DNA of 64,000 nucleotides. Origin: Rhodopseudomonas sp. BR0M22 (GTDB lineage Bacteria > Pseudomonadota > Alphaproteobacteria > Rhizobiales > Xanthobacteraceae). Positions 1-64,000 of this stretch are shown here, piece by piece. A program made the position numbers and the translations under genes. The notes beneath the pieces were generated by a model that was not told the origin of the DNA, made no database searches, and saw only the letters and a program-made list of their open reading frames with translations. How positions within the stretch are numbered: the stretch's first letter is position 1; each line of letters starts with the position of its first letter. The stretch is from NCBI RefSeq assembly GCF_010907035.1, contig NZ_QUMK01000013.1:1-64000 (forward strand), written 5' to 3'.

Positions 1-22
1 GAGCTGCTGCGGTTTGGGCAAC

Positions 23-51
23 AAAAAAGCCGCGGCGAAGCGCGGCTTTTT
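23..51. terminator. Bidirectional intrinsic terminator after greA
   Basis: A 6-bp GC stem (29-34 paired with 41-46, loop 35-40) has an A-run before it (23-28) and a T-run after it (47-51), so it can stop transcripts from either strand. It lies about 20 bases past the greA stop on the minus strand, which fits termination of greA and of any gene entering from the left edge. Confidence 0.8.
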
Positions 52-72
52 CGTCCCGTTGAGGAGGCGCTG

Positions 73-549
73 TCAGCGCCACTCGACCTTTTCGATCTCA
101 TAGGCCTTGGCGCCGCCGGGGGCGACGACCTCGACCGAGGAGCCGGCTTTCTTGCCGATCAGCGCCCGCGCCAGCGGCGAGGTGATCGAGATCTTGCCCT
201 TCTTGGCGTCGGCTTCGGCCTCACCGACGATCTGCCACACCGCCTTCTTCTCGGTGTCCTCGTCGATCAGGGTGACGGTGGCGCCGAACTTGACGGTGTC
301 GCCCGACAGCTTGCTGACGTCGATGATGTCCGCGCGCGCCAGCTTGTCCTCGAGTTCGTTGATCCGGCCTTCGTTGTGGGACTGCTCTTCCTTGGCGGCG
401 TGGTACTCGGCGTTTTCCGAGAGGTCGCCATGGGAGCGCGCTTCGGCGATGTGCTCGATGATGCGCGGACGATCCACCGACTGGCGATGCTTCAACTCGT
501 CCGAAAGTGCGGCATACCCGCCCGCAGTCATCGGTATCTTTTCGACCAT
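73..549 (-). CDS. greA: Transcription elongation factor GreA
   Basis: GreA rescues backtracked RNA polymerase by stimulating cleavage of the nascent RNA through the secondary channel. The 158-residue product has the family's usual length when started at the second methionine ([12 protein letters not shown]). An upstream in-frame ATG would add six residues but has AAGG directly against it, so the inner start is preferred. The N-terminal coiled coil carries the acidic tip [10 protein letters not shown] at residues 41-50, which coordinates the catalytic metal, and the C-terminal half is the FKBP-like domain. It follows carB in the same direction after about 220 bases and ends at an intrinsic terminator. 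Identification is secure; only the start is debatable. Confidence 0.95.
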
Positions 550-676
550 CGTCTCTTCATCCTTCAAGAATTCATTGCGGATCGCCGAACCCTGCTCACC
601 CGCAACGTCGTAGGCTGTTTACGGCGGCGCCGCGCCTGTGCGGCGTCCGAAGTCGGCTCAGATCGGCACCAGAGCT

Positions 677-694
677 TTCCGGCAAATGCCGGAG
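677..694. other. Short perfect hairpin between greA and carB
   Basis: An inverted repeat with CCGGCA pairing to TGCCGG lies about 80 bases past the carB stop, within the 223-base gap before greA. It has no T-run, so it is not a convincing intrinsic terminator and may be a processing or mRNA-stability stem. The rest of the gap shows no gene. Confidence 0.3.
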
Positions 695-772
695 AGAACA
701 ATTCCAATGCGGGCGGGTTCCCCGGCCTCGCGGCCTGTCGGTCGATAGCCGGCCGTTTAGGCCGGGCGACGA

Positions 773-4102
<3,330 letters not shown>

Positions 4103-4137
4103 CAAATCTCGCTGACGCGGGCGGAAATCGCGGGCAC

Positions 4138-4165
4138 AAAAAAAGGGCGCGCAGCCGCGCGTCCC
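4138..4165 (-). terminator. Intrinsic terminator downstream of the tRNA-like element
   Basis: Read on the minus strand this is a GC-rich stem (GGG plus CGCGC pairing with GCGCG plus CCC, one bulged A, loop GGCT) followed by seven T residues (4138-4144). It lies 110 bases past the 3' CCA of the tRNA-shaped element and just before carB, so it would separate that transcript from carB. Confidence 0.7.
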
Positions 4166-4274
4166 TCAGGTCTTCAAGCGCCGGGCCGTCCCAGGCGCGC
4201 GGAGGTGTCTTAGACCAGTTTCCCGGACGGCGAAAGACCTTCGGCCGGCCGTCAACCACCAATTTGGTGGGTTT

Positions 4275-4349
4275 TGGAGGCCCAGCCTGGACTTGAACCA
4301 GGAAAAAGAGCGTTGCACCGCTCCTGCGTTGATCTTCCGCCACCGGGCC
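4275..4349 (-). tRNA. Aberrant tRNA-Cys(GCA)-like gene
   Basis: The 75-nt element has a full 7-bp acceptor stem (GGCCCGG with CTGGGCC, one G-T), U8, a 5-bp T-stem (CCTGG/CCAGG) with loop TTCAAGT, a T discriminator and encoded CCA, as in bacterial tRNA-Cys. The loop shows T-GCA-A, giving a cysteine anticodon. Two parts are abnormal. The D-arm is GCG/CGC with loop GAAGATCAA and lacks the G18-G19 pair. The anticodon hairpin is GAGCG-GTGCAA-CGCTC, a six-base loop, followed by five T residues, which also looks like an intrinsic terminator inside the tRNA. A normal tRNA-Cys is expected elsewhere in the genome. This could be a pseudogene, a non-translational tRNA or a regulatory mimic. The tRNA shape is clear; function is unknown. 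Confidence 0.6.
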
Positions 4350-4743
4350 GCGTGCATCTTGGCATTTCACGAAGGGGTGATCCAGTCATGAACCCGTCTA
4401 TCCTTAATGAAGACCGGGGGCGTGGCTGTCCTTGGTTTGCGGTTTCATGGCACCTCTGCGCCGCCTGGGCTGCCGCAGGGCAAATAGGCGTTCCCGACCA
4501 TTCAGCGCTCTGGCTCTCAGGCTCTGCGGAAGGAAGACCTGCTTTCCGCGGGAATTGACGGAACCGAGGCCCGCCAGCCAGGGGGCTGGTTCTTTGGCGT
4601 GGCAACAAACGGGACGGACAGGTCACGAACTCGTGTCCGTATCCCGGTAACAACCCGGCGGCGGCTGCGTATCTTGAAGCGCAACAGCCAGCTGGCCGCG
4701 GCGTTGTCGCTGCCGCCGCTTCCCAAAATCGCGAGGATCATCC
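4350..4743. other. Gap upstream of msrA; possible structured leader
   Basis: No convincing gene lies in these 394 bases; the ORFs here overlap in several frames and have no family signature. A bulged hairpin is visible close to msrA: GGGACGGAC (4611-4619) pairs with GTCCGTATCCC (4635-4645), with a small ACGA/TCGT stem inside. It could be part of the msrA leader. The promoter for the minus-strand tRNA-like element and that for msrA must both lie here, but no strong consensus boxes were seen. Confidence 0.3.
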
Positions 4744-5457
4744 ATGCGCGTATCGTTCGGTCGTCTTGCTCTCTGCGCTGCCACCGTTGGTGCGCTGGTC
4801 TGGTCGGTGGCGAGCGCGCCGTCCCGGGCCGCCGAGGAGGCGGTTGTGATTCCGCCGCCGAAGCTCGACGCCAAGGAGACTGGCGGCCTGCAGACTGCGG
4901 TCTTTGCCGGCGGCTGTTTCTGGGGCGTGCAGGGCGTGTTTCAGCATACCTCGGGCGTGGTGAATGCGTTGTCGGGCTATGCCGGCGGCAGCAGGGCGAG
5001 CGCGAGCTATCCGTTGGTCTCGACCGGAACGACAGGACATGCCGAGGCTGTCGAGGTCAAATACGATCCCAAGCGGATCTCCTACGGCAAGCTGCTGCAG
5101 ATCTACTTCTCAGTCGCGCACGATCCGACCCAGCTCGACCGCCAGGGCCCCGACACCGGGCCGCAATATCGCTCGGCGATTTTCACAACCAGCGACGAGC
5201 AGAAGCAGATCGCCGACGCCTATATTGCGCAGCTCGACGCTGCCAAGGTGTTCAGCGCGCCGATCGTCACCAAGGTCGGACCGTTGAAAGGGTTTTATGC
5301 CGCGGAGGCCTATCACCAGGATTACCTGACGCTGCACCCCAATCAGCCCTATATTGCGTACAACGACCTGCCGAAGATCGAGGCCCTGAAGAAGTTGTTT
5401 CCGACGGAGTATCTCGACAAGCCGACGCTGGTGAGCAGCGTCAAGGCGACCAACTGA
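4744..5457 (+). CDS. msrA: Peptide methionine (S)-S-oxide reductase, exported
   Basis: MsrA reduces the S-epimer of methionine sulfoxide in oxidised proteins. The 237-residue product begins with a basic, then hydrophobic leader ending near residue 30 ([12 protein letters not shown]), which predicts export to the periplasm or envelope. The catalytic motif GCFWG is at residues 57-61 with the nucleophile Cys58, followed by family blocks [32 protein letters not shown] and EAYHQDYL. It lies 29 bases before msrB in the same direction, so the two probably form an operon for repair of both sulfoxide epimers. Identification is secure; export is inferred from the leader. Confidence 0.95.
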
Positions 5458-5486
5458 CGGCAGGGAGCGACGATTCAGGAGGAAGG

Positions 5487-5903
5487 ATGTCCGACATCAA
5501 GACCACCACTTCCGACAAGATCGAGAAGAGCGATGCGGAGTGGCGCAAGCAGTTGACGCCGATGCAGTACGCCGTGCTGCGCGAGAAGGCGACGGAGCGG
5601 CCGTTCACCGGGGAGTACGAGTTCGAGACCCGGCCAGGCAACTACGTCTGCGCCGGCTGTGGCCAGGTTCTGTTCGAGTCCGATGCCAAGTTCGATTCCG
5701 GCTGCGGCTGGCCGAGCTTCACCGCGCCGGCGGAAGCCGGCCATATCGACGAAGAGCGTGATGTCAGCCACGGCATGATCCGGACCGAGGTATTGTGCTC
5801 GCGCTGCAGCGGCCATCTCGGTCATGTGTTTCCGGACGGCCCGGGGCCGACCGGCCTGCGCTACTGCATCAACTCGGCTGCGCTCAAGCTCGAGCCGAAA
5901 TAG
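5487..5903 (+). CDS. msrB: Peptide methionine (R)-S-oxide reductase
   Basis: MsrB reduces the R-epimer of methionine sulfoxide. The 138-residue protein has two zinc-binding CxxC pairs (CAGC and CSRC), the CGWPSF block, GHLGHVF and the catalytic cysteine in [10 protein letters not shown] near the C-terminus. The ATG has a very strong ribosome binding site (AGGAGGAAGG). No signal peptide is visible, in contrast to the upstream MsrA, so the two enzymes may act in different compartments. A longer in-frame ORF reaching back to 4599 is an artefact of the msrA region. A terminator follows at 5937-5965. Confidence 0.96.
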
Positions 5904-5936
5904 CGGATCCGATCCGTCCGTCTGGATCATGAGCGG

Positions 5937-5965
5937 AAGCAGGTGCCCTTTTGGGGCCTGCTTTT
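5937..5965 (+). terminator. Intrinsic terminator after msrA-msrB
   Basis: GCAGG (5939-5943) pairs with CCTGC (5957-5961), extended inside by CCC/GGG around a TTTT loop, and is followed by four T residues. It lies about 35 bases past the msrB stop. Confidence 0.75.
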
Positions 5966-6143
5966 CGCATCTCTTGAAACAAGAATTATCAGTAGATTCA
6001 TCCGGTTAGCTTTGCTGCCGAGGGCGGCGGGTCGCAAATCCGCGCATCGTGCCTATATGAAGATGATCGGAATTGAAGCCGCCGGTGCCGATCATGATCG
6101 TGTCCCGCGTGGCGCATCCCCATCTTGAGGAGGCTATTTCGCC

Positions 6144-6389
6144 ATGGCGTTCAGCTACGACACGTCCGCAGAACTGTTTCCCGCAGCGATCCGCAAGAAG
6201 CGCCGCACCGGCGTCGCCTATCGCCGCTTTAGCCGTGCGGCGGAAGCGGTGCGCTATGCGATGGAGGAGTTGCCGGCCGATTGTCTGAATGGCGCCTATT
6301 TGCAGGTCGACGAGGCCCGCTTCGACCACAAGGGCATCCGCACGCTGTACGACAGCGAGGACTATCCGCTCGAGCGCCGCGCGTCTTGA
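6144..6389 (+). CDS. Small conserved-looking hypothetical protein
   Basis: An 81-residue protein, basic near the N-terminus (IRKKRRTGVAYRRF) and acidic toward the end, with no signal peptide or membrane segment. A GAGGAGG ribosome binding site precedes the ATG by about 11 bases, and base composition matches the neighbours. I do not recognise the family; the MAFSYDTSAELFPA start and size resemble small uncharacterised proteins of Bradyrhizobium relatives. It is convergent with the lipoprotein gene on the other strand, 9 bases away. Confidence 0.65.
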   Translation: MAFSYDTSAELFPAAIRKKRRTGVAYRRFSRAAEAVRYAMEELPADCLNGAYLQVDEARFDHKGIRTLYDSEDYPLERRAS

Positions 6390-6398
6390 CCGGCCGCC

Positions 6399-6797
6399 TC
6401 AGAACGATCTGAAGCTCTGCTGGTCGCAGCGATCGACGATGGCGGCGAATCGGTAGCTTTGAAGTTTGCCGCCCTTGTAGAACAGCGCGTAGGTCTGCCG
6501 GGCCTGATCCGGGGCGTTGCTCCGCAGGCAGACGATCCACGGTGTTACAGTCACGGGATCGGCCTCGATCGGGCCGGCGATCTGCCACGGCTGCGGCAAC
6601 TTCGTCTCCTCGCCGACCTTCTTCAGATCGACCGACATCACGGCAGCTTTCGGCGCTTTCTCGCCGCCGTCTGGCAGAACATCCAGAATCGACGAGCAGC
6701 CCGCGAGGGCGAGACACGCCAGCGGGCCGACTGCCATCCAAGCAATGTCGCCGAAACGTCGAATAGGCCGGTCTCCGTCCGCTGGGGCTCGGGTCAC
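6399..6797 (-). CDS. Putative small lipoprotein
   Basis: A 132-residue protein with a basic N-terminus (RPIRRFGD), a hydrophobic stretch and a lipobox LALAGC ending at about residue 34, predicting a lipidated envelope protein. The mature part has no motif I recognise; it contains a segment (ADPVTVTPWIVCLRSN, then YALFYKGGKLQSYR) resembling small uncharacterised alphaproteobacterial lipoproteins. A second possible start is the methionine at residue 21, which would leave a short leader with no positive charge, so the longer form is preferred. Confidence 0.6.
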   Translation of the reverse strand: MTRAPADGDRPIRRFGDIAWMAVGPLACLALAGCSSILDVLPDGGEKAPKAAVMSVDLKKVGEETKLPQPWQIAGPIEADPVTVTPWIVCLRSNAPDQARQTYALFYKGGKLQSYRFAAIVDRCDQQSFRSF

Positions 6798-7153
6798 TTC
6801 GGAGCGGCACGAGCTACAATGATAGTACCCATCTAGTCGATCTTGGTCGACAAATCAAAATGGGGGGCTACGCCGCTGGATAGCGCATTGCAGTCTCAAA
6901 TCGTCTGGTTATATGCGCCGACTTCGGGCTTCTGGCTTCTGCCGTTTCGACAGGGCGGTAAATACTGAGCGCATCATCGGTGTTCGGCTTTAGTGCAAGC
7001 CGAGGTGGGGAAACCCTGTCCGTTGGTCCCGTCTTGCTTGCGGTTTAGAGAGTTCGGTCGTATGGCTTCGACTGTTTAGTTTAGATGTCGAGTTGATTTT
7101 CAGCAGCGCCGAGATACTCGGTGCCACCCTGGCGGTGGATCGGAACTTCGTGC
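6798..7153. other. Non-coding gap before the polysaccharide locus
   Basis: These 356 bases hold no supportable gene. Parts are more AT-rich than the flanks (for example 6845-6870 and 7070-7100). It must carry the promoter for the plus-strand methyltransferase and the upstream region of the minus-strand lipoprotein gene, but no clear boxes or terminator are visible. Confidence 0.4.
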
Positions 7154-8059
7154 ATGGACGGGTCTGACGCCTCGACTCAACGAATCCTCGACGTGACGTC
7201 GGTCGCTCGGATTGCGCGACCGCGTCACGTTGGACGGTTGCGCCGCGCGGTTGCGCGAGTTGCGTGGCTGCCGTCGCTCGCCGCCGACCTCCTCGAGAAG
7301 CTCGGGCTGGCGATGCAGAAGGTTGCCAACACGCTTCGGTTCGAGAAGTTTTGGGCCGAGAAGGTCGCATCCGACGACCGCGTCACCATCGTGCCGACCT
7401 TCAATAAGACCGTTGGTAAGAAGCCGATCTGGAACGCGGCGCTGAACTGGATCACCGCGAACACATCGGGAGGGACGATTCTCGAATTCGGCACCAACAA
7501 CGGCGGCTCGCTGAAGTACTTCGTTGATCATCTGCCGCGCAGCTATCATCTGGTAGGGTTCGATTGCTTCGAGGGACTGCCCGAGGCGTGGGACGGGTTG
7601 CCGGCGGGATCGATCAAGGGTTTTGGTGCGCCTGGCGAACTCTGGGCCGATGATCCACAGGCGCGCGCCAAGGTGATCGCGGACGCCGCCGCCGGCATCC
7701 GGTTTCCGGCGCCGCCGCAGCCGAATGTCAGCATCCAGTCGGGATTGTTCGCCGAAACGCTGACCCGCTATCTCAGCGGCGGCTGGCCGCACGACGTGCG
7801 GATGATCCATTTCGACGCCGATCTCTACATCTCGACGCGGCCGGTACTCGACACGTTGTGCGGGCTGTTGAAGCACCGCTATCTGATCTTGTTCGACGAG
7901 TTCTATTCGGTGAACCACGAATTCAAGGCGTGGAACGAGTTCCTTGCGCTGTACAAGCTGACCGACTGGCGCGTCGTCGCCAGCAGCGAGGATGGATCGC
8001 AGGTGCTGATCGAGGTCAATACGCGCGCGCCGCTAGACGTTCCGGCTGCTGCGAGCTGA
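7154..8059 (+). CDS. TylF/macrocin-O-methyltransferase-like protein
   Basis: A 301-residue protein, taking the inner ATG (MDGSDAST); an extra 11 residues are possible. The core has an SAM-binding motif I (ILEFGTNNGGSLKYF), the block LVGFDCFEGLPE and the metal-site region IHFDADLYIST, all typical of the TylF/MycF family that O-methylates sugars. Its position at the edge of the polysaccharide locus suggests it modifies a glycan residue or sugar nucleotide, but the substrate cannot be read from sequence. It converges on the UDP-glucuronate epimerase gene with a 27-base gap. Confidence 0.75.
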   Translation: MDGSDASTQRILDVTSVARIARPRHVGRLRRAVARVAWLPSLAADLLEKLGLAMQKVANTLRFEKFWAEKVASDDRVTIVPTFNKTVGKKPIWNAALNWITANTSGGTILEFGTNNGGSLKYFVDHLPRSYHLVGFDCFEGLPEAWDGLPAGSIKGFGAPGELWADDPQARAKVIADAAAGIRFPAPPQPNVSIQSGLFAETLTRYLSGGWPHDVRMIHFDADLYISTRPVLDTLCGLLKHRYLILFDEFYSVNHEFKAWNEFLALYKLTDWRVVASSEDGSQVLIEVNTRAPLDVPAAAS

Positions 8060-8086
8060 CACATAGCGGCAGGTCGCCGGCACCAC

Positions 8087-9100
8087 CTACATCTTGTGAT
8101 ATTCGCGATACCACTGCGCGAACCGCGCGATGCCATCCTCGATCGAGGTTGCGGGGCGGAAATCGATGTCGTTCATCAGCTCGGTGACGTCGGCGTAGGT
8201 CGCCGGCACGTCGCCCGGCTGCATCGGCAGCATTTCCTTGGTGGCGGGCCCGAATTCCTTCTCCAGCAGCGCAATGACGTGGAGCAGTTCCTCGGGATTG
8301 TTGTTGCCGATGTTGTAGACCTTCCACGGCGCGGCGCTGCTCGACGGATCGGGATCGTCGCCCGACCAGTTCGGATTGCCCTGCGGCGGCTTGGCGGTGA
8401 GGCGGACGATCGCCTCGCTGACGTCGCTGACATAGGTGAAGTCGCGGCGCATGGCGCCGTGGTTGAACACCTTGATCGGACGCTTGGCGACGATCGCGTC
8501 AGCGAACAGGAACATCGCCATGTCGGGCCGGCCCCAGGGACCGTACACGGTGAAAAACCGAAGCCCGGTCGTCGGCAGCCGGTAGAGATGGCTGTAGGTG
8601 TGCGCCATCAGCTCGTTGGCCTTCTTGGTCGCGGCATACAGGCTGATCGGATGATCGACGTTGTGCTGCACCGAGAACGGCAGTGTGGTGTTGGCGCCGT
8701 ATACCGAGGACGACGATGCGTAGATCAGGTGCCGGCAGCCATTGTGACGGCAGCCTTCGAGAATATTGACGAAGCCGACGAGGTTCGAGTCCACATAGGC
8801 ATGCGGATTCTGGATCGAGTAGCGGACGCCGGCCTGCGCGGCGAGATGGACCACCACCGGAAACCGCTTTTGCGCGAACAGCGCCGCGATGCGGTCGCGG
8901 TCGGCGAGGTCGATCTTTTCGAACGAGAATCCGGGATAGCGGCGGAGAATTTCCAGCCGCGCTTCCTTCAGCCTCGGGTCGTAGTAGTCGTTGACGATGT
9001 CGAGGCCGACCACGCTGCGGCCGGCGTCGAGCAGTTGACGCGCGACGTGAAATCCGATGAAGCCGGCGGCCCCGGTGACCAACACCACATCGTCCTGCAT
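8087..9100 (-). CDS. UDP-glucuronate 4-epimerase
   Basis: Converts UDP-glucuronate to UDP-galacturonate for surface polysaccharide synthesis. The 337-residue extended SDR has the NAD motif TGAAGFIGFHVA near residue 10, catalytic YxxxK in SLYAATKKANE, and the block LRFFTVYGPWGRPDMA that marks the CapI/LpsL group. The segment KLDIVNDYYD-like (GLDIVNDYYDPRLK) is also characteristic. It lies just downstream of the UDP-HexNAc dehydrogenase gene (25-base gap, same strand), so the two likely form a uronic acid module. Confidence 0.9.
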   Translation of the reverse strand: MQDDVVLVTGAAGFIGFHVARQLLDAGRSVVGLDIVNDYYDPRLKEARLEILRRYPGFSFEKIDLADRDRIAALFAQKRFPVVVHLAAQAGVRYSIQNPHAYVDSNLVGFVNILEGCRHNGCRHLIYASSSSVYGANTTLPFSVQHNVDHPISLYAATKKANELMAHTYSHLYRLPTTGLRFFTVYGPWGRPDMAMFLFADAIVAKRPIKVFNHGAMRRDFTYVSDVSEAIVRLTAKPPQGNPNWSGDDPDPSSSAAPWKVYNIGNNNPEELLHVIALLEKEFGPATKEMLPMQPGDVPATYADVTELMNDIDFRPATSIEDGIARFAQWYREYHKM

Positions 9101-9125
9101 GTTCCTGTCCCTCAGTGCGGGGCGA

Positions 9126-10400
9126 TCACAACCGCCACAAATCGATGCCGTCCGGCTTGCCGGTGCGATCCAGCACTGCCTTGACGTCGAGCACCTGACC
9201 GCGACCGCCGCGCAGCAGCCGGCGGACCAGCGACCAGCCGTCCGCCAGGAAGCTCTCGTGCGACACCGCGAGCACCACCGCGTCGGCCGGCCGCAGTGCG
9301 TCGAGCTGCGTCAGCGCGATGCGGTGCTCGTGCAGGCTGTCGTCGTGGTCGGCCCACGGATCGCTGACCTGGACCTCGATACCGAACGACTCGAGCTCGC
9401 GGACGATATCGACGACCTTGGAGTTGCGCGTGTCGGGAACGTTTTCCTTGAAGGTCAGGCCGAGCACAGTGACGACGCCGTTGTGCACCTTGTTGCGCAG
9501 CAGCCCGCGGATGCACTCGCGCGCGATCGTCGCGCCCATACCGTCGTTGATGCGGCGTCCGGCGAGGATCACTTCGGGATGATAGCCGGCCTTGCCGGCG
9601 CGGAACGTCAGGTAGTACGGATCGACGCCGATGCAGTGGCCGCCGACCAGCCCGGGATGGAACGGCAGGAAGTTCCATTTGGTCCGCGCGGCGGCGAGCA
9701 CGTCGCCGGTGTCGATATCGAGCGCCTGGAAAATCAGCGACAGCTCGTTCATGAACGCGATGTTGATGTCGCGCTGGGTGTTCTCGATCACCTTGGCTGC
9801 CTCGGCGACCTTGATAGACGGCGCGCGATGGATGCCAGCGGTCACCACCGACCCGTACACCTCGGCAACGATGTCGAGGCTGTCCGCGTCCTGCGCCGAC
9901 ACCACCTTGGTGATGGTCTCGAAACGGTGCGCCTTGTCGCCGGGATTGATCCGTTCCGGCGAGTAGCCGAGCTTGAAGTCGCGCCCGGCCTTCAACCCGG
10001 AGACCTTCTCCAGCACCGGGCTGCATTCCTCCTCGGTGACGCCGGGGTAAACTGTCGACTCGTACACCACGATGTCGCCGGGCTTCAGCACCCGACCGAC
10101 GGTTTCGGACGCGGCCAGCACCGCGCCGAGATCTGGCGCGTTGGCGTCCGTGATCGGGGTCGGTACGGTGATGATGTAGAAGTCGCTGCGGGCCAGATCG
10201 GCGGCATCGTCGGTGAAGGTCAGCGATGACTGGCGGAGCTCGTCGGGCTGCACCTCGTTGGTGCGGTCGTGGCCGGCCTTGAGCTCGGCGACGCGGCTCT
10301 TGTTGATGTCGAAGCCGACCACGCCGGGCCAGCGCCTCGCGAAAGCGATGGCGACGGGTAGGCCGACATAGCCGAGGCCAACGACTGCAATTTGTCTCAT
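9126..10400 (-). CDS. UDP-N-acetylhexosamine 6-dehydrogenase (TviB/WbpA type)
   Basis: Oxidises UDP-GlcNAc or UDP-GalNAc at C6 with two NAD to give the uronic acid. From the ATG of MRQIAVVGLGYVG the protein has 424 residues. Visible blocks are the N-terminal NAD fold GLGYVGLP, TVPTPI, the YESTVYPGVTEE block, the substrate-site EAAKVIENTQRD, the catalytic-cysteine region GLVGGHCIGVDPYYLT and LGLTFKENVPDTRNSK. These match TviB/WbpA rather than UDP-glucose dehydrogenase. A 16-residue longer start is in frame but outside the fold. Exact N-acetylhexosamine substrate is not decided by sequence. Confidence 0.9.
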   Translation of the reverse strand: MRQIAVVGLGYVGLPVAIAFARRWPGVVGFDINKSRVAELKAGHDRTNEVQPDELRQSSLTFTDDAADLARSDFYIITVPTPITDANAPDLGAVLAASETVGRVLKPGDIVVYESTVYPGVTEEECSPVLEKVSGLKAGRDFKLGYSPERINPGDKAHRFETITKVVSAQDADSLDIVAEVYGSVVTAGIHRAPSIKVAEAAKVIENTQRDINIAFMNELSLIFQALDIDTGDVLAAARTKWNFLPFHPGLVGGHCIGVDPYYLTFRAGKAGYHPEVILAGRRINDGMGATIARECIRGLLRNKVHNGVVTVLGLTFKENVPDTRNSKVVDIVRELESFGIEVQVSDPWADHDDSLHEHRIALTQLDALRPADAVVLAVSHESFLADGWSLVRRLLRGGRGQVLDVKAVLDRTGKPDGIDLWRL

Positions 10401-10613
10401 CTTCCCGATACCTGCCCCGCGCGCCGGATCACGGACGTTTAGCCGCAATCGCGCGAGGGCCGCAATAGCAGGCGATTGCTATTGTCCTGACGGGTCGGAA
10501 AGGTTATCAGGGCGGTCCGATCGAGGCAGCGCCGGTGGTGGCGGACCGTTCCGCTGCGCACCCGCCGCGGCGCCGGATTCGGCGGGCCGTTGTCACCGAC
10601 CGTTGGATTGCGC
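10401..10613. promoter_or_regulatory. Divergent intergenic region between the dehydrogenase and gmd paralogue
   Basis: This 213-base gap separates the minus-strand uronic acid module from the plus-strand gmd paralogue and so should contain promoters for both. No consensus boxes are clear by eye. Confidence 0.35.
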
Positions 10614-11591
10614 ATGACCAAGCGAGCCCTGATCTTCGGCATCTCGGGCCAGGACGGCGCGCTGCTCGCGAGGCAATTGGTCGATCGTGGCTACGACGTG
10701 CACGGTACCTCGCGCGACAAGGAGGTGTCGGCGTTCGGCAATCTGGTCGCGGTCGGCGTGCACGATCGGGTCAAGCTGTACTCCGCGAGCCTCACCGACT
10801 TCCGCAGCATCTTCCAGGTGATATCGGATTCGATGCCGGACGAGATTTACAATCTCGCCGGGCAGTCGTCGGTCGGGCTGTCGTTCGGCCAGCCGGTCGA
10901 GACACTCGATTCGACCATCTTCGGCCCGCTCAACATCCTCGAGACGATGCGGCTGTTGAAGTTGAAGACCCGGCTGTACAACGCCTGTTCGAGCGAGTGC
11001 TTCGGCAATACCGAGGGTGCGGCGGCCGAGACCACGCCGTTCAATCCGCGCAGCCCCTATGGGGTCGGTAAGGCCGCGGCGTTCTGGACTGTGGCGAACT
11101 ATCGTGAGGCATACGGTCTGTTCGCCTGCTCGGGGATCCTGTTCAATCACGATTCCGAGCTGCGACCGCGCCGGTTCGTCACCCGCAAGATCGTCACCGG
11201 GGCGGCCGACATCGCCGAGAAGAAGGCCGACAGCGTCCAACTCGGCAATTTGAAGATCGCGCGCGATTTCGGCTGGGCGAGCGAGCACGTCGACGCGATG
11301 ACACGGATGTTGGCGGCGCCGTCGCCGGACGACTACGTGATCGCGACCGGCGAGACCAACACACTCGAGAGCTTCGTCGAACAGGCGTTCGCTTACTTCG
11401 GGCTGGACTGGCGGCGTCATGTCGAGATCAGCGAGGATCTGCTTCGGCCGACCGATATCATGCACAGCGCCGGCGATCCCGGGAAAGCCAGGCGGATGCT
11501 CGGCTGGCAGGCCGAGATCCGGATGAAGGGTGTTGTGCAGCGGCTGGCGGAAAGCGAACTGCGCGAGCGCCACGCGATGCGGTCGCCGTAG
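10614..11591 (+). CDS. GDP-mannose 4,6-dehydratase-like protein (divergent paralogue)
   Basis: A 325-residue extended SDR with the Gmd signatures FGISGQDGALLA, the YNLAGQSSVGLSF block, ACSSECFGN, YxxxK in SPYGVGKAAAFW and GILFNHDSELRPRRFVTRKI. It is shorter and more divergent than the canonical gmd at 19911 (the usual [10 protein letters not shown] segment is missing) and lacks a linked fcl. It likely forms GDP-4-keto-6-deoxymannose or acts on a related nucleotide sugar. It stands alone on the plus strand between minus-strand operons, converging with the epimerase at 11602 ten bases on. Confidence 0.8.
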   Translation: MTKRALIFGISGQDGALLARQLVDRGYDVHGTSRDKEVSAFGNLVAVGVHDRVKLYSASLTDFRSIFQVISDSMPDEIYNLAGQSSVGLSFGQPVETLDSTIFGPLNILETMRLLKLKTRLYNACSSECFGNTEGAAAETTPFNPRSPYGVGKAAAFWTVANYREAYGLFACSGILFNHDSELRPRRFVTRKIVTGAADIAEKKADSVQLGNLKIARDFGWASEHVDAMTRMLAAPSPDDYVIATGETNTLESFVEQAFAYFGLDWRRHVEISEDLLRPTDIMHSAGDPGKARRMLGWQAEIRMKGVVQRLAESELRERHAMRSP

Positions 11592-11601
11592 CGTGGCTGC
11601 G

Positions 11602-12561
11602 CTAAGTCTCCGGGCTGCGGTCGAGATACCACCGCGCGGTCCGTGCGAGCTGATCGTCGACGGAGTGCGGTGGTGTCCAGCCGAGCAGGCGACGCGCTTT
11701 GCCGATGTCGACCTGGAGCGAACTGCATAGCCGCTGCGCCGCGGCGGACTGGCCGAGTACGGTCGCGGCTGCGATCAGCAGCGCGGCCGGCGCCGGCAGC
11801 AGCCGCGCGCGGGTGCCCAGCGCCGCGGCGAGCCGACGCAGCAAATCCGGGGTCGACAGATCGTCGCCGTCGCTCGCGAAGAAGGTTTCGCCGGCGGCTG
11901 CTGGGTGATCGAGGCAGACGGCGATCAGGTCGACCAGATTGTCGGAACCGACCAGACTGCGCCGGTTGTCGATCGAAGCCAGAGGCAGCGGCACGCCGCG
12001 CTGCAGCCAGCGCATCATCGCCAGGAAGTTGGCGCGGACGCCGGGGCCGTACACCAGCGGCGGCCGCAAAATCGCGACCTCAATGCCGCCGGCCTGCGCC
12101 AGACTGCGCAATCCGGCTTCGGCTTCGGACTTCGATACGCCGTAGGGATCCTGCGGCGCCGGCGGATCGTCCTCGGTCAGCGGCCGTCCGCGTGGCGTGG
12201 CTTCGCCGCAGGCCTTGACCGAGCTGAGAAACACGAAGCGGCGGACGCCGACTTCGGCGGCCTGCCGTGCCAGCGACAGTGTGCCGTCGACATTGGCGCG
12301 GCGATACTCGGCGAGCGGGTCGCCGCTGTCGTCGCTCATCACATGCACGCGAGCCGCGAGGTGGACGACGGCGTCGCATCCGGTCAACGCCGGCCGCCAG
12401 TCGAAGCCCGGCTCCAGGCTGCCGCGCACGACGTCGATCCCGGCCGTGATGCCGGCCGTGTTGTGATGTACCGCAACGCGCAGGTCGCGCCGGTCGTCGC
12501 TCAGCCGGCGCAGCAGGTGGCGCCCGACGAAGCCTGATGCGCCGACCACGAGCGTCGTCAT
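11602..12561 (-). CDS. NAD-dependent sugar epimerase/dehydratase
   Basis: A 319-residue extended SDR: NAD motif VVGASGFVGRHLL at the N-terminus, VVHLAARVHVM, FLSSVKACGE and YxxxK in DPYGVSKSEAE. The pattern resembles the WbpV/WbpK-like or UDP-glucose 4-epimerase-like reductases often found in O-antigen loci. The start ATG overlaps the stop of the upstream glycosyltransferase by four bases, so the genes are translationally coupled. It is the last gene of a minus-strand operon running from about 17704. Substrate not assignable. Confidence 0.8.
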   Translation of the reverse strand: MTTLVVGASGFVGRHLLRRLSDDRRDLRVAVHHNTAGITAGIDVVRGSLEPGFDWRPALTGCDAVVHLAARVHVMSDDSGDPLAEYRRANVDGTLSLARQAAEVGVRRFVFLSSVKACGEATPRGRPLTEDDPPAPQDPYGVSKSEAEAGLRSLAQAGGIEVAILRPPLVYGPGVRANFLAMMRWLQRGVPLPLASIDNRRSLVGSDNLVDLIAVCLDHPAAAGETFFASDGDDLSTPDLLRRLAAALGTRARLLPAPAALLIAAATVLGQSAAAQRLCSSLQVDIGKARRLLGWTPPHSVDDQLARTARWYLDRSPET

Positions 12562-13712
12562 CGGCTCACTGTCTCTGCATAGGTCGCCAGGGTCTGTGCG
12601 AGAATGCGTTCCTGGGCGAACTCCGCTTCGACCCGCGCGCGACCGCGTTGGCCCATCGCGCCGCGCCGCGCCGGGTCGTCGAGCAAGCCGCCGAGCGCGG
12701 CGGCGAGACCCGCGATGTCGCCAGGTCGCACAAGTAGTCCGTTGTCGCCATCGGCGACGATCTCGCGGCAGCCGGCGACGTCGTAAGCGACGATGGCGCA
12801 GCCGGCGGCCGCCGCTTCGATCAGGATCTTCGGTATGCCCTCGCCATAGGTGGTTGGCAGGCAGACGATCGCGCTGCGCGCGAGAATGTCCGGCATGTCG
12901 TCGCGATGGCCCCACCAGGCGACGACACCGTCGCGGTCGTAGCCTTGCAGCTCGGCCTCGGGGATGGCGTGCGGATTGCCGATGTCGGGCGATCCGAGCA
13001 GCACGAAGCGCGCCTCTGCGCCGCCGTCGCGGCGTAGCTGCGTTGCCGCCGCGACGAAATCGGCGATGCCCTTGTCGCGGATCATCCGCGACGCCAGCAC
13101 CACCAGCGGCGGGGCTTCCTCCTGATGCTGCGCCGGATAAAGCGACGGATCGACGCCGGAGCCCTTGATCAGCCGTAGCTGCGCCGGCGCAACGCCGATC
13201 GCGTCGGTCATCACCCGAGCGTCGTCGGAGTTCTGCACGATCGTCAGCGTCCGTGGCCGGTTCAGCGCCAGCGCCAGCAGTTGCCGTATCGCCGGGCGCA
13301 GCACGCGCGCCTTGGCGCTCTGCGACGAAAACACGAACCCGAGCCCGGCGAGATTGTTGACGATGCTCCGAACGCCGGCGATCCGCGCGGCGATCGAGCC
13401 GTACAACACGGGCTTCATCGCGATGTGATGGACGATGTCAGGACGATGGGCACGGTAGATGCCGACTAGCTCGGTCATCGCGCTCAGTTCGCTGAACGGA
13501 TTGCGGCCGGTTCGGCGCATCTTCGTCAGGTCGATCACCGCGAAGCCTTCGCGCCGGATGGTGTCCGCCTTGTCGGCGAGCCGGGTCGCCACCAGCACTT
13601 CGTAGCCGGCATCGCGCGCCGCACGCGCCAACGGCAGCCGGTGCGAGACGAAGTACCAGTCCTCGGTGACGACGAACATCAGCCGTGGCCGGCCCGCCGG
13701 CGTCTTCAGCAT
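12558..13712 (-). CDS. Glycosyltransferase family 4
   Basis: A 384-residue GT-B fold protein. N-terminal part: VTEDWYFVSHRLPLARAARDAGYEV-type opening, with HHIAMKPVLYGS; the C-terminal half has LASRMIRDKGIADFV, the GHRDDMPDILA block and the nucleotide-sugar motif YGEGIPKILIEAAAAG (E-x7-E). This is the arrangement of undecaprenyl-linked O-antigen transferases such as WbpT- or PglA-like enzymes. It overlaps the next gene by four bases and follows a methyltransferase gene by four bases, so it is inside one operon. Donor and acceptor unknown. Confidence 0.85.
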   Translation of the reverse strand: MLKTPAGRPRLMFVVTEDWYFVSHRLPLARAARDAGYEVLVATRLADKADTIRREGFAVIDLTKMRRTGRNPFSELSAMTELVGIYRAHRPDIVHHIAMKPVLYGSIAARIAGVRSIVNNLAGLGFVFSSQSAKARVLRPAIRQLLALALNRPRTLTIVQNSDDARVMTDAIGVAPAQLRLIKGSGVDPSLYPAQHQEEAPPLVVLASRMIRDKGIADFVAAATQLRRDGGAEARFVLLGSPDIGNPHAIPEAELQGYDRDGVVAWWGHRDDMPDILARSAIVCLPTTYGEGIPKILIEAAAAGCAIVAYDVAGCREIVADGDNGLLVRPGDIAGLAAALGGLLDDPARRGAMGQRGRARVEAEFAQERILAQTLATYAETVSR

Positions 13713-13716
13713 CGCC

Positions 13717-14574
13717 CTACACCGGACGCATCACGACGCGGATTTCGCACACCATGAAATCCTCGTCGGCGAAAGTTGCGAATTGCGGCGCCATCCGATC
13801 GCGCGGCAGCGGCAGCGAGGGCCAGCGTTGCTGGTCGATCACGTCGACCGAAAAGCCGGCGGCTTGCATCAAGCCGATCATCTCGCGCGGGCGAATCCGG
13901 TTGGTGTAGAAGCCGCTATCGCGGAACTTCGGCTGCTCCCACAAATCATCGGCAAAGCGCAGATTGTTCAACCCGCCGCCAAGATGATCTCGGAAGTCGA
14001 TGCTGTGCACCCCGATCGCGTCCGGCTTCATCACCCGGCGCAGCTCGCGCATTAAGGCTGGGAAATCCTCGCGGTAGATGTGTTCGAGCACGACCTGCGA
14101 CCACGCAAAATCGATCGAGGCGTCGGGAATCTCGGCCATCGAGCGGGTGCCGTCGGTCAGGTACTCCACTTCGGCCTGCGCCATCGCCTGAGCCAGCGTG
14201 TCGCCGGTGATGCCGGGCAGCGGCTTGCCGCGAGCGGTCAGCAGCTCGATCAGTTCACGGCAGCCGTCGATGCCGGTCTCGGCGAACGGGCCGGCATCGA
14301 CCAGCCACGCTTTGCCGGCGCCGAACGCTCGCGCGACGAAGCCAGACAGCACCGAGTCGCCGGGGCCGAGTTCGAGCGAGTGAAAGCCGGCCGGCATGGT
14401 GGCGCGGGCGGTCGCGTCGGCGAAGTGGCTCTCGAATGCCGAGACCGCGCGTTCCGGCACCATCATCTCGCCATGACGGAAGATGCCGAGCTTCTTCCAG
14501 AAGCCGTAGGGCACCGGAAGGCGGGCGAGGCCGAGCTTGGCGCCCATCTTCACCCACCACGGTAGCTGCGACAT
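13717..14574 (-). CDS. Class I SAM-dependent methyltransferase
   Basis: About 285 residues. Motif I is HSLELGPGDSVLSGFVARAFG, and DASIDFAWSQVVLEHIYREDFPALMRELRRVMKPDA-type text around residue 165 is the usual post-motif II/III region. I prefer the second methionine (MSQLPWWVK), whose ATG overlaps the asnB stop by one base (TGATG), as seen elsewhere in this operon; the ATG at 14583 would add three residues. It probably methylates a sugar or lipid-linked intermediate. Confidence 0.75.
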   Translation of the reverse strand: MSQLPWWVKMGAKLGLARLPVPYGFWKKLGIFRHGEMMVPERAVSAFESHFADATARATMPAGFHSLELGPGDSVLSGFVARAFGAGKAWLVDAGPFAETGIDGCRELIELLTARGKPLPGITGDTLAQAMAQAEVEYLTDGTRSMAEIPDASIDFAWSQVVLEHIYREDFPALMRELRRVMKPDAIGVHSIDFRDHLGGGLNNLRFADDLWEQPKFRDSGFYTNRIRPREMIGLMQAAGFSVDVIDQQRWPSLPLPRDRMAPQFATFADEDFMVCEIRVVMRPV

Positions 14575-16520
14575 CACACCCATTGCCGCGCTCTCTGGAG
14601 CCAGGAATCGAACATCAACACCGTCCAGAGTTGTCCGCCGCGATCGATCCGGCCGCCGAGGTGTTCGCGCCAGGTGGCGTCAATCGCGGCGCGGTCGAAC
14701 AGGTCGTGCACGGGATGATCGCTGTGCGACAGGTAGTTCGACGCCCAGCTTTTCAGCGGCCCGCGCAGCCAGCTATCGACCGGAATGCCGAAGCCCATCT
14801 TCGGCCGCTCGAACAGTTGACGAGGAACATAGCGTTCGAGCAAGCGCTTGAGAACATATTTGCCCGAGCCGTCGCGGAACTTCATCGACAGCGGAATCTC
14901 CCAGGCAAACTCGACCAGCCGGTGATCGAGCAGCGGCACCCGCGCCTCGAGGCCGACCCGCATCGTCGCGCGATCGACCTTGGTGAGAATGTCGTCGACC
15001 AGATAGGTGCTGGTGTCCCACGCCATCTGCTGCGCAGCCGAGGGAATCCCATCGACCTCGACCGGCGGCGGCAGCAGCGCTTCGGCGACGCTGCCCGCGC
15101 CCGATGCCAGTACGGCCTCGGGATGTGGCCATTGCGAGATCAGCCGGCTCTGTAGATCGTACAGCGTCGGCGCTGCAAGCACCGAGGCGATCTTCTGCAT
15201 CTTCTGGCCGGGCAGCGCCGGGCGCAGCCGCTGTGGCAGCGCCGGTCCGAACAGCCGGAATGCGGAATCCCAGGTGGCCGGCGAGGCAGCGTTGATCCCG
15301 GCCGCCGCCAGGCTGCGCAGCGGGCGCGGAATCCGGTTCAGCTTGTCCCAATAGTTGGAGACGAAAGTGTAGCGGTTGTAGCCGCCGAACAATTCGTCGC
15401 CGCCGTCGCCCGACAGGCTCACGGTGACGCGCTCCCGCGCCAGCTTGGCCACCAGATAGGTCGGAATCTGCGAGATGTCGGCGAACGGCTCGTCGTAGAT
15501 GTCGGGCAGCGACGGAATCACCGCCAGCGCATCCTGTTCGGAGACGTAGAGCTCGGTGTGGTCGGTCTTCAGATGTGCGGCGACTTCGGCGGCGTGTTTC
15601 GCCTCGTTGTAGGCGGGGTCTTCGAAGCCGATCGAGAACGTCTTCACCGGTTGGCTGCTGCCGGCCTGCATCAAGGCGGTGACGGTGCTGGAATCGATGC
15701 CGCCTGACAGGAACGCGCCGAGCGGAACGTCGGAGATCATGTGCTGCGACACGATCTCGCGCAGCCGTGCGTCGAGTTCGTCGAGCACCGCAGTCTCGTC
15801 TTGGCGCTGCCGAGCGAAGCCGCGGGCGACGGTTTCGCCGACGGACCAATAAGGTCTCGGTCCGGCCGTCTGGCCGTCGTGGAAGGTCAGCACCGTCGCC
15901 GGCGGTAGTTTGTGCACGCCTTCGAAGATGCTCAGCGGGGAGGGGACGTAGCCGAGCCGCAGGAATTCGGACAGGCCGCGCAGCGAAATCTCCGGCAGGC
16001 TGCCGCGCCACGCCACGATCGGGCGCAGTTCCGAGGCAAACGCCAGCGCGCCGTCCTTGACCGTGTAGTACAGCGGCTTGATGCCGATGCGGTCGCGGGC
16101 GAGCGACAGCGTCCGCTCCTGCTTGTCCCACAGCGCCAGCGCGAACATCCCGGCGAGCCGCGACAGGGTCTTCTCGAGCCCCCAATGCTGACAGCCGGCG
16201 ACGATCACCTCGGTGTCGGAGTGACCGGCGAAACGATAGCCGAGTCCGGCCAGCTCATCGCGCAGTGACAGGTAGTTGTAGACCTCGCCGTTGTAGGACA
16301 GCACGAAGCGGCCCGAGGCCGATTCCATTGGCTGCGCTCCAAACGACGACAGGTCGATGATCGACAGTCGGCGATGGCCGAGGCCGACTGCGCCGTCATC
16401 GGCGATCCACAGACCCTCGCCGTCGGGGCCGCGATGCGCCAGCGCGTCGGTCATCCGTTTCAGCACGGTGCGATCGACCGGCGCGTGCCGCGCGGCGGTG
16501 GCTCCGGCGATCCCGCACAT
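14574..16520 (-). CDS. asnB: AsnB-type glutamine amidotransferase/synthase
   Basis: A 648-residue class II amidotransferase. Cys2 after the initiator is the N-terminal nucleophile (MCGIAG); RHLSIIDL-like and YNGEVYNY blocks complete the glutaminase domain (to about 200). The synthase domain has the pyrophosphatase loop SGGIDSS and the SGDGGDELFGGYNRY block. In polysaccharide loci such proteins are thought to turn uronic acid carboxyls into uronamides rather than make asparagine. The start overlaps the preceding glycosyltransferase stop by one base (TGATG). A second copy lies at 36042. Amidation of a sugar is inference from context. Confidence 0.85.
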   Translation of the reverse strand: MCGIAGATAARHAPVDRTVLKRMTDALAHRGPDGEGLWIADDGAVGLGHRRLSIIDLSSFGAQPMESASGRFVLSYNGEVYNYLSLRDELAGLGYRFAGHSDTEVIVAGCQHWGLEKTLSRLAGMFALALWDKQERTLSLARDRIGIKPLYYTVKDGALAFASELRPIVAWRGSLPEISLRGLSEFLRLGYVPSPLSIFEGVHKLPPATVLTFHDGQTAGPRPYWSVGETVARGFARQRQDETAVLDELDARLREIVSQHMISDVPLGAFLSGGIDSSTVTALMQAGSSQPVKTFSIGFEDPAYNEAKHAAEVAAHLKTDHTELYVSEQDALAVIPSLPDIYDEPFADISQIPTYLVAKLARERVTVSLSGDGGDELFGGYNRYTFVSNYWDKLNRIPRPLRSLAAAGINAASPATWDSAFRLFGPALPQRLRPALPGQKMQKIASVLAAPTLYDLQSRLISQWPHPEAVLASGAGSVAEALLPPPVEVDGIPSAAQQMAWDTSTYLVDDILTKVDRATMRVGLEARVPLLDHRLVEFAWEIPLSMKFRDGSGKYVLKRLLERYVPRQLFERPKMGFGIPVDSWLRGPLKSWASNYLSHSDHPVHDLFDRAAIDATWREHLGGRIDRGGQLWTVLMFDSWLQRARQWV

Positions 16521-17704
16521 CAGGCACCCCCGCCGGGACGGCGCGGCGTCACGCTGCGCAGGATCGGCGAGAACTGCGCGGCGATCGACGCCCAGCTCAG
16601 CACGTCGGCTGCGTGCTGCCGCGCGCCTTCACCGCAGCGGCGGCGCAGCGCGTCGTCGTCGACCAGCCGGGTCACCGCTGCAGCGATCGCCTCTGGTGTC
16701 GCGGCGTCGGCGACGATGCCGGTCTGTTCGTGCAGCACCTGCTCGGCGAGGCCGCCGACCGGAGTCACAACGGCGGGGATTCCCGCCGCGCCCGAGGTGA
16801 CCAGCACGCCCGACTGGCTGGCGCCGCGATACGGTGCGACCACGATGTCGATGTCGCGGAACACCGCGCCTACTTCTTCTTCGGGAATCCAGCGGATGTC
16901 GAGATCGACGTCGGCGAGGCCTGCGAGCTGCGCCTGATACGGGCCGATGTCGCCGGGGCCGGCGATCCGCAGTGCGACGTTCTTACCGGCCTGTTTCAGC
17001 ATCCGGTAGGCGTCGAGCAGCAGATCGAGTCCCTTGTATGGCATCAGCCGGCCGAAGAACAAAAGCTGCAGCGGACGGTTCGCGGCCGTGGCCGGCGCAG
17101 CGGTGACGCTGTCCGCATAGGGAAACACCCCGAGCGGAATTACCCAGACCCGGTCGGACGGAAAGCGGTTGACCTCGGTGACGAGCTTTCGGGTGTGCTC
17201 GGTCAGCGCGACGATGCCGTCACTCTCGGAGATCTCGCGGTCCAGCATCCGCTTGCGGATCGGCACGTCGTCGCCGGAATGCGGCAAAGCGTCGTGCAGC
17301 ACGAACACAAATGCGACATCGCGCGGTCTGCGCCACAGCACCGGTACGTCCCACAGATGGCTCATGGTGCAGACGACGACGGAAATGCCCTGCTCGCGGA
17401 CGTAGCGCCAGAACCGGCTACGCACCAACGGTAGTCGCAGCAGCGCCGTCACGGCGGAGGGGATGTCGGTGTAGGTGTCGATGTGGAATCCGGGCAGGCC
17501 GAGCGCGTCGAGTTCGGTGAAGATGTCGCCCTGGCGCGACAGCGACAGATGAAGCTCGAGCGCCGGATCTTGGCGCAATTCCTTGACCAGTTCGTAGGTG
17601 TAGCGCACACCGCCGCCGCGCCGGCCCCAGTGCCAGATCAGTACCTTGCGGCGGCCGGCCGCCTGACTTGAAACAGCCGTTGTCGGCGCCGTCGCTGCCG
17701 TCAC
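16520..17704 (-). CDS. Glycosyltransferase family 4
   Basis: A GT-B fold protein of about 394 residues from a GTG start that gives VTAATAPTTAV; the open frame runs further upstream but that part looks non-coding. After a short tail the fold begins at VLIWHWGRRGGGVRYTYELV. The C-terminal half has LLFFGRLMPYKGLDLLLDAY, the IRWIPEEEVGAVF region and YRGASQSGVLVTSGAAGIP near the usual E-x7-E position, where the first glutamate appears replaced. It heads the minus-strand operon running down to 11602. Donor unknown; the start is uncertain. Confidence 0.8.
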   Translation of the reverse strand: MTAATAPTTAVSSQAAGRRKVLIWHWGRRGGGVRYTYELVKELRQDPALELHLSLSRQGDIFTELDALGLPGFHIDTYTDIPSAVTALLRLPLVRSRFWRYVREQGISVVVCTMSHLWDVPVLWRRPRDVAFVFVLHDALPHSGDDVPIRKRMLDREISESDGIVALTEHTRKLVTEVNRFPSDRVWVIPLGVFPYADSVTAAPATAANRPLQLLFFGRLMPYKGLDLLLDAYRMLKQAGKNVALRIAGPGDIGPYQAQLAGLADVDLDIRWIPEEEVGAVFRDIDIVVAPYRGASQSGVLVTSGAAGIPAVVTPVGGLAEQVLHEQTGIVADAATPEAIAAAVTRLVDDDALRRRCGEGARQHAADVLSWASIAAQFSPILRSVTPRRPGGGA

Positions 17705-18179
17705 GTTTTGGTCCCGCAAGACAAGCTGCGGATGCGCAAAGGCGCCATCAGCGGTTCGATGCGGCGCGTCCCCGATAGGTTGAGGACGCCGACCAACGCC
17801 GGCTTCGATGCCAGTCCGGAACGGATCAGCTCGACGATGTTTGACAGACGGCGGCCGCAGGTGCGCCACAGATCGTCGGCAGAATTGGGCAACGCGTAGT
17901 GCTTCGGATAGTTACCGTGAAGCGGAATCCCGTTTGGCGCCCTGCGAAGGCGCGATTTGAAAAATTCCGTTGGAATGGTCAGGGCTACCGCCTCGGGGGA
18001 ATGCATCTGAAATCCATCTTCCCGGAGGCAGGAATGGGCGCATCTCCTCAGCGCTGACCCTCTTGCCCCCGTCAGTCCGGCAAACCTATACGGCCAATCC
18101 CTTGCGCTAACAAGCTGCCGTGAAATCGGCAATCGACGGTCGCTCGCGGCGGCCGCGCTCAGGCCGGATGGAACCGGCC
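17705..18179. other. Gap with an unassigned minus-strand reading frame
   Basis: These 475 bases separate the GT4-asnB operon from the methyltransferase at 18180. A minus-strand frame ending at 17701 contains a peptide of about 100 residues (from MHSPEAVALTIP, about 18007) with a plausible but unfamiliar composition (YPKHYALPNS, GLASKPALVGVLN). It has no domain I recognise and no strong ribosome binding site, and may be the decayed end of an older gene. The promoter for the downstream minus-strand operon should lie here. Confidence 0.3.
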
Positions 18180-18797
18180 TCAGAGCTTGGGCGTCACCGC
18201 CCGGCAATCGAACATCGCGGTCGTGCCGAACAGCTTGCCATTCCCGAAGAGATAATCGATCGCAACGATTTCGAAGCCGGCGAGTCCGAGGAAGTAACGC
18301 ACCAGGTGATGGTTAGGAATGAAGATGTGCTGATCGTGGAGCGGGTGGTTGTCGTTCCAGTTCGGGCCGAAAAAGCCACTGAATCTGCCGCCCAATGCGT
18401 AGCCGACGATGCTGCGCCAGTTGTGGACGTTGGGGAAGGTGAGGATCAGCCGGCCGCCCGGCTTGGTGAGCCGCCGCAGTTGGGTCAGGAATTCAAACGG
18501 ATTGACGAGGTGCTCGAGCACTTCGGTGGCCGTCATAATGTCGAAGGTCGCGCCGTCGAGCTGATCGGCCCAGCCAGGGCGGCTCAGATCGACTTTCTCG
18601 ACCTTGGGAATGCTCGGCGGCACGTTGACCTGCCAGCCGACCCCGGTGAGGTTGGTGTAGCCGAGTTCGGCGAGCCTGCCGAGCAGTTCGCCTTCGCCGC
18701 AGCCGATGTCGGCGATCGCCACGCCGCGATCCTTGGCGATTTCCAGGATCCGGCCGCTGACACCGGCGCGGATGGCGAGGCTGTTGGGATCGTTCAT
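18180..18797 (-). CDS. Class I SAM methyltransferase
   Basis: A 205-residue methyltransferase from the inner ATG (MNDPNSLA), which overlaps the stop of the upstream GT2 gene by four bases (ATGA). Motif I is IADIGCGEGELLGRLAELGY; FDIMTATEVLEHLVNPFEF and LTKPGGRLILTFPNVHNW follow, as in the MetW/UbiG-like group. It is paired with the GT2 gene in a two-gene operon. Target sugar or lipid unknown. Confidence 0.8.
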   Translation of the reverse strand: MNDPNSLAIRAGVSGRILEIAKDRGVAIADIGCGEGELLGRLAELGYTNLTGVGWQVNVPPSIPKVEKVDLSRPGWADQLDGATFDIMTATEVLEHLVNPFEFLTQLRRLTKPGGRLILTFPNVHNWRSIVGYALGGRFSGFFGPNWNDNHPLHDQHIFIPNHHLVRYFLGLAGFEIVAIDYLFGNGKLFGTTAMFDCRAVTPKL

Positions 18798-19573
18798 GCG
18801 GATCGTATCTTCCACCAGATTCGGCGAAATGCCGTGATCGCCGCCACCGCCGGTGTTGGCATGCCGTGCTTGTGCAGCACCCGACCGAATTCGCGCATGC
18901 TGAGATCGAGATTGGTAGCGGAGATGCCGGATTGCCGCATCACCGTCATTTCCACCGGAATGTGGTTGGCCGGGTAGTTTTCCACCAGCCGCAGGATCAT
19001 GTCATGGTCGGCGGCGACGCGAAAGCTGGTGTCGTATTCGCCGAGCGCCCGATACTGCCGCGCCGACACGATCAGCGACGGATGCGGCAGATAGGCCGAG
19101 ACGTACAGCGGCCATTTCCGGAACGGATAGCGCTGCGTTACCTGGCTGCCGTCGTCGTGGGCGCGGATCAGATCGCCGTAATTCACCGCATCCTCGACCA
19201 GACTCGGCATGACACGGCTGAGGACGTCGTCGGACGCGTAGTAATCGTCGGAGTTGAGGATATGGATCCAGCGCCCCCGCGACCGGCGGATTCCCTTGTT
19301 CATCGCGTCGTAGATGCCGGCATCGCGCTCCGACACCCACTTCACCGTATCGCCTGCCGCCTCGAGGATGTCGAGTGTGCCGTCGGTGGAGCCGCCGTCG
19401 ACGACCACATGCTCGAAATCGCGCCAGCTCTGGTTGCGCACGCTACGCAGCGTGTCATCCAGAGTGGCCGCGCTGTTGTAGGTGACGGTTACAATCGAGA
19501 GGGTCGGCGGACGGTCCTGGTCGCGGGCCGGCGTTTGCGGCTCTGTCTCGGCTAGCATCTGTTCCAGGACCAC
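18794..19573 (-). CDS. Glycosyltransferase family 2
   Basis: A 259-residue GT-A protein: SIVTVTYNSAATLDDTLRSV at about 25-45, VVVDGGSTDGTLDIL, GIYDAMNKGI and the metal-binding block HILNSDDYYASDDV (DxD), followed by HPSLIVSARQYRALGEYDTSFRVAADHDM. This pattern is common in colanic-acid/O-antigen GT2 enzymes. A second possible start is the methionine at residue 6. First gene of a two-gene minus-strand operon, divergent from gmd. Confidence 0.88.
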   Translation of the reverse strand: MVLEQMLAETEPQTPARDQDRPPTLSIVTVTYNSAATLDDTLRSVRNQSWRDFEHVVVDGGSTDGTLDILEAAGDTVKWVSERDAGIYDAMNKGIRRSRGRWIHILNSDDYYASDDVLSRVMPSLVEDAVNYGDLIRAHDDGSQVTQRYPFRKWPLYVSAYLPHPSLIVSARQYRALGEYDTSFRVAADHDMILRLVENYPANHIPVEMTVMRQSGISATNLDLSMREFGRVLHKHGMPTPAVAAITAFRRIWWKIRSA

Positions 19574-19910
19574 TCGCAGCAGGATGGCGGCGCGGCCATC
19601 GCCATCCCATTCGCATTAATTAGCTGGGTGCTGAAGTTGCACTTTGGGCCGACCCGTGTCAAATCGGTCGCCCGCCGCGGTCGGACCACGCTGGCGGAAC
19701 TTCCAAATCCGGCGCCGGGGCGGAAAGGCGCGGGACTTCGCTGTGCCGAGGGCCCGTCCGGAGCGTGTTTTCCTGTGGCCTCTGCTGGTGGGATTGGCTA
19801 AGCAACCACCGTGTTCGTGCCGTCCTAAGCGCATCACATTTCCGACGGCCGGGGCAGCCGGGAATGGCAGCCGAACTGCCGCGGCATCGCGGCTGGGTAT
19901 TGGAGAAGAG
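19574..19910. promoter_or_regulatory. Divergent intergenic region between GT2 and gmd
   Basis: These 337 bases separate the minus-strand left arm from the plus-strand right arm of the polysaccharide locus, so promoters for both should be here. An AT-rich patch (CATTAATTAG, about 19613-19622) sits next to the GT2 start. The gmd start has GGAGAAGAG directly before its ATG. No gene is supported in the gap. Confidence 0.4.
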
Positions 19911-20996
19911 ATGTCTGCGAATGATTCGACCCGCCGGGTCGCCCTGATCACCGGGATCACCGGGCAGGACGGTGCCTATCTCGCCGAATACCTGCTCGGG
20001 CTCGGTTATGTCGTCCACGGCATCAAGCGGCGGTCGTCGTCGTTCAATACCGCTCGGATCGATCACCTGTATCAGGATCGGCATTCCGGCAACACGCCGT
20101 TCATGCTGCATTACGGCGATATGACGGACTCCACCAATCTGATCCGACTGGTGCAGCAGATCCGGCCGACGGAGATCTACAATCTGGCCGCCCAGAGCCA
20201 CGTTGCGGTGAGTTTCGAGAGCCCCGAATATACAGCCAACGCCGATGCGATCGGCGTGCTGCGGCTGCTGGAGGCGATCCGCATCCTCGGCATGGAGAAG
20301 GAGACGCGGTTCTACCAGGCGTCGACCTCCGAGCTGTACGGCCTGGTGCAGGAAGTGCCGCAGCGAGAGACCACGCCGTTCTATCCGCGTTCGCCCTACG
20401 CGGTCGCCAAGCTTTACGGCTACTGGATCACCGTCAACTACCGCGAGGCCTACGGCATCTTCGCGTCGAACGGTATTCTGTTCAATCACGAGAGCCCGAT
20501 CCGCGGCGAGACTTTCGTCACCCGCAAGATCACCCGCAGCGTGGCGCGGATCGAGACCGGTCTGGAGGACTGCCTTTATCTCGGTAATCTGGACGCCAAG
20601 CGCGACTGGGGCCACGCGCGCGACTACGTCGTCGGCATGCACAAGATCCTGCAGGCCGACGCGCCGGGCGACTACGTGCTCGCCACCGGCGAGACCCGCT
20701 CGGTGCGCGAATTCGTCGAGATTGCTTTCGCCGAGATCGGCCGCAGCATCGAATGGCGCGGCAAGGGTGTCGAGGAGACCGGCATCGATACCAAGTCCGG
20801 CAACACTGTGGTGCGGATCGATCCGGCCTATTTCCGGCCGACCGAGGTCGAGCTGCTGATCGGCGACGCCGCCAAGGCGCAGCGCGAACTCGGCTGGACG
20901 CCGACCACGTCGTTTGCCCAGCTGGTCAGCGAGATGGTCGCGGCCGATCTCGCGGAGGCCCGGCAGGAGGCTGCGCATGGCTCCGCTGCCGTTTGA
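19911..20996 (+). CDS. gmd: GDP-mannose 4,6-dehydratase
   Basis: Makes GDP-4-keto-6-deoxy-D-mannose, precursor of GDP-L-fucose and related 6-deoxysugars. The 361-residue protein has the full canonical set: [72 protein letters not shown], the YxxxK in [12 protein letters not shown] and [21 protein letters not shown]. The ATG has a good ribosome binding site. Its stop overlaps the fcl start by 20 bases, so the two are coupled. Confidence 0.96.
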
Positions 20997-21927
20997 GCTG
21001 GCGGGCAAGAAGGTCTTCGTCGCCGGGCACCGAGGCATGGTCGGTGGCGCGCTGGTGCGCCGGCTGGCACGCGAGAACGTCGAGCTGCTGACGGCGGGGC
21101 GCGACGCGGTCGACCTGCGCAACCAGGCGGCGGTCGACGCATGGTTTGCGGCGCATCGGCCGCAGGCGGTGTTCCTGGCCGCCGCCAAGGTCGGCGGTAT
21201 CGTCGCCAACGACACGTTGCGCGGCGAATTCATCTACGACAATCTCGTGATCGCCGCCAACGTGATCCACGCCGCGCACGTCAACGGCGCCGAGAAGCTG
21301 ATGTTTCTCGGCTCGTCCTGCATCTATCCGAAGCTGGCGGCGCAGCCGCTGCGCGAGGAGGCGATGCTGACCGGGCCGCTGGAGCCGACCAACGAGCCCT
21401 ATGCGATTGCCAAGATCGCCGGCATCAAGCTGGCTGAGGCCTATCGCGACCAGTTCGGCGCCGACTTCATCAGCGTGATGCCGACCAATCTGTACGGCCC
21501 CGGCGACAATTATCACCCCGAATACAGCCATGTGGTGCCGGGGCTGATCCGCCGCTTCCACGAAGCCGAGACTTCCGGCGCCACCGAGGTGGCAGTGTGG
21601 GGTACCGGCCGGCCGCGCCGCGAACTCTTGTATGTCGACGATCTCGCCGACGCTTGCGTGCACCTGATGAAGACCTATTCGGAGCGCAGCCTGATCAACG
21701 TCGGCACCGGCGAGGACGTCACCATCGCCGAACTGGCGCGGATCGTCGCCGACGTCGTCGGCTATCGCGGCGCCATGACATTCGACGCCGGCCGCCCCGA
21801 CGGCACCCCGCAAAAACTGCTCGACGTCGGCAAGCTCACGGCGACCGGCTGGCGGGCGCAGACTCCGCTGCGGGAGGGGATTCGGCTGGCGTATGAGGCG
21901 TTCTTGGACGATGTCGTCCAGAGTTGA
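20977..21927 (+). CDS. fcl: GDP-L-fucose synthase
   Basis: Epimerase-reductase that turns the Gmd product into GDP-L-fucose. The 316-residue SDR has [37 protein letters not shown], YxxxK in [41 protein letters not shown] and [19 protein letters not shown]. The start lies inside gmd with an AGGAGG site six bases ahead. The ORF extends upstream in frame but only within gmd. Confidence 0.95.
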
Positions 21928-21990
21928 TCGGGGAGAGGCTCCCAAATCCATGCACGGTTTGATCCGGCAGCAAAACGAGGCGGCATCACA

Positions 21991-23010
21991 ATGGCTGTAA
22001 CTGCAATGCCTTTTGATCTTAGCGGGAGGCGCGTTTGGGTCGCCGGGCATCGCGGCATGCTGGGATCCGCGATCGCGCGGCGTCTGGCCTCGGAGCACTG
22101 TGAGATCATCACTGTGGATCGGGACGAACTGGATCTCCGCCGGCAGCAGCCTGTGGAGGATTGGATGCGCGCCAATCGTCCCGACGTTGTGATGCTAGCG
22201 GCTGCACGGGTCGGTGGTGTCCAGGCCAACAGCCGTTACCCTGCCAATTTCCTGTCAGATAATCTGGCGATCCAGAACAATGTCATCCGTGCTGCTGCCG
22301 AAGCCGGTGTTGCTAAGCTCGTTTTCGTCAGTTCATCTTGCGTCTATCCGCGGCTGGCCGATCAGCCAATCGACGAGGATGCATTGCTGACCGGGTTGCT
22401 CGAGCCGACCAACCGCTGGTACGGCATCGCCAAGATCGCCGGTATGCTCGAATGCGCGGCTTTTAGAGAGCAGCATGGCTGCGACTTCATTTCTGCGGTT
22501 CCCGGCAATTTGTTCGGGCCTGGCGACTATTTCGACACCGAGAACTCCCATGTGATCCCCGCATTCCTGCGTCGCTTCCATGACGCAACGGTATCCAAGG
22601 CGGATGTTGTCACCGTGTGGGGTTCAGGCAGTGCGCGGCGGGAATTTGTCTATGTCGACGAGTGTGCGGACGCGCTGGTCTTTCTGCTGAAGTCGTATTC
22701 TTCGGGCGAGATCGTCAACATTGGCAGCGGTGTTGACGTTTCGATCCGCGAACTTGCCGAACTCGTTGCCGAGGTTACTAGTTATCGTGGTCGTATCGAG
22801 TTCGACACGACGCGGCCCGAGGGCGCCCCGCGGCGCCTGCTCAGCACGGAGCGTCTATCGCAACTGGGGTGGCGCTCGCGCCTCAGCTTGCGCGAGGGCC
22901 TCGACCGAACCTACAAATGGTTCCTCGAAAGCCACGATGCGGGAGCCTTGCTGCGAGGCTACGGTGCCGACAGCGCCAGCCGCGATGTCGGCAAGCTCCA
23001 GTCGACTTAA
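21991..23010 (+). CDS. Second GDP-L-fucose synthase-like protein
   Basis: A 339-residue paralogue of the gene just upstream: VAGHRGMLGSAIARRL, AAARVGGVQANSR, VSSSCVYPR, catalytic YxxxK in RWYGIAKIAG, GPGDYFDTENSHVIPAFLRRFHDA and WGSGSARREFVYVDECADA. It keeps the catalytic Tyr and Lys but changes the YAIAK context and carries a longer C-terminal tail. Base composition and codon choice look less GC-biased than the first copy, suggesting separate acquisition rather than recent duplication. It may reduce a related 4-keto sugar. Confidence 0.85.
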   Translation: MAVTAMPFDLSGRRVWVAGHRGMLGSAIARRLASEHCEIITVDRDELDLRRQQPVEDWMRANRPDVVMLAAARVGGVQANSRYPANFLSDNLAIQNNVIRAAAEAGVAKLVFVSSSCVYPRLADQPIDEDALLTGLLEPTNRWYGIAKIAGMLECAAFREQHGCDFISAVPGNLFGPGDYFDTENSHVIPAFLRRFHDATVSKADVVTVWGSGSARREFVYVDECADALVFLLKSYSSGEIVNIGSGVDVSIRELAELVAEVTSYRGRIEFDTTRPEGAPRRLLSTERLSQLGWRSRLSLREGLDRTYKWFLESHDAGALLRGYGADSASRDVGKLQST

Positions 23011-23011
23011 T

Positions 23012-24220
23012 TTAGGTGTCAGCCTGCGGCGGCGCCAGAAGCGCCTCCACTCGCGACAGGAAGTCCGCACCGGCTCGCCCCGGGTGAAATAGTTGCATGT
23101 AAGCGGTTCGCCCTGCCTCGCCGATTCTCTGGCTCCAGTCCGGATCGGCGAAAGCCCGCTCCATGCGCGCCACGAAAGACTTTCCGTCATGGCCTAACGC
23201 GCACGTCTCGCCGTCGATCAACGCCGGATTCCCGAGTGCGACATTGGCGTGCGCGATCACAAGGGCTCCTTGGCTGAGGGCGTACAGCACGCGCGTTCGG
23301 TTTCCCACTGGGACGTCGATCGGGACGAGGACGCCATGGCACCCGGCAAGCGTTGCGGGGAGATCCTCGACGAAACCGATCCTGACGAACTCCGGCTTGT
23401 CCGCAATCGCCACCGAGAACCATTCCGGCAAATGCCCTCGTCCGGCAATCAGGATCTGGAAACCACCCTGTCCCCAGAGGCCGATGAGTCGTCGATAAAC
23501 TTCGGCGACCATGAAGTGCAAAGCGGAACGCGAACCCAGCCCGACCAGATTGCCGAAGAACATGAAGGTGGGCGTCGCCGGTTTCGGTGACGGATCGGAT
23601 GGCGGGTCGTCTACCGGCCACGGATATGGGCGATAGCCGTGGTTTCGAAGGCCGAGCCCCGCGATCTGCGCGACCGACGATTCCGCCGAGACGATCACTT
23701 CGTCGTAGTCGGCCAGGACTTTCGCGTAGACGTGCCGCCAGTTACGCGCGGCGAGCCAGAATTTTGCGAATGACAGGAGTCGCCAGGGCCGCTCCTGCAG
23801 GCCGTACAGGCCATGATAGTAGGTGGTTTGGAAGTTCAGGTCACCGAGCCAAGCAAGCTTTCGGCGGGACGGAATTGATGCGGCGACCCACGCCGGGACA
23901 ATATCGAAGGCGATTACCAAGTCCGCTCGGAATTTCGTGGCTCGCTCGATCGCGCGGGAGCAACCAGACAGATCGATCGTGTGTGCCCGTGGGCCCTGGT
24001 CGACGAATTTCCGTGTCGTTACCGTGACAATTTCGTAGTGCGGGCTCTCAACGGTGGTGCGGTAGCTCTCCAGGGCGGGCCCCGCCGCGGCCGAATCGCC
24101 CTCCAGCAGAACGATGTGAAGGATATCGAATCCGGCCCGCCGAAGCGGCTCGATAAAATTATAGATGATGACGAGACTTGCTCCTTCGCGGGGGTGCGGA
24201 ACGCCCAGCGAACAAATCAC
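23012..24220 (-). CDS. GT-B-fold glycosyltransferase-like protein
   Basis: About 402 residues from a GTG start (reading VICSLGVPHPREG); the frame continues to a TTG at 24304, but those residues look unstructured. The C-terminal part has FMFFGNLVGLGSRSALHF, ILIAGRGHLPEWF, the VLVPIDVPVGNRTRVLYALSQGALVIAH region and DPDWSQRIGEAGR, as in GT4-like enzymes. It converges with the second fcl, one base apart. Substrate unknown; start uncertain. Confidence 0.7.
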   Translation of the reverse strand: MICSLGVPHPREGASLVIIYNFIEPLRRAGFDILHIVLLEGDSAAAGPALESYRTTVESPHYEIVTVTTRKFVDQGPRAHTIDLSGCSRAIERATKFRADLVIAFDIVPAWVAASIPSRRKLAWLGDLNFQTTYYHGLYGLQERPWRLLSFAKFWLAARNWRHVYAKVLADYDEVIVSAESSVAQIAGLGLRNHGYRPYPWPVDDPPSDPSPKPATPTFMFFGNLVGLGSRSALHFMVAEVYRRLIGLWGQGGFQILIAGRGHLPEWFSVAIADKPEFVRIGFVEDLPATLAGCHGVLVPIDVPVGNRTRVLYALSQGALVIAHANVALGNPALIDGETCALGHDGKSFVARMERAFADPDWSQRIGEAGRTAYMQLFHPGRAGADFLSRVEALLAPPQADT

Positions 24221-24376
24221 GACACGCCGATGATTGGTCAAGCCGCGCCTCCAGCGCTCGAATTGCGGCCGGCCGCGCAGTCGGACCGAGCCCCCGAGGC
24301 GCAATTTGACTTGATGTCCGCGGGATTGTTTGCGAGGAACGGCGCCTCAAAACTCAATCTATCTGGTCCGGGTTCA

Positions 24377-25387
24377 ATGAAGCAAGCGATTATCGTAACG
24401 TCGATTAATGCACCGAATCCGGTGATGAAAGCGATCGCGAAGGATGCGAACCCGGCCGGCTTTGATTTCATAGTCGTCGGCGACACCAAGTCGCCGAGCG
24501 GGTTTTCGATCGATGGGTGCTCATTCCTGAGTATTGCTGATCAACTTGCGTCCGGCCTGAAGTACGCGGAGATGGCGCCCACCGCGTGTTACGCGCGTAA
24601 GAATGTCGGCTACCTGACCGCGATCAGTCGCGGTGCCGAGATGATCACCGAAACCGACGATGACAACTATCCGAGGCCGCAATATTTTGCCGAACGCAGC
24701 CGCAAGCTGCGTGCGCGAGCGATGTCAAATGCCGGTTGGGTAAATGCCTACAGCTACTTCTCGGACAGCAACATCTGGCCGCGCGGTCTCCCGCTGGATC
24801 AAATTCTGAAGCCCGTTCCGCCGTGGGAGTCACTCGAACTGTCCGACATCGACAGCCCGATCCAACAGGGCCTCGCGGACGAAAATCCCGATGTTGATGC
24901 GGTGTATCGGCTGATTTTACCGCTACCACAGAATTTTCGCACCGATCGCGTGGTGGCGTTCGGACCGGGCTCTTGGTGCCCGTTCAATAGCCAGAATACG
25001 AGCTGGTGGCCCGACGCCTTCCCGCTGATGTACCTGCCTGCCTACTGCAACTTCCGAGTCACCGATATCTGGCGCAGCATGATTGCCCAGCGGATTGCCT
25101 GGGAAAACGGCTGGCACATTCTGTTTCACGGTCCCACGGTCTGGCAGGATCGTAACGAGCACGACCTGATGAAGGATTTCGAGGACGAGATCCCAGGGTA
25201 TCTGCACAATCACCGCATACGGACGATGCTTGAGAACCTCCCGATCTCGGGCGGGCTGGACAATCTCGTTCACGATCTACATCGCTGCTATGAGGCGTTG
25301 GTGACCGCGGGGTTAGTGGGAGCACAGGAAATCCCACTGCTCGAAGCGTGGATCGCTGACATCGACCGGGTTCGTAAGGCGAAATGA
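24377..25387 (+). CDS. STELLO-like glycosyltransferase (DUF288 type)
   Basis: A 336-residue protein opening with MKQAIIVTSINAPNPVM and carrying TETDDDNYPRPQYFAE (an acidic DxD-like motif), FGPGSWCPFNSQNTSWW and RVTDIWRSMIAQRIAWENGWHILFHGP. These match the STELLO/DUF288 family, best known from plant Golgi proteins near cellulose synthase. It has no signal peptide. It sits divergent from the GT-like gene at 23012, with 156 bases between. Likely a glycan-related enzyme; no precise function can be given. Confidence 0.7.
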   Translation: MKQAIIVTSINAPNPVMKAIAKDANPAGFDFIVVGDTKSPSGFSIDGCSFLSIADQLASGLKYAEMAPTACYARKNVGYLTAISRGAEMITETDDDNYPRPQYFAERSRKLRARAMSNAGWVNAYSYFSDSNIWPRGLPLDQILKPVPPWESLELSDIDSPIQQGLADENPDVDAVYRLILPLPQNFRTDRVVAFGPGSWCPFNSQNTSWWPDAFPLMYLPAYCNFRVTDIWRSMIAQRIAWENGWHILFHGPTVWQDRNEHDLMKDFEDEIPGYLHNHRIRTMLENLPISGGLDNLVHDLHRCYEALVTAGLVGAQEIPLLEAWIADIDRVRKAK

Positions 25388-25441
25388 TAGCGTGCCGTCG
25401 ACGGCGTAGTCCCTCGTCAGGGATTTGCAGGGGGTTTTAGA

Positions 25442-25804
25442 ATGGGATCGCGCAGTTGGCAGGATCGCCTCCGGCAGGCTCTGCCGCCTCGCTACGAGAA
25501 GCTGCCCGAGCGCTACAAGATGATCGCGCGGCGGATCTTTGCGGTGCTGCAGGCGCCGTTGCTGTCGCCGCGGGCGCGGTGGGTTCGAGATTCCTATCTC
25601 GAGCACGTTGCCCAAGAGCGCAAGTTTCTGTTCCTGTGCATGGCCCGCTTCGCTAACGTCAATCGCCCGATCGACGGTTATTACATGGAGTTCGGCTGCT
25701 TCGGTGCGGGCACGATGAGGCTCGCCTACGACAACTTCCACTACCTAACCTGCTTGCTGGTGTCGTTTGTCTGCGTTGCCGCGCCCCGGCCCAGCGCAGC
25801 ATGA
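25442..25804 (+). pseudogene. Truncated TylF-like methyltransferase
   Basis: A 120-residue ORF whose first 104 residues look like the start of a TylF/macrocin-type methyltransferase: a basic helical N-terminus, then YYMEFGCFGAGTMRLAYDNFHYL, which is motif I of the family. The text then changes to an unrelated 17-residue tail (TCLLVSFVCVAAPRPS), so motif II onward is gone. The stop overlaps the flippase ATG by four bases. This is best read as a gene remnant left by a deletion or recombination at about 25754; the product should be inactive. Confidence 0.65.
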
Positions 25805-27261
25805 ATCTTCTCGCCGCAGTACGCGGTCACTTCGCAGGGCGCGTGCTGCTGTTTCTCGGGGCCACGGCGTTGCAGGCGCTGCTGGCGGTGGCGATTCTGC
25901 CGCTTACTACGCTCAAGCTGACGGCTGCCGATTTCGGCTATTTCGCTCTATTGATGTCGGTCACCGCATTCGCTAACGCGATCGGGGATGGCGGCGGGGC
26001 GCTCGCGCTGCCGGCGCATTACGGTGTCGAGTCGGCCGCCGAGCGGCGGCGGATGATCGCCAGCTTCTTTGTGGTCTCGCTGGGGCTGAGCACGGCGTTG
26101 GCGGTATTGTTTGTGGCGGCGTGGCCTTTGGTGGAACCCTATCTGATTGGCTCCGATGCGGGGGACTATTCGTGGCTTACCGAAATCCTGGCTGCGACGA
26201 TCATCCCTCTGCGGTCGGTGACGATGCTGGCGACCACGGTGTTCTCGGTCAGCGGCCGCGGCAATGCGATCGCGGCGCAGATCGCCGCACAGGCAATCGG
26301 GACGTTTGCCGGCACGCTGGTCTGCCTGTTCGGTCTCGACCTTGGCCCGACATCACTGTTCGCCGGTGCGGTGATCGGGCAGCTCGCCTCGCTTGCAATT
26401 GCGGGGCTCGCGCTCGGCGTCCAGCCGTGGACACGGCCGAGCGCGCACTGGCTGGGGGTGGTCTGGCGTCATGCGCCGACGGCGGCGTTCACCGGCGTTA
26501 CCGACGGCCTCCGTGGGGTCGGTGAGAACGCCGTGATTGCAGGAAATGTCGGCGTGGCGTCGGTCGGCTTCTACAACCACGCGCGTCTGTATTACGGACT
26601 GCAAATGAACGTCACCAATGCCTTCTCTCACAATCTTTGGTCCGTTTCACTGGCCGAGGCGCGAGACGCCGAGAGTGGGTTTCGCAGGACCGGTGAGGTC
26701 TGGATGTTGGTGCATATTCTGATCTCGCTGTTCGGAATCGGATTCGCCTTCTTCGGAAGGGAGTTTGTTGCCCTCCTGACGAATGATCGGCTGACCGCGG
26801 CAGCGCCGTTGGTGCCGTGGCTCGCGGTGCTGCTGCTGATTCATGTCTCGGGGCGCGCGCAGAACGCGTTGGTTTATGCGGAGGGGGCCGGCCCGGCTGT
26901 CAGCCGGGTTCGGGCCGGGCTGTCGCTGTTGGCGCTGGCCGCTCTACCGGTGGTGGTCGGCAAGGCGTTTGGCTACGGCCTTTCGCTGGGAATTTCTGGG
27001 GTGATCGCGGTCCTGATCGTCGAAGCCATCGCGTTCCGGCTGTATCTACGCTGGAAAAGCACAACATTCGGTCGCCGGATCGAGTTCCAGGACCGGTGGG
27101 TGATCGGCGGAATCGTGTTGACTATTGCTGTTTGGCTTCTTAACGCGGAGGCTTCCGTGAGCGTAGCGCTGCGTGGCGTAATTTTTGCGGTAATGGTTCT
27201 CGGTATTCTGGCGCTTGAACGCGCACGGTTCGCTGACCTGTTAAGGACACTTCGCCTTTAG
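25801..27261 (+). CDS. wzx: Wzx-type polysaccharide flippase
   Basis: A 486-residue integral membrane protein with about 12 hydrophobic segments spread over its whole length, beginning at FLGATALQALLAVAILPL, in the arrangement of the MATE/MOP-superfamily polysaccharide exporters. It would move lipid-linked oligosaccharide units across the inner membrane. It overlaps the end of the truncated methyltransferase by four bases and is followed by a small tandem repeat at its stop codon. The assignment rests on topology and neighbours. Confidence 0.8.
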   Translation: MNLLAAVRGHFAGRVLLFLGATALQALLAVAILPLTTLKLTAADFGYFALLMSVTAFANAIGDGGGALALPAHYGVESAAERRRMIASFFVVSLGLSTALAVLFVAAWPLVEPYLIGSDAGDYSWLTEILAATIIPLRSVTMLATTVFSVSGRGNAIAAQIAAQAIGTFAGTLVCLFGLDLGPTSLFAGAVIGQLASLAIAGLALGVQPWTRPSAHWLGVVWRHAPTAAFTGVTDGLRGVGENAVIAGNVGVASVGFYNHARLYYGLQMNVTNAFSHNLWSVSLAEARDAESGFRRTGEVWMLVHILISLFGIGFAFFGREFVALLTNDRLTAAAPLVPWLAVLLLIHVSGRAQNALVYAEGAGPAVSRVRAGLSLLALAALPVVVGKAFGYGLSLGISGVIAVLIVEAIAFRLYLRWKSTTFGRRIEFQDRWVIGGIVLTIAVWLLNAEASVSVALRGVIFAVMVLGILALERARFADLLRTLRL

Positions 27262-27296
27262 CTGCCAACGATACCTATAGCTGCCAAATATACCTA
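27259..27296. repeat. 19-bp tandem repeat at the end of wzx
   Basis: Two adjacent 19-base units (TAGCTGCCAACGATACCTA and TAGCTGCCAAATATACCTA) differ at two positions. The first unit begins at the flippase stop codon TAG. Confidence 0.7.
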
Positions 27297-27350
27297 TCCG
27301 CCACGCGATCATGCTGTGGCTGTACCAGATTGTGAAATGGCGAGTCATTG

Positions 27351-28139
27351 ATGACGGACATTCGGGAAGCAGCCGAAGCAGCGGCCGAGATTTTGCTCAA
27401 CGGCGGCTATGTCGAGCGCTGGGTCGAGGGCGCAATCTTTCCGTGCGAGATGGCGTTCTTTATCGCTGTCTGCAGCTTGGCGGGCGTCGACCGGGTGATC
27501 GAGTCCGGCCGCCAGGACGGCTATTCGACCGAGATTCTCGGTGATTGGGCCAGCCAGAACGGCCGCCAGATCGCTTCGGTCGATCTGGAGCACGACGCAG
27601 CGCGCGCCGCCGCCTGCCGTCAACGGCTGGCACACCTGCCGATCCAGTTGGTCAAGGGCAGTGCTTATGAGGAGTTTGGCCGACTGGCGCGCGACGGTGT
27701 GGGGCGTCGGCTCGCGTTGATTACCGACGGTCCGAAGGGGTGGCCGGCGATTTCGATGATGGCTGCCGCAACCGACGATCGTGTCCAGGTCGTTGCTCTG
27801 CACAATCTCAATCCCGGCACTGGAGGGCGCGAACTTTTCGAACGGCTGGGAGGTCAGCAGTCGTTCCATGAAGCGGCTCTGAAGGATCCAGGTCCGCGGT
27901 GGCGGGAACTCAAGGCGAGGGAGATTGCGTTCGCCGGTGATACCGCCGCGCGCTCGCTGGAGACATCCTCGCTCGGCGTGCTTCGACTCGACGACACTAA
28001 TCGGTCGCTTCTTAGGAATGCTTGGCGCAGCGAATTTGGGCTGCACCAGCCGGTAATGGTCAGAGCGCTGTGGCAACTCGGCGCCTATGCGGCTGCTACC
28101 AAGCTCTACGGACTGTCCTACCGGCTGCTGCGGCGCTGA
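27351..28139 (+). CDS. Hypothetical Rossmann-fold, methyltransferase-like protein
   Basis: A 262-residue protein from the ATG at 27351. The stretch VDRVIESGRQDGYSTEIL followed by IASVDLEHDAARAAACRQRL resembles the first strands of a class I SAM-methyltransferase fold, and LITDGPKGWPAISMM may be the motif II region, but the glycine-rich loop is weak. No strong ribosome binding site is visible. It lies between wzx and neuB and is probably part of the sugar locus. Function cannot be stated. Confidence 0.6.
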   Translation: MTDIREAAEAAAEILLNGGYVERWVEGAIFPCEMAFFIAVCSLAGVDRVIESGRQDGYSTEILGDWASQNGRQIASVDLEHDAARAAACRQRLAHLPIQLVKGSAYEEFGRLARDGVGRRLALITDGPKGWPAISMMAAATDDRVQVVALHNLNPGTGGRELFERLGGQQSFHEAALKDPGPRWRELKAREIAFAGDTAARSLETSSLGVLRLDDTNRSLLRNAWRSEFGLHQPVMVRALWQLGAYAAATKLYGLSYRLLRR

Positions 28140-28273
28140 GATGGAATGACGTCCGTCGGGGAGGCGTCTCACGCTCGACGGTGGCGTCTGTGGCCGTCCT
28201 TGATCAACCCTCCGCTCTTCGATATGTCACTGTGCTATCATCGATTTCTACCGCGAACGCGCGAGGTTGGATC

Positions 28274-29272
28274 GTGGGCCCCCAAGTTCCCTATGTGATT
28301 GCCGAGATCGGCTCCGTCCACGACGGCTCGTTCGGAAATGCCTGTCGGCTGATCGAGGCGGCGGCCGATTGCGGCGCCGACGCGGTGAAGTTCCAGACCC
28401 ATATCGCCGAGGCCGAGACCCTGCTCGACGCGCCGTCGCCGTCATATTTCTCGGCCGAGCCGCGCGCGGATTACTTTCGCCGCACCGGGTTTTCAACCGA
28501 GCAGTGGCTGCGCCTTGCCGCGGTGGCTGCGGCCGCCAAGGTCGACTTTCTGTCGTCGCCGTTCTCGCTGGAGGCCGTCGATCTGCTCGAGCAGGTTGGG
28601 ATCGGCGCCTACAAGGTGCCGTCCGGTGAAGTCAGCAACGTACCGCTACTGGAGCGGATCGCCCGCACCGGCAAGCCGATCTTCCTGTCGTCGGGAATGA
28701 GCAGCTGGGCTGAGCTCGACGCCGCGGTCGCCGCTTGCCACGGGGGTGGACAAGTCACCCTGCTGCAATGCACCTCGGCCTACCCCTGTCCGCCTGAGAA
28801 GGTCGGGCTCAACGTGATGGTCGAGATGGCGAGCCGCTACAAACTGCCTGTTGGTTATTCGGACCACACCATGGGCTTTGCGGCGCCGATCGCCGCGGTG
28901 GCGCTCGGTGCAACTGTGATCGAAAAGCACTTTACCTTCTCGCGGCTGATGTACGGTAGCGACGCCAAGCACAGCATGGAGCCGGATCAGTTCCGGCTGT
29001 TGTGCCGCGAGCTGAAGGACGCCGGTAGGATGATGGCGAGCGAGGTCGACAAGAATGATCTGTCGGCGGTCACCGACATGAAGCTGATCTTCGAAAAGAG
29101 CATCGTCGCCGCCGCCGAACTGCCCGCCGGCACCGAGATTGCCGAGAGCCATCTCGCCTTCAAGAAGCCGGGCGACGGCATTCCGGCTGCGAAATACCGC
29201 GACCTGATCGGTCGGCGGGTCGTCAACGCGGTTCCTCGGGACCACAAGTTTTCCCTGGAGGATTTCGCGTGA
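28274..29272 (+). CDS. neuB: N-acetylneuraminate synthase family protein
   Basis: NeuB condenses phosphoenolpyruvate with an N-acetylmannosamine-type sugar to make a nonulosonic acid. The 332-residue protein has the TIM-barrel blocks YVIAEIGSVHDGSFGNACRLI, ADAVKFQTH, YKVPSGEVSNVPLLE, LLQCTSAYPCPPEKVGL, VGYSDHTMG and VIEKHFTFSRLMYGSDAKHSM, and a C-terminal SAF domain (SIVAAAELPAGTEI to GRRVVNAV). I chose the GTG just before the first strand; the open frame continues upstream. Its stop overlaps the neuC start (GTGA). Confidence 0.9.
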   Translation: MGPQVPYVIAEIGSVHDGSFGNACRLIEAAADCGADAVKFQTHIAEAETLLDAPSPSYFSAEPRADYFRRTGFSTEQWLRLAAVAAAAKVDFLSSPFSLEAVDLLEQVGIGAYKVPSGEVSNVPLLERIARTGKPIFLSSGMSSWAELDAAVAACHGGGQVTLLQCTSAYPCPPEKVGLNVMVEMASRYKLPVGYSDHTMGFAAPIAAVALGATVIEKHFTFSRLMYGSDAKHSMEPDQFRLLCRELKDAGRMMASEVDKNDLSAVTDMKLIFEKSIVAAAELPAGTEIAESHLAFKKPGDGIPAAKYRDLIGRRVVNAVPRDHKFSLEDFA

Positions 29273-30426
29273 ACAAGAAGAAGATCTGTGTCGTCGTTGG
29301 ATCGCGCGCCAATTACAGTTCGATCAAATCGGCGATGCGGGCGATCAAGGAGCACCCGGCGCTCGAGCTGCAGCTGATCGTCGCCGCTTCGGCGGTACTC
29401 GACCGCTACGGCTCGGTGGTTAACCTGATCGAGAAGGACGGCTTCACCCCTCACGCCCGGGTCACCATGCTGATCGAGGGCGAGACCCCGGCGACGATGG
29501 CGAAATCCACCGGCCTCGGCCTCATCGAGCTGCCGACGCTTTTCGAGCAGCTCGCACCCGACGTCGTGCTGACCGTCGGCGACCGCTTCGAGACCATGGC
29601 CACCACGCTGGCCGCCGCCTACATGAATATTCCAGTCGCTCATACGATGGGCGGCGAGGTCAGCGGCACGATCGACGAGAGCATCCGCCACGCCGTCACC
29701 AAATTCGCGCACATCCATTTTCCGGCGAGCCCCGGCGCGCGCGACCGCATCATCAAGCTCGGCGAACTGCCGCAGCACGTCCACCTCGTCGGCTGCCCGC
29801 GCATCGATCTGGTCGCCGATATTCTGAAGAACTCGAACTGTACCATCAGCGAGCAATTGTTCGATATCGGCGTCGGCGAGCGGTTTCCGGTCGACGAACC
29901 GTTCGTGCTGATCTCGCAGCATCCCGTCACCACCGAGTACGGCAGCGGCGAGGCGCAGATCACCATGACGCTGGAAGCGGTGCGCGAGCAGGGCCTCGCC
30001 GCGATCGTGCTGTGGCCGAATGCAGACGCCGGCTCGGACGATATCTCGCGCGGCATCCGCAAATGGCGCGAGCGCAAGCTCGACGACCGCATGCACTTCT
30101 TCAAGAACCTGCCGATCGACGTCTACGTCAATTTGATGCGAGCGACCGCATGTCTGATCGGCAACTCCTCGAGCGGCATTCGGGAGGGCGCCTATATCGG
30201 CACGCCGGTGGTCAACATCGGCACCCGCCAGAACATGCGCGACCGCGGCGAGAACGTCATCGAGGTGCCTTACGACAAGAAGCAGATCAGCGACGCGATC
30301 GCCCGGCAGGTCAAGCACGGCCGCTACGCGATGAACCCGCTGTACGGCGACGGCAGCGCTGGCCGCAAGATCGCCGACCTGCTCGCGACCGAGCAGGTGG
30401 ATGTCCAGAAGTGCATCACCTACTGA
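29269..30426 (+). CDS. neuC: UDP-N-acetylglucosamine 2-epimerase (hydrolysing)
   Basis: NeuC converts UDP-GlcNAc (or a derivative) to ManNAc-type sugar and UDP, feeding neuB. The 385-residue protein begins at a GTG overlapping the neuB stop and shows VVVGSRANYSSIKSAM, LTVGDRFETMATTLAAAYMNI, HTMGGEVSGTIDESIRHAVTK, HLVGCPRIDLV, and the C-terminal GNSSSGIREGAYIGTPVVNIG and R-x-R/N block. This hydrolysing type points to a sialic or legionaminic-type sugar rather than pseudaminic acid. Second gene of the neuBCA operon. Confidence 0.92.
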   Translation: MNKKKICVVVGSRANYSSIKSAMRAIKEHPALELQLIVAASAVLDRYGSVVNLIEKDGFTPHARVTMLIEGETPATMAKSTGLGLIELPTLFEQLAPDVVLTVGDRFETMATTLAAAYMNIPVAHTMGGEVSGTIDESIRHAVTKFAHIHFPASPGARDRIIKLGELPQHVHLVGCPRIDLVADILKNSNCTISEQLFDIGVGERFPVDEPFVLISQHPVTTEYGSGEAQITMTLEAVREQGLAAIVLWPNADAGSDDISRGIRKWRERKLDDRMHFFKNLPIDVYVNLMRATACLIGNSSSGIREGAYIGTPVVNIGTRQNMRDRGENVIEVPYDKKQISDAIARQVKHGRYAMNPLYGDGSAGRKIADLLATEQVDVQKCITY

Positions 30427-30442
30427 CGATGAGAGCGCGACG

Positions 30443-31141
30443 ATGACTCTTGCCGCGCTGATCCCGGCCCGAGGCGGCTCGAAAGGTATTCCGCGCAAGA
30501 ATCTCGCGATGTGCGGCGATCGCTCGCTGCTCGGCTGGACTGCCGAAGCCGCGCTGAGTTCCGGCGTCATCGACCGCGCGATCCTCTCCACCGATGACGA
30601 CGAGATCGCTGCGGCCGGCATCGCGCTCGGCCTCGAAGCCCCGTTCCGCCGCCCGGCCGAGCTGTCGAACGACGGCGCACTGATGCTCGGCGTGATGCAG
30701 CACGCGCTCGCCGCGCTGCGCGCCGACGGCGCCGAGGTCGAGGCGCTGGTACTGCTGCAGCCGACCTCGCCGTTCCGCCGGCCGCATCACGTCCGCGAGG
30801 CGGTCGAGAAGTTCCGGGCCAGCAGAGCGTCGACGCTGGTCAGCGTGGTGCGGGTGCCGCACCGCTTCGTGCCGGAAGGCCAGATGCGAGAGCAGGATGG
30901 CCGACTGGCGCCGTATTTCGGCGGTGAGGTCGGCAAGACCCGGCGCCAGGACAAGGAGACGCTGTTCGGCCGGAACGGCCCGGCGGTACTGATCGTGAGG
31001 AGTTCCGTGCTCGACGCCGGCGCACTCTATGGCGACCCGACCGTCGGCTACGAAATGGACGAGATCGCCTCGATCGACATCGACGCGCCCGAGGACTTGC
31101 GGCTGGCTGATCACCTGATGCGCACTGGATACGTCCCATGA
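30443..31141 (+). CDS. neuA: CMP-nonulosonic acid cytidylyltransferase
   Basis: Activates the nonulosonic acid with CTP. The 232-residue protein has the nucleotide-binding opening LIPARGGSKGIPRKNL, LSTDDDEIAAAG, LVLLQPTSPFRRPHHV and a C-terminal SIDIDAPEDLRLAD, all typical of the NeuA/LegF family. The ATG overlaps no gene but lies 16 bases after neuC; its stop overlaps the next gene by four bases. Together with neuB and neuC it forms a minimal sialic-acid-like module; no acetyltransferase or aminotransferase accompanies it. Confidence 0.92.
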   Translation: MTLAALIPARGGSKGIPRKNLAMCGDRSLLGWTAEAALSSGVIDRAILSTDDDEIAAAGIALGLEAPFRRPAELSNDGALMLGVMQHALAALRADGAEVEALVLLQPTSPFRRPHHVREAVEKFRASRASTLVSVVRVPHRFVPEGQMREQDGRLAPYFGGEVGKTRRQDKETLFGRNGPAVLIVRSSVLDAGALYGDPTVGYEMDEIASIDIDAPEDLRLADHLMRTGYVP

Positions 31142-32841
31142 AGGCGCTGCAGGATTGGGTTCGCCGCACGCCGCTCGCCGGACCGCTCGCGGATGCTGTT
31201 GTCCGGCTGCGGTCGCCGGATCTGTATCGTCGGCTGCGCGCAGACGAGGCGCGGACATGGGACGCGGTCGGCTTCGCGCGACAGCTACCGCCGCCTGCGG
31301 CAGATGCGCCGGTATTGCTGGTGCTCAGCATGACCAACAACACCTACGCGGCCAAGCTCGAATGCATGCAGGCACTGGCGCTGCGGCGCAAGGGGTGGCG
31401 GGTGAGGGTCCTGACGTCGAACGTCTACACCCACGCCCGTAACCTGTACCGCGCGTTCGGCATCGACGAATTCGTCGCCTTCGAGGACCTGATCGCGAGC
31501 CAGTCGGCGGAAGCCGCTGCGAATGAAGAGGGCGCGCGCCGCGCCGAGACGCCGATGGACTTCCAGTCGGTGCTGGAGTGGACCTATCGCGGTGCCTGGC
31601 TCGGTCCGCAGTTGCTGTCGTCGGTGTCGCGGCGGCGGTTCGACGGCGCGCCGGATCCGCGCAAGCCCGAGGTTCGCGAGGCGCTGCTGGAGCAGCTCGC
31701 CGAGTCGGTGCGCTTCGTCCACGCCGCCGAGCACTATCTCGAGCGCGCGCTGCCGACGCTGATCCTGGTCAACGAGCCGAACTACCACGTGATAGGCCCC
31801 TTCGTGGACGTTGCGATCGCGCGCGGCATCTCCACCATCCACTTCACCCAGCCGTCGCGCGAGGACGCGCTGGTGCAGAAGAAGCTGACACGCGAAACCC
31901 GGCGGGTGCATCCGAATTCGATCACCGCGGAGACGCTGGACCGGCTGATCGCGTCGCCCTGGGGCGAAGCACAGGAGCGGGAGCTCGATACCGAATTCGA
32001 ACAGCGCTACGGTGGCGTCTGGAAGGTGCAGGCGCGCAACCAGCCCGGCACGGTCGACATGACGCCGGACGAAATCCGCGACTCTCTGAAGCTGAGCCCC
32101 GCGCGGCCGACCGCGGTTCTGTTCTCTCATGTGCTGTGGGACGCCAACCTGTTCTACGGCAAGGACGTGTTCGAGAACTACGGCGAGTGGTTCATCGAGA
32201 CCGTCAAGGCCGCTGTCGCCAATCCGCGGCTGAACTGGCTGATCAAGCTGCACCCTGCGAACCTCTGGAAGCGCAAGATGTCCGGCGTCACCGACGAGTT
32301 CGGCGAGATGCGGCTGATCCGCGAGCAGATCGGCGAGCTGCCCGATCACGTCCGGATCCTGCTGCCCGACACCCAAATCAGCACGCTGTCGCTGTTCCGC
32401 ATGGTCGACGTCGGCATCACCGTGCGCGGCAGTATCGGCTACGAACTGCCGTGCTTCGGTGTGCCGGTGGTGACCGCGGGCAGCGGCCGCTATTCCGGCT
32501 TCGGGTTCACCGAGGACCATGCCACGCGAGCCAGTTATCTGGCGCGGATGGCCTGCCTCGAACAGATCGAGCGGCTGCCACCCGACCGGGTGCACCGCGC
32601 CCGGGTGCACGCGCACGCGCTGTTCGCGTTGCGGCCCTGGATCTACCGGAGTTTTCGGACCGAGATCGGCACCGACGTGTCCGATCCTCTGTTCCAGAAC
32701 CTCGTGCCCACGGTGGCGGACAATCGGCAGATCGGCCACAATGGCGACCTCGACGACTTCGCCGCCTGGGCGGCGAACCCCGAGGCGATCGATTATCTGG
32801 CGCGCTCCACGGCACGCGCGCCGCAGTCTGCCGGTTTGTGA
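31138..32841 (+). CDS. Putative capsule-type transferase following neuA
   Basis: A 567-residue protein coupled to neuA by a four-base overlap. The first half opens with LLVLSMTNNTYAAKLECMQAL and IPVFDV-like GT-B features; the middle has GISTIHFTQPSREDALVQKK and the C-terminal half has LFSHVLWDANLFYGKDVFENYGEWFIETVKAA and VRGSIGYELPCFGVPVVTAGSGRYSG, which resemble the capsule polysaccharide (Kdo/sialyl) transferase GT-B group. Position makes it the best candidate to use the CMP-nonulosonate made by neuBCA. Assignment to a donor is inference. Confidence 0.65.
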   Translation: MKALQDWVRRTPLAGPLADAVVRLRSPDLYRRLRADEARTWDAVGFARQLPPPAADAPVLLVLSMTNNTYAAKLECMQALALRRKGWRVRVLTSNVYTHARNLYRAFGIDEFVAFEDLIASQSAEAAANEEGARRAETPMDFQSVLEWTYRGAWLGPQLLSSVSRRRFDGAPDPRKPEVREALLEQLAESVRFVHAAEHYLERALPTLILVNEPNYHVIGPFVDVAIARGISTIHFTQPSREDALVQKKLTRETRRVHPNSITAETLDRLIASPWGEAQERELDTEFEQRYGGVWKVQARNQPGTVDMTPDEIRDSLKLSPARPTAVLFSHVLWDANLFYGKDVFENYGEWFIETVKAAVANPRLNWLIKLHPANLWKRKMSGVTDEFGEMRLIREQIGELPDHVRILLPDTQISTLSLFRMVDVGITVRGSIGYELPCFGVPVVTAGSGRYSGFGFTEDHATRASYLARMACLEQIERLPPDRVHRARVHAHALFALRPWIYRSFRTEIGTDVSDPLFQNLVPTVADNRQIGHNGDLDDFAAWAANPEAIDYLARSTARAPQSAGL

Positions 32842-32852
32842 GAGGCAAGGCG

Positions 32853-33566
32853 ATGACCACATCTCAGCCGGCGATGCTGGAATGGAATGAGGAAACGCTT
32901 TCGCGTTTCTGGGGCTACCATTCGCAGTTTTCAGAGAATTACTTCAGTTATCAGAAAGGGCGTGCCGTCGTAGCTCACGTCAAGTCGAGGCTTCCCAGCG
33001 GCTTGACGGTTCTCGACTACGGCTGTGGGCCGGGCCATCTGCTGCCGCATCTGCTCGACGCAGGTTTCTCGGTGCAAGGAGCCGACCTCTCGCGCGAGAC
33101 GATGGGGTCTGCTGTCAGCGTTTCGGGTCGGAAGGGGTTTCTCGGCTTCGCGACGATCGATGAGCTGTTGACCGAAGGCCGACGGTTCGATGCGGTATTC
33201 CTGCTCGAAGTTGTCGAACACCTCGACGATAACTGGCTGTCGAAGACGCTCAATCAGGCAAAGACTTTGCTGAAGCCCGGCGGCGCGCTTATCGTCACCA
33301 CGCCGAACGAGGAGCAACTAGCCGACAGCATGGTGTATTGCCCGGTATCCAACGTGATCTTTCATCGCTGGCAACATGTCCGAAGTTGGTCGCAGTCCAC
33401 TTTGGCGCAATGCCTCACCGCGCACGGCTTTCGCGATGTCCAGACCGAAGTGCGGACCTTTCCCGGGCAGAAGCCGGCGCACGTCTCGGCGCTGCGCTAT
33501 CAACTCTCCGAGCTTTTGAATCGCTTCCGCAAGCCGCAATCCTTGATCGCTATCGCCCGGGCATGA
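32853..33566 (+). CDS. Class I SAM methyltransferase
   Basis: A 237-residue methyltransferase with motif I VLDYGCGPGHLLPHLLDAGF, FDAVFLLEVVEHLDDNWL and LLKPGGALIVTTPNEEQL. A clear ribosome binding site (AGAGGCAAGG) precedes the ATG. It sits between the capsule-type transferase and a GT4, in the same plus-strand operon. Probably modifies a glycan or lipid intermediate; substrate unknown. Confidence 0.85.
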   Translation: MTTSQPAMLEWNEETLSRFWGYHSQFSENYFSYQKGRAVVAHVKSRLPSGLTVLDYGCGPGHLLPHLLDAGFSVQGADLSRETMGSAVSVSGRKGFLGFATIDELLTEGRRFDAVFLLEVVEHLDDNWLSKTLNQAKTLLKPGGALIVTTPNEEQLADSMVYCPVSNVIFHRWQHVRSWSQSTLAQCLTAHGFRDVQTEVRTFPGQKPAHVSALRYQLSELLNRFRKPQSLIAIARA

Positions 33567-34901
33567 ATGCGCCATCCGATGCAGCCGCTCTCTGTCGCGC
33601 ATCTTGCCCAATCGGACAGTGAAGGCGGCGCCAACAAGGCGGCGTTCCGGATCCATCGGACGCTGCTGGGGCTGGGGCTGAATTCGACGTTCCATGTCGG
33701 GCGGAGATCGAAGGACGACCCCACTGTGGTGCCGGCCCATTGGCCGGGCGTCGGGCGGTTCGGCAGTGATGTCGTCGCCTATCTCAATGCCCGCGCGCTG
33801 CGCCGCTATACCGGGCGGCCGCCGACCCCGTTCTCGCCGATGCGATTCAGCTACGGGCGGATTGATCGGCAGAGCTTCGCCTCGGCCGATGTGGTGTGCC
33901 TGCACTGGGTCGCCGGCGCGTTTCTCGACGCCCGCCGGCTCCGCGCCATCGGCAAGCCGATTGTGTGGCGGCTATCCGATATCTGGCCTTTCAGCGGGGG
34001 CTGCCACTATCCCGGTGCCTGCACCCGTTTCGAGCAGGCCTGCGGCGAGTGCCCGCAGCTAAACAGCGCTGATGCCGGCGATCTGTCGCGCGACGGGCAT
34101 CGCCGGCGCGAGCAGGGGTACCGCGGACTCGACATCACGGTGGCGGCGCCGAGCCGCTGGATCGCAGATCTCGCCCGACGCTCCAGCCTGTTCGGCGGCC
34201 GGCGGATCGAGCACATTCCAACCGGCGTCGACCTGTCGGTGTTCCGTCCGCACGATCCGGCAGGCGCGCGCCACGCTCTCGGACTGCCCTCTGAAGGCCG
34301 GATTGTGCTATTCGGCGCGCTCGGGGCCACCGAAGACCCTCGCAAGGGATATCGCCATCTGCTGGGCACGATCGAGCGCCTCGCTGCGGCCGGACGGCGG
34401 GACCTGACCTGCGTGGTGTTCGGCGGCGCCGCCGCCGGCGAGATCGGCCAGCTCGGCGGATTCCCGCTCCACCATCTCGGACGGATCGACGGTGAGGCGG
34501 AACTGGCGCGGGTGTATTCCGCCGCCGACCTGCTGATCGCTCCGTTCCTCGAAGACAACCTGCCGAATGTCGTGCTGGAGTCGATCGCGTGTGGAACGCC
34601 GGTCGCCGCCTTTGCCGCCGGGGGGATTCCCGATGCGATCATTGGCGGCATCAACGGCGTCCTCGCGCCGGTCGGCGACGACGACGCTCTTGCACGCGGT
34701 GTGGCCGAGTTACTCGACCGGACCGACGTCGCCGCGCTGAGAGCGGCGACCCGCGCCGTTGCCGAACAGCGGTTCGACCTGATCGCTTGCGGCAAGCGCT
34801 ATCACGATCTGTGCGGCGACCTTGCCGGCGCAGCGACGCGGCGGCTTCCGCAGGGCGTTGCGGTTTCGAACATGCTGACGATCTCACACTCGGACGATTA
34901 A
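33567..34901 (+). CDS. Glycosyltransferase family 4
   Basis: A 444-residue GT-B protein starting directly after the methyltransferase stop. It has VAHLAQSDSEGGANKAAFRIH, the WRLSDIWPFSGGCHYPGAC block typical of the WcaC/colanic type, APSRWIADLARRS, IPTGVDLSVFRP and the donor-site EDNLPNVVLESIACGTPVAAF (E-x7-E). Predicted to extend a lipid-linked oligosaccharide in the cytoplasm. Donor not identifiable. Confidence 0.88.
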   Translation: MRHPMQPLSVAHLAQSDSEGGANKAAFRIHRTLLGLGLNSTFHVGRRSKDDPTVVPAHWPGVGRFGSDVVAYLNARALRRYTGRPPTPFSPMRFSYGRIDRQSFASADVVCLHWVAGAFLDARRLRAIGKPIVWRLSDIWPFSGGCHYPGACTRFEQACGECPQLNSADAGDLSRDGHRRREQGYRGLDITVAAPSRWIADLARRSSLFGGRRIEHIPTGVDLSVFRPHDPAGARHALGLPSEGRIVLFGALGATEDPRKGYRHLLGTIERLAAAGRRDLTCVVFGGAAAGEIGQLGGFPLHHLGRIDGEAELARVYSAADLLIAPFLEDNLPNVVLESIACGTPVAAFAAGGIPDAIIGGINGVLAPVGDDDALARGVAELLDRTDVAALRAATRAVAEQRFDLIACGKRYHDLCGDLAGAATRRLPQGVAVSNMLTISHSDD

Positions 34902-34908
34902 GAGCGAC

Positions 34909-36042
34909 ATGCCAGTTTCCATTGCCCACGTATTGCGGACCTACGGCGTGCACGGCGGGGAGCGGCAACTGGCGCGGCTGTTCGCCGCCGAGGATGGCGT
35001 GAACTACCAGAACACGTTCTATTCGCTGTACGACAATCCCGACTGCACCGCGTATTTCGCGCGGATTCCGCAGTTGCGGCAGCGGATGGTATTTCCATTC
35101 CGCGCTCCGGTGTTTCCGTCACTGCGCAGCGAGATGCTGGTGCTGCTCGCGCTGCTGCCGATCCTGCAATTGCGCATGCTGTGGCTGCTGGCGACCGGCG
35201 GGCACCGGATCTGCGTCGTGCACGGCGTCCAGGCCGCTGCAGCGTGCTGGCCGGCGGCGTGGTTGCTGCGCGGCATGAAGTTCGTCTACGTGCATCGCGG
35301 AACCAAGTCGGAGGCGGGGTCGCATCCGATCTTCAAGCTGCTGTACCGGCCGTTCGACGCCGTCGCCGGTGTTTCGGTGGCGACCGCAGATTCTCTGACA
35401 TCGCTGGTTCGCCGCGGCGAGGTCGTGACCCTCGAGAACGGCATAGACTGGCAGGCATTCGTCGCCGCCGCGGAGCGTTGCGAACGCACGCCTGCGGCGG
35501 GGGGCGTCAGGCTGATCTCTTCTGCACGGCTGCTGAAACACAAGGCGCAGGCGTTTCTGCTTGATGAGTTCGCGCGCGTGTTGCAGCAAAGACCCAGTGC
35601 TGAGCTAATTATTGCCGGCGACGGGCCGGAACATCAGAATCTGATCAATCAGGCTGCCAAGCTGGGTATCAATGAGAAGGTAAGATTCATCGGCCACGTT
35701 CCGGACATCACCTGCCGGCTGGTCGACAGCGACATCTTCGTCCACGCCTCGGAGATCGAGGGTATGAGCAACGCGGTCCTGGAAGCGATGACGCTTGGTC
35801 TGCCAAGCGTGGTGGTGGACGCACCTGGCGTGACCGAATGCCACCGCGAAGGCGAGACTGGATTCATCGTCGAACGCCGTCCGGGGGCAATGGTCGACCC
35901 ACTGTTGAAACTGATCGACGATATCAATTTGCGACGCAAGCTCGGCGCCGCCGCGCGTCTGCGCGTCGAGCGCGAGTATTCGACTGAAGCAAATGCCGCG
36001 CGCTACCATGCGCTGTTCCGCCGACTCTTGGCCGACTCCTGA
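34909..36042 (+). CDS. Glycosyltransferase family 4
   Basis: A 377-residue GT-B protein: RTYGVHGGERQLARLF near the start, FVYVHRGTKSEAGSHPIF, TLENGIDWQAF, LISSARLLKHKAQAFL and the donor motif EIEGMSNAVLEAMTLGLPSVV (E-x7-E). Its stop overlaps the asnB start by one base (TGATG), so translation is coupled. Part of the plus-strand polysaccharide operon. Confidence 0.88.
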   Translation: MPVSIAHVLRTYGVHGGERQLARLFAAEDGVNYQNTFYSLYDNPDCTAYFARIPQLRQRMVFPFRAPVFPSLRSEMLVLLALLPILQLRMLWLLATGGHRICVVHGVQAAAACWPAAWLLRGMKFVYVHRGTKSEAGSHPIFKLLYRPFDAVAGVSVATADSLTSLVRRGEVVTLENGIDWQAFVAAAERCERTPAAGGVRLISSARLLKHKAQAFLLDEFARVLQQRPSAELIIAGDGPEHQNLINQAAKLGINEKVRFIGHVPDITCRLVDSDIFVHASEIEGMSNAVLEAMTLGLPSVVVDAPGVTECHREGETGFIVERRPGAMVDPLLKLIDDINLRRKLGAAARLRVEREYSTEANAARYHALFRRLLADS

Positions 36043-37904
36043 TGTGCGGTCTGGTCGGAGGCGTGTGGCGACGGGCAAATCCTCTCGCGCCTGGGGTGGC
36101 GGCGGCCGCGCTCGGCGCGCTCGCGCATCGCGGCCCAGATGCCGAGGCTCAGCATCACGAGCCGGGCGTGTTTCTCGGGCACAGGCGACTGAGCATCATC
36201 GACCTCGATCCGCGCTCGACACAGCCGATGCATGCCGGTGCGCTCAGCATCGTGTTCAACGGCGAGATCTACAATTACCGCGACTTGCGCGATGATCTCG
36301 TCAAACGCGGCGTCACATTCCGCACCGAATCCGACACCGAGGTGCTGCTGGCATCGTTCGCGCTCGACGGGCTTGAATGCCTGCCGCGTCTGGAAGGCAT
36401 GTTTTCGTTCGCGATCTGGGATCGCGACCGGCGGATGCTGACGCTGGCGCGCGACCGCTATGGCGAAAAGCCGATGGTGTATTACGCGGATGCCGACAGG
36501 CTGCTATTTGCATCCGAGATTCCGCCGATCGAGATCCTGGCGGGCGACGGGCTCGAGGTCGATCGCAGCACGCTGCCGTGGCTGTTCCGGTTTTCCTATC
36601 TGCCCGCGCCGGCATCGCCGTATCGCGGGATGCGACAGCTGCGCCCTGCCCATTGGCTGCAACTCGATCTCGACCGCTGGGAGACGCGCGAGGGCTGCTA
36701 CTATCAGCTGCCGGCCGCGATGGCGCCGCAGCGTCGCAGCGGTGAGCCGAGTTTCGAGGGAGCGAAGGCAGAACTACGCCGCCGACTGACGGCGTCGGTC
36801 GAGCAGCGATTGGCCGCATCCGACGTGCCGATCGCGACCTTCCTCAGCGGCGGGCTGGATTCTTCGATCATATCGGCGATCGCCGCGCAATCATCGAGCG
36901 GCGGGATCGCCGCCTATTCGGTCGGGTTTCCGGAAGACCCGGCGTTCGACGAGTCGCAGTTCGCGCGTTCGCTGGCAGCGCGCTACCCGCAGATCGAGCA
37001 TCACGTCATCGACGTGACGGAAGATCGCCTTGCGGGATTCATCGATCGCACGCTGGCGTTGCTGGGGGAGCCCTATGCCGATGCCTCGCTGATTCCAACC
37101 GCATTCCTGTGTGCGCAGGTCGACGAGAAGGTAATTCTCGGCGGCGACGGTGCCGACGAGCTCTTCGGTGGCTACGGCGTTTATTCTGCGATGCTGATGA
37201 GTGCTCGCATCCCGGGTTGGCTTAAAACGCTGGCCCAGTTAGTCCCGATTCATGGTAATCCCACTGCGATCGACAACGGTCTGCTTCGCGCTGCGGCGTT
37301 CTTTCGCATGCATTTGCGGCGCACGTCGGCGTCGGAGTATCTTTCGTGGCGGTCCTACGCGACGCCGGAACAGATCGAGCAGCTCGGCTTTTCGCGAGCT
37401 GAGGCCTCCGCGCTTCCGGAGCAGCTGGTCAATTTTGATCTAAGAACGCTCCGCGACATTCTCACGACAGACATCAGTTTCAACCTGTCTGCCGACATGC
37501 TGAAGAAAGTCGACCTCGCCAGCATGCAGTACGGCCTGGAAGTGCGTCTACCGTTCCTGGATTCTCACCTGGTCCAGTTCGCGCTTGATTTACCGCAGGA
37601 GTTCTTGATATCGGGGCGCTCGCGCAAGCACATTCTACGCGAGGCATTTTGTGATTTGCTGCCGGCCGACGTGCTCGGGCGCGGTAAAAAGGGCTTCTTG
37701 CTGCCTATCCGTAAATGGATGAAGTCAGGCAGGATGCGGGATGAACTGCTCGAACTGGCCCGGCAGCAGTCTGTCCTGAATACAAAGGCGATCGACGAGT
37801 TCGCGGAAGAGCATCGCTGCGGACGCGCCGACAGATCACAGTTGCTTTGGTCGTGTTACGTCTTGCTAAAATGGAATAGGCGGAAGCTGCAATCAAGGAC
37901 TTAG
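36042..37904 (+). CDS. asnB: AsnB-type glutamine amidotransferase/synthase (second copy)
   Basis: A 620-residue class II amidotransferase with MCGLVGG nucleophile Cys2, HRRLSIIDLD, FNGEIYNYRDLRDDL, the pyrophosphatase loop SGGLDSS and LGGDGADELFGGYGVY. It is clearly distinct in sequence from the copy at 14574 (for example it is shorter and keeps different C-terminal text RGKKGFLLPIRKW). Like that copy it is inside a sugar operon, so amidation of a uronic acid or an amino-acid substituent is more likely than free asparagine synthesis. Confidence 0.85.
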   Translation: MCGLVGGVWRRANPLAPGVAAAALGALAHRGPDAEAQHHEPGVFLGHRRLSIIDLDPRSTQPMHAGALSIVFNGEIYNYRDLRDDLVKRGVTFRTESDTEVLLASFALDGLECLPRLEGMFSFAIWDRDRRMLTLARDRYGEKPMVYYADADRLLFASEIPPIEILAGDGLEVDRSTLPWLFRFSYLPAPASPYRGMRQLRPAHWLQLDLDRWETREGCYYQLPAAMAPQRRSGEPSFEGAKAELRRRLTASVEQRLAASDVPIATFLSGGLDSSIISAIAAQSSSGGIAAYSVGFPEDPAFDESQFARSLAARYPQIEHHVIDVTEDRLAGFIDRTLALLGEPYADASLIPTAFLCAQVDEKVILGGDGADELFGGYGVYSAMLMSARIPGWLKTLAQLVPIHGNPTAIDNGLLRAAAFFRMHLRRTSASEYLSWRSYATPEQIEQLGFSRAEASALPEQLVNFDLRTLRDILTTDISFNLSADMLKKVDLASMQYGLEVRLPFLDSHLVQFALDLPQEFLISGRSRKHILREAFCDLLPADVLGRGKKGFLLPIRKWMKSGRMRDELLELARQQSVLNTKAIDEFAEEHRCGRADRSQLLWSCYVLLKWNRRKLQSRT

Positions 37905-37934
37905 CTCTAGGTCCATGCCAGGGAGGATCCAGCA

Positions 37935-39533
37935 GTGCGACAGGAGGGTGCATTTCCAGTTCCGATCGACGCCTCGCTAGTATCTGAGCCGAACCTGTCG
38001 TTTTTGGATCGAGGTGCTGGAAAGCTGATCCTTTGTTGCTGGCTCTTTGCGGCGGCCCTTGCGTGGTGCTTCCTAAGATCTTCCTACGCTGACTGGGGGA
38101 AGGATGGCGCCGCCGATCCGGTGCCTCTGATTCTTAGAATTCCAGTTATGTTGGCAATGGCGGTGCCGGCTCTGTTGCTCATCGGTAGAGATGACCGATT
38201 GGCTTGGCTGGCTGGCCTGTCGATCTCCTTGGGAACAGTTCCTCTACTGCCCTTCTTGCCGTTTCTGAGGGATTACACCCATCTGGTCGTGCTCGTCTGG
38301 TTGGTTTCCGTCTCGATTGGGGCGTTCCGGCTCGTCCCGTTGCGCTCAGTACCGCTCTGGGGAATGACTTTTCTGCTTTTTATTGCGGTCTGCGTGGTCT
38401 CGACGGTCGTTAGTTTCACGACTTTCCAGAATATATGGCAGCTCAAGGTAGGTGTCGCTTACCTGGTGTTGTTCGGCTCCTTTGCGCTTCTGTTGTACGC
38501 GATCTCGGTTGATCCGGAAAAATCCGAGAAGCGCTTTGTGGGCTTGCTGGACGGCTTTGTTTGGGGAATCGGTGGGCAGGCAATCGTTGCCTTGGTGGCG
38601 ATTCCGCTGCTTTTCTACATTCCTGTCTCGGAGGGAAACGACACGGTTTTTGGGTTTGGCTACTATGACAAATACAAATCGCTGTTGTCGGGGCCGGTCT
38701 CGCTCGGAATGCTGTTTCTCATTTCCGTGCCGTTAGTATTGCTCTGGGCTTATCGAAACGCCGTATTGCCTTGTTCCAAGGGGGGGTGGTTGTTGCCGTC
38801 GGCGGCCATCGGTTGGGCTGTTGTTGTATATTTGCAGACGATGCCATGGCTGATGATGGCGACTGGAAGTAGAACCGCGCGACTGGTTTTCCCTGTTGTG
38901 TTGTTGGCTCTGGTGTTTGCGAGCCCGGCGACACGGCGGGTTGCTCTTTCAATGATACCATCGTCGGTCGCAGCCTACTTCGTCGGCTTTTTCTATCAAT
39001 CGTTGCCGTCTGCCGTTGAAAGATTCTACACAACGCAGGTTGATCCGAGCAGGGACATTTCGGATCGGTTTCTGTCTGTCGCCGATCGAACGCCGCTCGC
39101 CATGGACACGATCAGGAAGATGAATCATTCATCGCCTATCGCTCAGCTAATTGGTCTCGGTCCTGGAACTGGAGGATATCGTACCAGTGGATTTCCGGAG
39201 CCGCATAATTTCCTCATGAATGTTTGGGCCGAAACGGGGTGGTTGGGTGCCGCCGTGTTGGTCGCTTTCTTCGTTTTGCTTGTGGGTGGCTTGCTCAGAA
39301 GCGCTGCAAGCGGGAGGCCGGATTCATTTGCGGCGAGAATGCTCTTGGTTGCGCTATTGGCGTTTGGCCCGGTGATTATTACTTATAATCCGTGGAATTG
39401 GGGTGTGGGTATGGGGCTTGTGCTGATGCTTTGCACGGCTGTTGTATGTTTTACGGCCCGTCGACCGCCCCTCCATATCGGAGCCAGATCATCTGCCGCA
39501 CTTGGTTTGGCGGACGTCGCGCGTCGACCTTGA
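37935..39533 (+). CDS. O-antigen polymerase/ligase-like membrane protein
   Basis: A 532-residue protein with about 11 hydrophobic segments and a large periplasmic-looking loop near residues 350-430 ending in the Wzy/WaaL-type block PEPHNFLMNVWAETGWLGA. It would polymerise or ligate O-antigen units at the periplasmic face. The GTG start has GGGAGGA eleven bases ahead. GC content is visibly lower than in flanking genes, as is common for Wzy genes. Whether it is polymerase or ligase cannot be decided here. Confidence 0.75.
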   Translation: MRQEGAFPVPIDASLVSEPNLSFLDRGAGKLILCCWLFAAALAWCFLRSSYADWGKDGAADPVPLILRIPVMLAMAVPALLLIGRDDRLAWLAGLSISLGTVPLLPFLPFLRDYTHLVVLVWLVSVSIGAFRLVPLRSVPLWGMTFLLFIAVCVVSTVVSFTTFQNIWQLKVGVAYLVLFGSFALLLYAISVDPEKSEKRFVGLLDGFVWGIGGQAIVALVAIPLLFYIPVSEGNDTVFGFGYYDKYKSLLSGPVSLGMLFLISVPLVLLWAYRNAVLPCSKGGWLLPSAAIGWAVVVYLQTMPWLMMATGSRTARLVFPVVLLALVFASPATRRVALSMIPSSVAAYFVGFFYQSLPSAVERFYTTQVDPSRDISDRFLSVADRTPLAMDTIRKMNHSSPIAQLIGLGPGTGGYRTSGFPEPHNFLMNVWAETGWLGAAVLVAFFVLLVGGLLRSAASGRPDSFAARMLLVALLAFGPVIITYNPWNWGVGMGLVLMLCTAVVCFTARRPPLHIGARSSAALGLADVARRP

Positions 39534-39903
39534 GGGAGGGAATTCAGGACGCGCGGTGGTGTTTCATGCGCGTCTGGACATGATCTTGTTCGTTTCTCGT
39601 CGCCTTGTACGGAATTGCCGATCCCACACGCGAATGATGGCCGGATCTTTGTGATTTAGATTTGTTCGCCTGCGATGGTCCTACGCCTTTATCGAGCTGA
39701 GGCCATCGTCGCTGGTTGAGAGCGGCGCGAGCGCGCCGGCTTGGCAACGGACGGTCGGCAGCATTCCCCAGAACAGCTATTGTTCAACCGGCGCGCCCGC
39801 CCCGATCGGAAATCCTGACTCTGGCCTCGGCTGGGTGAGTGAGTGGGGCCACACAAGTTTGAACGACCAGGATCGATCCGGTCGGCACCCCGTCACCATC
39901 CCC
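39534..39903. other. Gap at the right border of the polysaccharide locus
   Basis: These 370 bases separate the plus-strand Wzy-like gene from the minus-strand livF, so both end here. No gene, strong terminator or repeat was found by eye. The short ORFs present overlap on both strands and lack family features. Confidence 0.4.
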
Positions 39904-40746
<843 letters not shown>

Positions 40747-40809
40747 GGTGGTCCTACGTTCTCGAACTCGCTGAACTTGATGGTTGCGCAGTCTAAACCC
40801 CAACGACTG

Positions 40810-40912
40810 CCGTCATCGCCCGCGAAAGCGGGCAACCCAGTATTCCAGAGTGCCGATAATCCAAACGCGACGCTGCGGCGTACTGGGTCCCCGCATGCGC
40901 GGGGGATGACGG
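40810..40912. repeat. Dispersed palindromic repeat (CCGTCAT...ATGACGG)
   Basis: The two ends are inverted repeats: CCGTCATCGCCCGCGAAAGC on the left and TACTGGGTCCCCGCATGCG plus GGGGATGACGG on the right, with ACCCAGTA/TACTGGGT inside. This is a typical high-GC intergenic repeat of Bradyrhizobium-family genomes. It sits between the substrate-binding and livF genes of system 1. Confidence 0.8.
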
Positions 40913-40997
40913 TTGTTTGTGGTGTGGCGCCGCGGCTTCAGGCGGACGCGGCACCAATGCTGTGCTCAGCCGCGGCGTCCGCCACGGCCGCGTTAGC

Positions 40998-42278
40998 TCA
41001 CCACCCGGCCCATTCCGGCTTGCGCGGCAGGTCGACGGTCTTGACCTTTTCGAGCTTGATGGTGCCCTTGGCGATCAGGTCCTTGAGGTCGCCGTCGGTC
41101 GTGCCTGACACCTTGGCGCGGTAGAGGTCGATCTTCATGGTGCCGCGGTGGTCCTTGGCGGTCCAGGTCGACGGGTTGCAGACGCCGTCCATCCCGGCCG
41201 GCACCCAGTCGGTCTTCTGATAGAAGCCCTTGGCGACGTTCTCACCGGTGGCGCCGCCGTTGTTGGCGGCCCATTCGATCGCCTCCTTCATGTACAGCGC
41301 CGAGCACACGCCGGCGACGTAGTGCACCGGCCGATAGGCGCTGCCGCTGGGATCGGACATCTTTGAGATCGCCTCCACCGTCTTCATGCCGGGCGCGTTA
41401 CCGCCCCAGGCCACGGCGGTGCGCAGCGGGAAGATCACGCCGTCGGCGGCATCGCCGGCGGTCTTGGCGGCGTTCTCGTCCATGCCCCAGACGTTGCTCA
41501 TGAACTGGACGTCGACTCCGGCCGCCTTGCAGGCCTTCATCACCGAAATGTTGGAGGCTGCGGTGTTACCGAGATAGGCGTAGTTTGCGCCCGAGCTCTT
41601 GAGGCTGAGGCACTGCGCCGAGTAGTCGCCCGGCGCCAGCGCGAACACCAGCGGCGGCAGCACTTCGAAGCCGAGCTCCTTGGCCATCGCTTCGCCGGCG
41701 GCCTTCGGAGCGTTGGGGTAGGGATGGTTGGCGCCCATGTGGACGAATTTCGGCGCGCCGGATTTGCCCTTGGCCTTCCAGTCTTCCGCGGCCCACATCA
41801 GCTCGGCGCGCAGCGCGTCGGAATAGGACGGGCCGTAGAAGAAATTGTAGGGGGCAGGCTTGGCCTTGCCGCTGGTGCCTTCCGGATCGGTCAGCGCGGC
41901 CGCGTAAGAGCCGGACAGGTCGGGGATCTTGTCGTTGGCGAGAAAGCCGGTGAGCGCTTCGGTATCGGCGGTGCCCCATCCCATGATCGCCGCGACCTTG
42001 TCGCCGCCCGACCATTTCTTGTACAGCGCGATCGCGCGCGGCACCTGGTAGCCGTAATCGTTGGTGTCGACGTTCAGCTGCTTGCCGGCGACGCCGCCGT
42101 TCTTGTTGACCCAGGCGAAGGTGTCGGCGACCGCTTGGCCGTAGGGCGTACCCACGTCCGAGGTGCCGCCCGAATAATCGGCGAGGTGGCCGATCGCGAT
42201 CTGCGCCTGCGCGGTCGCGGAGGCGCCGGCGATCACCAGCGCCAGCGCGGCGCTGCTGAGCAGGGATTTCATCGTCAT
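40998..42278 (-). CDS. Branched-chain type ABC substrate-binding protein, system 1
   Basis: A 426-residue periplasmic binding protein with a signal peptide (hydrophobic stretch SSAALALVIAGASATAQA, cleavage near residue 25). The mature part opens with IAIGHLADYSGGTSDVG, the usual start of LivK-like type I binding folds, and contains GWGTADTEAL and NPSTWTAKDHRG. The first ATG has GGAG six bases before it. Its ligand may be an amino acid or, given the linked acyl-CoA synthetase, a small carboxylic or aromatic acid; the sequence does not decide. Confidence 0.88.
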   Translation of the reverse strand: MTMKSLLSSAALALVIAGASATAQAQIAIGHLADYSGGTSDVGTPYGQAVADTFAWVNKNGGVAGKQLNVDTNDYGYQVPRAIALYKKWSGGDKVAAIMGWGTADTEALTGFLANDKIPDLSGSYAAALTDPEGTSGKAKPAPYNFFYGPSYSDALRAELMWAAEDWKAKGKSGAPKFVHMGANHPYPNAPKAAGEAMAKELGFEVLPPLVFALAPGDYSAQCLSLKSSGANYAYLGNTAASNISVMKACKAAGVDVQFMSNVWGMDENAAKTAGDAADGVIFPLRTAVAWGGNAPGMKTVEAISKMSDPSGSAYRPVHYVAGVCSALYMKEAIEWAANNGGATGENVAKGFYQKTDWVPAGMDGVCNPSTWTAKDHRGTMKIDLYRAKVSGTTDGDLKDLIAKGTIKLEKVKTVDLPRKPEWAGW

Positions 42279-42335
42279 GGTGTTCTCCTCCAGTGTCGTT
42301 TTTATTGCCGTCTTGTGGTCCGTCCGTTCACGCGC

Positions 42336-43409
42336 TCAATGCGAGAACGGGTAGAGTTTCCAATACGCCTTGATCTGCCGCCAGCGGTGCGCCAGCCCAT
42401 CGGGCTCGAACACCAGGAACAGGATGATGATCAAGCCGATTGCGATTTCGCGCAGGAAGGTCAGGTTGTTGTTCAGCCCCAGCGTCTGGTCGACCGCGCT
42501 GCCTTTCAGGCCGCTGCTGAGCCATTCCATCGTCTCCGGCAGCAGCACCACGAAGGCGGTGCCCATCAGCGTGCCCGAGATCGAGCCGATGCCGCCGATG
42601 ATGATCATCGCCAGGAACAGGATCGAGCGCTCGATGCCGAAGCCTTCGTTGGAGACCACCAGCTGGTAGTGCGCGTACAGCGCGCCGGCGATGCCGGCGA
42701 AGAACGCCGCGAGCGCGAACGACAGCGTGCGATATTTGGTGAGGTTGATGCCCATGATCTCGGCCGAGAGATAATGGTCGCGCACCGCCACCAGCGCGCG
42801 GCCGTCGCGGGTCCGCATCAGGTTGGTCACCAGGATATAGCTGACCAGGAGATACGCCAGCACGACGTAGAAATACTGCTTGTCGCCCTGCAGGACGTAG
42901 CCGAACAGCGAGAACGGATTGGCCATCGCCGGCACCGAGCCGCCGGAGAACCATTCGGCGCGCGAGAAGAAGTCGATCAGGATGTATTGCGCCGCCAGCG
43001 TGGCGATGACGAGATACAGCCCCTTCAGCCGCGCTGCCGGCACGCCGAACACCAGCCCGACCAGCGCGGTGACGAGGCCGGCGAGCGGAATCGCGAAGAA
43101 CACCGGGATCTGGAAGTGGTTGTTCAGATAAGCCGAGCTGTAGGCGCCGAGCAGGAAGAACGCGGCGTGGCCAATCGAAATCTGGCCGGTGAAGCCGACC
43201 AGGATGTTCAGCCCGAGCGCGGCGATGCCGAAGATGCCGATCTGGATCAGGATGGTCAGCCAATAGCCCGACAGCACCAGCGGCGCGAAGCACACCAGCA
43301 CCACGCCCAGGATCGCCATGTTGCGGCTGGTCTTCGTCGGGAAAATCGTGGTGTCGGCGGCGTAGGAGGTGCGGAAATCGCCGGCGGGGATCAGGGAAGC
43401 ATTCGCCAT
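42336..43409 (-). CDS. livM: Branched-chain type permease (LivM), system 1
   Basis: A 357-residue inner-membrane permease with about nine hydrophobic segments and the LivM block LGLNILVGFTGQISIGHAAFFLLGAY, followed by GRALVAVRDHYLSAEIMGIN and the C-terminal LFLVFEPDGLAHRWR. The start MANASLIP has a GGAGG site about ten bases ahead; an eight-residue longer start is unlikely. It pairs with LivH (43573) in system 1. Confidence 0.92.
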   Translation of the reverse strand: MANASLIPAGDFRTSYAADTTIFPTKTSRNMAILGVVLVCFAPLVLSGYWLTILIQIGIFGIAALGLNILVGFTGQISIGHAAFFLLGAYSSAYLNNHFQIPVFFAIPLAGLVTALVGLVFGVPAARLKGLYLVIATLAAQYILIDFFSRAEWFSGGSVPAMANPFSLFGYVLQGDKQYFYVVLAYLLVSYILVTNLMRTRDGRALVAVRDHYLSAEIMGINLTKYRTLSFALAAFFAGIAGALYAHYQLVVSNEGFGIERSILFLAMIIIGGIGSISGTLMGTAFVVLLPETMEWLSSGLKGSAVDQTLGLNNNLTFLREIAIGLIIILFLVFEPDGLAHRWRQIKAYWKLYPFSH

Positions 43410-43433
43410 CTTTAGAAGCCTCCAGCCTTCCAA

Positions 43434-43546
43434 ATCATCCTTCGACGCGCCCGGTTTCGCCCTCCGGGCTTCACCGGGCTCCTCGGGATGAGGCTGCCCT
43501 CATGGTGAGGAGCGCGGCGGCACGCCGCGCGTCTCGAACCATGAGC
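43434..43546. repeat. Two-part palindromic repeat between livM and livH
   Basis: The right half is a long hairpin: CTCATGGTGAGGAGCGCGGC pairs with GCCGCGCGTCTCGAACCATGAG. The left half (from CATCCTTCGACGCGCC to CCTCGGGATGAGG) forms a second, weaker stem. The pattern is a known type of dispersed repeat in Rhodopseudomonas and Bradyrhizobium. Confidence 0.8.
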
Positions 43547-43572
43547 TGTTCTGTCTCGGTCCGCGCCTAAGC

Positions 43573-44466
43573 TCATATCCGCTCGATGTCCTTGGTGCCG
43601 AACAGGCCGTAGGGCTTGATCATCAGGATGATGATCAGCACGTAGAACGGCGCGATTTCGTAGAGATTGCCCCAGTGCAGATATTCGCTGTCGACGTACT
43701 GGGCGATGTTCTCAAGCAAGCCGATGATGATGCCGCCGAGCACCGCGCCACCGATCGAGTCGAGGCCGCCGAGGATCGCGGCCGGAAACACTTTGATGCC
43801 GTAGGCCGACAGGCCGGACGACACGCCGTTGACCACAGCGACGACGACGCCGGCGACCGCCGAAACGGTGGCCGAGATCGCCCAGGCCATCGCGAACACG
43901 CTCTTCACCGAAATGCCGAGCGACTGCGCGACCTGCTGGTTGAACGCGGTGGCGCGCATCGCGAGGCCGTATTTCGACACTTTGAAGAACCACGCCATGC
44001 CGATCATCATCGCGACAGAGACGACGAGGCTCATCACATAGACGGTCTGGATCTGCAGGCCGCCGATCGAGATCGATTGGGTGGTGAAGATCTGCGGGAA
44101 GGGCTGCGGGTTGACGCCGTAGATCCACTTCAGCGCCGCCTGGAACACGGTCGACAGCGCGATCGTCACCATGATCACCGAAATGATCGGCTCGCCGATC
44201 ATCGGCCGCAGCACGATGATCTGCACCGCGATGCCAAAGATGAACATGAACACCAGCGTGATCGGCATGCCGACCGAGAACGGCAGCTGATATTTCGCCA
44301 GCAGCGTCCAGCATACCCACGCGCCGATCAGCAGCAGTTCGCCCTGCGCGAAGTTGACCACCTGGGTGGCCTTGTAGATCAGCACGAAACTCATCGCGAC
44401 GACGCCGTACAGCGTGCCGACCACGAGGCCGTTGACGAGCAACTGGATCAGGAGGTGCGAGTTCAT
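43573..44466 (-). CDS. livH: Branched-chain type permease (LivH), system 1
   Basis: A 297-residue permease with about eight hydrophobic segments. LivH blocks: VVGTLYGVVAMSFVLIYKATQVVNFAQGELLLIGA at the start region, GLAMRATAFNQQVAQSLGIS and VFPAAILGGLDSIGGAVLGG. I start at MNSHLLIQ; the frame runs 35 residues further upstream, but those codons are the palindromic repeat. System 1 partner of LivM. Confidence 0.93.
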   Translation of the reverse strand: MNSHLLIQLLVNGLVVGTLYGVVAMSFVLIYKATQVVNFAQGELLLIGAWVCWTLLAKYQLPFSVGMPITLVFMFIFGIAVQIIVLRPMIGEPIISVIMVTIALSTVFQAALKWIYGVNPQPFPQIFTTQSISIGGLQIQTVYVMSLVVSVAMMIGMAWFFKVSKYGLAMRATAFNQQVAQSLGISVKSVFAMAWAISATVSAVAGVVVAVVNGVSSGLSAYGIKVFPAAILGGLDSIGGAVLGGIIIGLLENIAQYVDSEYLHWGNLYEIAPFYVLIIILMIKPYGLFGTKDIERI

Positions 44467-44498
44467 CTTGCGTGACCGCCAGCGAGGGATGCCATTCT

Positions 44499-44633
44499 TC
44501 CCTCTCCCCTTGTGGGAGAGGGTGCCCGAGCGAAGCGAGGGCGGGTGAGGGGGCGTCGAGGTCGCGCGCAACCCCTCATCCGGCCGTCAATCGGGCCGAT
44601 GCCGAGGCTGCCCTCTCCCACAAGGGGAGAGGG
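44499..44633. repeat. Palindromic repeat between livH and fadD
   Basis: CCCTCTCCCCTTGTGGGAGAGG at the left and CCCTCTCCCACAAGGGGAGAGG at the right form inverted repeats, each also a hairpin, with GGGTGAGGGG and CCCCTCATCC inside. A related sequence lies at 57323. Confidence 0.82.
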
Positions 44634-44668
44634 CGCCGCCATCGGCGCCGGCGTGAGACTCACAGCGC

Positions 44669-46600
44669 TCATTCCGCCGCCTCCGCGTGCGCGGCGCTGC
44701 CGCCGAGGTCCACTACCTTCAACGACGTCCTGATCCGCTGCGTCGTGCCGTCCTGGAATTTGATGGTGGTGTCGACCGGGATGTCGCTCTTGCCGCCATA
44801 GATGCCGTCGATGATGTCGGCGTATTTGTCGCTGATCACGCTGCGGCGGACCTTGCGGGTGCGGGTCAGTTCGCCATCGTCGGCATCCAGTTCCTTGTAG
44901 AGCAGCAGGAAGCGGGCGATCCGCTGCGCCGGCGGCAGCGTGGCGTTGACGGTTTCGACCTCGCGGCGCAGCAGCTCGTACACTTCGGGACGGGAGGCGA
45001 GGTCCGAATAGGTGGTGAAGGCGATCCGCTTCTTCTCCGCCCATTTCGAGATGATCGAGTAGCGGATGCAGATCATCGCCGCCAGCATGTCGCGGCCGGC
45101 GCCGAGGATCACCGCCTCGGCGACGTAGGGCGAGAACTTCAGCTTGTTCTCGATGTATTGCGGTGAGAACCGTTCGCCATGCGACAGCTCGGCGAGGTCC
45201 TTGATGCGGTCGATGATGACGAGCTGGCCGGCGCCGTTGAAATAGCCGGCGTCGCCGGAATGCATCCAGCCGTCCTTGATGTCGGCGGTCGAGGCTTCCG
45301 GGTTCTTGTAGTAGCCGAGGAACATATTGGGGTGGCGTACCACCACTTCGCCGATGCCCTGGACATCCGGGTTCAGGACCTTGATCTCGATCTCGGCGCC
45401 CATCGGCACACCGGTGGTGTCGGGATCGACCGCGTCCGGCTTGTGCAGCGTGTAGGCGCCGAGCAGTTCGGTCTGCCCGTACAGCGTGCGCAGCGGCACC
45501 CCCATGGCGCGGAAGAACCGGAAGGTGTCCGGGCCGAGTGCGGCGCCGCCGGTTGCGGCTGAGCGCAGCCGCGTGAAGCCGAGCCGGTCGCGCAGCGCGC
45601 GGAACAGCACCGCGTCGGCGAACGCCGAATGCTGGCCCTGGTCGAGCGCAGCCAGCCCGGCCCTCATGCCGGCGTTGTAAAGTCGCTGCTTCAGCGGCGA
45701 GGCGTCCATCACCCGGGCACGGACGTCGGCGGCGATGCCTTCCCAGACCCTTGGCGCGAACAGCACGAAGGTGGGCGCGATCTCGCGGAAATCGTTCATC
45801 ATCGTGTCGGGCTCTTCGACGAAGTTGACCTTCATCCGGCACAGCAGCCCTTTGCCGAGTGCATAGACCTGCTCCATGATCCAGGGCAGCGGCAGTACCG
45901 AGACGTATTCGTCGTTAGGCCCCTTCGGATCGAAACTGAGATAGGTCGCGCAATGCTTGAGCACGCGCCCCGCAGCCAGCATCGCCAGCTTGGGATGCGC
46001 GGTGGTGCCCGAGGTGGTGCAGAGGATCGCGACGTCCTCGCCTTGCGTGGCGTCGACCAGCCGGTCGTACAGGCCCGGCTCCCGGCCGGCGCGATCGCGA
46101 CCCAGCTTGGCGAGCTGATCGGCCGGCAGCAGCCGCGGATCGTCGTATTTCCGCATCCCGCGCGGATCGGAATAGACGATGTGCTTCAGATGCGGCGCGC
46201 GGTCGGCGAGGCCGAGCAGTTTGTCGACCTGCTCCTCATCCTCGGCGAACACCAGCTTGGCCTCGCCGTAGTTGAGCAGATAGTCGGCCTCCTCATCGAG
46301 CACGTCGCGGTACAGACCGAGGCTGAGGCCGCCGATCGCATGCGCGGCGATTTCGGCCGCGACCCAGTCGGGCCGATTGTCGCCGATGATGCCGATCACG
46401 TCGCCGCGGTCGAGGCCGAGTTCGATCATGCCGAGCGCGAAGTCGTGCACGCGGGCCTGATAATCGGCCCAGGTGAACACCCGCCACAGCCCGAGATCCT
46501 TTTCGCGCAATGCGATATCGGTCCCGAATTCCTTTGCGTTGAGCCGCAGCAACTTCGGGAAGGTGTCGGCTGCCGCGACGCGGCCGGCATAGTCCATCAT
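44669..46600 (-). CDS. AMP-binding acyl-CoA synthetase
   Basis: A 643-residue adenylate-forming ligase of the long-chain acyl-CoA synthetase group. The P-loop motif is CTTSGTTAHPKLAML near residue 190, then LPLPWIMEQVYALG, ATGGAALGPDTFRFF, YGQTELLGAY and SGDAGYFNGAGQLVIIDRIKD, with the C-terminal lid TRTRKVRRSVI. It activates an acid to its CoA thioester. It is coupled to the upstream livG by a four-base overlap and precedes livH, so it belongs to an ABC uptake operon and may activate the imported acid. Chain length and substrate unknown. Confidence 0.88.
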   Translation of the reverse strand: MMDYAGRVAAADTFPKLLRLNAKEFGTDIALREKDLGLWRVFTWADYQARVHDFALGMIELGLDRGDVIGIIGDNRPDWVAAEIAAHAIGGLSLGLYRDVLDEEADYLLNYGEAKLVFAEDEEQVDKLLGLADRAPHLKHIVYSDPRGMRKYDDPRLLPADQLAKLGRDRAGREPGLYDRLVDATQGEDVAILCTTSGTTAHPKLAMLAAGRVLKHCATYLSFDPKGPNDEYVSVLPLPWIMEQVYALGKGLLCRMKVNFVEEPDTMMNDFREIAPTFVLFAPRVWEGIAADVRARVMDASPLKQRLYNAGMRAGLAALDQGQHSAFADAVLFRALRDRLGFTRLRSAATGGAALGPDTFRFFRAMGVPLRTLYGQTELLGAYTLHKPDAVDPDTTGVPMGAEIEIKVLNPDVQGIGEVVVRHPNMFLGYYKNPEASTADIKDGWMHSGDAGYFNGAGQLVIIDRIKDLAELSHGERFSPQYIENKLKFSPYVAEAVILGAGRDMLAAMICIRYSIISKWAEKKRIAFTTYSDLASRPEVYELLRREVETVNATLPPAQRIARFLLLYKELDADDGELTRTRKVRRSVISDKYADIIDGIYGGKSDIPVDTTIKFQDGTTQRIRTSLKVVDLGGSAAHAEAAE

Positions 46601-47445
46601 GCCACGCGCTCCGCCGCCGTCGGATGATCCGGCGCATCGTCAGGATCGACCAGCACCTCGTCCTCTTCGCCGAGATAAGCGCGCTTGACGTGCGGATCGG
46701 CCAGCACCTCGGCTGGATCGCCCTCGGCGATTTTGCGGCCGAAATCCAGCACCACGACGCGGTTGGAGATGTCCATCACCACGCCCATGTCGTGTTCGAT
46801 CATCACCACCGTCATGCCGAACTCTTCGTTGAGGTCGACGATGTAGCGGGCCATGTCCTCCTTCTCTTCGAAGTTCATGCCGGCCATCGGCTCGTCGAGC
46901 AGGATCAGCGTTGGCTCCAGCGCCATCGCACGGGCGAGCTCGACACGCTTGCGCAGGCCGTAGGACAGGGTACCGGCGGTCGCCTTGCGCACCGACTGCA
47001 GGTCGAGAAAGTCGATGATCTCTTCGACCTTCTGGCGGTGAACGAGCTCCTCGCGGCGTGCGCCAAACCAGTACAGCGCGCCGGTCAGGAAGTTGTTTTT
47101 GAGGAGGTGGTGGCGCCCGACCATGATGTTGTCGAGCACGCTCATGTGGTGAAACAGCGCGAGATTCTGGAAGGTGCGACCGATGCCGAGCGACGCGCGG
47201 GCGTTCGGCTTCAGGCCGGTGATGTCGTGGCCATGGTAAAACAGTTGGCCTTCGCTCGGCTGGTAGCGGCCGGAAATGCAATTGACGACGGAGGTCTTGC
47301 CGGCGCCGTTCGGTCCAATGATCGAAAACAGCTCACCGTGATTCACGGCAAAGCTCACCTCGCTCAGCGCGCGGACGCCGCCAAAGCGCAAGGAGACATT
47401 GCGCACTTCCAATGCGTGTTCCAAGCCCGATTTCCTCCCGGACAC
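46597..47445 (-). CDS. livG: Branched-chain type ABC transporter ATPase (LivG), system 1
   Basis: A 282-residue ABC ATPase. Walker A GPNGAGKTS, GIGRTFQNLALFHHMSVLDN, signature LSYGLRKRVELARA, Walker B LILLDEPMAGMN and the LivG C-terminal GRKIAEGDPAEVLADPHVKRAYLG are all present. The initiating codon is a GTG at 47445. Its stop overlaps the acyl-CoA synthetase start by four bases. First gene of the system 1 operon. Confidence 0.92.
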   Translation of the reverse strand: MSGRKSGLEHALEVRNVSLRFGGVRALSEVSFAVNHGELFSIIGPNGAGKTSVVNCISGRYQPSEGQLFYHGHDITGLKPNARASLGIGRTFQNLALFHHMSVLDNIMVGRHHLLKNNFLTGALYWFGARREELVHRQKVEEIIDFLDLQSVRKATAGTLSYGLRKRVELARAMALEPTLILLDEPMAGMNFEEKEDMARYIVDLNEEFGMTVVMIEHDMGVVMDISNRVVVLDFGRKIAEGDPAEVLADPHVKRAYLGEEDEVLVDPDDAPDHPTAAERVA

Positions 47446-47709
47446 CGGCCGGCGCGTTGCTCGCGCCTGGATCTGATGCCGCAGCGTTCTTTGAGGCTCG
47501 CCTTGTTGCCAGGCGATTCCGTCGCTCAGCTAAGCCTATTCTGGCGACCAGACCAACGATATTCGACTATTTGAGTTTTGGAAGAGAGACTCGACGCAAG
47601 CCTGCGGACAAAGACCGCTGTCGTTACCAGGGGACGCTGACGAATCGGCGGATGAGCGACCGGATGCCGCAGGGACTGCGGTACTTGTCGCGTTGCAGCA
47701 ATCCGTTTG

Positions 47710-49683
47710 CTAACGGCGGCGCCAGATCGTGGCCGTCGCATCTCCGATCGGGAGCGCATAGCTGTTTCCACGAACATAGCGGGTCTGCTCAGCCATGGCG
47801 TCGATGATGCCGACCATGTTGGCATGAACCCATCCGAACGCAGGGCTTTCGTCGCGGCTGTGAGGCGCATCGATCGTCACGACGACATCGGCGGTCGCAT
47901 GTCCGATACGGTCGGCCATCAACGCCCGCGCCGCCTCGCGCGAGGTGACGCCTGCAATAAACGGATCGTCGACGATGGTGTGGCAGCGGCAGTGCTCGCG
48001 GATCACCCAGGCGAACAGCTTGCTCATGCCAAATGTGGTGAACATCGCGACCTCATGCGCGCCGTCGAGTTCCGCCAGATAAGGGCGGATCAGTTCGAGA
48101 TCGCTTGGGCCGGAGGCGTCCTGCAGAGCGTAGACCGCCGCCGCTCTCGGCGTCGGCCAGGCCAGGTTGACGGCGAGCAGCGCCGCAGCCAGCACGGCGG
48201 CTACCGCGCCGCGCCAAACCGGTGACAGCCACGCACGGGTCAGTGAGAGCAGGACGCCAGCGCCCGTACCGGCGCAGATCCACACCGCGAATACCCAGGT
48301 CGACATGAAACGGCCCTGGTGCTGCGGATGCACGATCACGCCGATCCAGGCCAGCAGGGCAAACAGGAACACGGCGCGTGCGCCGGGCGTCAGCTTCGGG
48401 ATCGCGATCGCGCCGATCAATGCCAGCGCGATGACGATCGGCGCGAGCCAGGGCACCTGATGGAAGCCATCGGCAAACACGGTCCAATAGAATTGGACTC
48501 CCTTGATCAGGCTGTAATTGGGGTCGGCGTTGTTGGCCGGGCCGACGAACCATAGAAATTTCGATAGCCGATGCGGCAGCAGAAACGAGATCGCGATCGG
48601 CGTCAGGTGCCAATACAGTATTGCCCGTCCGGCGGTGCCGAGCGTGCGATCGATCGCGCCGCGATGCCGGAGCCAAGTGAGCGACCACCATAGAAACACC
48701 AGCGCGTAGGCCAGGGTGGTCAGGTTCTCCGGCGGATACAGCGATACCGAGCGGCCGAACAGGTCCAGCGCCATTGGCCCCCGCGCGTAGATCGTCGCCA
48801 CCAAGACGGTCACCACGGCTGCCAGAATCAGCAGCGGCGAGCCGACAGTCGCTTTGAGTGCCGTCCTGGGATTTGTTGCCGCCCAGACCGTTCGAACCCC
48901 TGTGGCCATCTCCCGCCAATGGCTGGTGGCGTAGGCTACCGCCAGCGGTGCGATCAGCAGTCCCCAATAGTTGCCCTTGTGAAAGAACAGTACGGTCAGG
49001 ATCAGTGCCAGAAGCCGCCAGCGTCCGGGCAAATCCGGCTTGGTCTCGGCGCGCAGATACGCCCACAGGCCGGCCGCCGACAGTCCGGCGCCGAGCCCTT
49101 CCAGCATGACGTCGGTGCTGATCAGGCGGAAGGTCGGGCTGGCAGCGGTGAAAATCACGGCGACCGCAGCGGCGAACAGGCCGCTTGAGCGGTCGGCGAA
49201 CAGCCGGCGTGCGATCAGCCAGACGAAGGCGATCGTCATCACCCAGCCGATCAGGCTCGGCACGACGCCGAGGCGATGGTCGATGCCGCCGAGCAGCAAT
49301 ACCCCGGCGAGCACCAGTCCGTGGAAGGGGGGCCAGACCTTGGCCTTCTCGAGCTCGCTGAAGAACCATCCAGGCTCGAGGCCGCGGGTTGCCAGCGCCA
49401 GATCGAGCCCGAAACTGTAGTGCGAGTTGCGGTCGTGGTAGAAGCCACGCCATAGCAGGTCGGGCGCGTGATCGTAGCTTGCGTACATTGCCCCGGCGAT
49501 GCCGATCGCCGCGGCGAGCACGATCAGGAATGCGGCTGTCTCGGGCCAACGGCGAGCCGTGCCGATCGCCGAAACCGGCGCGTCTGCCGGCCTATAGGTC
49601 GTTCCGTCGTCCTGCCGCCCAACATAGACCATCGATATCCCCAGCGATGGCGGCGCCGCTGCAATGTGGGCGGCCGCAATCAT
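47710..49683 (-). CDS. PMT-like membrane glycosyltransferase
   Basis: A protein of up to 657 residues with roughly 12 hydrophobic segments, GFYHDRNSHYSFGLDLALATRG and WFFSELEKAKVWPPFHGLVLAGVLL in the first part, then a soluble C-terminal domain of about 130 residues. This layout is typical of GT-C (PMT/ArnT-like) enzymes that use polyprenyl-linked sugars on the periplasmic side. The inner methionine at about 49632 is another possible start. It is not linked to the sugar locus except by distance. Acceptor unknown. Confidence 0.65.
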   Translation of the reverse strand: MIAAAHIAAAPPSLGISMVYVGRQDDGTTYRPADAPVSAIGTARRWPETAAFLIVLAAAIGIAGAMYASYDHAPDLLWRGFYHDRNSHYSFGLDLALATRGLEPGWFFSELEKAKVWPPFHGLVLAGVLLLGGIDHRLGVVPSLIGWVMTIAFVWLIARRLFADRSSGLFAAAVAVIFTAASPTFRLISTDVMLEGLGAGLSAAGLWAYLRAETKPDLPGRWRLLALILTVLFFHKGNYWGLLIAPLAVAYATSHWREMATGVRTVWAATNPRTALKATVGSPLLILAAVVTVLVATIYARGPMALDLFGRSVSLYPPENLTTLAYALVFLWWSLTWLRHRGAIDRTLGTAGRAILYWHLTPIAISFLLPHRLSKFLWFVGPANNADPNYSLIKGVQFYWTVFADGFHQVPWLAPIVIALALIGAIAIPKLTPGARAVFLFALLAWIGVIVHPQHQGRFMSTWVFAVWICAGTGAGVLLSLTRAWLSPVWRGAVAAVLAAALLAVNLAWPTPRAAAVYALQDASGPSDLELIRPYLAELDGAHEVAMFTTFGMSKLFAWVIREHCRCHTIVDDPFIAGVTSREAARALMADRIGHATADVVVTIDAPHSRDESPAFGWVHANMVGIIDAMAEQTRYVRGNSYALPIGDATATIWRRR

Positions 49684-49739
49684 CTGATATCACGCCCGAG
49701 GCGACGGTGATAAGGCGGGGATGTTTCTCGAATTCTCTG

Positions 49740-50351
49740 TCAGTGGCGGGAGAATGGTGCGCTGGATGAGTGGCCGCTCGGTTCTGTGAACAGCCGCGAG
49801 AACACCATCCCGATGAAGATCGAGATCATCGCGGCGCTGAACGCGTTCATCGACAGCAGGCCGGCGTATTCGGCCGGTTGGTAGCTGTGCGGCGGCGGCT
49901 CGTAGCGATTGTGCAGGAACAGATAGGCCGCGACCGGCAGGCCCGCCAGCGGCAGCATCAACAGCCGTTCGCTGGGACGGAACAGGACGCTGGCGAGCAT
50001 TGCGCAAGGCAGCAAAAACAACTCGACGCCCGAGGGCACGCCGAGCAGCCAGGTGCAGAAGATGGTGTTTCCGGTCGCGACCAAGGACAGCGTCACCCGT
50101 CCGAGCCGCGAATGGGCCCGCGCCAGGGCCGGCACGGCGAGGAACAGCGGAAACGACAACAGCGTCAGCAGCAGCCACGGCATTCCGCCGGTGCCGGCCA
50201 CGAAGGCGACGTAGAGTGGATAGAACGGTCCGTTGCCGGCCAGCACCAGAGCTACCAGATTGCCGGCGGCAGCGAGCGGATCGGAATTGTCGGCGTAGGC
50301 GCGAAACCAGTCGGCGGCGCGCATCAGGGCAGGTGGCAGCATCAGGCTCAC
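49740..50351 (-). CDS. Hypothetical multi-pass membrane protein
   Basis: A 203-residue protein with about six hydrophobic segments (for example PWLLLTLLSFPLFLAVPAL and RVTLSLVATGNTIFCTWLL) and a short cytoplasmic tail (FTEPSGHSSSAPF). It resembles the membrane input domains found before signalling domains, but none follows. I do not recognise a family. It precedes the GT-C gene on the same strand after 56 bases. Confidence 0.6.
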   Translation of the reverse strand: MSLMLPPALMRAADWFRAYADNSDPLAAAGNLVALVLAGNGPFYPLYVAFVAGTGGMPWLLLTLLSFPLFLAVPALARAHSRLGRVTLSLVATGNTIFCTWLLGVPSGVELFLLPCAMLASVLFRPSERLLMLPLAGLPVAAYLFLHNRYEPPPHSYQPAEYAGLLSMNAFSAAMISIFIGMVFSRLFTEPSGHSSSAPFSRH

Positions 50352-50537
50352 AATCGATCAGCGAGTGGGCCCAAATGGTAGCCTGGAAACCATCTGTCAG
50401 GAAGGTGACGCGCGAGAACGTGACACCCCGGCGTCATCGCGCCCGGTTGCTGGGCTGTCTCGCTGCATCCGCAATGACGGGGACTGTTGCCACGGGCGGT
50501 GTTGTCCGCCGGGCGACCACGGCATGACAGGGATCGA

Positions 50538-50954
50538 TCAGGCTGGGGCGTCCTGGCCCGCCGCAGCGCGGGCGGCGAACACCTCCTTGGCGGCGAACAG
50601 ACCGTTCAGCGCCGCCGGGAAGCCGGCATACACCGCCATCTGCATGATGATTTCGCTGATTTCGTCGCGGCTGAGCCCGACATTCAGGCCGGCCTGGATG
50701 TGAACCTTGAGCTGCGGCGTGGCGTTGCCCATCGCGGTCAGCGCGGCGATGGTCGCGATCTCGCGTGCGCGCAGGTCAAGTCCGGGGCGGCTGTAGATGT
50801 CGCCGAACGGAAACTCGATCAGATAGCGGGCGAAATCCGGCGCAATGTCGGCCAGTGAATCGACGACCTTGTGGCCGGCCTCGCCGTCAATCGTCGACAG
50901 CGCGCGCAGGCCGCGCTCGAATCTTTCGTGCTGGTCGGATAGCTGTTGCGTCAT
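50538..50954 (-). CDS. Carboxymuconolactone decarboxylase-like (AhpD fold) protein
   Basis: A 138-residue protein with the CMD/AhpD-fold pattern FGDIYSRPGLDLRAREIATIAALTAMG, HIQAGLNVGLSRDEISEIIMQMAVYAGFPAAL. The usual redox CxxC pair is absent. The ATG of MTQQLSDQ has GGAG six bases ahead and lies 68 bases inside the preceding merR gene, so the two are read in overlapping frames and probably co-regulated. Likely a small detoxifying or regulatory enzyme controlled by the MerR protein. Confidence 0.8.
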   Translation of the reverse strand: MTQQLSDQHERFERGLRALSTIDGEAGHKVVDSLADIAPDFARYLIEFPFGDIYSRPGLDLRAREIATIAALTAMGNATPQLKVHIQAGLNVGLSRDEISEIIMQMAVYAGFPAALNGLFAAKEVFAARAAAGQDAPA

Positions 50955-51321
50955 CGTCTGTCTCCACCTTGCTGGCGCCGGCCGCATAGCCGGCGATCTT
51001 GGTGTCGAGGACGGTCAGGCAGGCCTGAAGTTCGGCGACATGCGCCTGAACCTTGTCACGGTGCTGCTGCAGCAGGACGCGACGGGCGTCTTCGGTTGCA
51101 GCTCCGCGTGCGCGCAGTCTGGCGTAAGCCAGCATGTCCCGGATCGGCATCCCGGTAGTCTTGAGTCGACCAAGAAACTCGATCCAGATCAGGATCGACG
51201 CGTCGTAGTCGCGCTGGCCGGATGAATCGCGAGAGGCGCGGGGCAACAGCCCGATCCGCTCGTAATAACGCAGCGTGTGGGCCGACAGTCCGGTTCGCCT
51301 GGCGAGGTCTCCGATCTTCAT
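50887..51321 (-). CDS. MerR-family transcriptional regulator
   Basis: A 144-residue regulator. The N-terminal winged helix-turn-helix IGDLARRTGLSAHTLRYYERIGLLPRA is at residues 3-29, followed by RDYDASILIWIEFLGRLKTTGM and a coiled-coil dimerisation helix. Its C-terminus lacks a clear metal or thiol motif, and the effector is unknown. It lies upstream of and overlaps the CMD-like gene by 68 bases and has a MerR-type promoter directly upstream. It probably regulates its own operon. Confidence 0.88.
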   Translation of the reverse strand: MKIGDLARRTGLSAHTLRYYERIGLLPRASRDSSGQRDYDASILIWIEFLGRLKTTGMPIRDMLAYARLRARGAATEDARRVLLQQHRDKVQAHVAELQACLTVLDTKIAGYAAGASKVETDDDATAIRPARKIRARPARAVDD

Positions 51322-51349
51322 GGCCCGCTCTGTCCGTCACGACGCTCCG

Positions 51350-51380
51350 TTGCTACAGGTTAGAGCGTGCTCTAAGTCAA
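51350..51380 (-). promoter_or_regulatory. MerR-type promoter with dyad operator
   Basis: On the minus strand, TTGACT (51375-51380) is followed by 19 bases and TAGCAA (51350-51355). The 19-base spacer contains the inverted repeat TTAGAGCACGCTCTAA (51360-51375). The over-long spacer with a central dyad is the hallmark of MerR-regulated promoters and lies 29 bases before the merR ATG. Confidence 0.75.
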
Positions 51381-51423
51381 GCGCAACCGCGAGCGGACGG
51401 AGTTGGCGTCAGGGACTCGGGGC

Positions 51424-51607
51424 TCAGACCTCCAGCCACTCCTTGCGGACGGCGGAGTTGGCCTTCAGATCGTCGGGGCTGCCTTCGAACACGATCTTGC
51501 CGTGGCCCATCACATAGACCCGATGCGAGATCCGCATTGCGATCGACAGCTTCTGCTCGACCAGCAGGATGGCGACGCCGCGGCGGGCGATTTCGGCGAT
51601 CAGGTCG
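51424..51607 (-). pseudogene. 3' fragment of livF (duplicate end)
   Basis: This 184-base stretch repeats the final 60 codons and stop of the livF gene at 53596-54294. It matches 53596-53779 at all but five bases, and all five changes are silent, so the 60 encoded residues are identical. There is no start of its own; the in-frame ATG at 51627 would give only a short peptide. It marks the outer end of an inserted island, with the intact livF at the other end. Confidence 0.9.
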
Positions 51608-51707
51608 GGTTCCGCTTTAGCCTCCACAGACTCCTAGGGGGAGAGAGAAGGGCAATAGCTCTTTCCGAATTTAGGATTCTATCCCAAAATAGCCGATAAC
51701 CAAATCT

Positions 51708-51742
51708 AAGAGATTGTGAGATTCTCTTGCAATTGTAAGAGG
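51708..51742 (+). promoter_or_regulatory. Alternating hairpins over the ribosome binding site of the three-Cys gene
   Basis: AAGAGA (51708-51713) can pair with TCTCTT (51723-51728), and CTCTT (51724-51728) can pair instead with AAGAG (51737-51741), which contains most of the likely ribosome binding site AAGAGG seven bases before the ATG. The two stems exclude each other. The second is an 18-base near-palindrome that could also be a protein operator. Confidence 0.4.
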
Positions 51743-51749
51743 ATTCGGG

Positions 51750-52616
51750 ATGGCAAAGCTCTCTTCAATCGAGTGGACCGATTCGACGTTCAATCCGTGG
51801 GTCGGGTGCACGAAGATCGATCGACCACAAGGCGCTCCATCAGCGTGCGACTTCTGCTACGCGGAGAGTTGGTCGAAACGCAGCGGCCACGTCAAATGGG
51901 GCAATCATCCACGACGAAGGACCACGGAAGCCTACTGGAACGAGGCGAGAAAGTGGAATGCGCGAGGCGCTGACTTTCTAGCTGAGCGCGGTCGACGAAG
52001 GCGGGTTTTCTGCGCTTCTCTCGCCGACGTCTTCGATAATCAAGTTGATCCCGTCTGGCGTAGTGACCTTTGGCAATTGATTCGCGAGTGTGGCCAATTG
52101 GATTGGCAGCTTCTGACCAAACGGCCTCAAAATATCCAGAAGATGCTCCCTGCAGATTGGGGGATCGGCTACGAGAACGTTTGGTTGGGGACCACGGCAG
52201 AGGATGCAGCGGCGTACCAGCAGCGCGCTAAACATCTGCTGAGGATTCCGGCTGTCGTTCATTTTATAAGCTATGAACCTGCCATGGGGCCAATCGGGAG
52301 ATTGTCCGTCCGTAATCAAGTGCCGGATTGGCTGATAATCGGCGGGGAAAGTGGAGTTGCGCTGGACCGCACACGGCCGACGAAGCCGGCATGGGTTCGA
52401 GAAGCAATCGCGGAATGTCAGAAATACGGTGTTGCCCCCTTCCTCAAACAGTGGGGGCGATACGCCAACAACCCGCTGGTTTTAGAAGACAATTTATCGG
52501 AGCGAGAGGCAATGCTCATTGACCCGCCTGAGAACGGTAAGGGGGGAGGAATGCTCGATGGACGCCTTTACCGCGTCTTCCCAGAATCTCGTGCGTTGTC
52601 GACAGAGGCTGCTTGA
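51750..52616 (+). CDS. Three-Cys-motif (Gp37/Gp68, DUF5131) protein
   Basis: A 288-residue protein of the phage Gp37/Gp68 (DUF5131) family. It opens with IEWTDSTFNPWVGC and carries the three conserved cysteines at residues 20, 33 and 36 (C-x12-C-x2-C, wider than the usual short first spacing), a radical-SAM-like cluster motif. Later blocks LLTKRPQNIQKMLP, VWLGTTAEDAAAYQQRAKHLLRIPA, FISYEPAMGP, WLIIGGESG and PFLKQWGRY are standard for the family. Its biochemical role is not established. It is followed 31 bases later by tcmP, its usual partner. Confidence 0.9.
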   Translation: MAKLSSIEWTDSTFNPWVGCTKIDRPQGAPSACDFCYAESWSKRSGHVKWGNHPRRRTTEAYWNEARKWNARGADFLAERGRRRRVFCASLADVFDNQVDPVWRSDLWQLIRECGQLDWQLLTKRPQNIQKMLPADWGIGYENVWLGTTAEDAAAYQQRAKHLLRIPAVVHFISYEPAMGPIGRLSVRNQVPDWLIIGGESGVALDRTRPTKPAWVREAIAECQKYGVAPFLKQWGRYANNPLVLEDNLSEREAMLIDPPENGKGGGMLDGRLYRVFPESRALSTEAA

Positions 52617-52647
52617 CGGGAATTGATGTCGTTCCCCAATATTACTT

Positions 52648-53517
52648 ATGAGCCGTCAATACGATCTTTTCGATAAGTTACCGATTACCGATAAGCCGAT
52701 TAGATTTCGAACACCAGACCGCCCGATCTGGACCGAAAACAAGTCGAAGCTGATCGAGCGATATCTTTATTACTTCGTAATGATTACGAAGCATGGAGCC
52801 TACATCGACGGGTTTGCAGGCCCTCAATATCCGGACAAGCACGATGCTTGGGCCGCAAAGTTGGTTTTGGAATCGAAGCCGCCGTTTCTCCGAAAATTCT
52901 GGCTCTGTGAGCAGGATAGGGAAAAACTCCCTCAACTCTACCATCTGGCCGCAGCTTGCAAGCAAAAGGGGCGAGCAATCACGGTAGTTCCAGGTGATTT
53001 CAATCGGAACCTGGACGGCATTCTCGCCAATGGGGAAATAACCGAGAAAATGGCGACGTTTTGCTTGCTCGATCAGCATACGTTTGAGTGTGAATGGGTT
53101 TCGGTCCAGAAGCTTGCTGCTCACAAGAAGGGCAACAAGATCGAACTGTTCTACTTCCTGGCAACCGGGTGGCTGGAACGAGCTATAGCGGGCACCACCC
53201 GTAATATGCAGAATATTCGCAAGTGGTGGGGGCGCGACGATTGGGCGGTGCTAGCTACCATGCGATCTTTTGATCGTGCGCTTCTCTTCGCCGATCGATT
53301 TAAGGAGGAGCTAGGATACAAGCACGCTCATGCTTGGCCCATCTACAACAAGGAGGCCGGAGCCAAGCGTGTGATGTACCACATGATCCACGCATCGGAT
53401 CATGACGAAGCGCCAAAACTGATGAGTCGAGCCTACCGAAAAGCAAATCAACCAAAGGAAGATTTGGCTGAGGTGCAGCAGGAAATGTTTGGCGTCACGA
53501 CTTTCCAGAAGATTTAG
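52648..53517 (+). CDS. tcmP: Three-Cys-motif partner protein TcmP
   Basis: A 289-residue protein with the TcmP layout: an N-terminal TENKSKLIERYLYYFVMITKHGAYIDGFAGPQ (IDGFAGP motif), FCLLDQHTFECEW (in place of the usual DPFG-like box), a middle FYFLATGWLERA block and a C-terminal MYHMIHASDHDEAPKLMSRAYRKA. Family members almost always sit next to a three-Cys-motif protein, as here. The fold looks like a class I methyltransferase, but function is unknown. No clear ribosome binding site precedes the ATG, so it may depend on translation of the upstream gene. Confidence 0.88.
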   Translation: MSRQYDLFDKLPITDKPIRFRTPDRPIWTENKSKLIERYLYYFVMITKHGAYIDGFAGPQYPDKHDAWAAKLVLESKPPFLRKFWLCEQDREKLPQLYHLAAACKQKGRAITVVPGDFNRNLDGILANGEITEKMATFCLLDQHTFECEWVSVQKLAAHKKGNKIELFYFLATGWLERAIAGTTRNMQNIRKWWGRDDWAVLATMRSFDRALLFADRFKEELGYKHAHAWPIYNKEAGAKRVMYHMIHASDHDEAPKLMSRAYRKANQPKEDLAEVQQEMFGVTTFQKI

Positions 53518-53595
53518 AAGAAGATCACTGTCACGCAGAAGAATTGAGTCGGCTAGCAGTCTCTCCCTGAGAAATGCGCTTCGGCAGGCCTCACC

Positions 53596-54294
53596 TCAGA
53601 CCTCCAACCATTCCTTGCGGACGGCGGAGTTGGCCTTGAGATCGTCGGGGCTGCCTTCGAACACGATCTTGCCGTGGCCCATGACATAGACCCGATGCGA
53701 GATCCGCATTGCGATCGACAGTTTCTGCTCGACCAGCAGGATGGCGACGCCGCGGCGGGCGATTTCGGCGATCAGGTCGCCGACCTGCTGGACGATGATT
53801 GGGGCCAGCCCTTCGGTCGGCTCGTCGATCATCACCAGCTCGGGATCCCCCATCAGCGTCCGGCAGATCGTCAGCATCTGCTTTTCGCCGCCCGACAGCA
53901 CGCCAGCAGGAGTATCGGCACGGGCTTTGAGGTTGGAGAACATGTCGAGCATGTCCTCCAGCTTCCATTTGCCAGGATTGCGCGGGTTCTTGATGCCGAG
54001 CATCAGGTTCTGCCGGACCGTTAGGCCCGGGAAGATGTCGCGGTGCTCGGGGACGTAGCCGAGCCCGAGATGCGCGATCTTGTAGCTCGGCAGCCCGGCG
54101 ATATTCTTGCCCTTGAACAGGATGTGGCCGTGTGGCGGCACCTCGCCCATGATCGCCTTGACGGTGGTGGAACGGCCGACGCCGTTGCGGCCGAGCAGGC
54201 TGACGACCTCGCCGGCGTCGATGTGCATATCGACGCCCTGCAGGATGTGGCTCTTGCCGTAATAGGCGTGGAGATCCTTGATCTCGAGCATCAT
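53596..54294 (-). CDS. livF: Branched-chain type ABC transporter ATPase (LivF), system 2
   Basis: A 232-residue ABC ATPase. The Walker A region is GRNGVGRS at residues 35-42, with arginine in place of the usual lysine, as seen in some LivF proteins. LSGGE is at 133-137 and Walker B VMIDEPTEG near 155-162. The ATG overlaps the livG stop (TGATG). The last 60 residues are duplicated on the far side of the island (51424-51607), so this end may have come in with the island. It should work with LivG, LivM and LivH of system 2. Confidence 0.92.
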   Translation of the reverse strand: MMLEIKDLHAYYGKSHILQGVDMHIDAGEVVSLLGRNGVGRSTTVKAIMGEVPPHGHILFKGKNIAGLPSYKIAHLGLGYVPEHRDIFPGLTVRQNLMLGIKNPRNPGKWKLEDMLDMFSNLKARADTPAGVLSGGEKQMLTICRTLMGDPELVMIDEPTEGLAPIIVQQVGDLIAEIARRGVAILLVEQKLSIAMRISHRVYVMGHGKIVFEGSPDDLKANSAVRKEWLEV

Positions 54295-55043
54295 CAGGCC
54301 GCTTCCTCGCCGAGATAGGCTTCCTTGACCTTCAGATTGCCGCGGATCTCGTCCGGCGTGCCCGAAGCGATGATCTGGCCGTAGACCAGCACCGAGATCC
54401 GGTCGGCGAGGCCGAACACCACGCTCATGTCGTGTTCGACGATCAGCAGCGTGCGGCCTTCGGTGAGGCGGCGGATCAGGGTCACGGCGCGTTCGGTCTC
54501 GGCGTTGCTCATGCCGGCGGTCGGCTCGTCGAGCAGGATCACGTCGGCGCCGCCGGCGATGGTGATGCCGATCTCGAGCGCGCGCTGCTCGGCATAGGTG
54601 AGCAGACCCGCCGGCACGTCGCGGCGCGAGGTGAGGTGGATGTCCTCGAGAATTTGCGCGGTACGCTCGCGGACCACCGGCAGGTTGTCGATGTTCTTCC
54701 AGAACGCGTAGCGGTGCCCGGTCGCCCACAGCACGGCGCAGCGGAGATTTTCCCACACCGTCATGTTGGCGAACACGTTGGTGACCTGGAACGAGCGGGA
54801 CAGTCTGCGGCGGTTGATCTGGAACGGCTTCATGCCGGCGATCTCTTCGCCGCGCAGCAGGATACTGCCCGTGGTCGGGCGCATATAGCCGCTGATCAGG
54901 TTGAAGGTGGTCGATTTGCCGGCGCCGTTCGGGCCGATGAGGGCATGCCTCTCGCCCTGGGCGATCGTCAAATTGATGTTCTGGATGACCTTGGTGACGC
55001 CGAAGCTCTTTTCGACGCCGCGGAGTTCGATCGCGGTGCTCAT
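54294..55043 (-). CDS. livG: Branched-chain type ABC transporter ATPase (LivG), system 2
   Basis: A 249-residue ABC ATPase with Walker A GPNGAGKSTT, the LivG block RRRLSRSFQVTNVFANMTVWENLR, a signature region LTYAEQRALEIGITIAGG and Walker B VILLDEPTAGMS. It ends with IIASGTPDEIRGNLKVKEAYLGEE. Both ends are coupled: its ATG overlaps the livM stop by four bases and its stop overlaps the livF start by one. Confidence 0.93.
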   Translation of the reverse strand: MSTAIELRGVEKSFGVTKVIQNINLTIAQGERHALIGPNGAGKSTTFNLISGYMRPTTGSILLRGEEIAGMKPFQINRRRLSRSFQVTNVFANMTVWENLRCAVLWATGHRYAFWKNIDNLPVVRERTAQILEDIHLTSRRDVPAGLLTYAEQRALEIGITIAGGADVILLDEPTAGMSNAETERAVTLIRRLTEGRTLLIVEHDMSVVFGLADRISVLVYGQIIASGTPDEIRGNLKVKEAYLGEEAA

Positions 55044-56344
55044 AGGGCGTGAACCTTGGCGCGGGCGGCGGTGAGGGTGGTGTCCCAGGTCTCGCCGACC
55101 CGGCTCCAGGCCCGCCGCGCGAGCAGGAAGCCGCCGACGATCAGCACGGCCGCGGTCACCCAGGTTATCGGGCTGGCGGCGTCGAACGGGATGCCGAACG
55201 CCTGGATGTGCGGATCCTCGTTGGGATTGACCGTGTAGTGCACGATGGTCTCGATCATCAGCATCAAGCCGACGCACAGCGCCAGGGTCGGCAGCGCGGC
55301 CATCGCGTAACTCGGCAGCATCCGGCTCAGCATCCCGGCGCGGACCAGCGGCCGGTGCATCATCAACAGGCCGGTGATGCCGCCGGGAGCGAACAGCACC
55401 ACGGCGATGAAGAACAGGCCGAAATAGAGCTGCCACACCTGTGTGAGGTCGGACAGGCCGAGCGACAGGACGGTGACGAAGATCGCACCAACGATCGGAC
55501 CGATGAAGAATCCGATGCCGCCGATATAGGCGGCGAACAGCACGGTGCCGGACTGCACCGCGCCGAGATAGGCCGAATTGGCGATCTCGAAGTTGATCGC
55601 CGCCAGCGCACCGGCGATGCCGGCAAAGAAGCCGGAGAAGCAGAAGGCGATATAGCGCACAACATGCGGATCGTAGCCGACGAACTGCACCCGTTCCGGG
55701 TTGTCGCGCACCGCGTTGCACATCCGGCCCAGCGGGGTGCGGGTCAGTGCATACATCGCGATGATCGCGATCAGCGTCCAGGCGGCGATCAGATAATAGA
55801 TCTGGATCTGAGGTCCGAACGACAGCCCGAACACCTTGAACAGTTTGGTGCGGTTGGCCGAAATGCCGGCTTCGCCGCCGAAGAAGCTGCGCAGGATCAA
55901 TGCCGAGGAGGCGACCAGCTCGGCGAGGCCGAGCGAGATCATTGCAAACGCGGTGCCGGACCGCTGCGTCATCACCCAGCCGATCAGGGCGGCGAAGAAC
56001 AATCCGGCCACCCCGCCGATCAGCGGCATCAGCGGCAGCGGGATCGGCCATTTGTGGAAGCCGACGATGTTGATGGCATGGATCGCGAGGAAGCCGCCGA
56101 GGCCGTAGTACACCGCGTGGCCGAACGACAGCATGCCGGTTTGGCCGAGCAGGATATTGTACGACAGCGCGAAGATGATCGATATGCCGACCAGGCTGAA
56201 TGTCGTCATCGAGCCGCCGGAGGAGAACACCTTCGGCAACACCAGGAGCACCAGCCCGGTGAGGATCCAGATCCCGTAGAATTTCATGCGGTCGGACAGC
56301 GTCGGCCGGGGCGGCGCGACGCTGGATGAGGCGAGGTCGGTCAT
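55040..56344 (-). CDS. livM: Branched-chain type permease (LivM), system 2
   Basis: A 434-residue permease, longer than many LivM because of a C-terminal extension of about 90 residues after LFAPGGITGLLMMHRPL. Typical blocks are FALSYNILLGQTGMLSFGHAVYYGLGGF and LGRMCNAVRDNPERVQFVGYDP. The ATG of MTDLASSS overlaps the livH stop by four bases. System 2 partner of LivH. Confidence 0.92.
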   Translation of the reverse strand: MTDLASSSVAPPRPTLSDRMKFYGIWILTGLVLLVLPKVFSSGGSMTTFSLVGISIIFALSYNILLGQTGMLSFGHAVYYGLGGFLAIHAINIVGFHKWPIPLPLMPLIGGVAGLFFAALIGWVMTQRSGTAFAMISLGLAELVASSALILRSFFGGEAGISANRTKLFKVFGLSFGPQIQIYYLIAAWTLIAIIAMYALTRTPLGRMCNAVRDNPERVQFVGYDPHVVRYIAFCFSGFFAGIAGALAAINFEIANSAYLGAVQSGTVLFAAYIGGIGFFIGPIVGAIFVTVLSLGLSDLTQVWQLYFGLFFIAVVLFAPGGITGLLMMHRPLVRAGMLSRMLPSYAMAALPTLALCVGLMLMIETIVHYTVNPNEDPHIQAFGIPFDAASPITWVTAAVLIVGGFLLARRAWSRVGETWDTTLTAARAKVHAL

Positions 56345-57288
56345 GTTTCGCGGGTTCCCAACAGCCCCATCGGCCGGAAGATCAGAATGAGCACGAGCAG
56401 CAGATACGGCATGATGGGCGCGATCTGCGCGATCGTGACGTTCCAGATGTCGTTGAGCCAGGTGGCCGCGAGGTCGGGACCGAGCGGGCCGAACAGCGAG
56501 GCGAGCGAGCCGTTGATCGAGACCGCGAAGGTCTGCAGCAGCCCGATCAGCAGCGAGGCGATGAACGCGCCGGGCAGCGAGCCGAGCCCGCCGACCACCA
56601 CGACGACGAACAGGATCGGGCCGAGCAGTGCCGCCATGTTCGACTGCGTCACCAGCGACGGACCGGCGATTACGCCGGCGACGGCGGCGAGCGCGGTGCC
56701 GACCCCGAACACCAGCATGAAGATGCGTTCGACGTTGTGACCGAGATGGCCGACCATGTGCGGGTGGGTCAGCGCCGCCTGCACGATCAGACCGATCCGG
56801 GTTCTCTTCAGCGCCAGCAACAGCGCGATGAAGATCACGACCGACACCGCCAGCATGAACATCTTGTAGGCGGGATAGTTGGTCGAGAAGATCGTGAACG
56901 CCGGGAAGTCCAGAATATCGGGTTGCCGATAATCGACCGGAACCTTGCCCCAGATGATGCCGACGATTTCTTCGATCGCGAAAGCGAGGCCGAAGGTGAA
57001 CAAGAGCTCGGCGACGTGGCCGTTCTTGTGGACGCGGCGCAGACCGAAGCGTTCGACGGCGGCGCCGATCGCACCGGCGAGCAGCGGGGCAATCAGCAGC
57101 GCGGGCCAGAACCCGAACCAGCGGCTGATCTGGAATCCGAAGAACGCGCCGAGCATGTAGAAGCTCGCATGCGCGAAGTTCAACACCCCGAGCATGCTGA
57201 AGATCACCGTCAGGCCGCTCGCCATCAGGAACAGCAGCATGCCGTACAGGACGCCGTTGAGGGTGGAGATGACGATCAGCTCGAGCAC
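56341..57288 (-). CDS. livH: Branched-chain type permease (LivH), system 2
   Basis: A 315-residue permease with about eight hydrophobic segments: LNGVLYGMLLFLMASGLTVIFSMLGVLNFAHASFYMLGAF, RTRIGLIVQAALTHPHMVGHLG and VVVVGGLGSLPGAFIASLLIG are family blocks. The C-terminus has the usual FRPMGLLG. It is separated from the substrate-binding gene by a palindromic repeat. First permease gene of system 2. Confidence 0.93.
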   Translation of the reverse strand: MLELIVISTLNGVLYGMLLFLMASGLTVIFSMLGVLNFAHASFYMLGAFFGFQISRWFGFWPALLIAPLLAGAIGAAVERFGLRRVHKNGHVAELLFTFGLAFAIEEIVGIIWGKVPVDYRQPDILDFPAFTIFSTNYPAYKMFMLAVSVVIFIALLLALKRTRIGLIVQAALTHPHMVGHLGHNVERIFMLVFGVGTALAAVAGVIAGPSLVTQSNMAALLGPILFVVVVVGGLGSLPGAFIASLLIGLLQTFAVSINGSLASLFGPLGPDLAATWLNDIWNVTIAQIAPIMPYLLLVLILIFRPMGLLGTRET

Positions 57289-57322
57289 GTTTTTGCCTGC
57301 AACTGAGGGGATGGTCGAGGGT

Positions 57323-57457
57323 CACCTCTCCCCGCTGCGGGGAGAGGTCGAATTGCGCAGCAATCCGGGTGAGGGGGCGTCTCGACAGAGCGCGGACGTT
57401 GCGTCGTGTAGAGGCGCCCCCTCACCCCGCCCCTCTCCCCGCAAGCGGGGAGAGGGA
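57323..57457. repeat. Palindromic repeat between the SBP gene and livH of system 2
   Basis: ACCTCTCCCCGCTGCGGGGAGAGG at the left and CCCTCTCCCCGCAAGCGGGGAGAGGG at the right are matching hairpins, with GGGTGAGGGGGCG facing CGCCCCCTCACCC. It belongs to the same broad type as the repeat at 44499. Confidence 0.82.
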
Positions 57458-57474
57458 GGAGCGACGTGCGAGCC

Positions 57475-58707
57475 TTACGGCCGGTCCATCTTGCAGGTGG
57501 TCGGCACGATGGTCTGCGGCGTGTCGACCTTCGCGACCTGGGTCCAGCCCCAGCCGGTGTTTTCTTCATCGAACTGGCCCGGCTTGATCTCGCCGAACGA
57601 GGAGATGTAGATCGGCTGGAAGAACTGGTGGTCGTCGGCACGCATGAAGCCTTCACCGCCGTCCAGAACTTCGAACTTCATGCCTTCCAGCGCCTTGCCG
57701 ACCTTGATCGGGTCGAGCGACTTGGCCTTCTCGGCGGCCGCCGCGAACATCCGCATTTCATTGACCGCGCGCGGATACCAAAGGCTCAGGCCGACCTTGG
57801 CGCGGAATGCCTTCTCGTAATCCTGAGACGCCTTGTGGTCGACGTTGGCGAAGCCCTCGGTGATCTGAAACACCTTGTGGTCGAGGCCGGCCTGCTTGAT
57901 CGCGGTCGGGCCGCCGGCGCCGCCGGCGTAGTAGGTGTACCAGTTGACCTTGAGACCGGCGTCGGCGGCCGCCTTCAGCAGCAGCGCGATGTCCTGGCCC
58001 CAGTTGCCGGTGACGACGGAGTCGGCGCCGGACGCCTGGATCTTGGCGATATAGGGTGCGAAGTCGGTGATCTTCAGCAGCGGATGCAGCTCGTCGCCGA
58101 CGATCTGAATGTCCGGGCGCTTCTTCGCCAGCATCGCCCGTGCGGTCGAGCGCACCGACTGACCGAAGGAGTAGTCCTGATTGATCAGGTAGACCTTTTT
58201 GATCGCAGGCGTGTCCTTCATGTAGTTGGTTAGCGCCTCCATCTTGATGTCGGAGTTCGCATCCCAGCGGAAATGCGCAAAGCTGCATTTGTCGTTGGTC
58301 AGGATCGGATCGACCGCGGCGTAGTTGAAGTACAGCACTTCCTTGCCGGGATTGCGCTCGTTGTATTTGGTGATGAAGTCCGACAGGGCGCCCGCGACCG
58401 ACGAGCCGTTGCCCTGGGTGACGTAACGCACGCCGGCGTCGATCGCTTTTTGGGCCTGAATCAGGCTTTCCTGCGGGTTCGTCTTGTTGTCGAGCGGAAC
58501 GATCTCGACCTTCTTTCCGAGGATACCGCCCTTGGCGTTGAGTTCATCGGCGAGATACTGGAAGGTCTTCAGGCCGCCTTCACCAACGCTGGCGCCGCCG
58601 CCGGACAACGGATCGATGTAGCCGATCTTCACGGTCTCTTGCGCGGCCGCCACTGAGCCGAGCATCGGCAATGCGATGGCAACGGCTGCGAGCAGAGTCT
58701 TTCGCAT
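57475..58707 (-). CDS. Branched-chain type ABC substrate-binding protein, system 2
   Basis: A 410-residue periplasmic binding protein with a signal peptide (AAVAIALPMLGSVAAAQ, cleavage near residue 22). The mature fold begins ETVKIGYIDPLSGGGASVGEG, then VEIVPLDNKTNPQESLIQAQKAIDAGVRYVTQGNGSS and INQDYSFGQSV, as in LivK-like proteins. A strong ribosome binding site (GGGAGG) precedes the ATG. It is the first gene of the system 2 operon. Ligand unknown. Confidence 0.9.
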   Translation of the reverse strand: MRKTLLAAVAIALPMLGSVAAAQETVKIGYIDPLSGGGASVGEGGLKTFQYLADELNAKGGILGKKVEIVPLDNKTNPQESLIQAQKAIDAGVRYVTQGNGSSVAGALSDFITKYNERNPGKEVLYFNYAAVDPILTNDKCSFAHFRWDANSDIKMEALTNYMKDTPAIKKVYLINQDYSFGQSVRSTARAMLAKKRPDIQIVGDELHPLLKITDFAPYIAKIQASGADSVVTGNWGQDIALLLKAAADAGLKVNWYTYYAGGAGGPTAIKQAGLDHKVFQITEGFANVDHKASQDYEKAFRAKVGLSLWYPRAVNEMRMFAAAAEKAKSLDPIKVGKALEGMKFEVLDGGEGFMRADDHQFFQPIYISSFGEIKPGQFDEENTGWGWTQVAKVDTPQTIVPTTCKMDRP

Positions 58708-58975
58708 CTTATTAGTCCTCCCTGGAGCTTGTTCGTTTGATCGTTGGTTTCGGTGTTAGCGCAGATCAGTCATGCGTTTCAACCGCCGTCTGGTGATTGG
58801 TGGAAATAAGTCGAATGTGGTGAGTGACAAAAAGCGGAGCGACTCGTGATCGGTAGCTAGTTGCTTAACCACGCGCCGTGCCGCCCGGAAGATGAACGTC
58901 GCCTCTCTTTTTCGAGTTCCGCCCTATGGAATGTTCAGGTGTCGAGATGTTGCGACATCTGGGGAAACGCGCGCG

Positions 58976-60818
<1,843 letters not shown>

Positions 60819-60900
60819 CGGTGTGCACCGCCGAGGCTGCATCGCGCAGCCTGGCGCCCCGTGGGCACCGCGCCGTCTACGACTTTCGTCTATTTGGTGT

Positions 60901-61203
60901 CTATCGGGTCTGCGCAGTCGGCGCCGGGTGCCCGGATTCAGCGGCCTTCGCCGCTTCGAGTTTTTCCCGCTCGGCCGCCGGCATCTTCCGGAGCCGTTCC
61001 TGCTCCTGCATATAGGCGTCGTACTTGGCGGTGCCGGGGCGCGGTGGAGCGTCCGGCGGCAGTCCCCCGGCCCACTGCGGCACATAGTCCGCCATGCCCA
61101 CGGTCAGCGCGCTGTTGATGCTGCCGCAGCCTGCCAGGGTGCCCAACATCACGATAGCGCTGACAACGCGCAGTCCACTCGGCAACCCAATTCCCATCGA
61201 CAC
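60901..61203 (-). CDS. Small putative lipoprotein
   Basis: A 100-residue protein with a signal (VVSAIVMLGTLAGC, lipobox LAGC ending near residue 26) followed by a charged mature tail rich in Glu, Lys and Arg (QEQERLRKMPAAEREKLEAAKAAE). It looks like the small uncharacterised envelope lipoproteins of alphaproteobacteria. It stands between purU and the system 3 binding protein. Function unknown. Confidence 0.6.
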   Translation of the reverse strand: MSMGIGLPSGLRVVSAIVMLGTLAGCGSINSALTVGMADYVPQWAGGLPPDAPPRPGTAKYDAYMQEQERLRKMPAAEREKLEAAKAAESGHPAPTAQTR

Positions 61204-61565
61204 TCTCGACCTCGCTCGCCGCCGGCCGCAGGGCGCCGACGCATCTGTTTACCGCGTCTGCCCGATCGGTCCAAACCGTCGCCCGCTATCGGATAGCGGC
61301 ATACCTGTTATTGCGCCATCATTTCAGTTTCCGTGGCAATGATAAGGCGCCAGATGCGTCGGAACGATACGAGTCGGCGGTGGGATGGTTCGGCCCTTGC
61401 TCGACCGCATTCGCCGTCGGCACCGAAGACATCGCAGGGCGCGTAGGGGAGGCTTTCGCAAGTCGCCCCCGCGAGGCGACAGCGCAACGCGATGTCGGCT
61501 ATGGTGGACGGACAAAGCCTCGAAAAAGAGGCGAGCAACAAAACTCAGAGGAAAAGGAAACATCC
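61204..61565. other. Gap upstream of the system 3 binding protein
   Basis: These 362 bases carry no supportable gene. Just before 61566, GAGGAAAAGG forms a good ribosome binding site for the substrate-binding gene. Promoters for that gene and for the divergent lipoprotein should be here; no clear boxes were found. Confidence 0.4.
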
Positions 61566-62744
61566 ATGCGGATAGGCAGACGAACGTTGTTGCAGGCCGC
61601 CTGTGTCGCTCTGGCAGGCGCCGCGCCGATCGCTGTGGCACATGCCGAGGATACCGTGAAGATCGGCCTGATCGTGCCGATGACCAGCGGCCAGGCCTCG
61701 ACCGGCAAACAGATCGACAACGCCGTCAAGCTGTACATGAAGCAGCATGGCGACACCGTCGCCGGCAAGAAGATCGAGGTCATCCTGAAAGACGACGCCG
61801 CGGTGCCGGACAACACCAAGCGGCTCGCGCAGGAACTGATCGTCAACGACAAGGTCAATGTCATCGCCGGCTTCGGCATCACTCCGGCGGCCCTGGCTGC
61901 GGCGCCGCTGGCGACGCAGGCCAAAGTGCCCGAGGTGGTGATGGCAGCCGGCACCTCGATCATCACCGAGCGCTCGCCCTACATCGTCCGCACCTCGTTC
62001 ACGCTGCCGCAGTCCTCCACCGTGATCGGCGACTGGGCGGCCAAAAACGGCATCAAGAAGGTGGTGACGCTGACTTCCGACTACGCGCCGGGCAATGACG
62101 CGCTGAAGGCGTTCAAGGAGCATTTCATCGCCGGCGGCGGCCAGATCGTCGAAGAGGTCAAGGTGCCGCTCGCCAACCCGGATTTCGCCCCGTTCCTGCA
62201 GCGCGCCAAAGACGCCAAGCCGGATGCGATGTTCGTGTTCGTGCCGGCCGGGCAGGGCGGCAACTTCATGAAGCAGTTCGCCGAGCGCGGTCTCGACAAG
62301 TCGGGCATCAAGGTGATCGGCCCCGGCGACGTGATGGATGACGACCTGCTCAACAGCATGGGCGATGCCGCGATCGGCGTCGTCACCGCGCACATCTATT
62401 CCGCAGCGCATCCGTCGGAGCTGAACAAGCAATTCGTCGAAGCCTACAAGAAAGACTACGGCCAGCGGCCGGGCTTCATGGCGGTCGGCGGTTACGACGG
62501 CATTCACCTGATCTACGAAGCGCTGAAGAAGACCGGCGGCAAGGCCGACGGCGACTCGCTGATCGCCGCGATGAAGGGCATGGCCTGGGAAAGCCCGCGC
62601 GGGCCGATCTCGATCGACCCGGAAACCCGCGACATCGTCCAGAACGTTTACATCCGCAAGGTCGAGAAGGTCGACGGCGAGCTCTACAACGTCGAGTTCG
62701 ACAAGGTCGACGCGGTCAAGGACCCGGGCAAGACGAAGAAGTAA
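61566..62744 (+). CDS. Branched-chain type ABC substrate-binding protein, system 3
   Basis: A 392-residue binding protein whose leader MRIGRRTLLQAACVALAGAA has a twin-arginine-like RRTLL motif before the hydrophobic part, so Tat export is possible. The mature fold starts VKIGLIVPMTSGQASTGKQID, then KKIEVILKDDAAVPDNTKRLAQELIVNDKVNVIAGF and PGFMAVGGYDGIHLIYEALKKTGG. It is followed by a repeat and then livH and livM of the same system. Ligand unknown; it is clearly different from the other two binding proteins. Confidence 0.9.
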   Translation: MRIGRRTLLQAACVALAGAAPIAVAHAEDTVKIGLIVPMTSGQASTGKQIDNAVKLYMKQHGDTVAGKKIEVILKDDAAVPDNTKRLAQELIVNDKVNVIAGFGITPAALAAAPLATQAKVPEVVMAAGTSIITERSPYIVRTSFTLPQSSTVIGDWAAKNGIKKVVTLTSDYAPGNDALKAFKEHFIAGGGQIVEEVKVPLANPDFAPFLQRAKDAKPDAMFVFVPAGQGGNFMKQFAERGLDKSGIKVIGPGDVMDDDLLNSMGDAAIGVVTAHIYSAAHPSELNKQFVEAYKKDYGQRPGFMAVGGYDGIHLIYEALKKTGGKADGDSLIAAMKGMAWESPRGPISIDPETRDIVQNVYIRKVEKVDGELYNVEFDKVDAVKDPGKTKK

Positions 62745-62771
62745 GCGACTGCGCGCTCCGATTTGGCTTTG

Positions 62772-62865
62772 GTCATTTCGGGGCGCGCGCAGCGCGAGCC
62801 CGGAATCTCGCTCAACAACCTCTGGATTCCGGGTTCGCTCGCTGGCGCGATCGCCCCGAAATGAC
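62772..62865. repeat. Palindromic repeat between SBP and livH of system 3
   Basis: GTCATTTCGGGGCG on the left matches CGCCCCGAAATGAC on the right, with CGCGAGCCCGGAAT facing ATTCCGGGTTCG inside. It is a dispersed high-GC palindrome of a different family from those at 44499 and 57323, and lies at the same kind of position. Confidence 0.8.
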
Positions 62866-62888
62866 GATAGCGAAGTGATTGCGAGCCC

Positions 62889-63755
62889 ATGACCCTGCTC
62901 ACCATTCTGTTCGACGGTGTCGCCTATGGCATGCTGCTGTTCGTGCTCGCGTGCGGGCTGGCGGTGACGCTGGGGCTGATGAATTTCGTCAATCTCGCGC
63001 ACGGCGCGTTCGCGATGGCCGGTGGCTATGTCTGTGCCGTGCTGGTCAATCAGGCGGGCTGGCCGTTCCTCGCAGCGTTGCCGCTCGCCTTCCTGGCCAG
63101 CGCCGTGATCGGCGCGGTCCTGGAGCGCCTGCTGTACCGGCATCTCTACGCGCGCTCTCACCTCGATCAGGTGCTGTTCAGCGTCGGGCTGGTGTTCATG
63201 TCGGTCGCCGCGGTCGACTACATCATGGGCTCGTCGCGGGTGTTCATGCAGCTGCCGGAGGCGCTGCAGGGCCAGATCGACCTGTTCGGCGTCGGCATCG
63301 GCCGCTACCGGCTGATGATCATCGTAATCTGCGGCCTGCTGACGGTCGGCCTGCAGCTGACCCTGGCGAAGACGCGGTTCGGCAGCCGGCTGCGTGCGGC
63401 GGTCGACGATCCGCGCGTCGCATCCGGCCTCGGCATCAACGTGCCGCAGGTGTTCGCGCTGACATTTGCGTTCGGCTGCGGGCTCGCCGGCTTCGGGGGG
63501 GCGCTCAGCGCCGAGATTCTCGGACTCGATCCGTATTTCCCGCTGAAGTTCATGATCTACTTCCTGATCGTCGTCACCGTCGGCGGCTCCTCTTCGATTA
63601 CCGGGCCGTTCCTCGCCTCGCTGCTGCTCGGCATCGGCGATGTTGCCGGCAAATACTATCTGCCCAAGCTCGGGCCGTTCGTGATCTACACCATCATGAT
63701 CGTGATCCTGATCTGGCGTCCCAACGGCCTGTTCGGCCGCACCGCGGCGCGCTGA
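62889..63755 (+). CDS. livH: Branched-chain type permease (LivH), system 3
   Basis: A 288-residue permease with about eight hydrophobic segments. LivH blocks DGVAYGMLLFVLACGLAVTLGLMNFVNLAHGAFAMAGGYV and SRLRAAVDDPRVASGLGINV, and the C-terminal VTVGGSSSITGPFLASLLLG are present. Its TGA overlaps the next ATG (ATGA), so it is coupled to livM. ATPase genes of system 3 should lie beyond the window. Confidence 0.92.
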   Translation: MTLLTILFDGVAYGMLLFVLACGLAVTLGLMNFVNLAHGAFAMAGGYVCAVLVNQAGWPFLAALPLAFLASAVIGAVLERLLYRHLYARSHLDQVLFSVGLVFMSVAAVDYIMGSSRVFMQLPEALQGQIDLFGVGIGRYRLMIIVICGLLTVGLQLTLAKTRFGSRLRAAVDDPRVASGLGINVPQVFALTFAFGCGLAGFGGALSAEILGLDPYFPLKFMIYFLIVVTVGGSSSITGPFLASLLLGIGDVAGKYYLPKLGPFVIYTIMIVILIWRPNGLFGRTAAR

Positions 63756-64000
63756 TGACCATGTCGACTCCTCCCGAAATCGTCGGCTTCCACGCTCGCC
63801 GCACGGCGCGCTGGCACTGGGCCGAGTTCGCGTTCTGGACCGTGCTGATCGGCTGCGGCCTGCTGTTTCCGTCGCGCTATCTGATCATGACCGAGATCGT
63901 CCGGCTCGGCCTGTTCGCGCTGTCGCTCGATCTGATCCTCGGCTATGCCGGCATCGTCTCGCTCGGCCATGCCGCCTTCTTCGGCGTCGGCGCCTACAGC
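63755..64000 (+). CDS. livM: Branched-chain type permease (LivM), system 3, partial
   Basis: The first 82 codons of a LivM permease run off the right edge. It starts with MTMSTPPEIVGFHARRTARW, a basic N-terminus, then hydrophobic segments and the LivM block DLILGYAGIVSLGHAAFFGVGAY. An ATG two codons later is also possible. It overlaps the livH stop by one base. Confidence 0.88.
   Translation, partial: MTMSTPPEIVGFHARRTARWHWAEFAFWTVLIGCGLLFPSRYLIMTEIVRLGLFALSLDLILGYAGIVSLGHAAFFGVGAYS

Follow-up and report, generated by a model that had tools for sequence, protein, structure and literature searches.

A conserved tRNA-Cys-like RNA gene of Rhodopseudomonas and related bacteria that may serve outside the ribosome

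Overview

A 64,000-nucleotide stretch of DNA from Rhodopseudomonas sp. BR0M22 (NZ_QUMK01000013.1, positions 1 to 64,000; hereafter, the window) carries a conserved RNA gene, here called TCL (tRNA-Cys-like RNA), at 4275-4349 on the minus strand, and of its being a conserved RNA gene we are nearly certain. To judge from its loops, TCL is very probably not a normal decoder, and the features that it has retained make it rather likely that it is charged with cysteine in its own family. We give about even chances to the overall reading that TCL is an RNA dedicated to a use outside the ribosome, non-decoding and probably charged with cysteine by the one CysRS of the cell; that it would serve there as a donor or a charge sensor is a proposal that we hold at slightly below even.

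In the proposed explanation, a tRNA-Cys gene would have become a dedicated small-RNA gene, specialised away from decoding and situated, in its own family, mostly just before carB. Its product would be a cloverleaf RNA whose CCA is encoded, whose anticodon stem is lengthened and whose loop mostly has six bases. Such an RNA would retain the features read by CysRS (GCA, U73 and the acceptor end), together with the acceptor/T half that is contacted by EF-Tu and other aminoacyl-tRNA-binding proteins, and would have lost what the ribosome and the elbow require, namely the seven-base loop and G18G19. The single CysRS would charge TCL with cysteine, and TCL would then deliver or report that cysteine outside the ribosome, a use modelled on the staphylococcal tRNA-Gly that gives glycine to cell-wall bridges.

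Structure and detection of the gene

A first-pass annotation, made from the letters of this DNA, had described a tRNA-Cys-shaped gene with a six-base anticodon loop at 4275-4349, and both ARAGORN and the minimum-energy cloverleaf agree with this description, as do the relatives and the covariation presented below. ARAGORN reported the 75-nt gene on the minus strand as the sole tRNA-like gene in the window, under the label 'tRNA-???, anticodon (gc)', and reported no tmRNA there. The cloverleaf is the minimum-energy fold of TCL, at -33.8 kcal/mol, a value equalled by 5 of 200 dinucleotide shuffles. It consists of a 7-bp acceptor (GGCCCGG/CUGGGCC), a 3-bp D stem (GCG/CGC), an anticodon stem with one G-U pair that closes the six-base loop GUGCAA, a short variable region and a T-arm (CCUGGUUCAAGUCCAGG) with a 5-bp stem; U73 and CCA are encoded in the gene itself. 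The T discriminator, CCA, acceptor and T-arm are thus intact and GCA is displayed, as had been claimed. The D-loop, GAAGAUCAA, was likewise correctly said to be without G18-G19: it holds none of the GG that canonical tRNA-Cys has, and in place of the canonical seven-base loop on a five-pair stem the window copy has six bases.

When 221 bases were scanned with the Rfam tRNA model, TCL scored 40.6 bits, above the gathering score of 29, and an Rfam gathering scan of the whole window gave no match to it. The fast filters of Rfam overlook TCL in the whole-window scan, and routine annotation may therefore miss such genes. Whole-genome tRNA searches of the same genome also missed TCL, and a search of that genome with RF00005 at a raised E-value returned the same 46 tRNAs, TCL not among them; a search of this kind therefore cannot list odd tRNAs. 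A T-arm pattern had 64 matches in this genome, none of them among the matches listed, which numbered 150 and came from Afipia (G209, 79), Bradyrhizobium (G133, 70) and Nitrobacter (G075, 1). A plasmid search for TCL gave no match.

A canonical tRNA-Cys(GCA) gene is present elsewhere in the genome, separate from TCL. The comparison with the standard gene that the first-pass annotation had proposed places it as the nearest of the 46 tRNAs to TCL, at 69% identity, and the same canonical sequence recurs with 100% identity in at least 33 genomes, this one included. One CysRS match was found in the genome, and exactly one CysRS lies above the cut-off in 15 of the 16 Rhodopseudomonas genomes, none being found in the draft G014; no special synthetase would thus be needed.

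Distribution across the genus, family and order

BLAST matches to TCL were found in all 16 Rhodopseudomonas genomes, which bears out the conservation in sister strains that the first-pass annotation had put forward for checking, and, at E <= 0.001, in 121 of 248 family genomes belonging to 24 of 47 genera. Among family genomes of at least 90% completeness and at most 5% contamination, 108 of 196 had a match. The weak matches within these family counts were only partly checked, and one of them spans just bases 47-75. The named genera are Rhodopseudomonas, Bradyrhizobium, Nitrobacter, Afipia, Tardiphaga, Pseudolabrys and Pseudorhodoplanes, with a few otherwise labelled records; the bacteria that keep TCL thus form a large group with soil-dwelling and photosynthetic members. 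An exact TCL pattern occurs in at least 119 stretches, 80 loci of which stand among the matches listed. This pattern fixes most acceptor and T-arm bases as well as U73, as does the script expression used for other families, so that conservation is overstated in copies found by pattern; copies found by BLAST are free of such bias. In one Nitrobacter locus (L067, 2021-2080), a degenerate second TCL copy was observed roughly 450 bases beyond the intact copy.

Over the order, the strict pattern was found in 9 of 397 genomes, every one of them in the own family, which contributes 19 of the 397. A looser DNA search matched 30 of the 397 genomes: 17 of 19 in the own family, 10 of 13 in a single genus (g81) of another family, f35, 1 of 20 in family f6 and 2 in a further family. 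The last two (L317 and L318) were rejected as relatives of TCL, being ordinary tRNA-Cys.

With the canonical gene of the window genome as query (E <= 1e-6), a canonical tRNA-Cys match was obtained in 229 of 248 family genomes and in 14 of the 16 genus genomes. G010 and G014 gave none at that threshold, and a separate canonical tRNA-Cys is therefore not established in these two.

Loop variation and covariation

From 159 loci we obtained 134 copies distinct over TCL plus 60 upstream bases and, from these, 113 distinct TCL sequences, of which 111 were parsed by a script that takes the best arm fold as stem and loop (L097 and L171 failed). GCA lies within the loop in 108 of the 111 own-family sequences and is absent in 3. 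By best arm fold, loops of six bases (83 sequences) outnumber those of seven (12), eight (10), five (4) and nine (2); GUGCAA leads with 48 sequences, followed by GUGCAU (10), AGUGCAUC (8), CCGCAAA (7) and CUGCAA (7). The D-loop GG is absent in 93 of the 111 and present in 18.

The covariation check of the arm pairings that the first-pass annotation had proposed turned out strongly positive. In an alignment of the 45 references, out of 79, that share one layout, which leaves out the type with a seven-base loop, 99.6% of cells in the anticodon and T stems are paired, and when the stem partners are slid by one base pairing falls to 52-60%. Cells in which both partners have changed number 43 in these stems, vs 10.1 in shuffles, and 0 of 500 shuffles did as well. 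Double changes were seen in five of the six anticodon-stem pairs; in this arm it is thus the pairing that is maintained and not the letters, in contrast to the canonical tRNA-Cys with its identical copies in many genomes. Together with the matches in all 16 genus genomes, covariation of this strength argues that the TCL structure is not due to chance. Across 123 sequences that include those of f35 and f6, U stands at position 73 in all 123 and changes in the acceptor and D stem are mostly compensated, and among TCL copies the acceptor, the T-arm and U73 are nearly invariant, the sampling behind each of these statements being partly biased.

U73 and GCA are recognition elements of CysRS according to PMC7609411. 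The retention of GCA in 108 of 111 sequences and of U73 throughout, along with a single CysRS, therefore makes charging with cysteine plausible, and the six-base loop, the lost G18G19 and the GNRA-type loop of the f35 relatives (see below) lend support to a non-translational role. TCL might instead be an unusual tRNA-Cys isoacceptor with a remaining role in ribosomal decoding, say in decoding that is prone to frameshifts or takes place under stress. GCA is kept, with U preceding it in the commonest loops, the acceptor/T half could bind EF-Tu, and the points that speak against TCL as a non-decoder fall here as well: the 18 sequences with the D-loop GG, the 12 with a seven-base loop and the number of copies that ARAGORN labels ordinary tRNA-Cys. 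Against such a role stand the 83 of 111 sequences whose six-base loop tops a lengthened stem, the 93 D-loops without GG, the f35 loop and the canonical tRNA-Cys match in 229 of the 248 family genomes, and we consider it improbable.

Upstream promoter-like signal

The upstream regions of the 134 copies were dereplicated at 75% identity to 94, and several positions are conserved among them: A-11 in 67, T-7 in 70, T-35 in 51, G-34 in 53, G-33 in 52 and a pyrimidine at -1 in 93. A-11 and T-7 both occur in exact register in 59 of the 94 and with one base of slip in 71, leaving 23 without a fit. In the window, the corresponding minus-strand elements are a -10-like CAAGAT at 4356..4361 (-12 to -7 from G1), containing the conserved A-11 and T-7, and a -35-like core TGG at 4382..4384 (-35 to -33), recognised by comparison of the upstream regions. 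Further upstream, a TTA[AG]GGTTAA-like element near -58 was found in 39 of 94 regions by a strict definition and in 55 by a loose one, the means in shuffles being 0.02 and 0.56; at its site the window has TTAAGGATAG (4398..4407, minus strand, -58 to -49), a candidate UP element or activator site. The spacer between the -35 and -10 elements contains a TCAC-N6-GTGA palindrome (4367..4380, minus strand), possibly an operator; palindromes of this type occur in 11 of 94 regions vs 0.125 in shuffles. All of these upstream-region shuffles preserve base composition only.

As a control, the 46 canonical tRNAs of the same genome have A-11 in 6, T-7 in 3 and the strict -58 element in none, and a pyrimidine at -1 is frequent in them too (34 of 46). 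A simple consensus promoter scan of the window found no promoter upstream of TCL. The conserved positions match those of a sigma-70 promoter with a predicted start at G1, and it is likely that TCL transcription is leaderless, beginning at G1. With such a start, no 5' leader would have to be removed by RNase P, and this would fit the lost elbow, since an RNA whose final 5' end is set at synthesis would not need RNase P.

The first-pass annotation had offered three readings of the gene. Of the non-translational Cys-tRNA, the sequence supports the non-translational part and makes the charging with cysteine plausible; the regulatory RNA is weighed below with the f35 relatives; and the decaying tRNA-Cys copy, for which the departures from the tRNA consensus could speak, is contradicted by the conservation across genera, the compensatory changes and the positioned promoter-like signal. 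Already at odds with the covariation, decay has in our estimation a close to negligible chance of being right.

The carB neighbourhood

In the window, TCL is flanked by carB, which encodes the large subunit of carbamoyl-phosphate synthase and lies downstream on the same strand (773..4102, minus), and by the divergent msrA (4744..5457, plus). Each of the 16 genus loci includes an MsrA match, which in L033 is confined to the locus edge. Where over 1 kb of downstream DNA is available, carB lies downstream and on the strand of TCL in 98 of 125 copies, and for 80 of these the distance is 159-426 nt; carA lies upstream in 30 of 134 copies, as far as the loci reach. The ORF caller used for neighbour genes keeps some spurious frames. 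Directly downstream of TCL, TTGACG (4250..4255, minus strand) is a candidate -35 element of a carB promoter, and GGTTGA[CT]G, just downstream of TCL, is common to the 16 aligned genus loci.

The carB leader contains a terminator-like hairpin followed by T7 (4138..4165, minus strand), some 40 nt ahead of where carB starts. The hairpin that the first-pass annotation had assigned to TCL as its own terminator at 4138 is real, and it belongs to carB: in 91 of 99 carB loci a hairpin with T5 or longer stands no more than 130 nt ahead of carB (none in eight), and it stays at carB in 15 loci where TCL is 752-1,935 nt away. We therefore rejected it as a TCL terminator. The stem GGACGCGC is present in 88 of the 91 carB hairpins, and for 90 of the 91 the first T of the run lies 19-51 nt ahead of the carB start. 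The internal terminator-like hairpin with TTTTT described for TCL itself was also discarded as a conserved element; T5 follows the anticodon arm in 12 of 16 genus loci and is found there in only 28 of 134 copies. Attenuation control of carB by its hairpin is possible. By eye, a CCGCGCG further upstream in the window could pair with the carB hairpin as an antiterminator.

These features would suit a role of TCL as a cis-acting control element within the carB leader, given the frequent carB downstream at short distance and a hairpin fit for attenuation. Some copies have no carB nearby (in the Afipia loci L086, L167 and L205 none lies within the locus DNA examined), the 15 loci with distant TCL keep the hairpin at carB, and in f35 the TCL-like gene follows gyrA. 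A role as carB leader is thus very unlikely, and the copies without a nearby carB indicate that the RNA probably acts in trans. By eye, no partner enzyme or transferase was seen beside TCL among the flanking proteins of seven loci.

Relatives in family f35 and other unusual tRNA-like genes

The copies from ten f35 genomes (L307-L316) have the acceptor, T-arm and U73 of TCL, and in their loop GGGAAC stands without GCA (nine loops by script, that of L315 by eye). A possible reading of GGGAAC is a GNRA-type tetraloop, GGAA, closed by a G-C pair. Their D stem differs from that of TCL, being mostly GGG/CCC and once GAG/CTC. The TTAA element is visible by eye upstream of 9 of the 10. Inverted repeats stand directly downstream, and T's can be seen in several of the 40-nt stretches that come after the gene. 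A gyrA-like frame precedes the gene in 10 of 10 loci and a coaD-like frame comes after it in 6 of 10, the two identities having been confirmed on one example each. We infer orthology of the f35 genes with TCL.

The missing GCA of the f35 copies is the main point against charging with cysteine, and it means that recognition by CysRS through the anticodon is not general; the 3 own-family sequences without GCA point the same way. It bears equally on the possibility that TCL is a regulatory RNA, such as a decoy or sensor, whose tRNA shape would give stability or protein binding (to CysRS, EF-Tu or an RNase) and would involve no amino-acid delivery. GGGAAC replaces GCA in f35 and yet the acceptor, the T-arm and the upstream element are kept, and the flanks of the seven loci inspected by eye showed no linked consumer enzyme, both of which speak for a regulatory RNA. 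If charging were irrelevant, the constant U73 and the GCA of 108 out of 111 sequences would be hard to explain, and we regard the regulatory RNA as an appreciable possibility, though on the unlikely side. The preferred reading, of an RNA charged in its own family and used outside the ribosome, draws some support from other odd tRNA-like genes that were encountered near TCL or in the same genera.

In Afipia, a tRNA-Ser-like gene with U73 follows a TCL copy on the same strand in at least 7 of 17 genomes (loci L086, L167, L177, L205, L258-L263 and L265), and among the matches listed four bases, UAAC or UAGC, cap its anticodon arm in 6 of 7, G230 being different. A second Ser-like gene, stand-alone, with G73 and a long variable arm, was found in at least 6 of 17 Afipia genomes (L278 and L280-L284); its anticodon arm is collapsed in five of the six, and L283 has a six-base loop. 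Two further Ser matches, L285 and L286, are canonical tRNA-Ser and were rejected as odd relatives. In Nitrobacter, 8 of 9 genomes have a tRNA-Gly-like gene near TCL, as does one genome of another genus (L065-L069, L071-L073 and L102 in all), on the opposite strand and within about 900 bases of TCL; ARAGORN gives it a six-base loop '(cc)' in eight loci and calls Gly(TCC) in L069. SerRS is not known to read the anticodon, and GlyRS reads CC. The Ser-like and Gly-like genes thus appear to share the logic of TCL, the synthetase identity being kept and the needs of decoding dropped.

Comparison with known systems

Several tRNAs and tRNA-like RNAs invite comparison. The closest model is the tRNA-Gly(UCC) of S. 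aureus, which feeds pentaglycine bridges and is described in PMC8007984 as charged by the cognate synthetase and poorly recognised by EF-Tu. Like it, TCL is an extra isoacceptor with deviant loops beside a canonical gene, and the loop changes of TCL would be expected to weaken its use by the ribosome or EF-Tu. Unlike it, TCL would carry a different amino acid, belongs to another phylum and locus, and has a rebuilt anticodon arm and a start that is probably G1.

The tRNAOther of B. cereus is a pseudo-tRNA said in PMC3399842 to be non-functional in translation; it has a Trp anticodon, flanks a pathogenicity island and is poorly lysylated in vitro. TCL is similarly tRNA-like and proposed to lie outside translation, unlike tRNAOther in residing mostly at carB over many genera and in keeping the Cys identity elements. 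In the window it is carB and msrA that flank TCL, and not the border of a genomic island; nor is TCL a tRNA pseudogene in the sense of a gene without maintained structure, given the covariation.

The selC* tRNA-Cys, as presented in PMC7609411, is linked to SelB* and differs from TCL, whose branch is 7/5 and whose variable region is short, by an 8/4 acceptor branch and a long variable arm. What it shares with TCL is a non-canonical form, U73 and, in part, GCA. As for tmRNA, a chargeable tRNA-like RNA without an anticodon (PMC2481249 and PMC3985003), the f35 copies resemble it in having no anticodon, their charging being putative, whereas TCL is a stand-alone RNA of 75 nt with no tag-coding, mRNA-like domain.

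Implications

No published description of TCL was found among the matches listed from open-licence full texts. The term tRNA is absent from the main text of PMC5082802 and both tRNA and carbamoyl from that of PMC8225791, and PMC8762117, which deals with cysteine-encoding systems, has no word starting with proteobacteria or Rhizobiales. Bradyrhizobium, Rhodopseudomonas, Nitrobacter and Afipia are heavily studied, and yet the literature searched contains no account of the gene.

Tentatively, and with considerable doubt, we suggest that the alphaproteobacteria studied here have a set of dedicated non-decoding aminoacyl-tRNA-like donors that would feed an undescribed non-ribosomal pathway, Cys-like across many genera of the family and Ser-like or Gly-like in some, each reduced to the features read by its synthetase and the Cys-like ones leaderless. 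The series that runs from a near-canonical tRNA-Cys through the six-base loop to the GNRA-type loop may serve as a natural experiment that separates charging from decoding. If leaderless, TCL would offer a bacterial case of a tRNA-like gene in which transcription, and not RNase P, sets the 5' end; if charged, it would point to an unknown tRNA-dependent use of cysteine.
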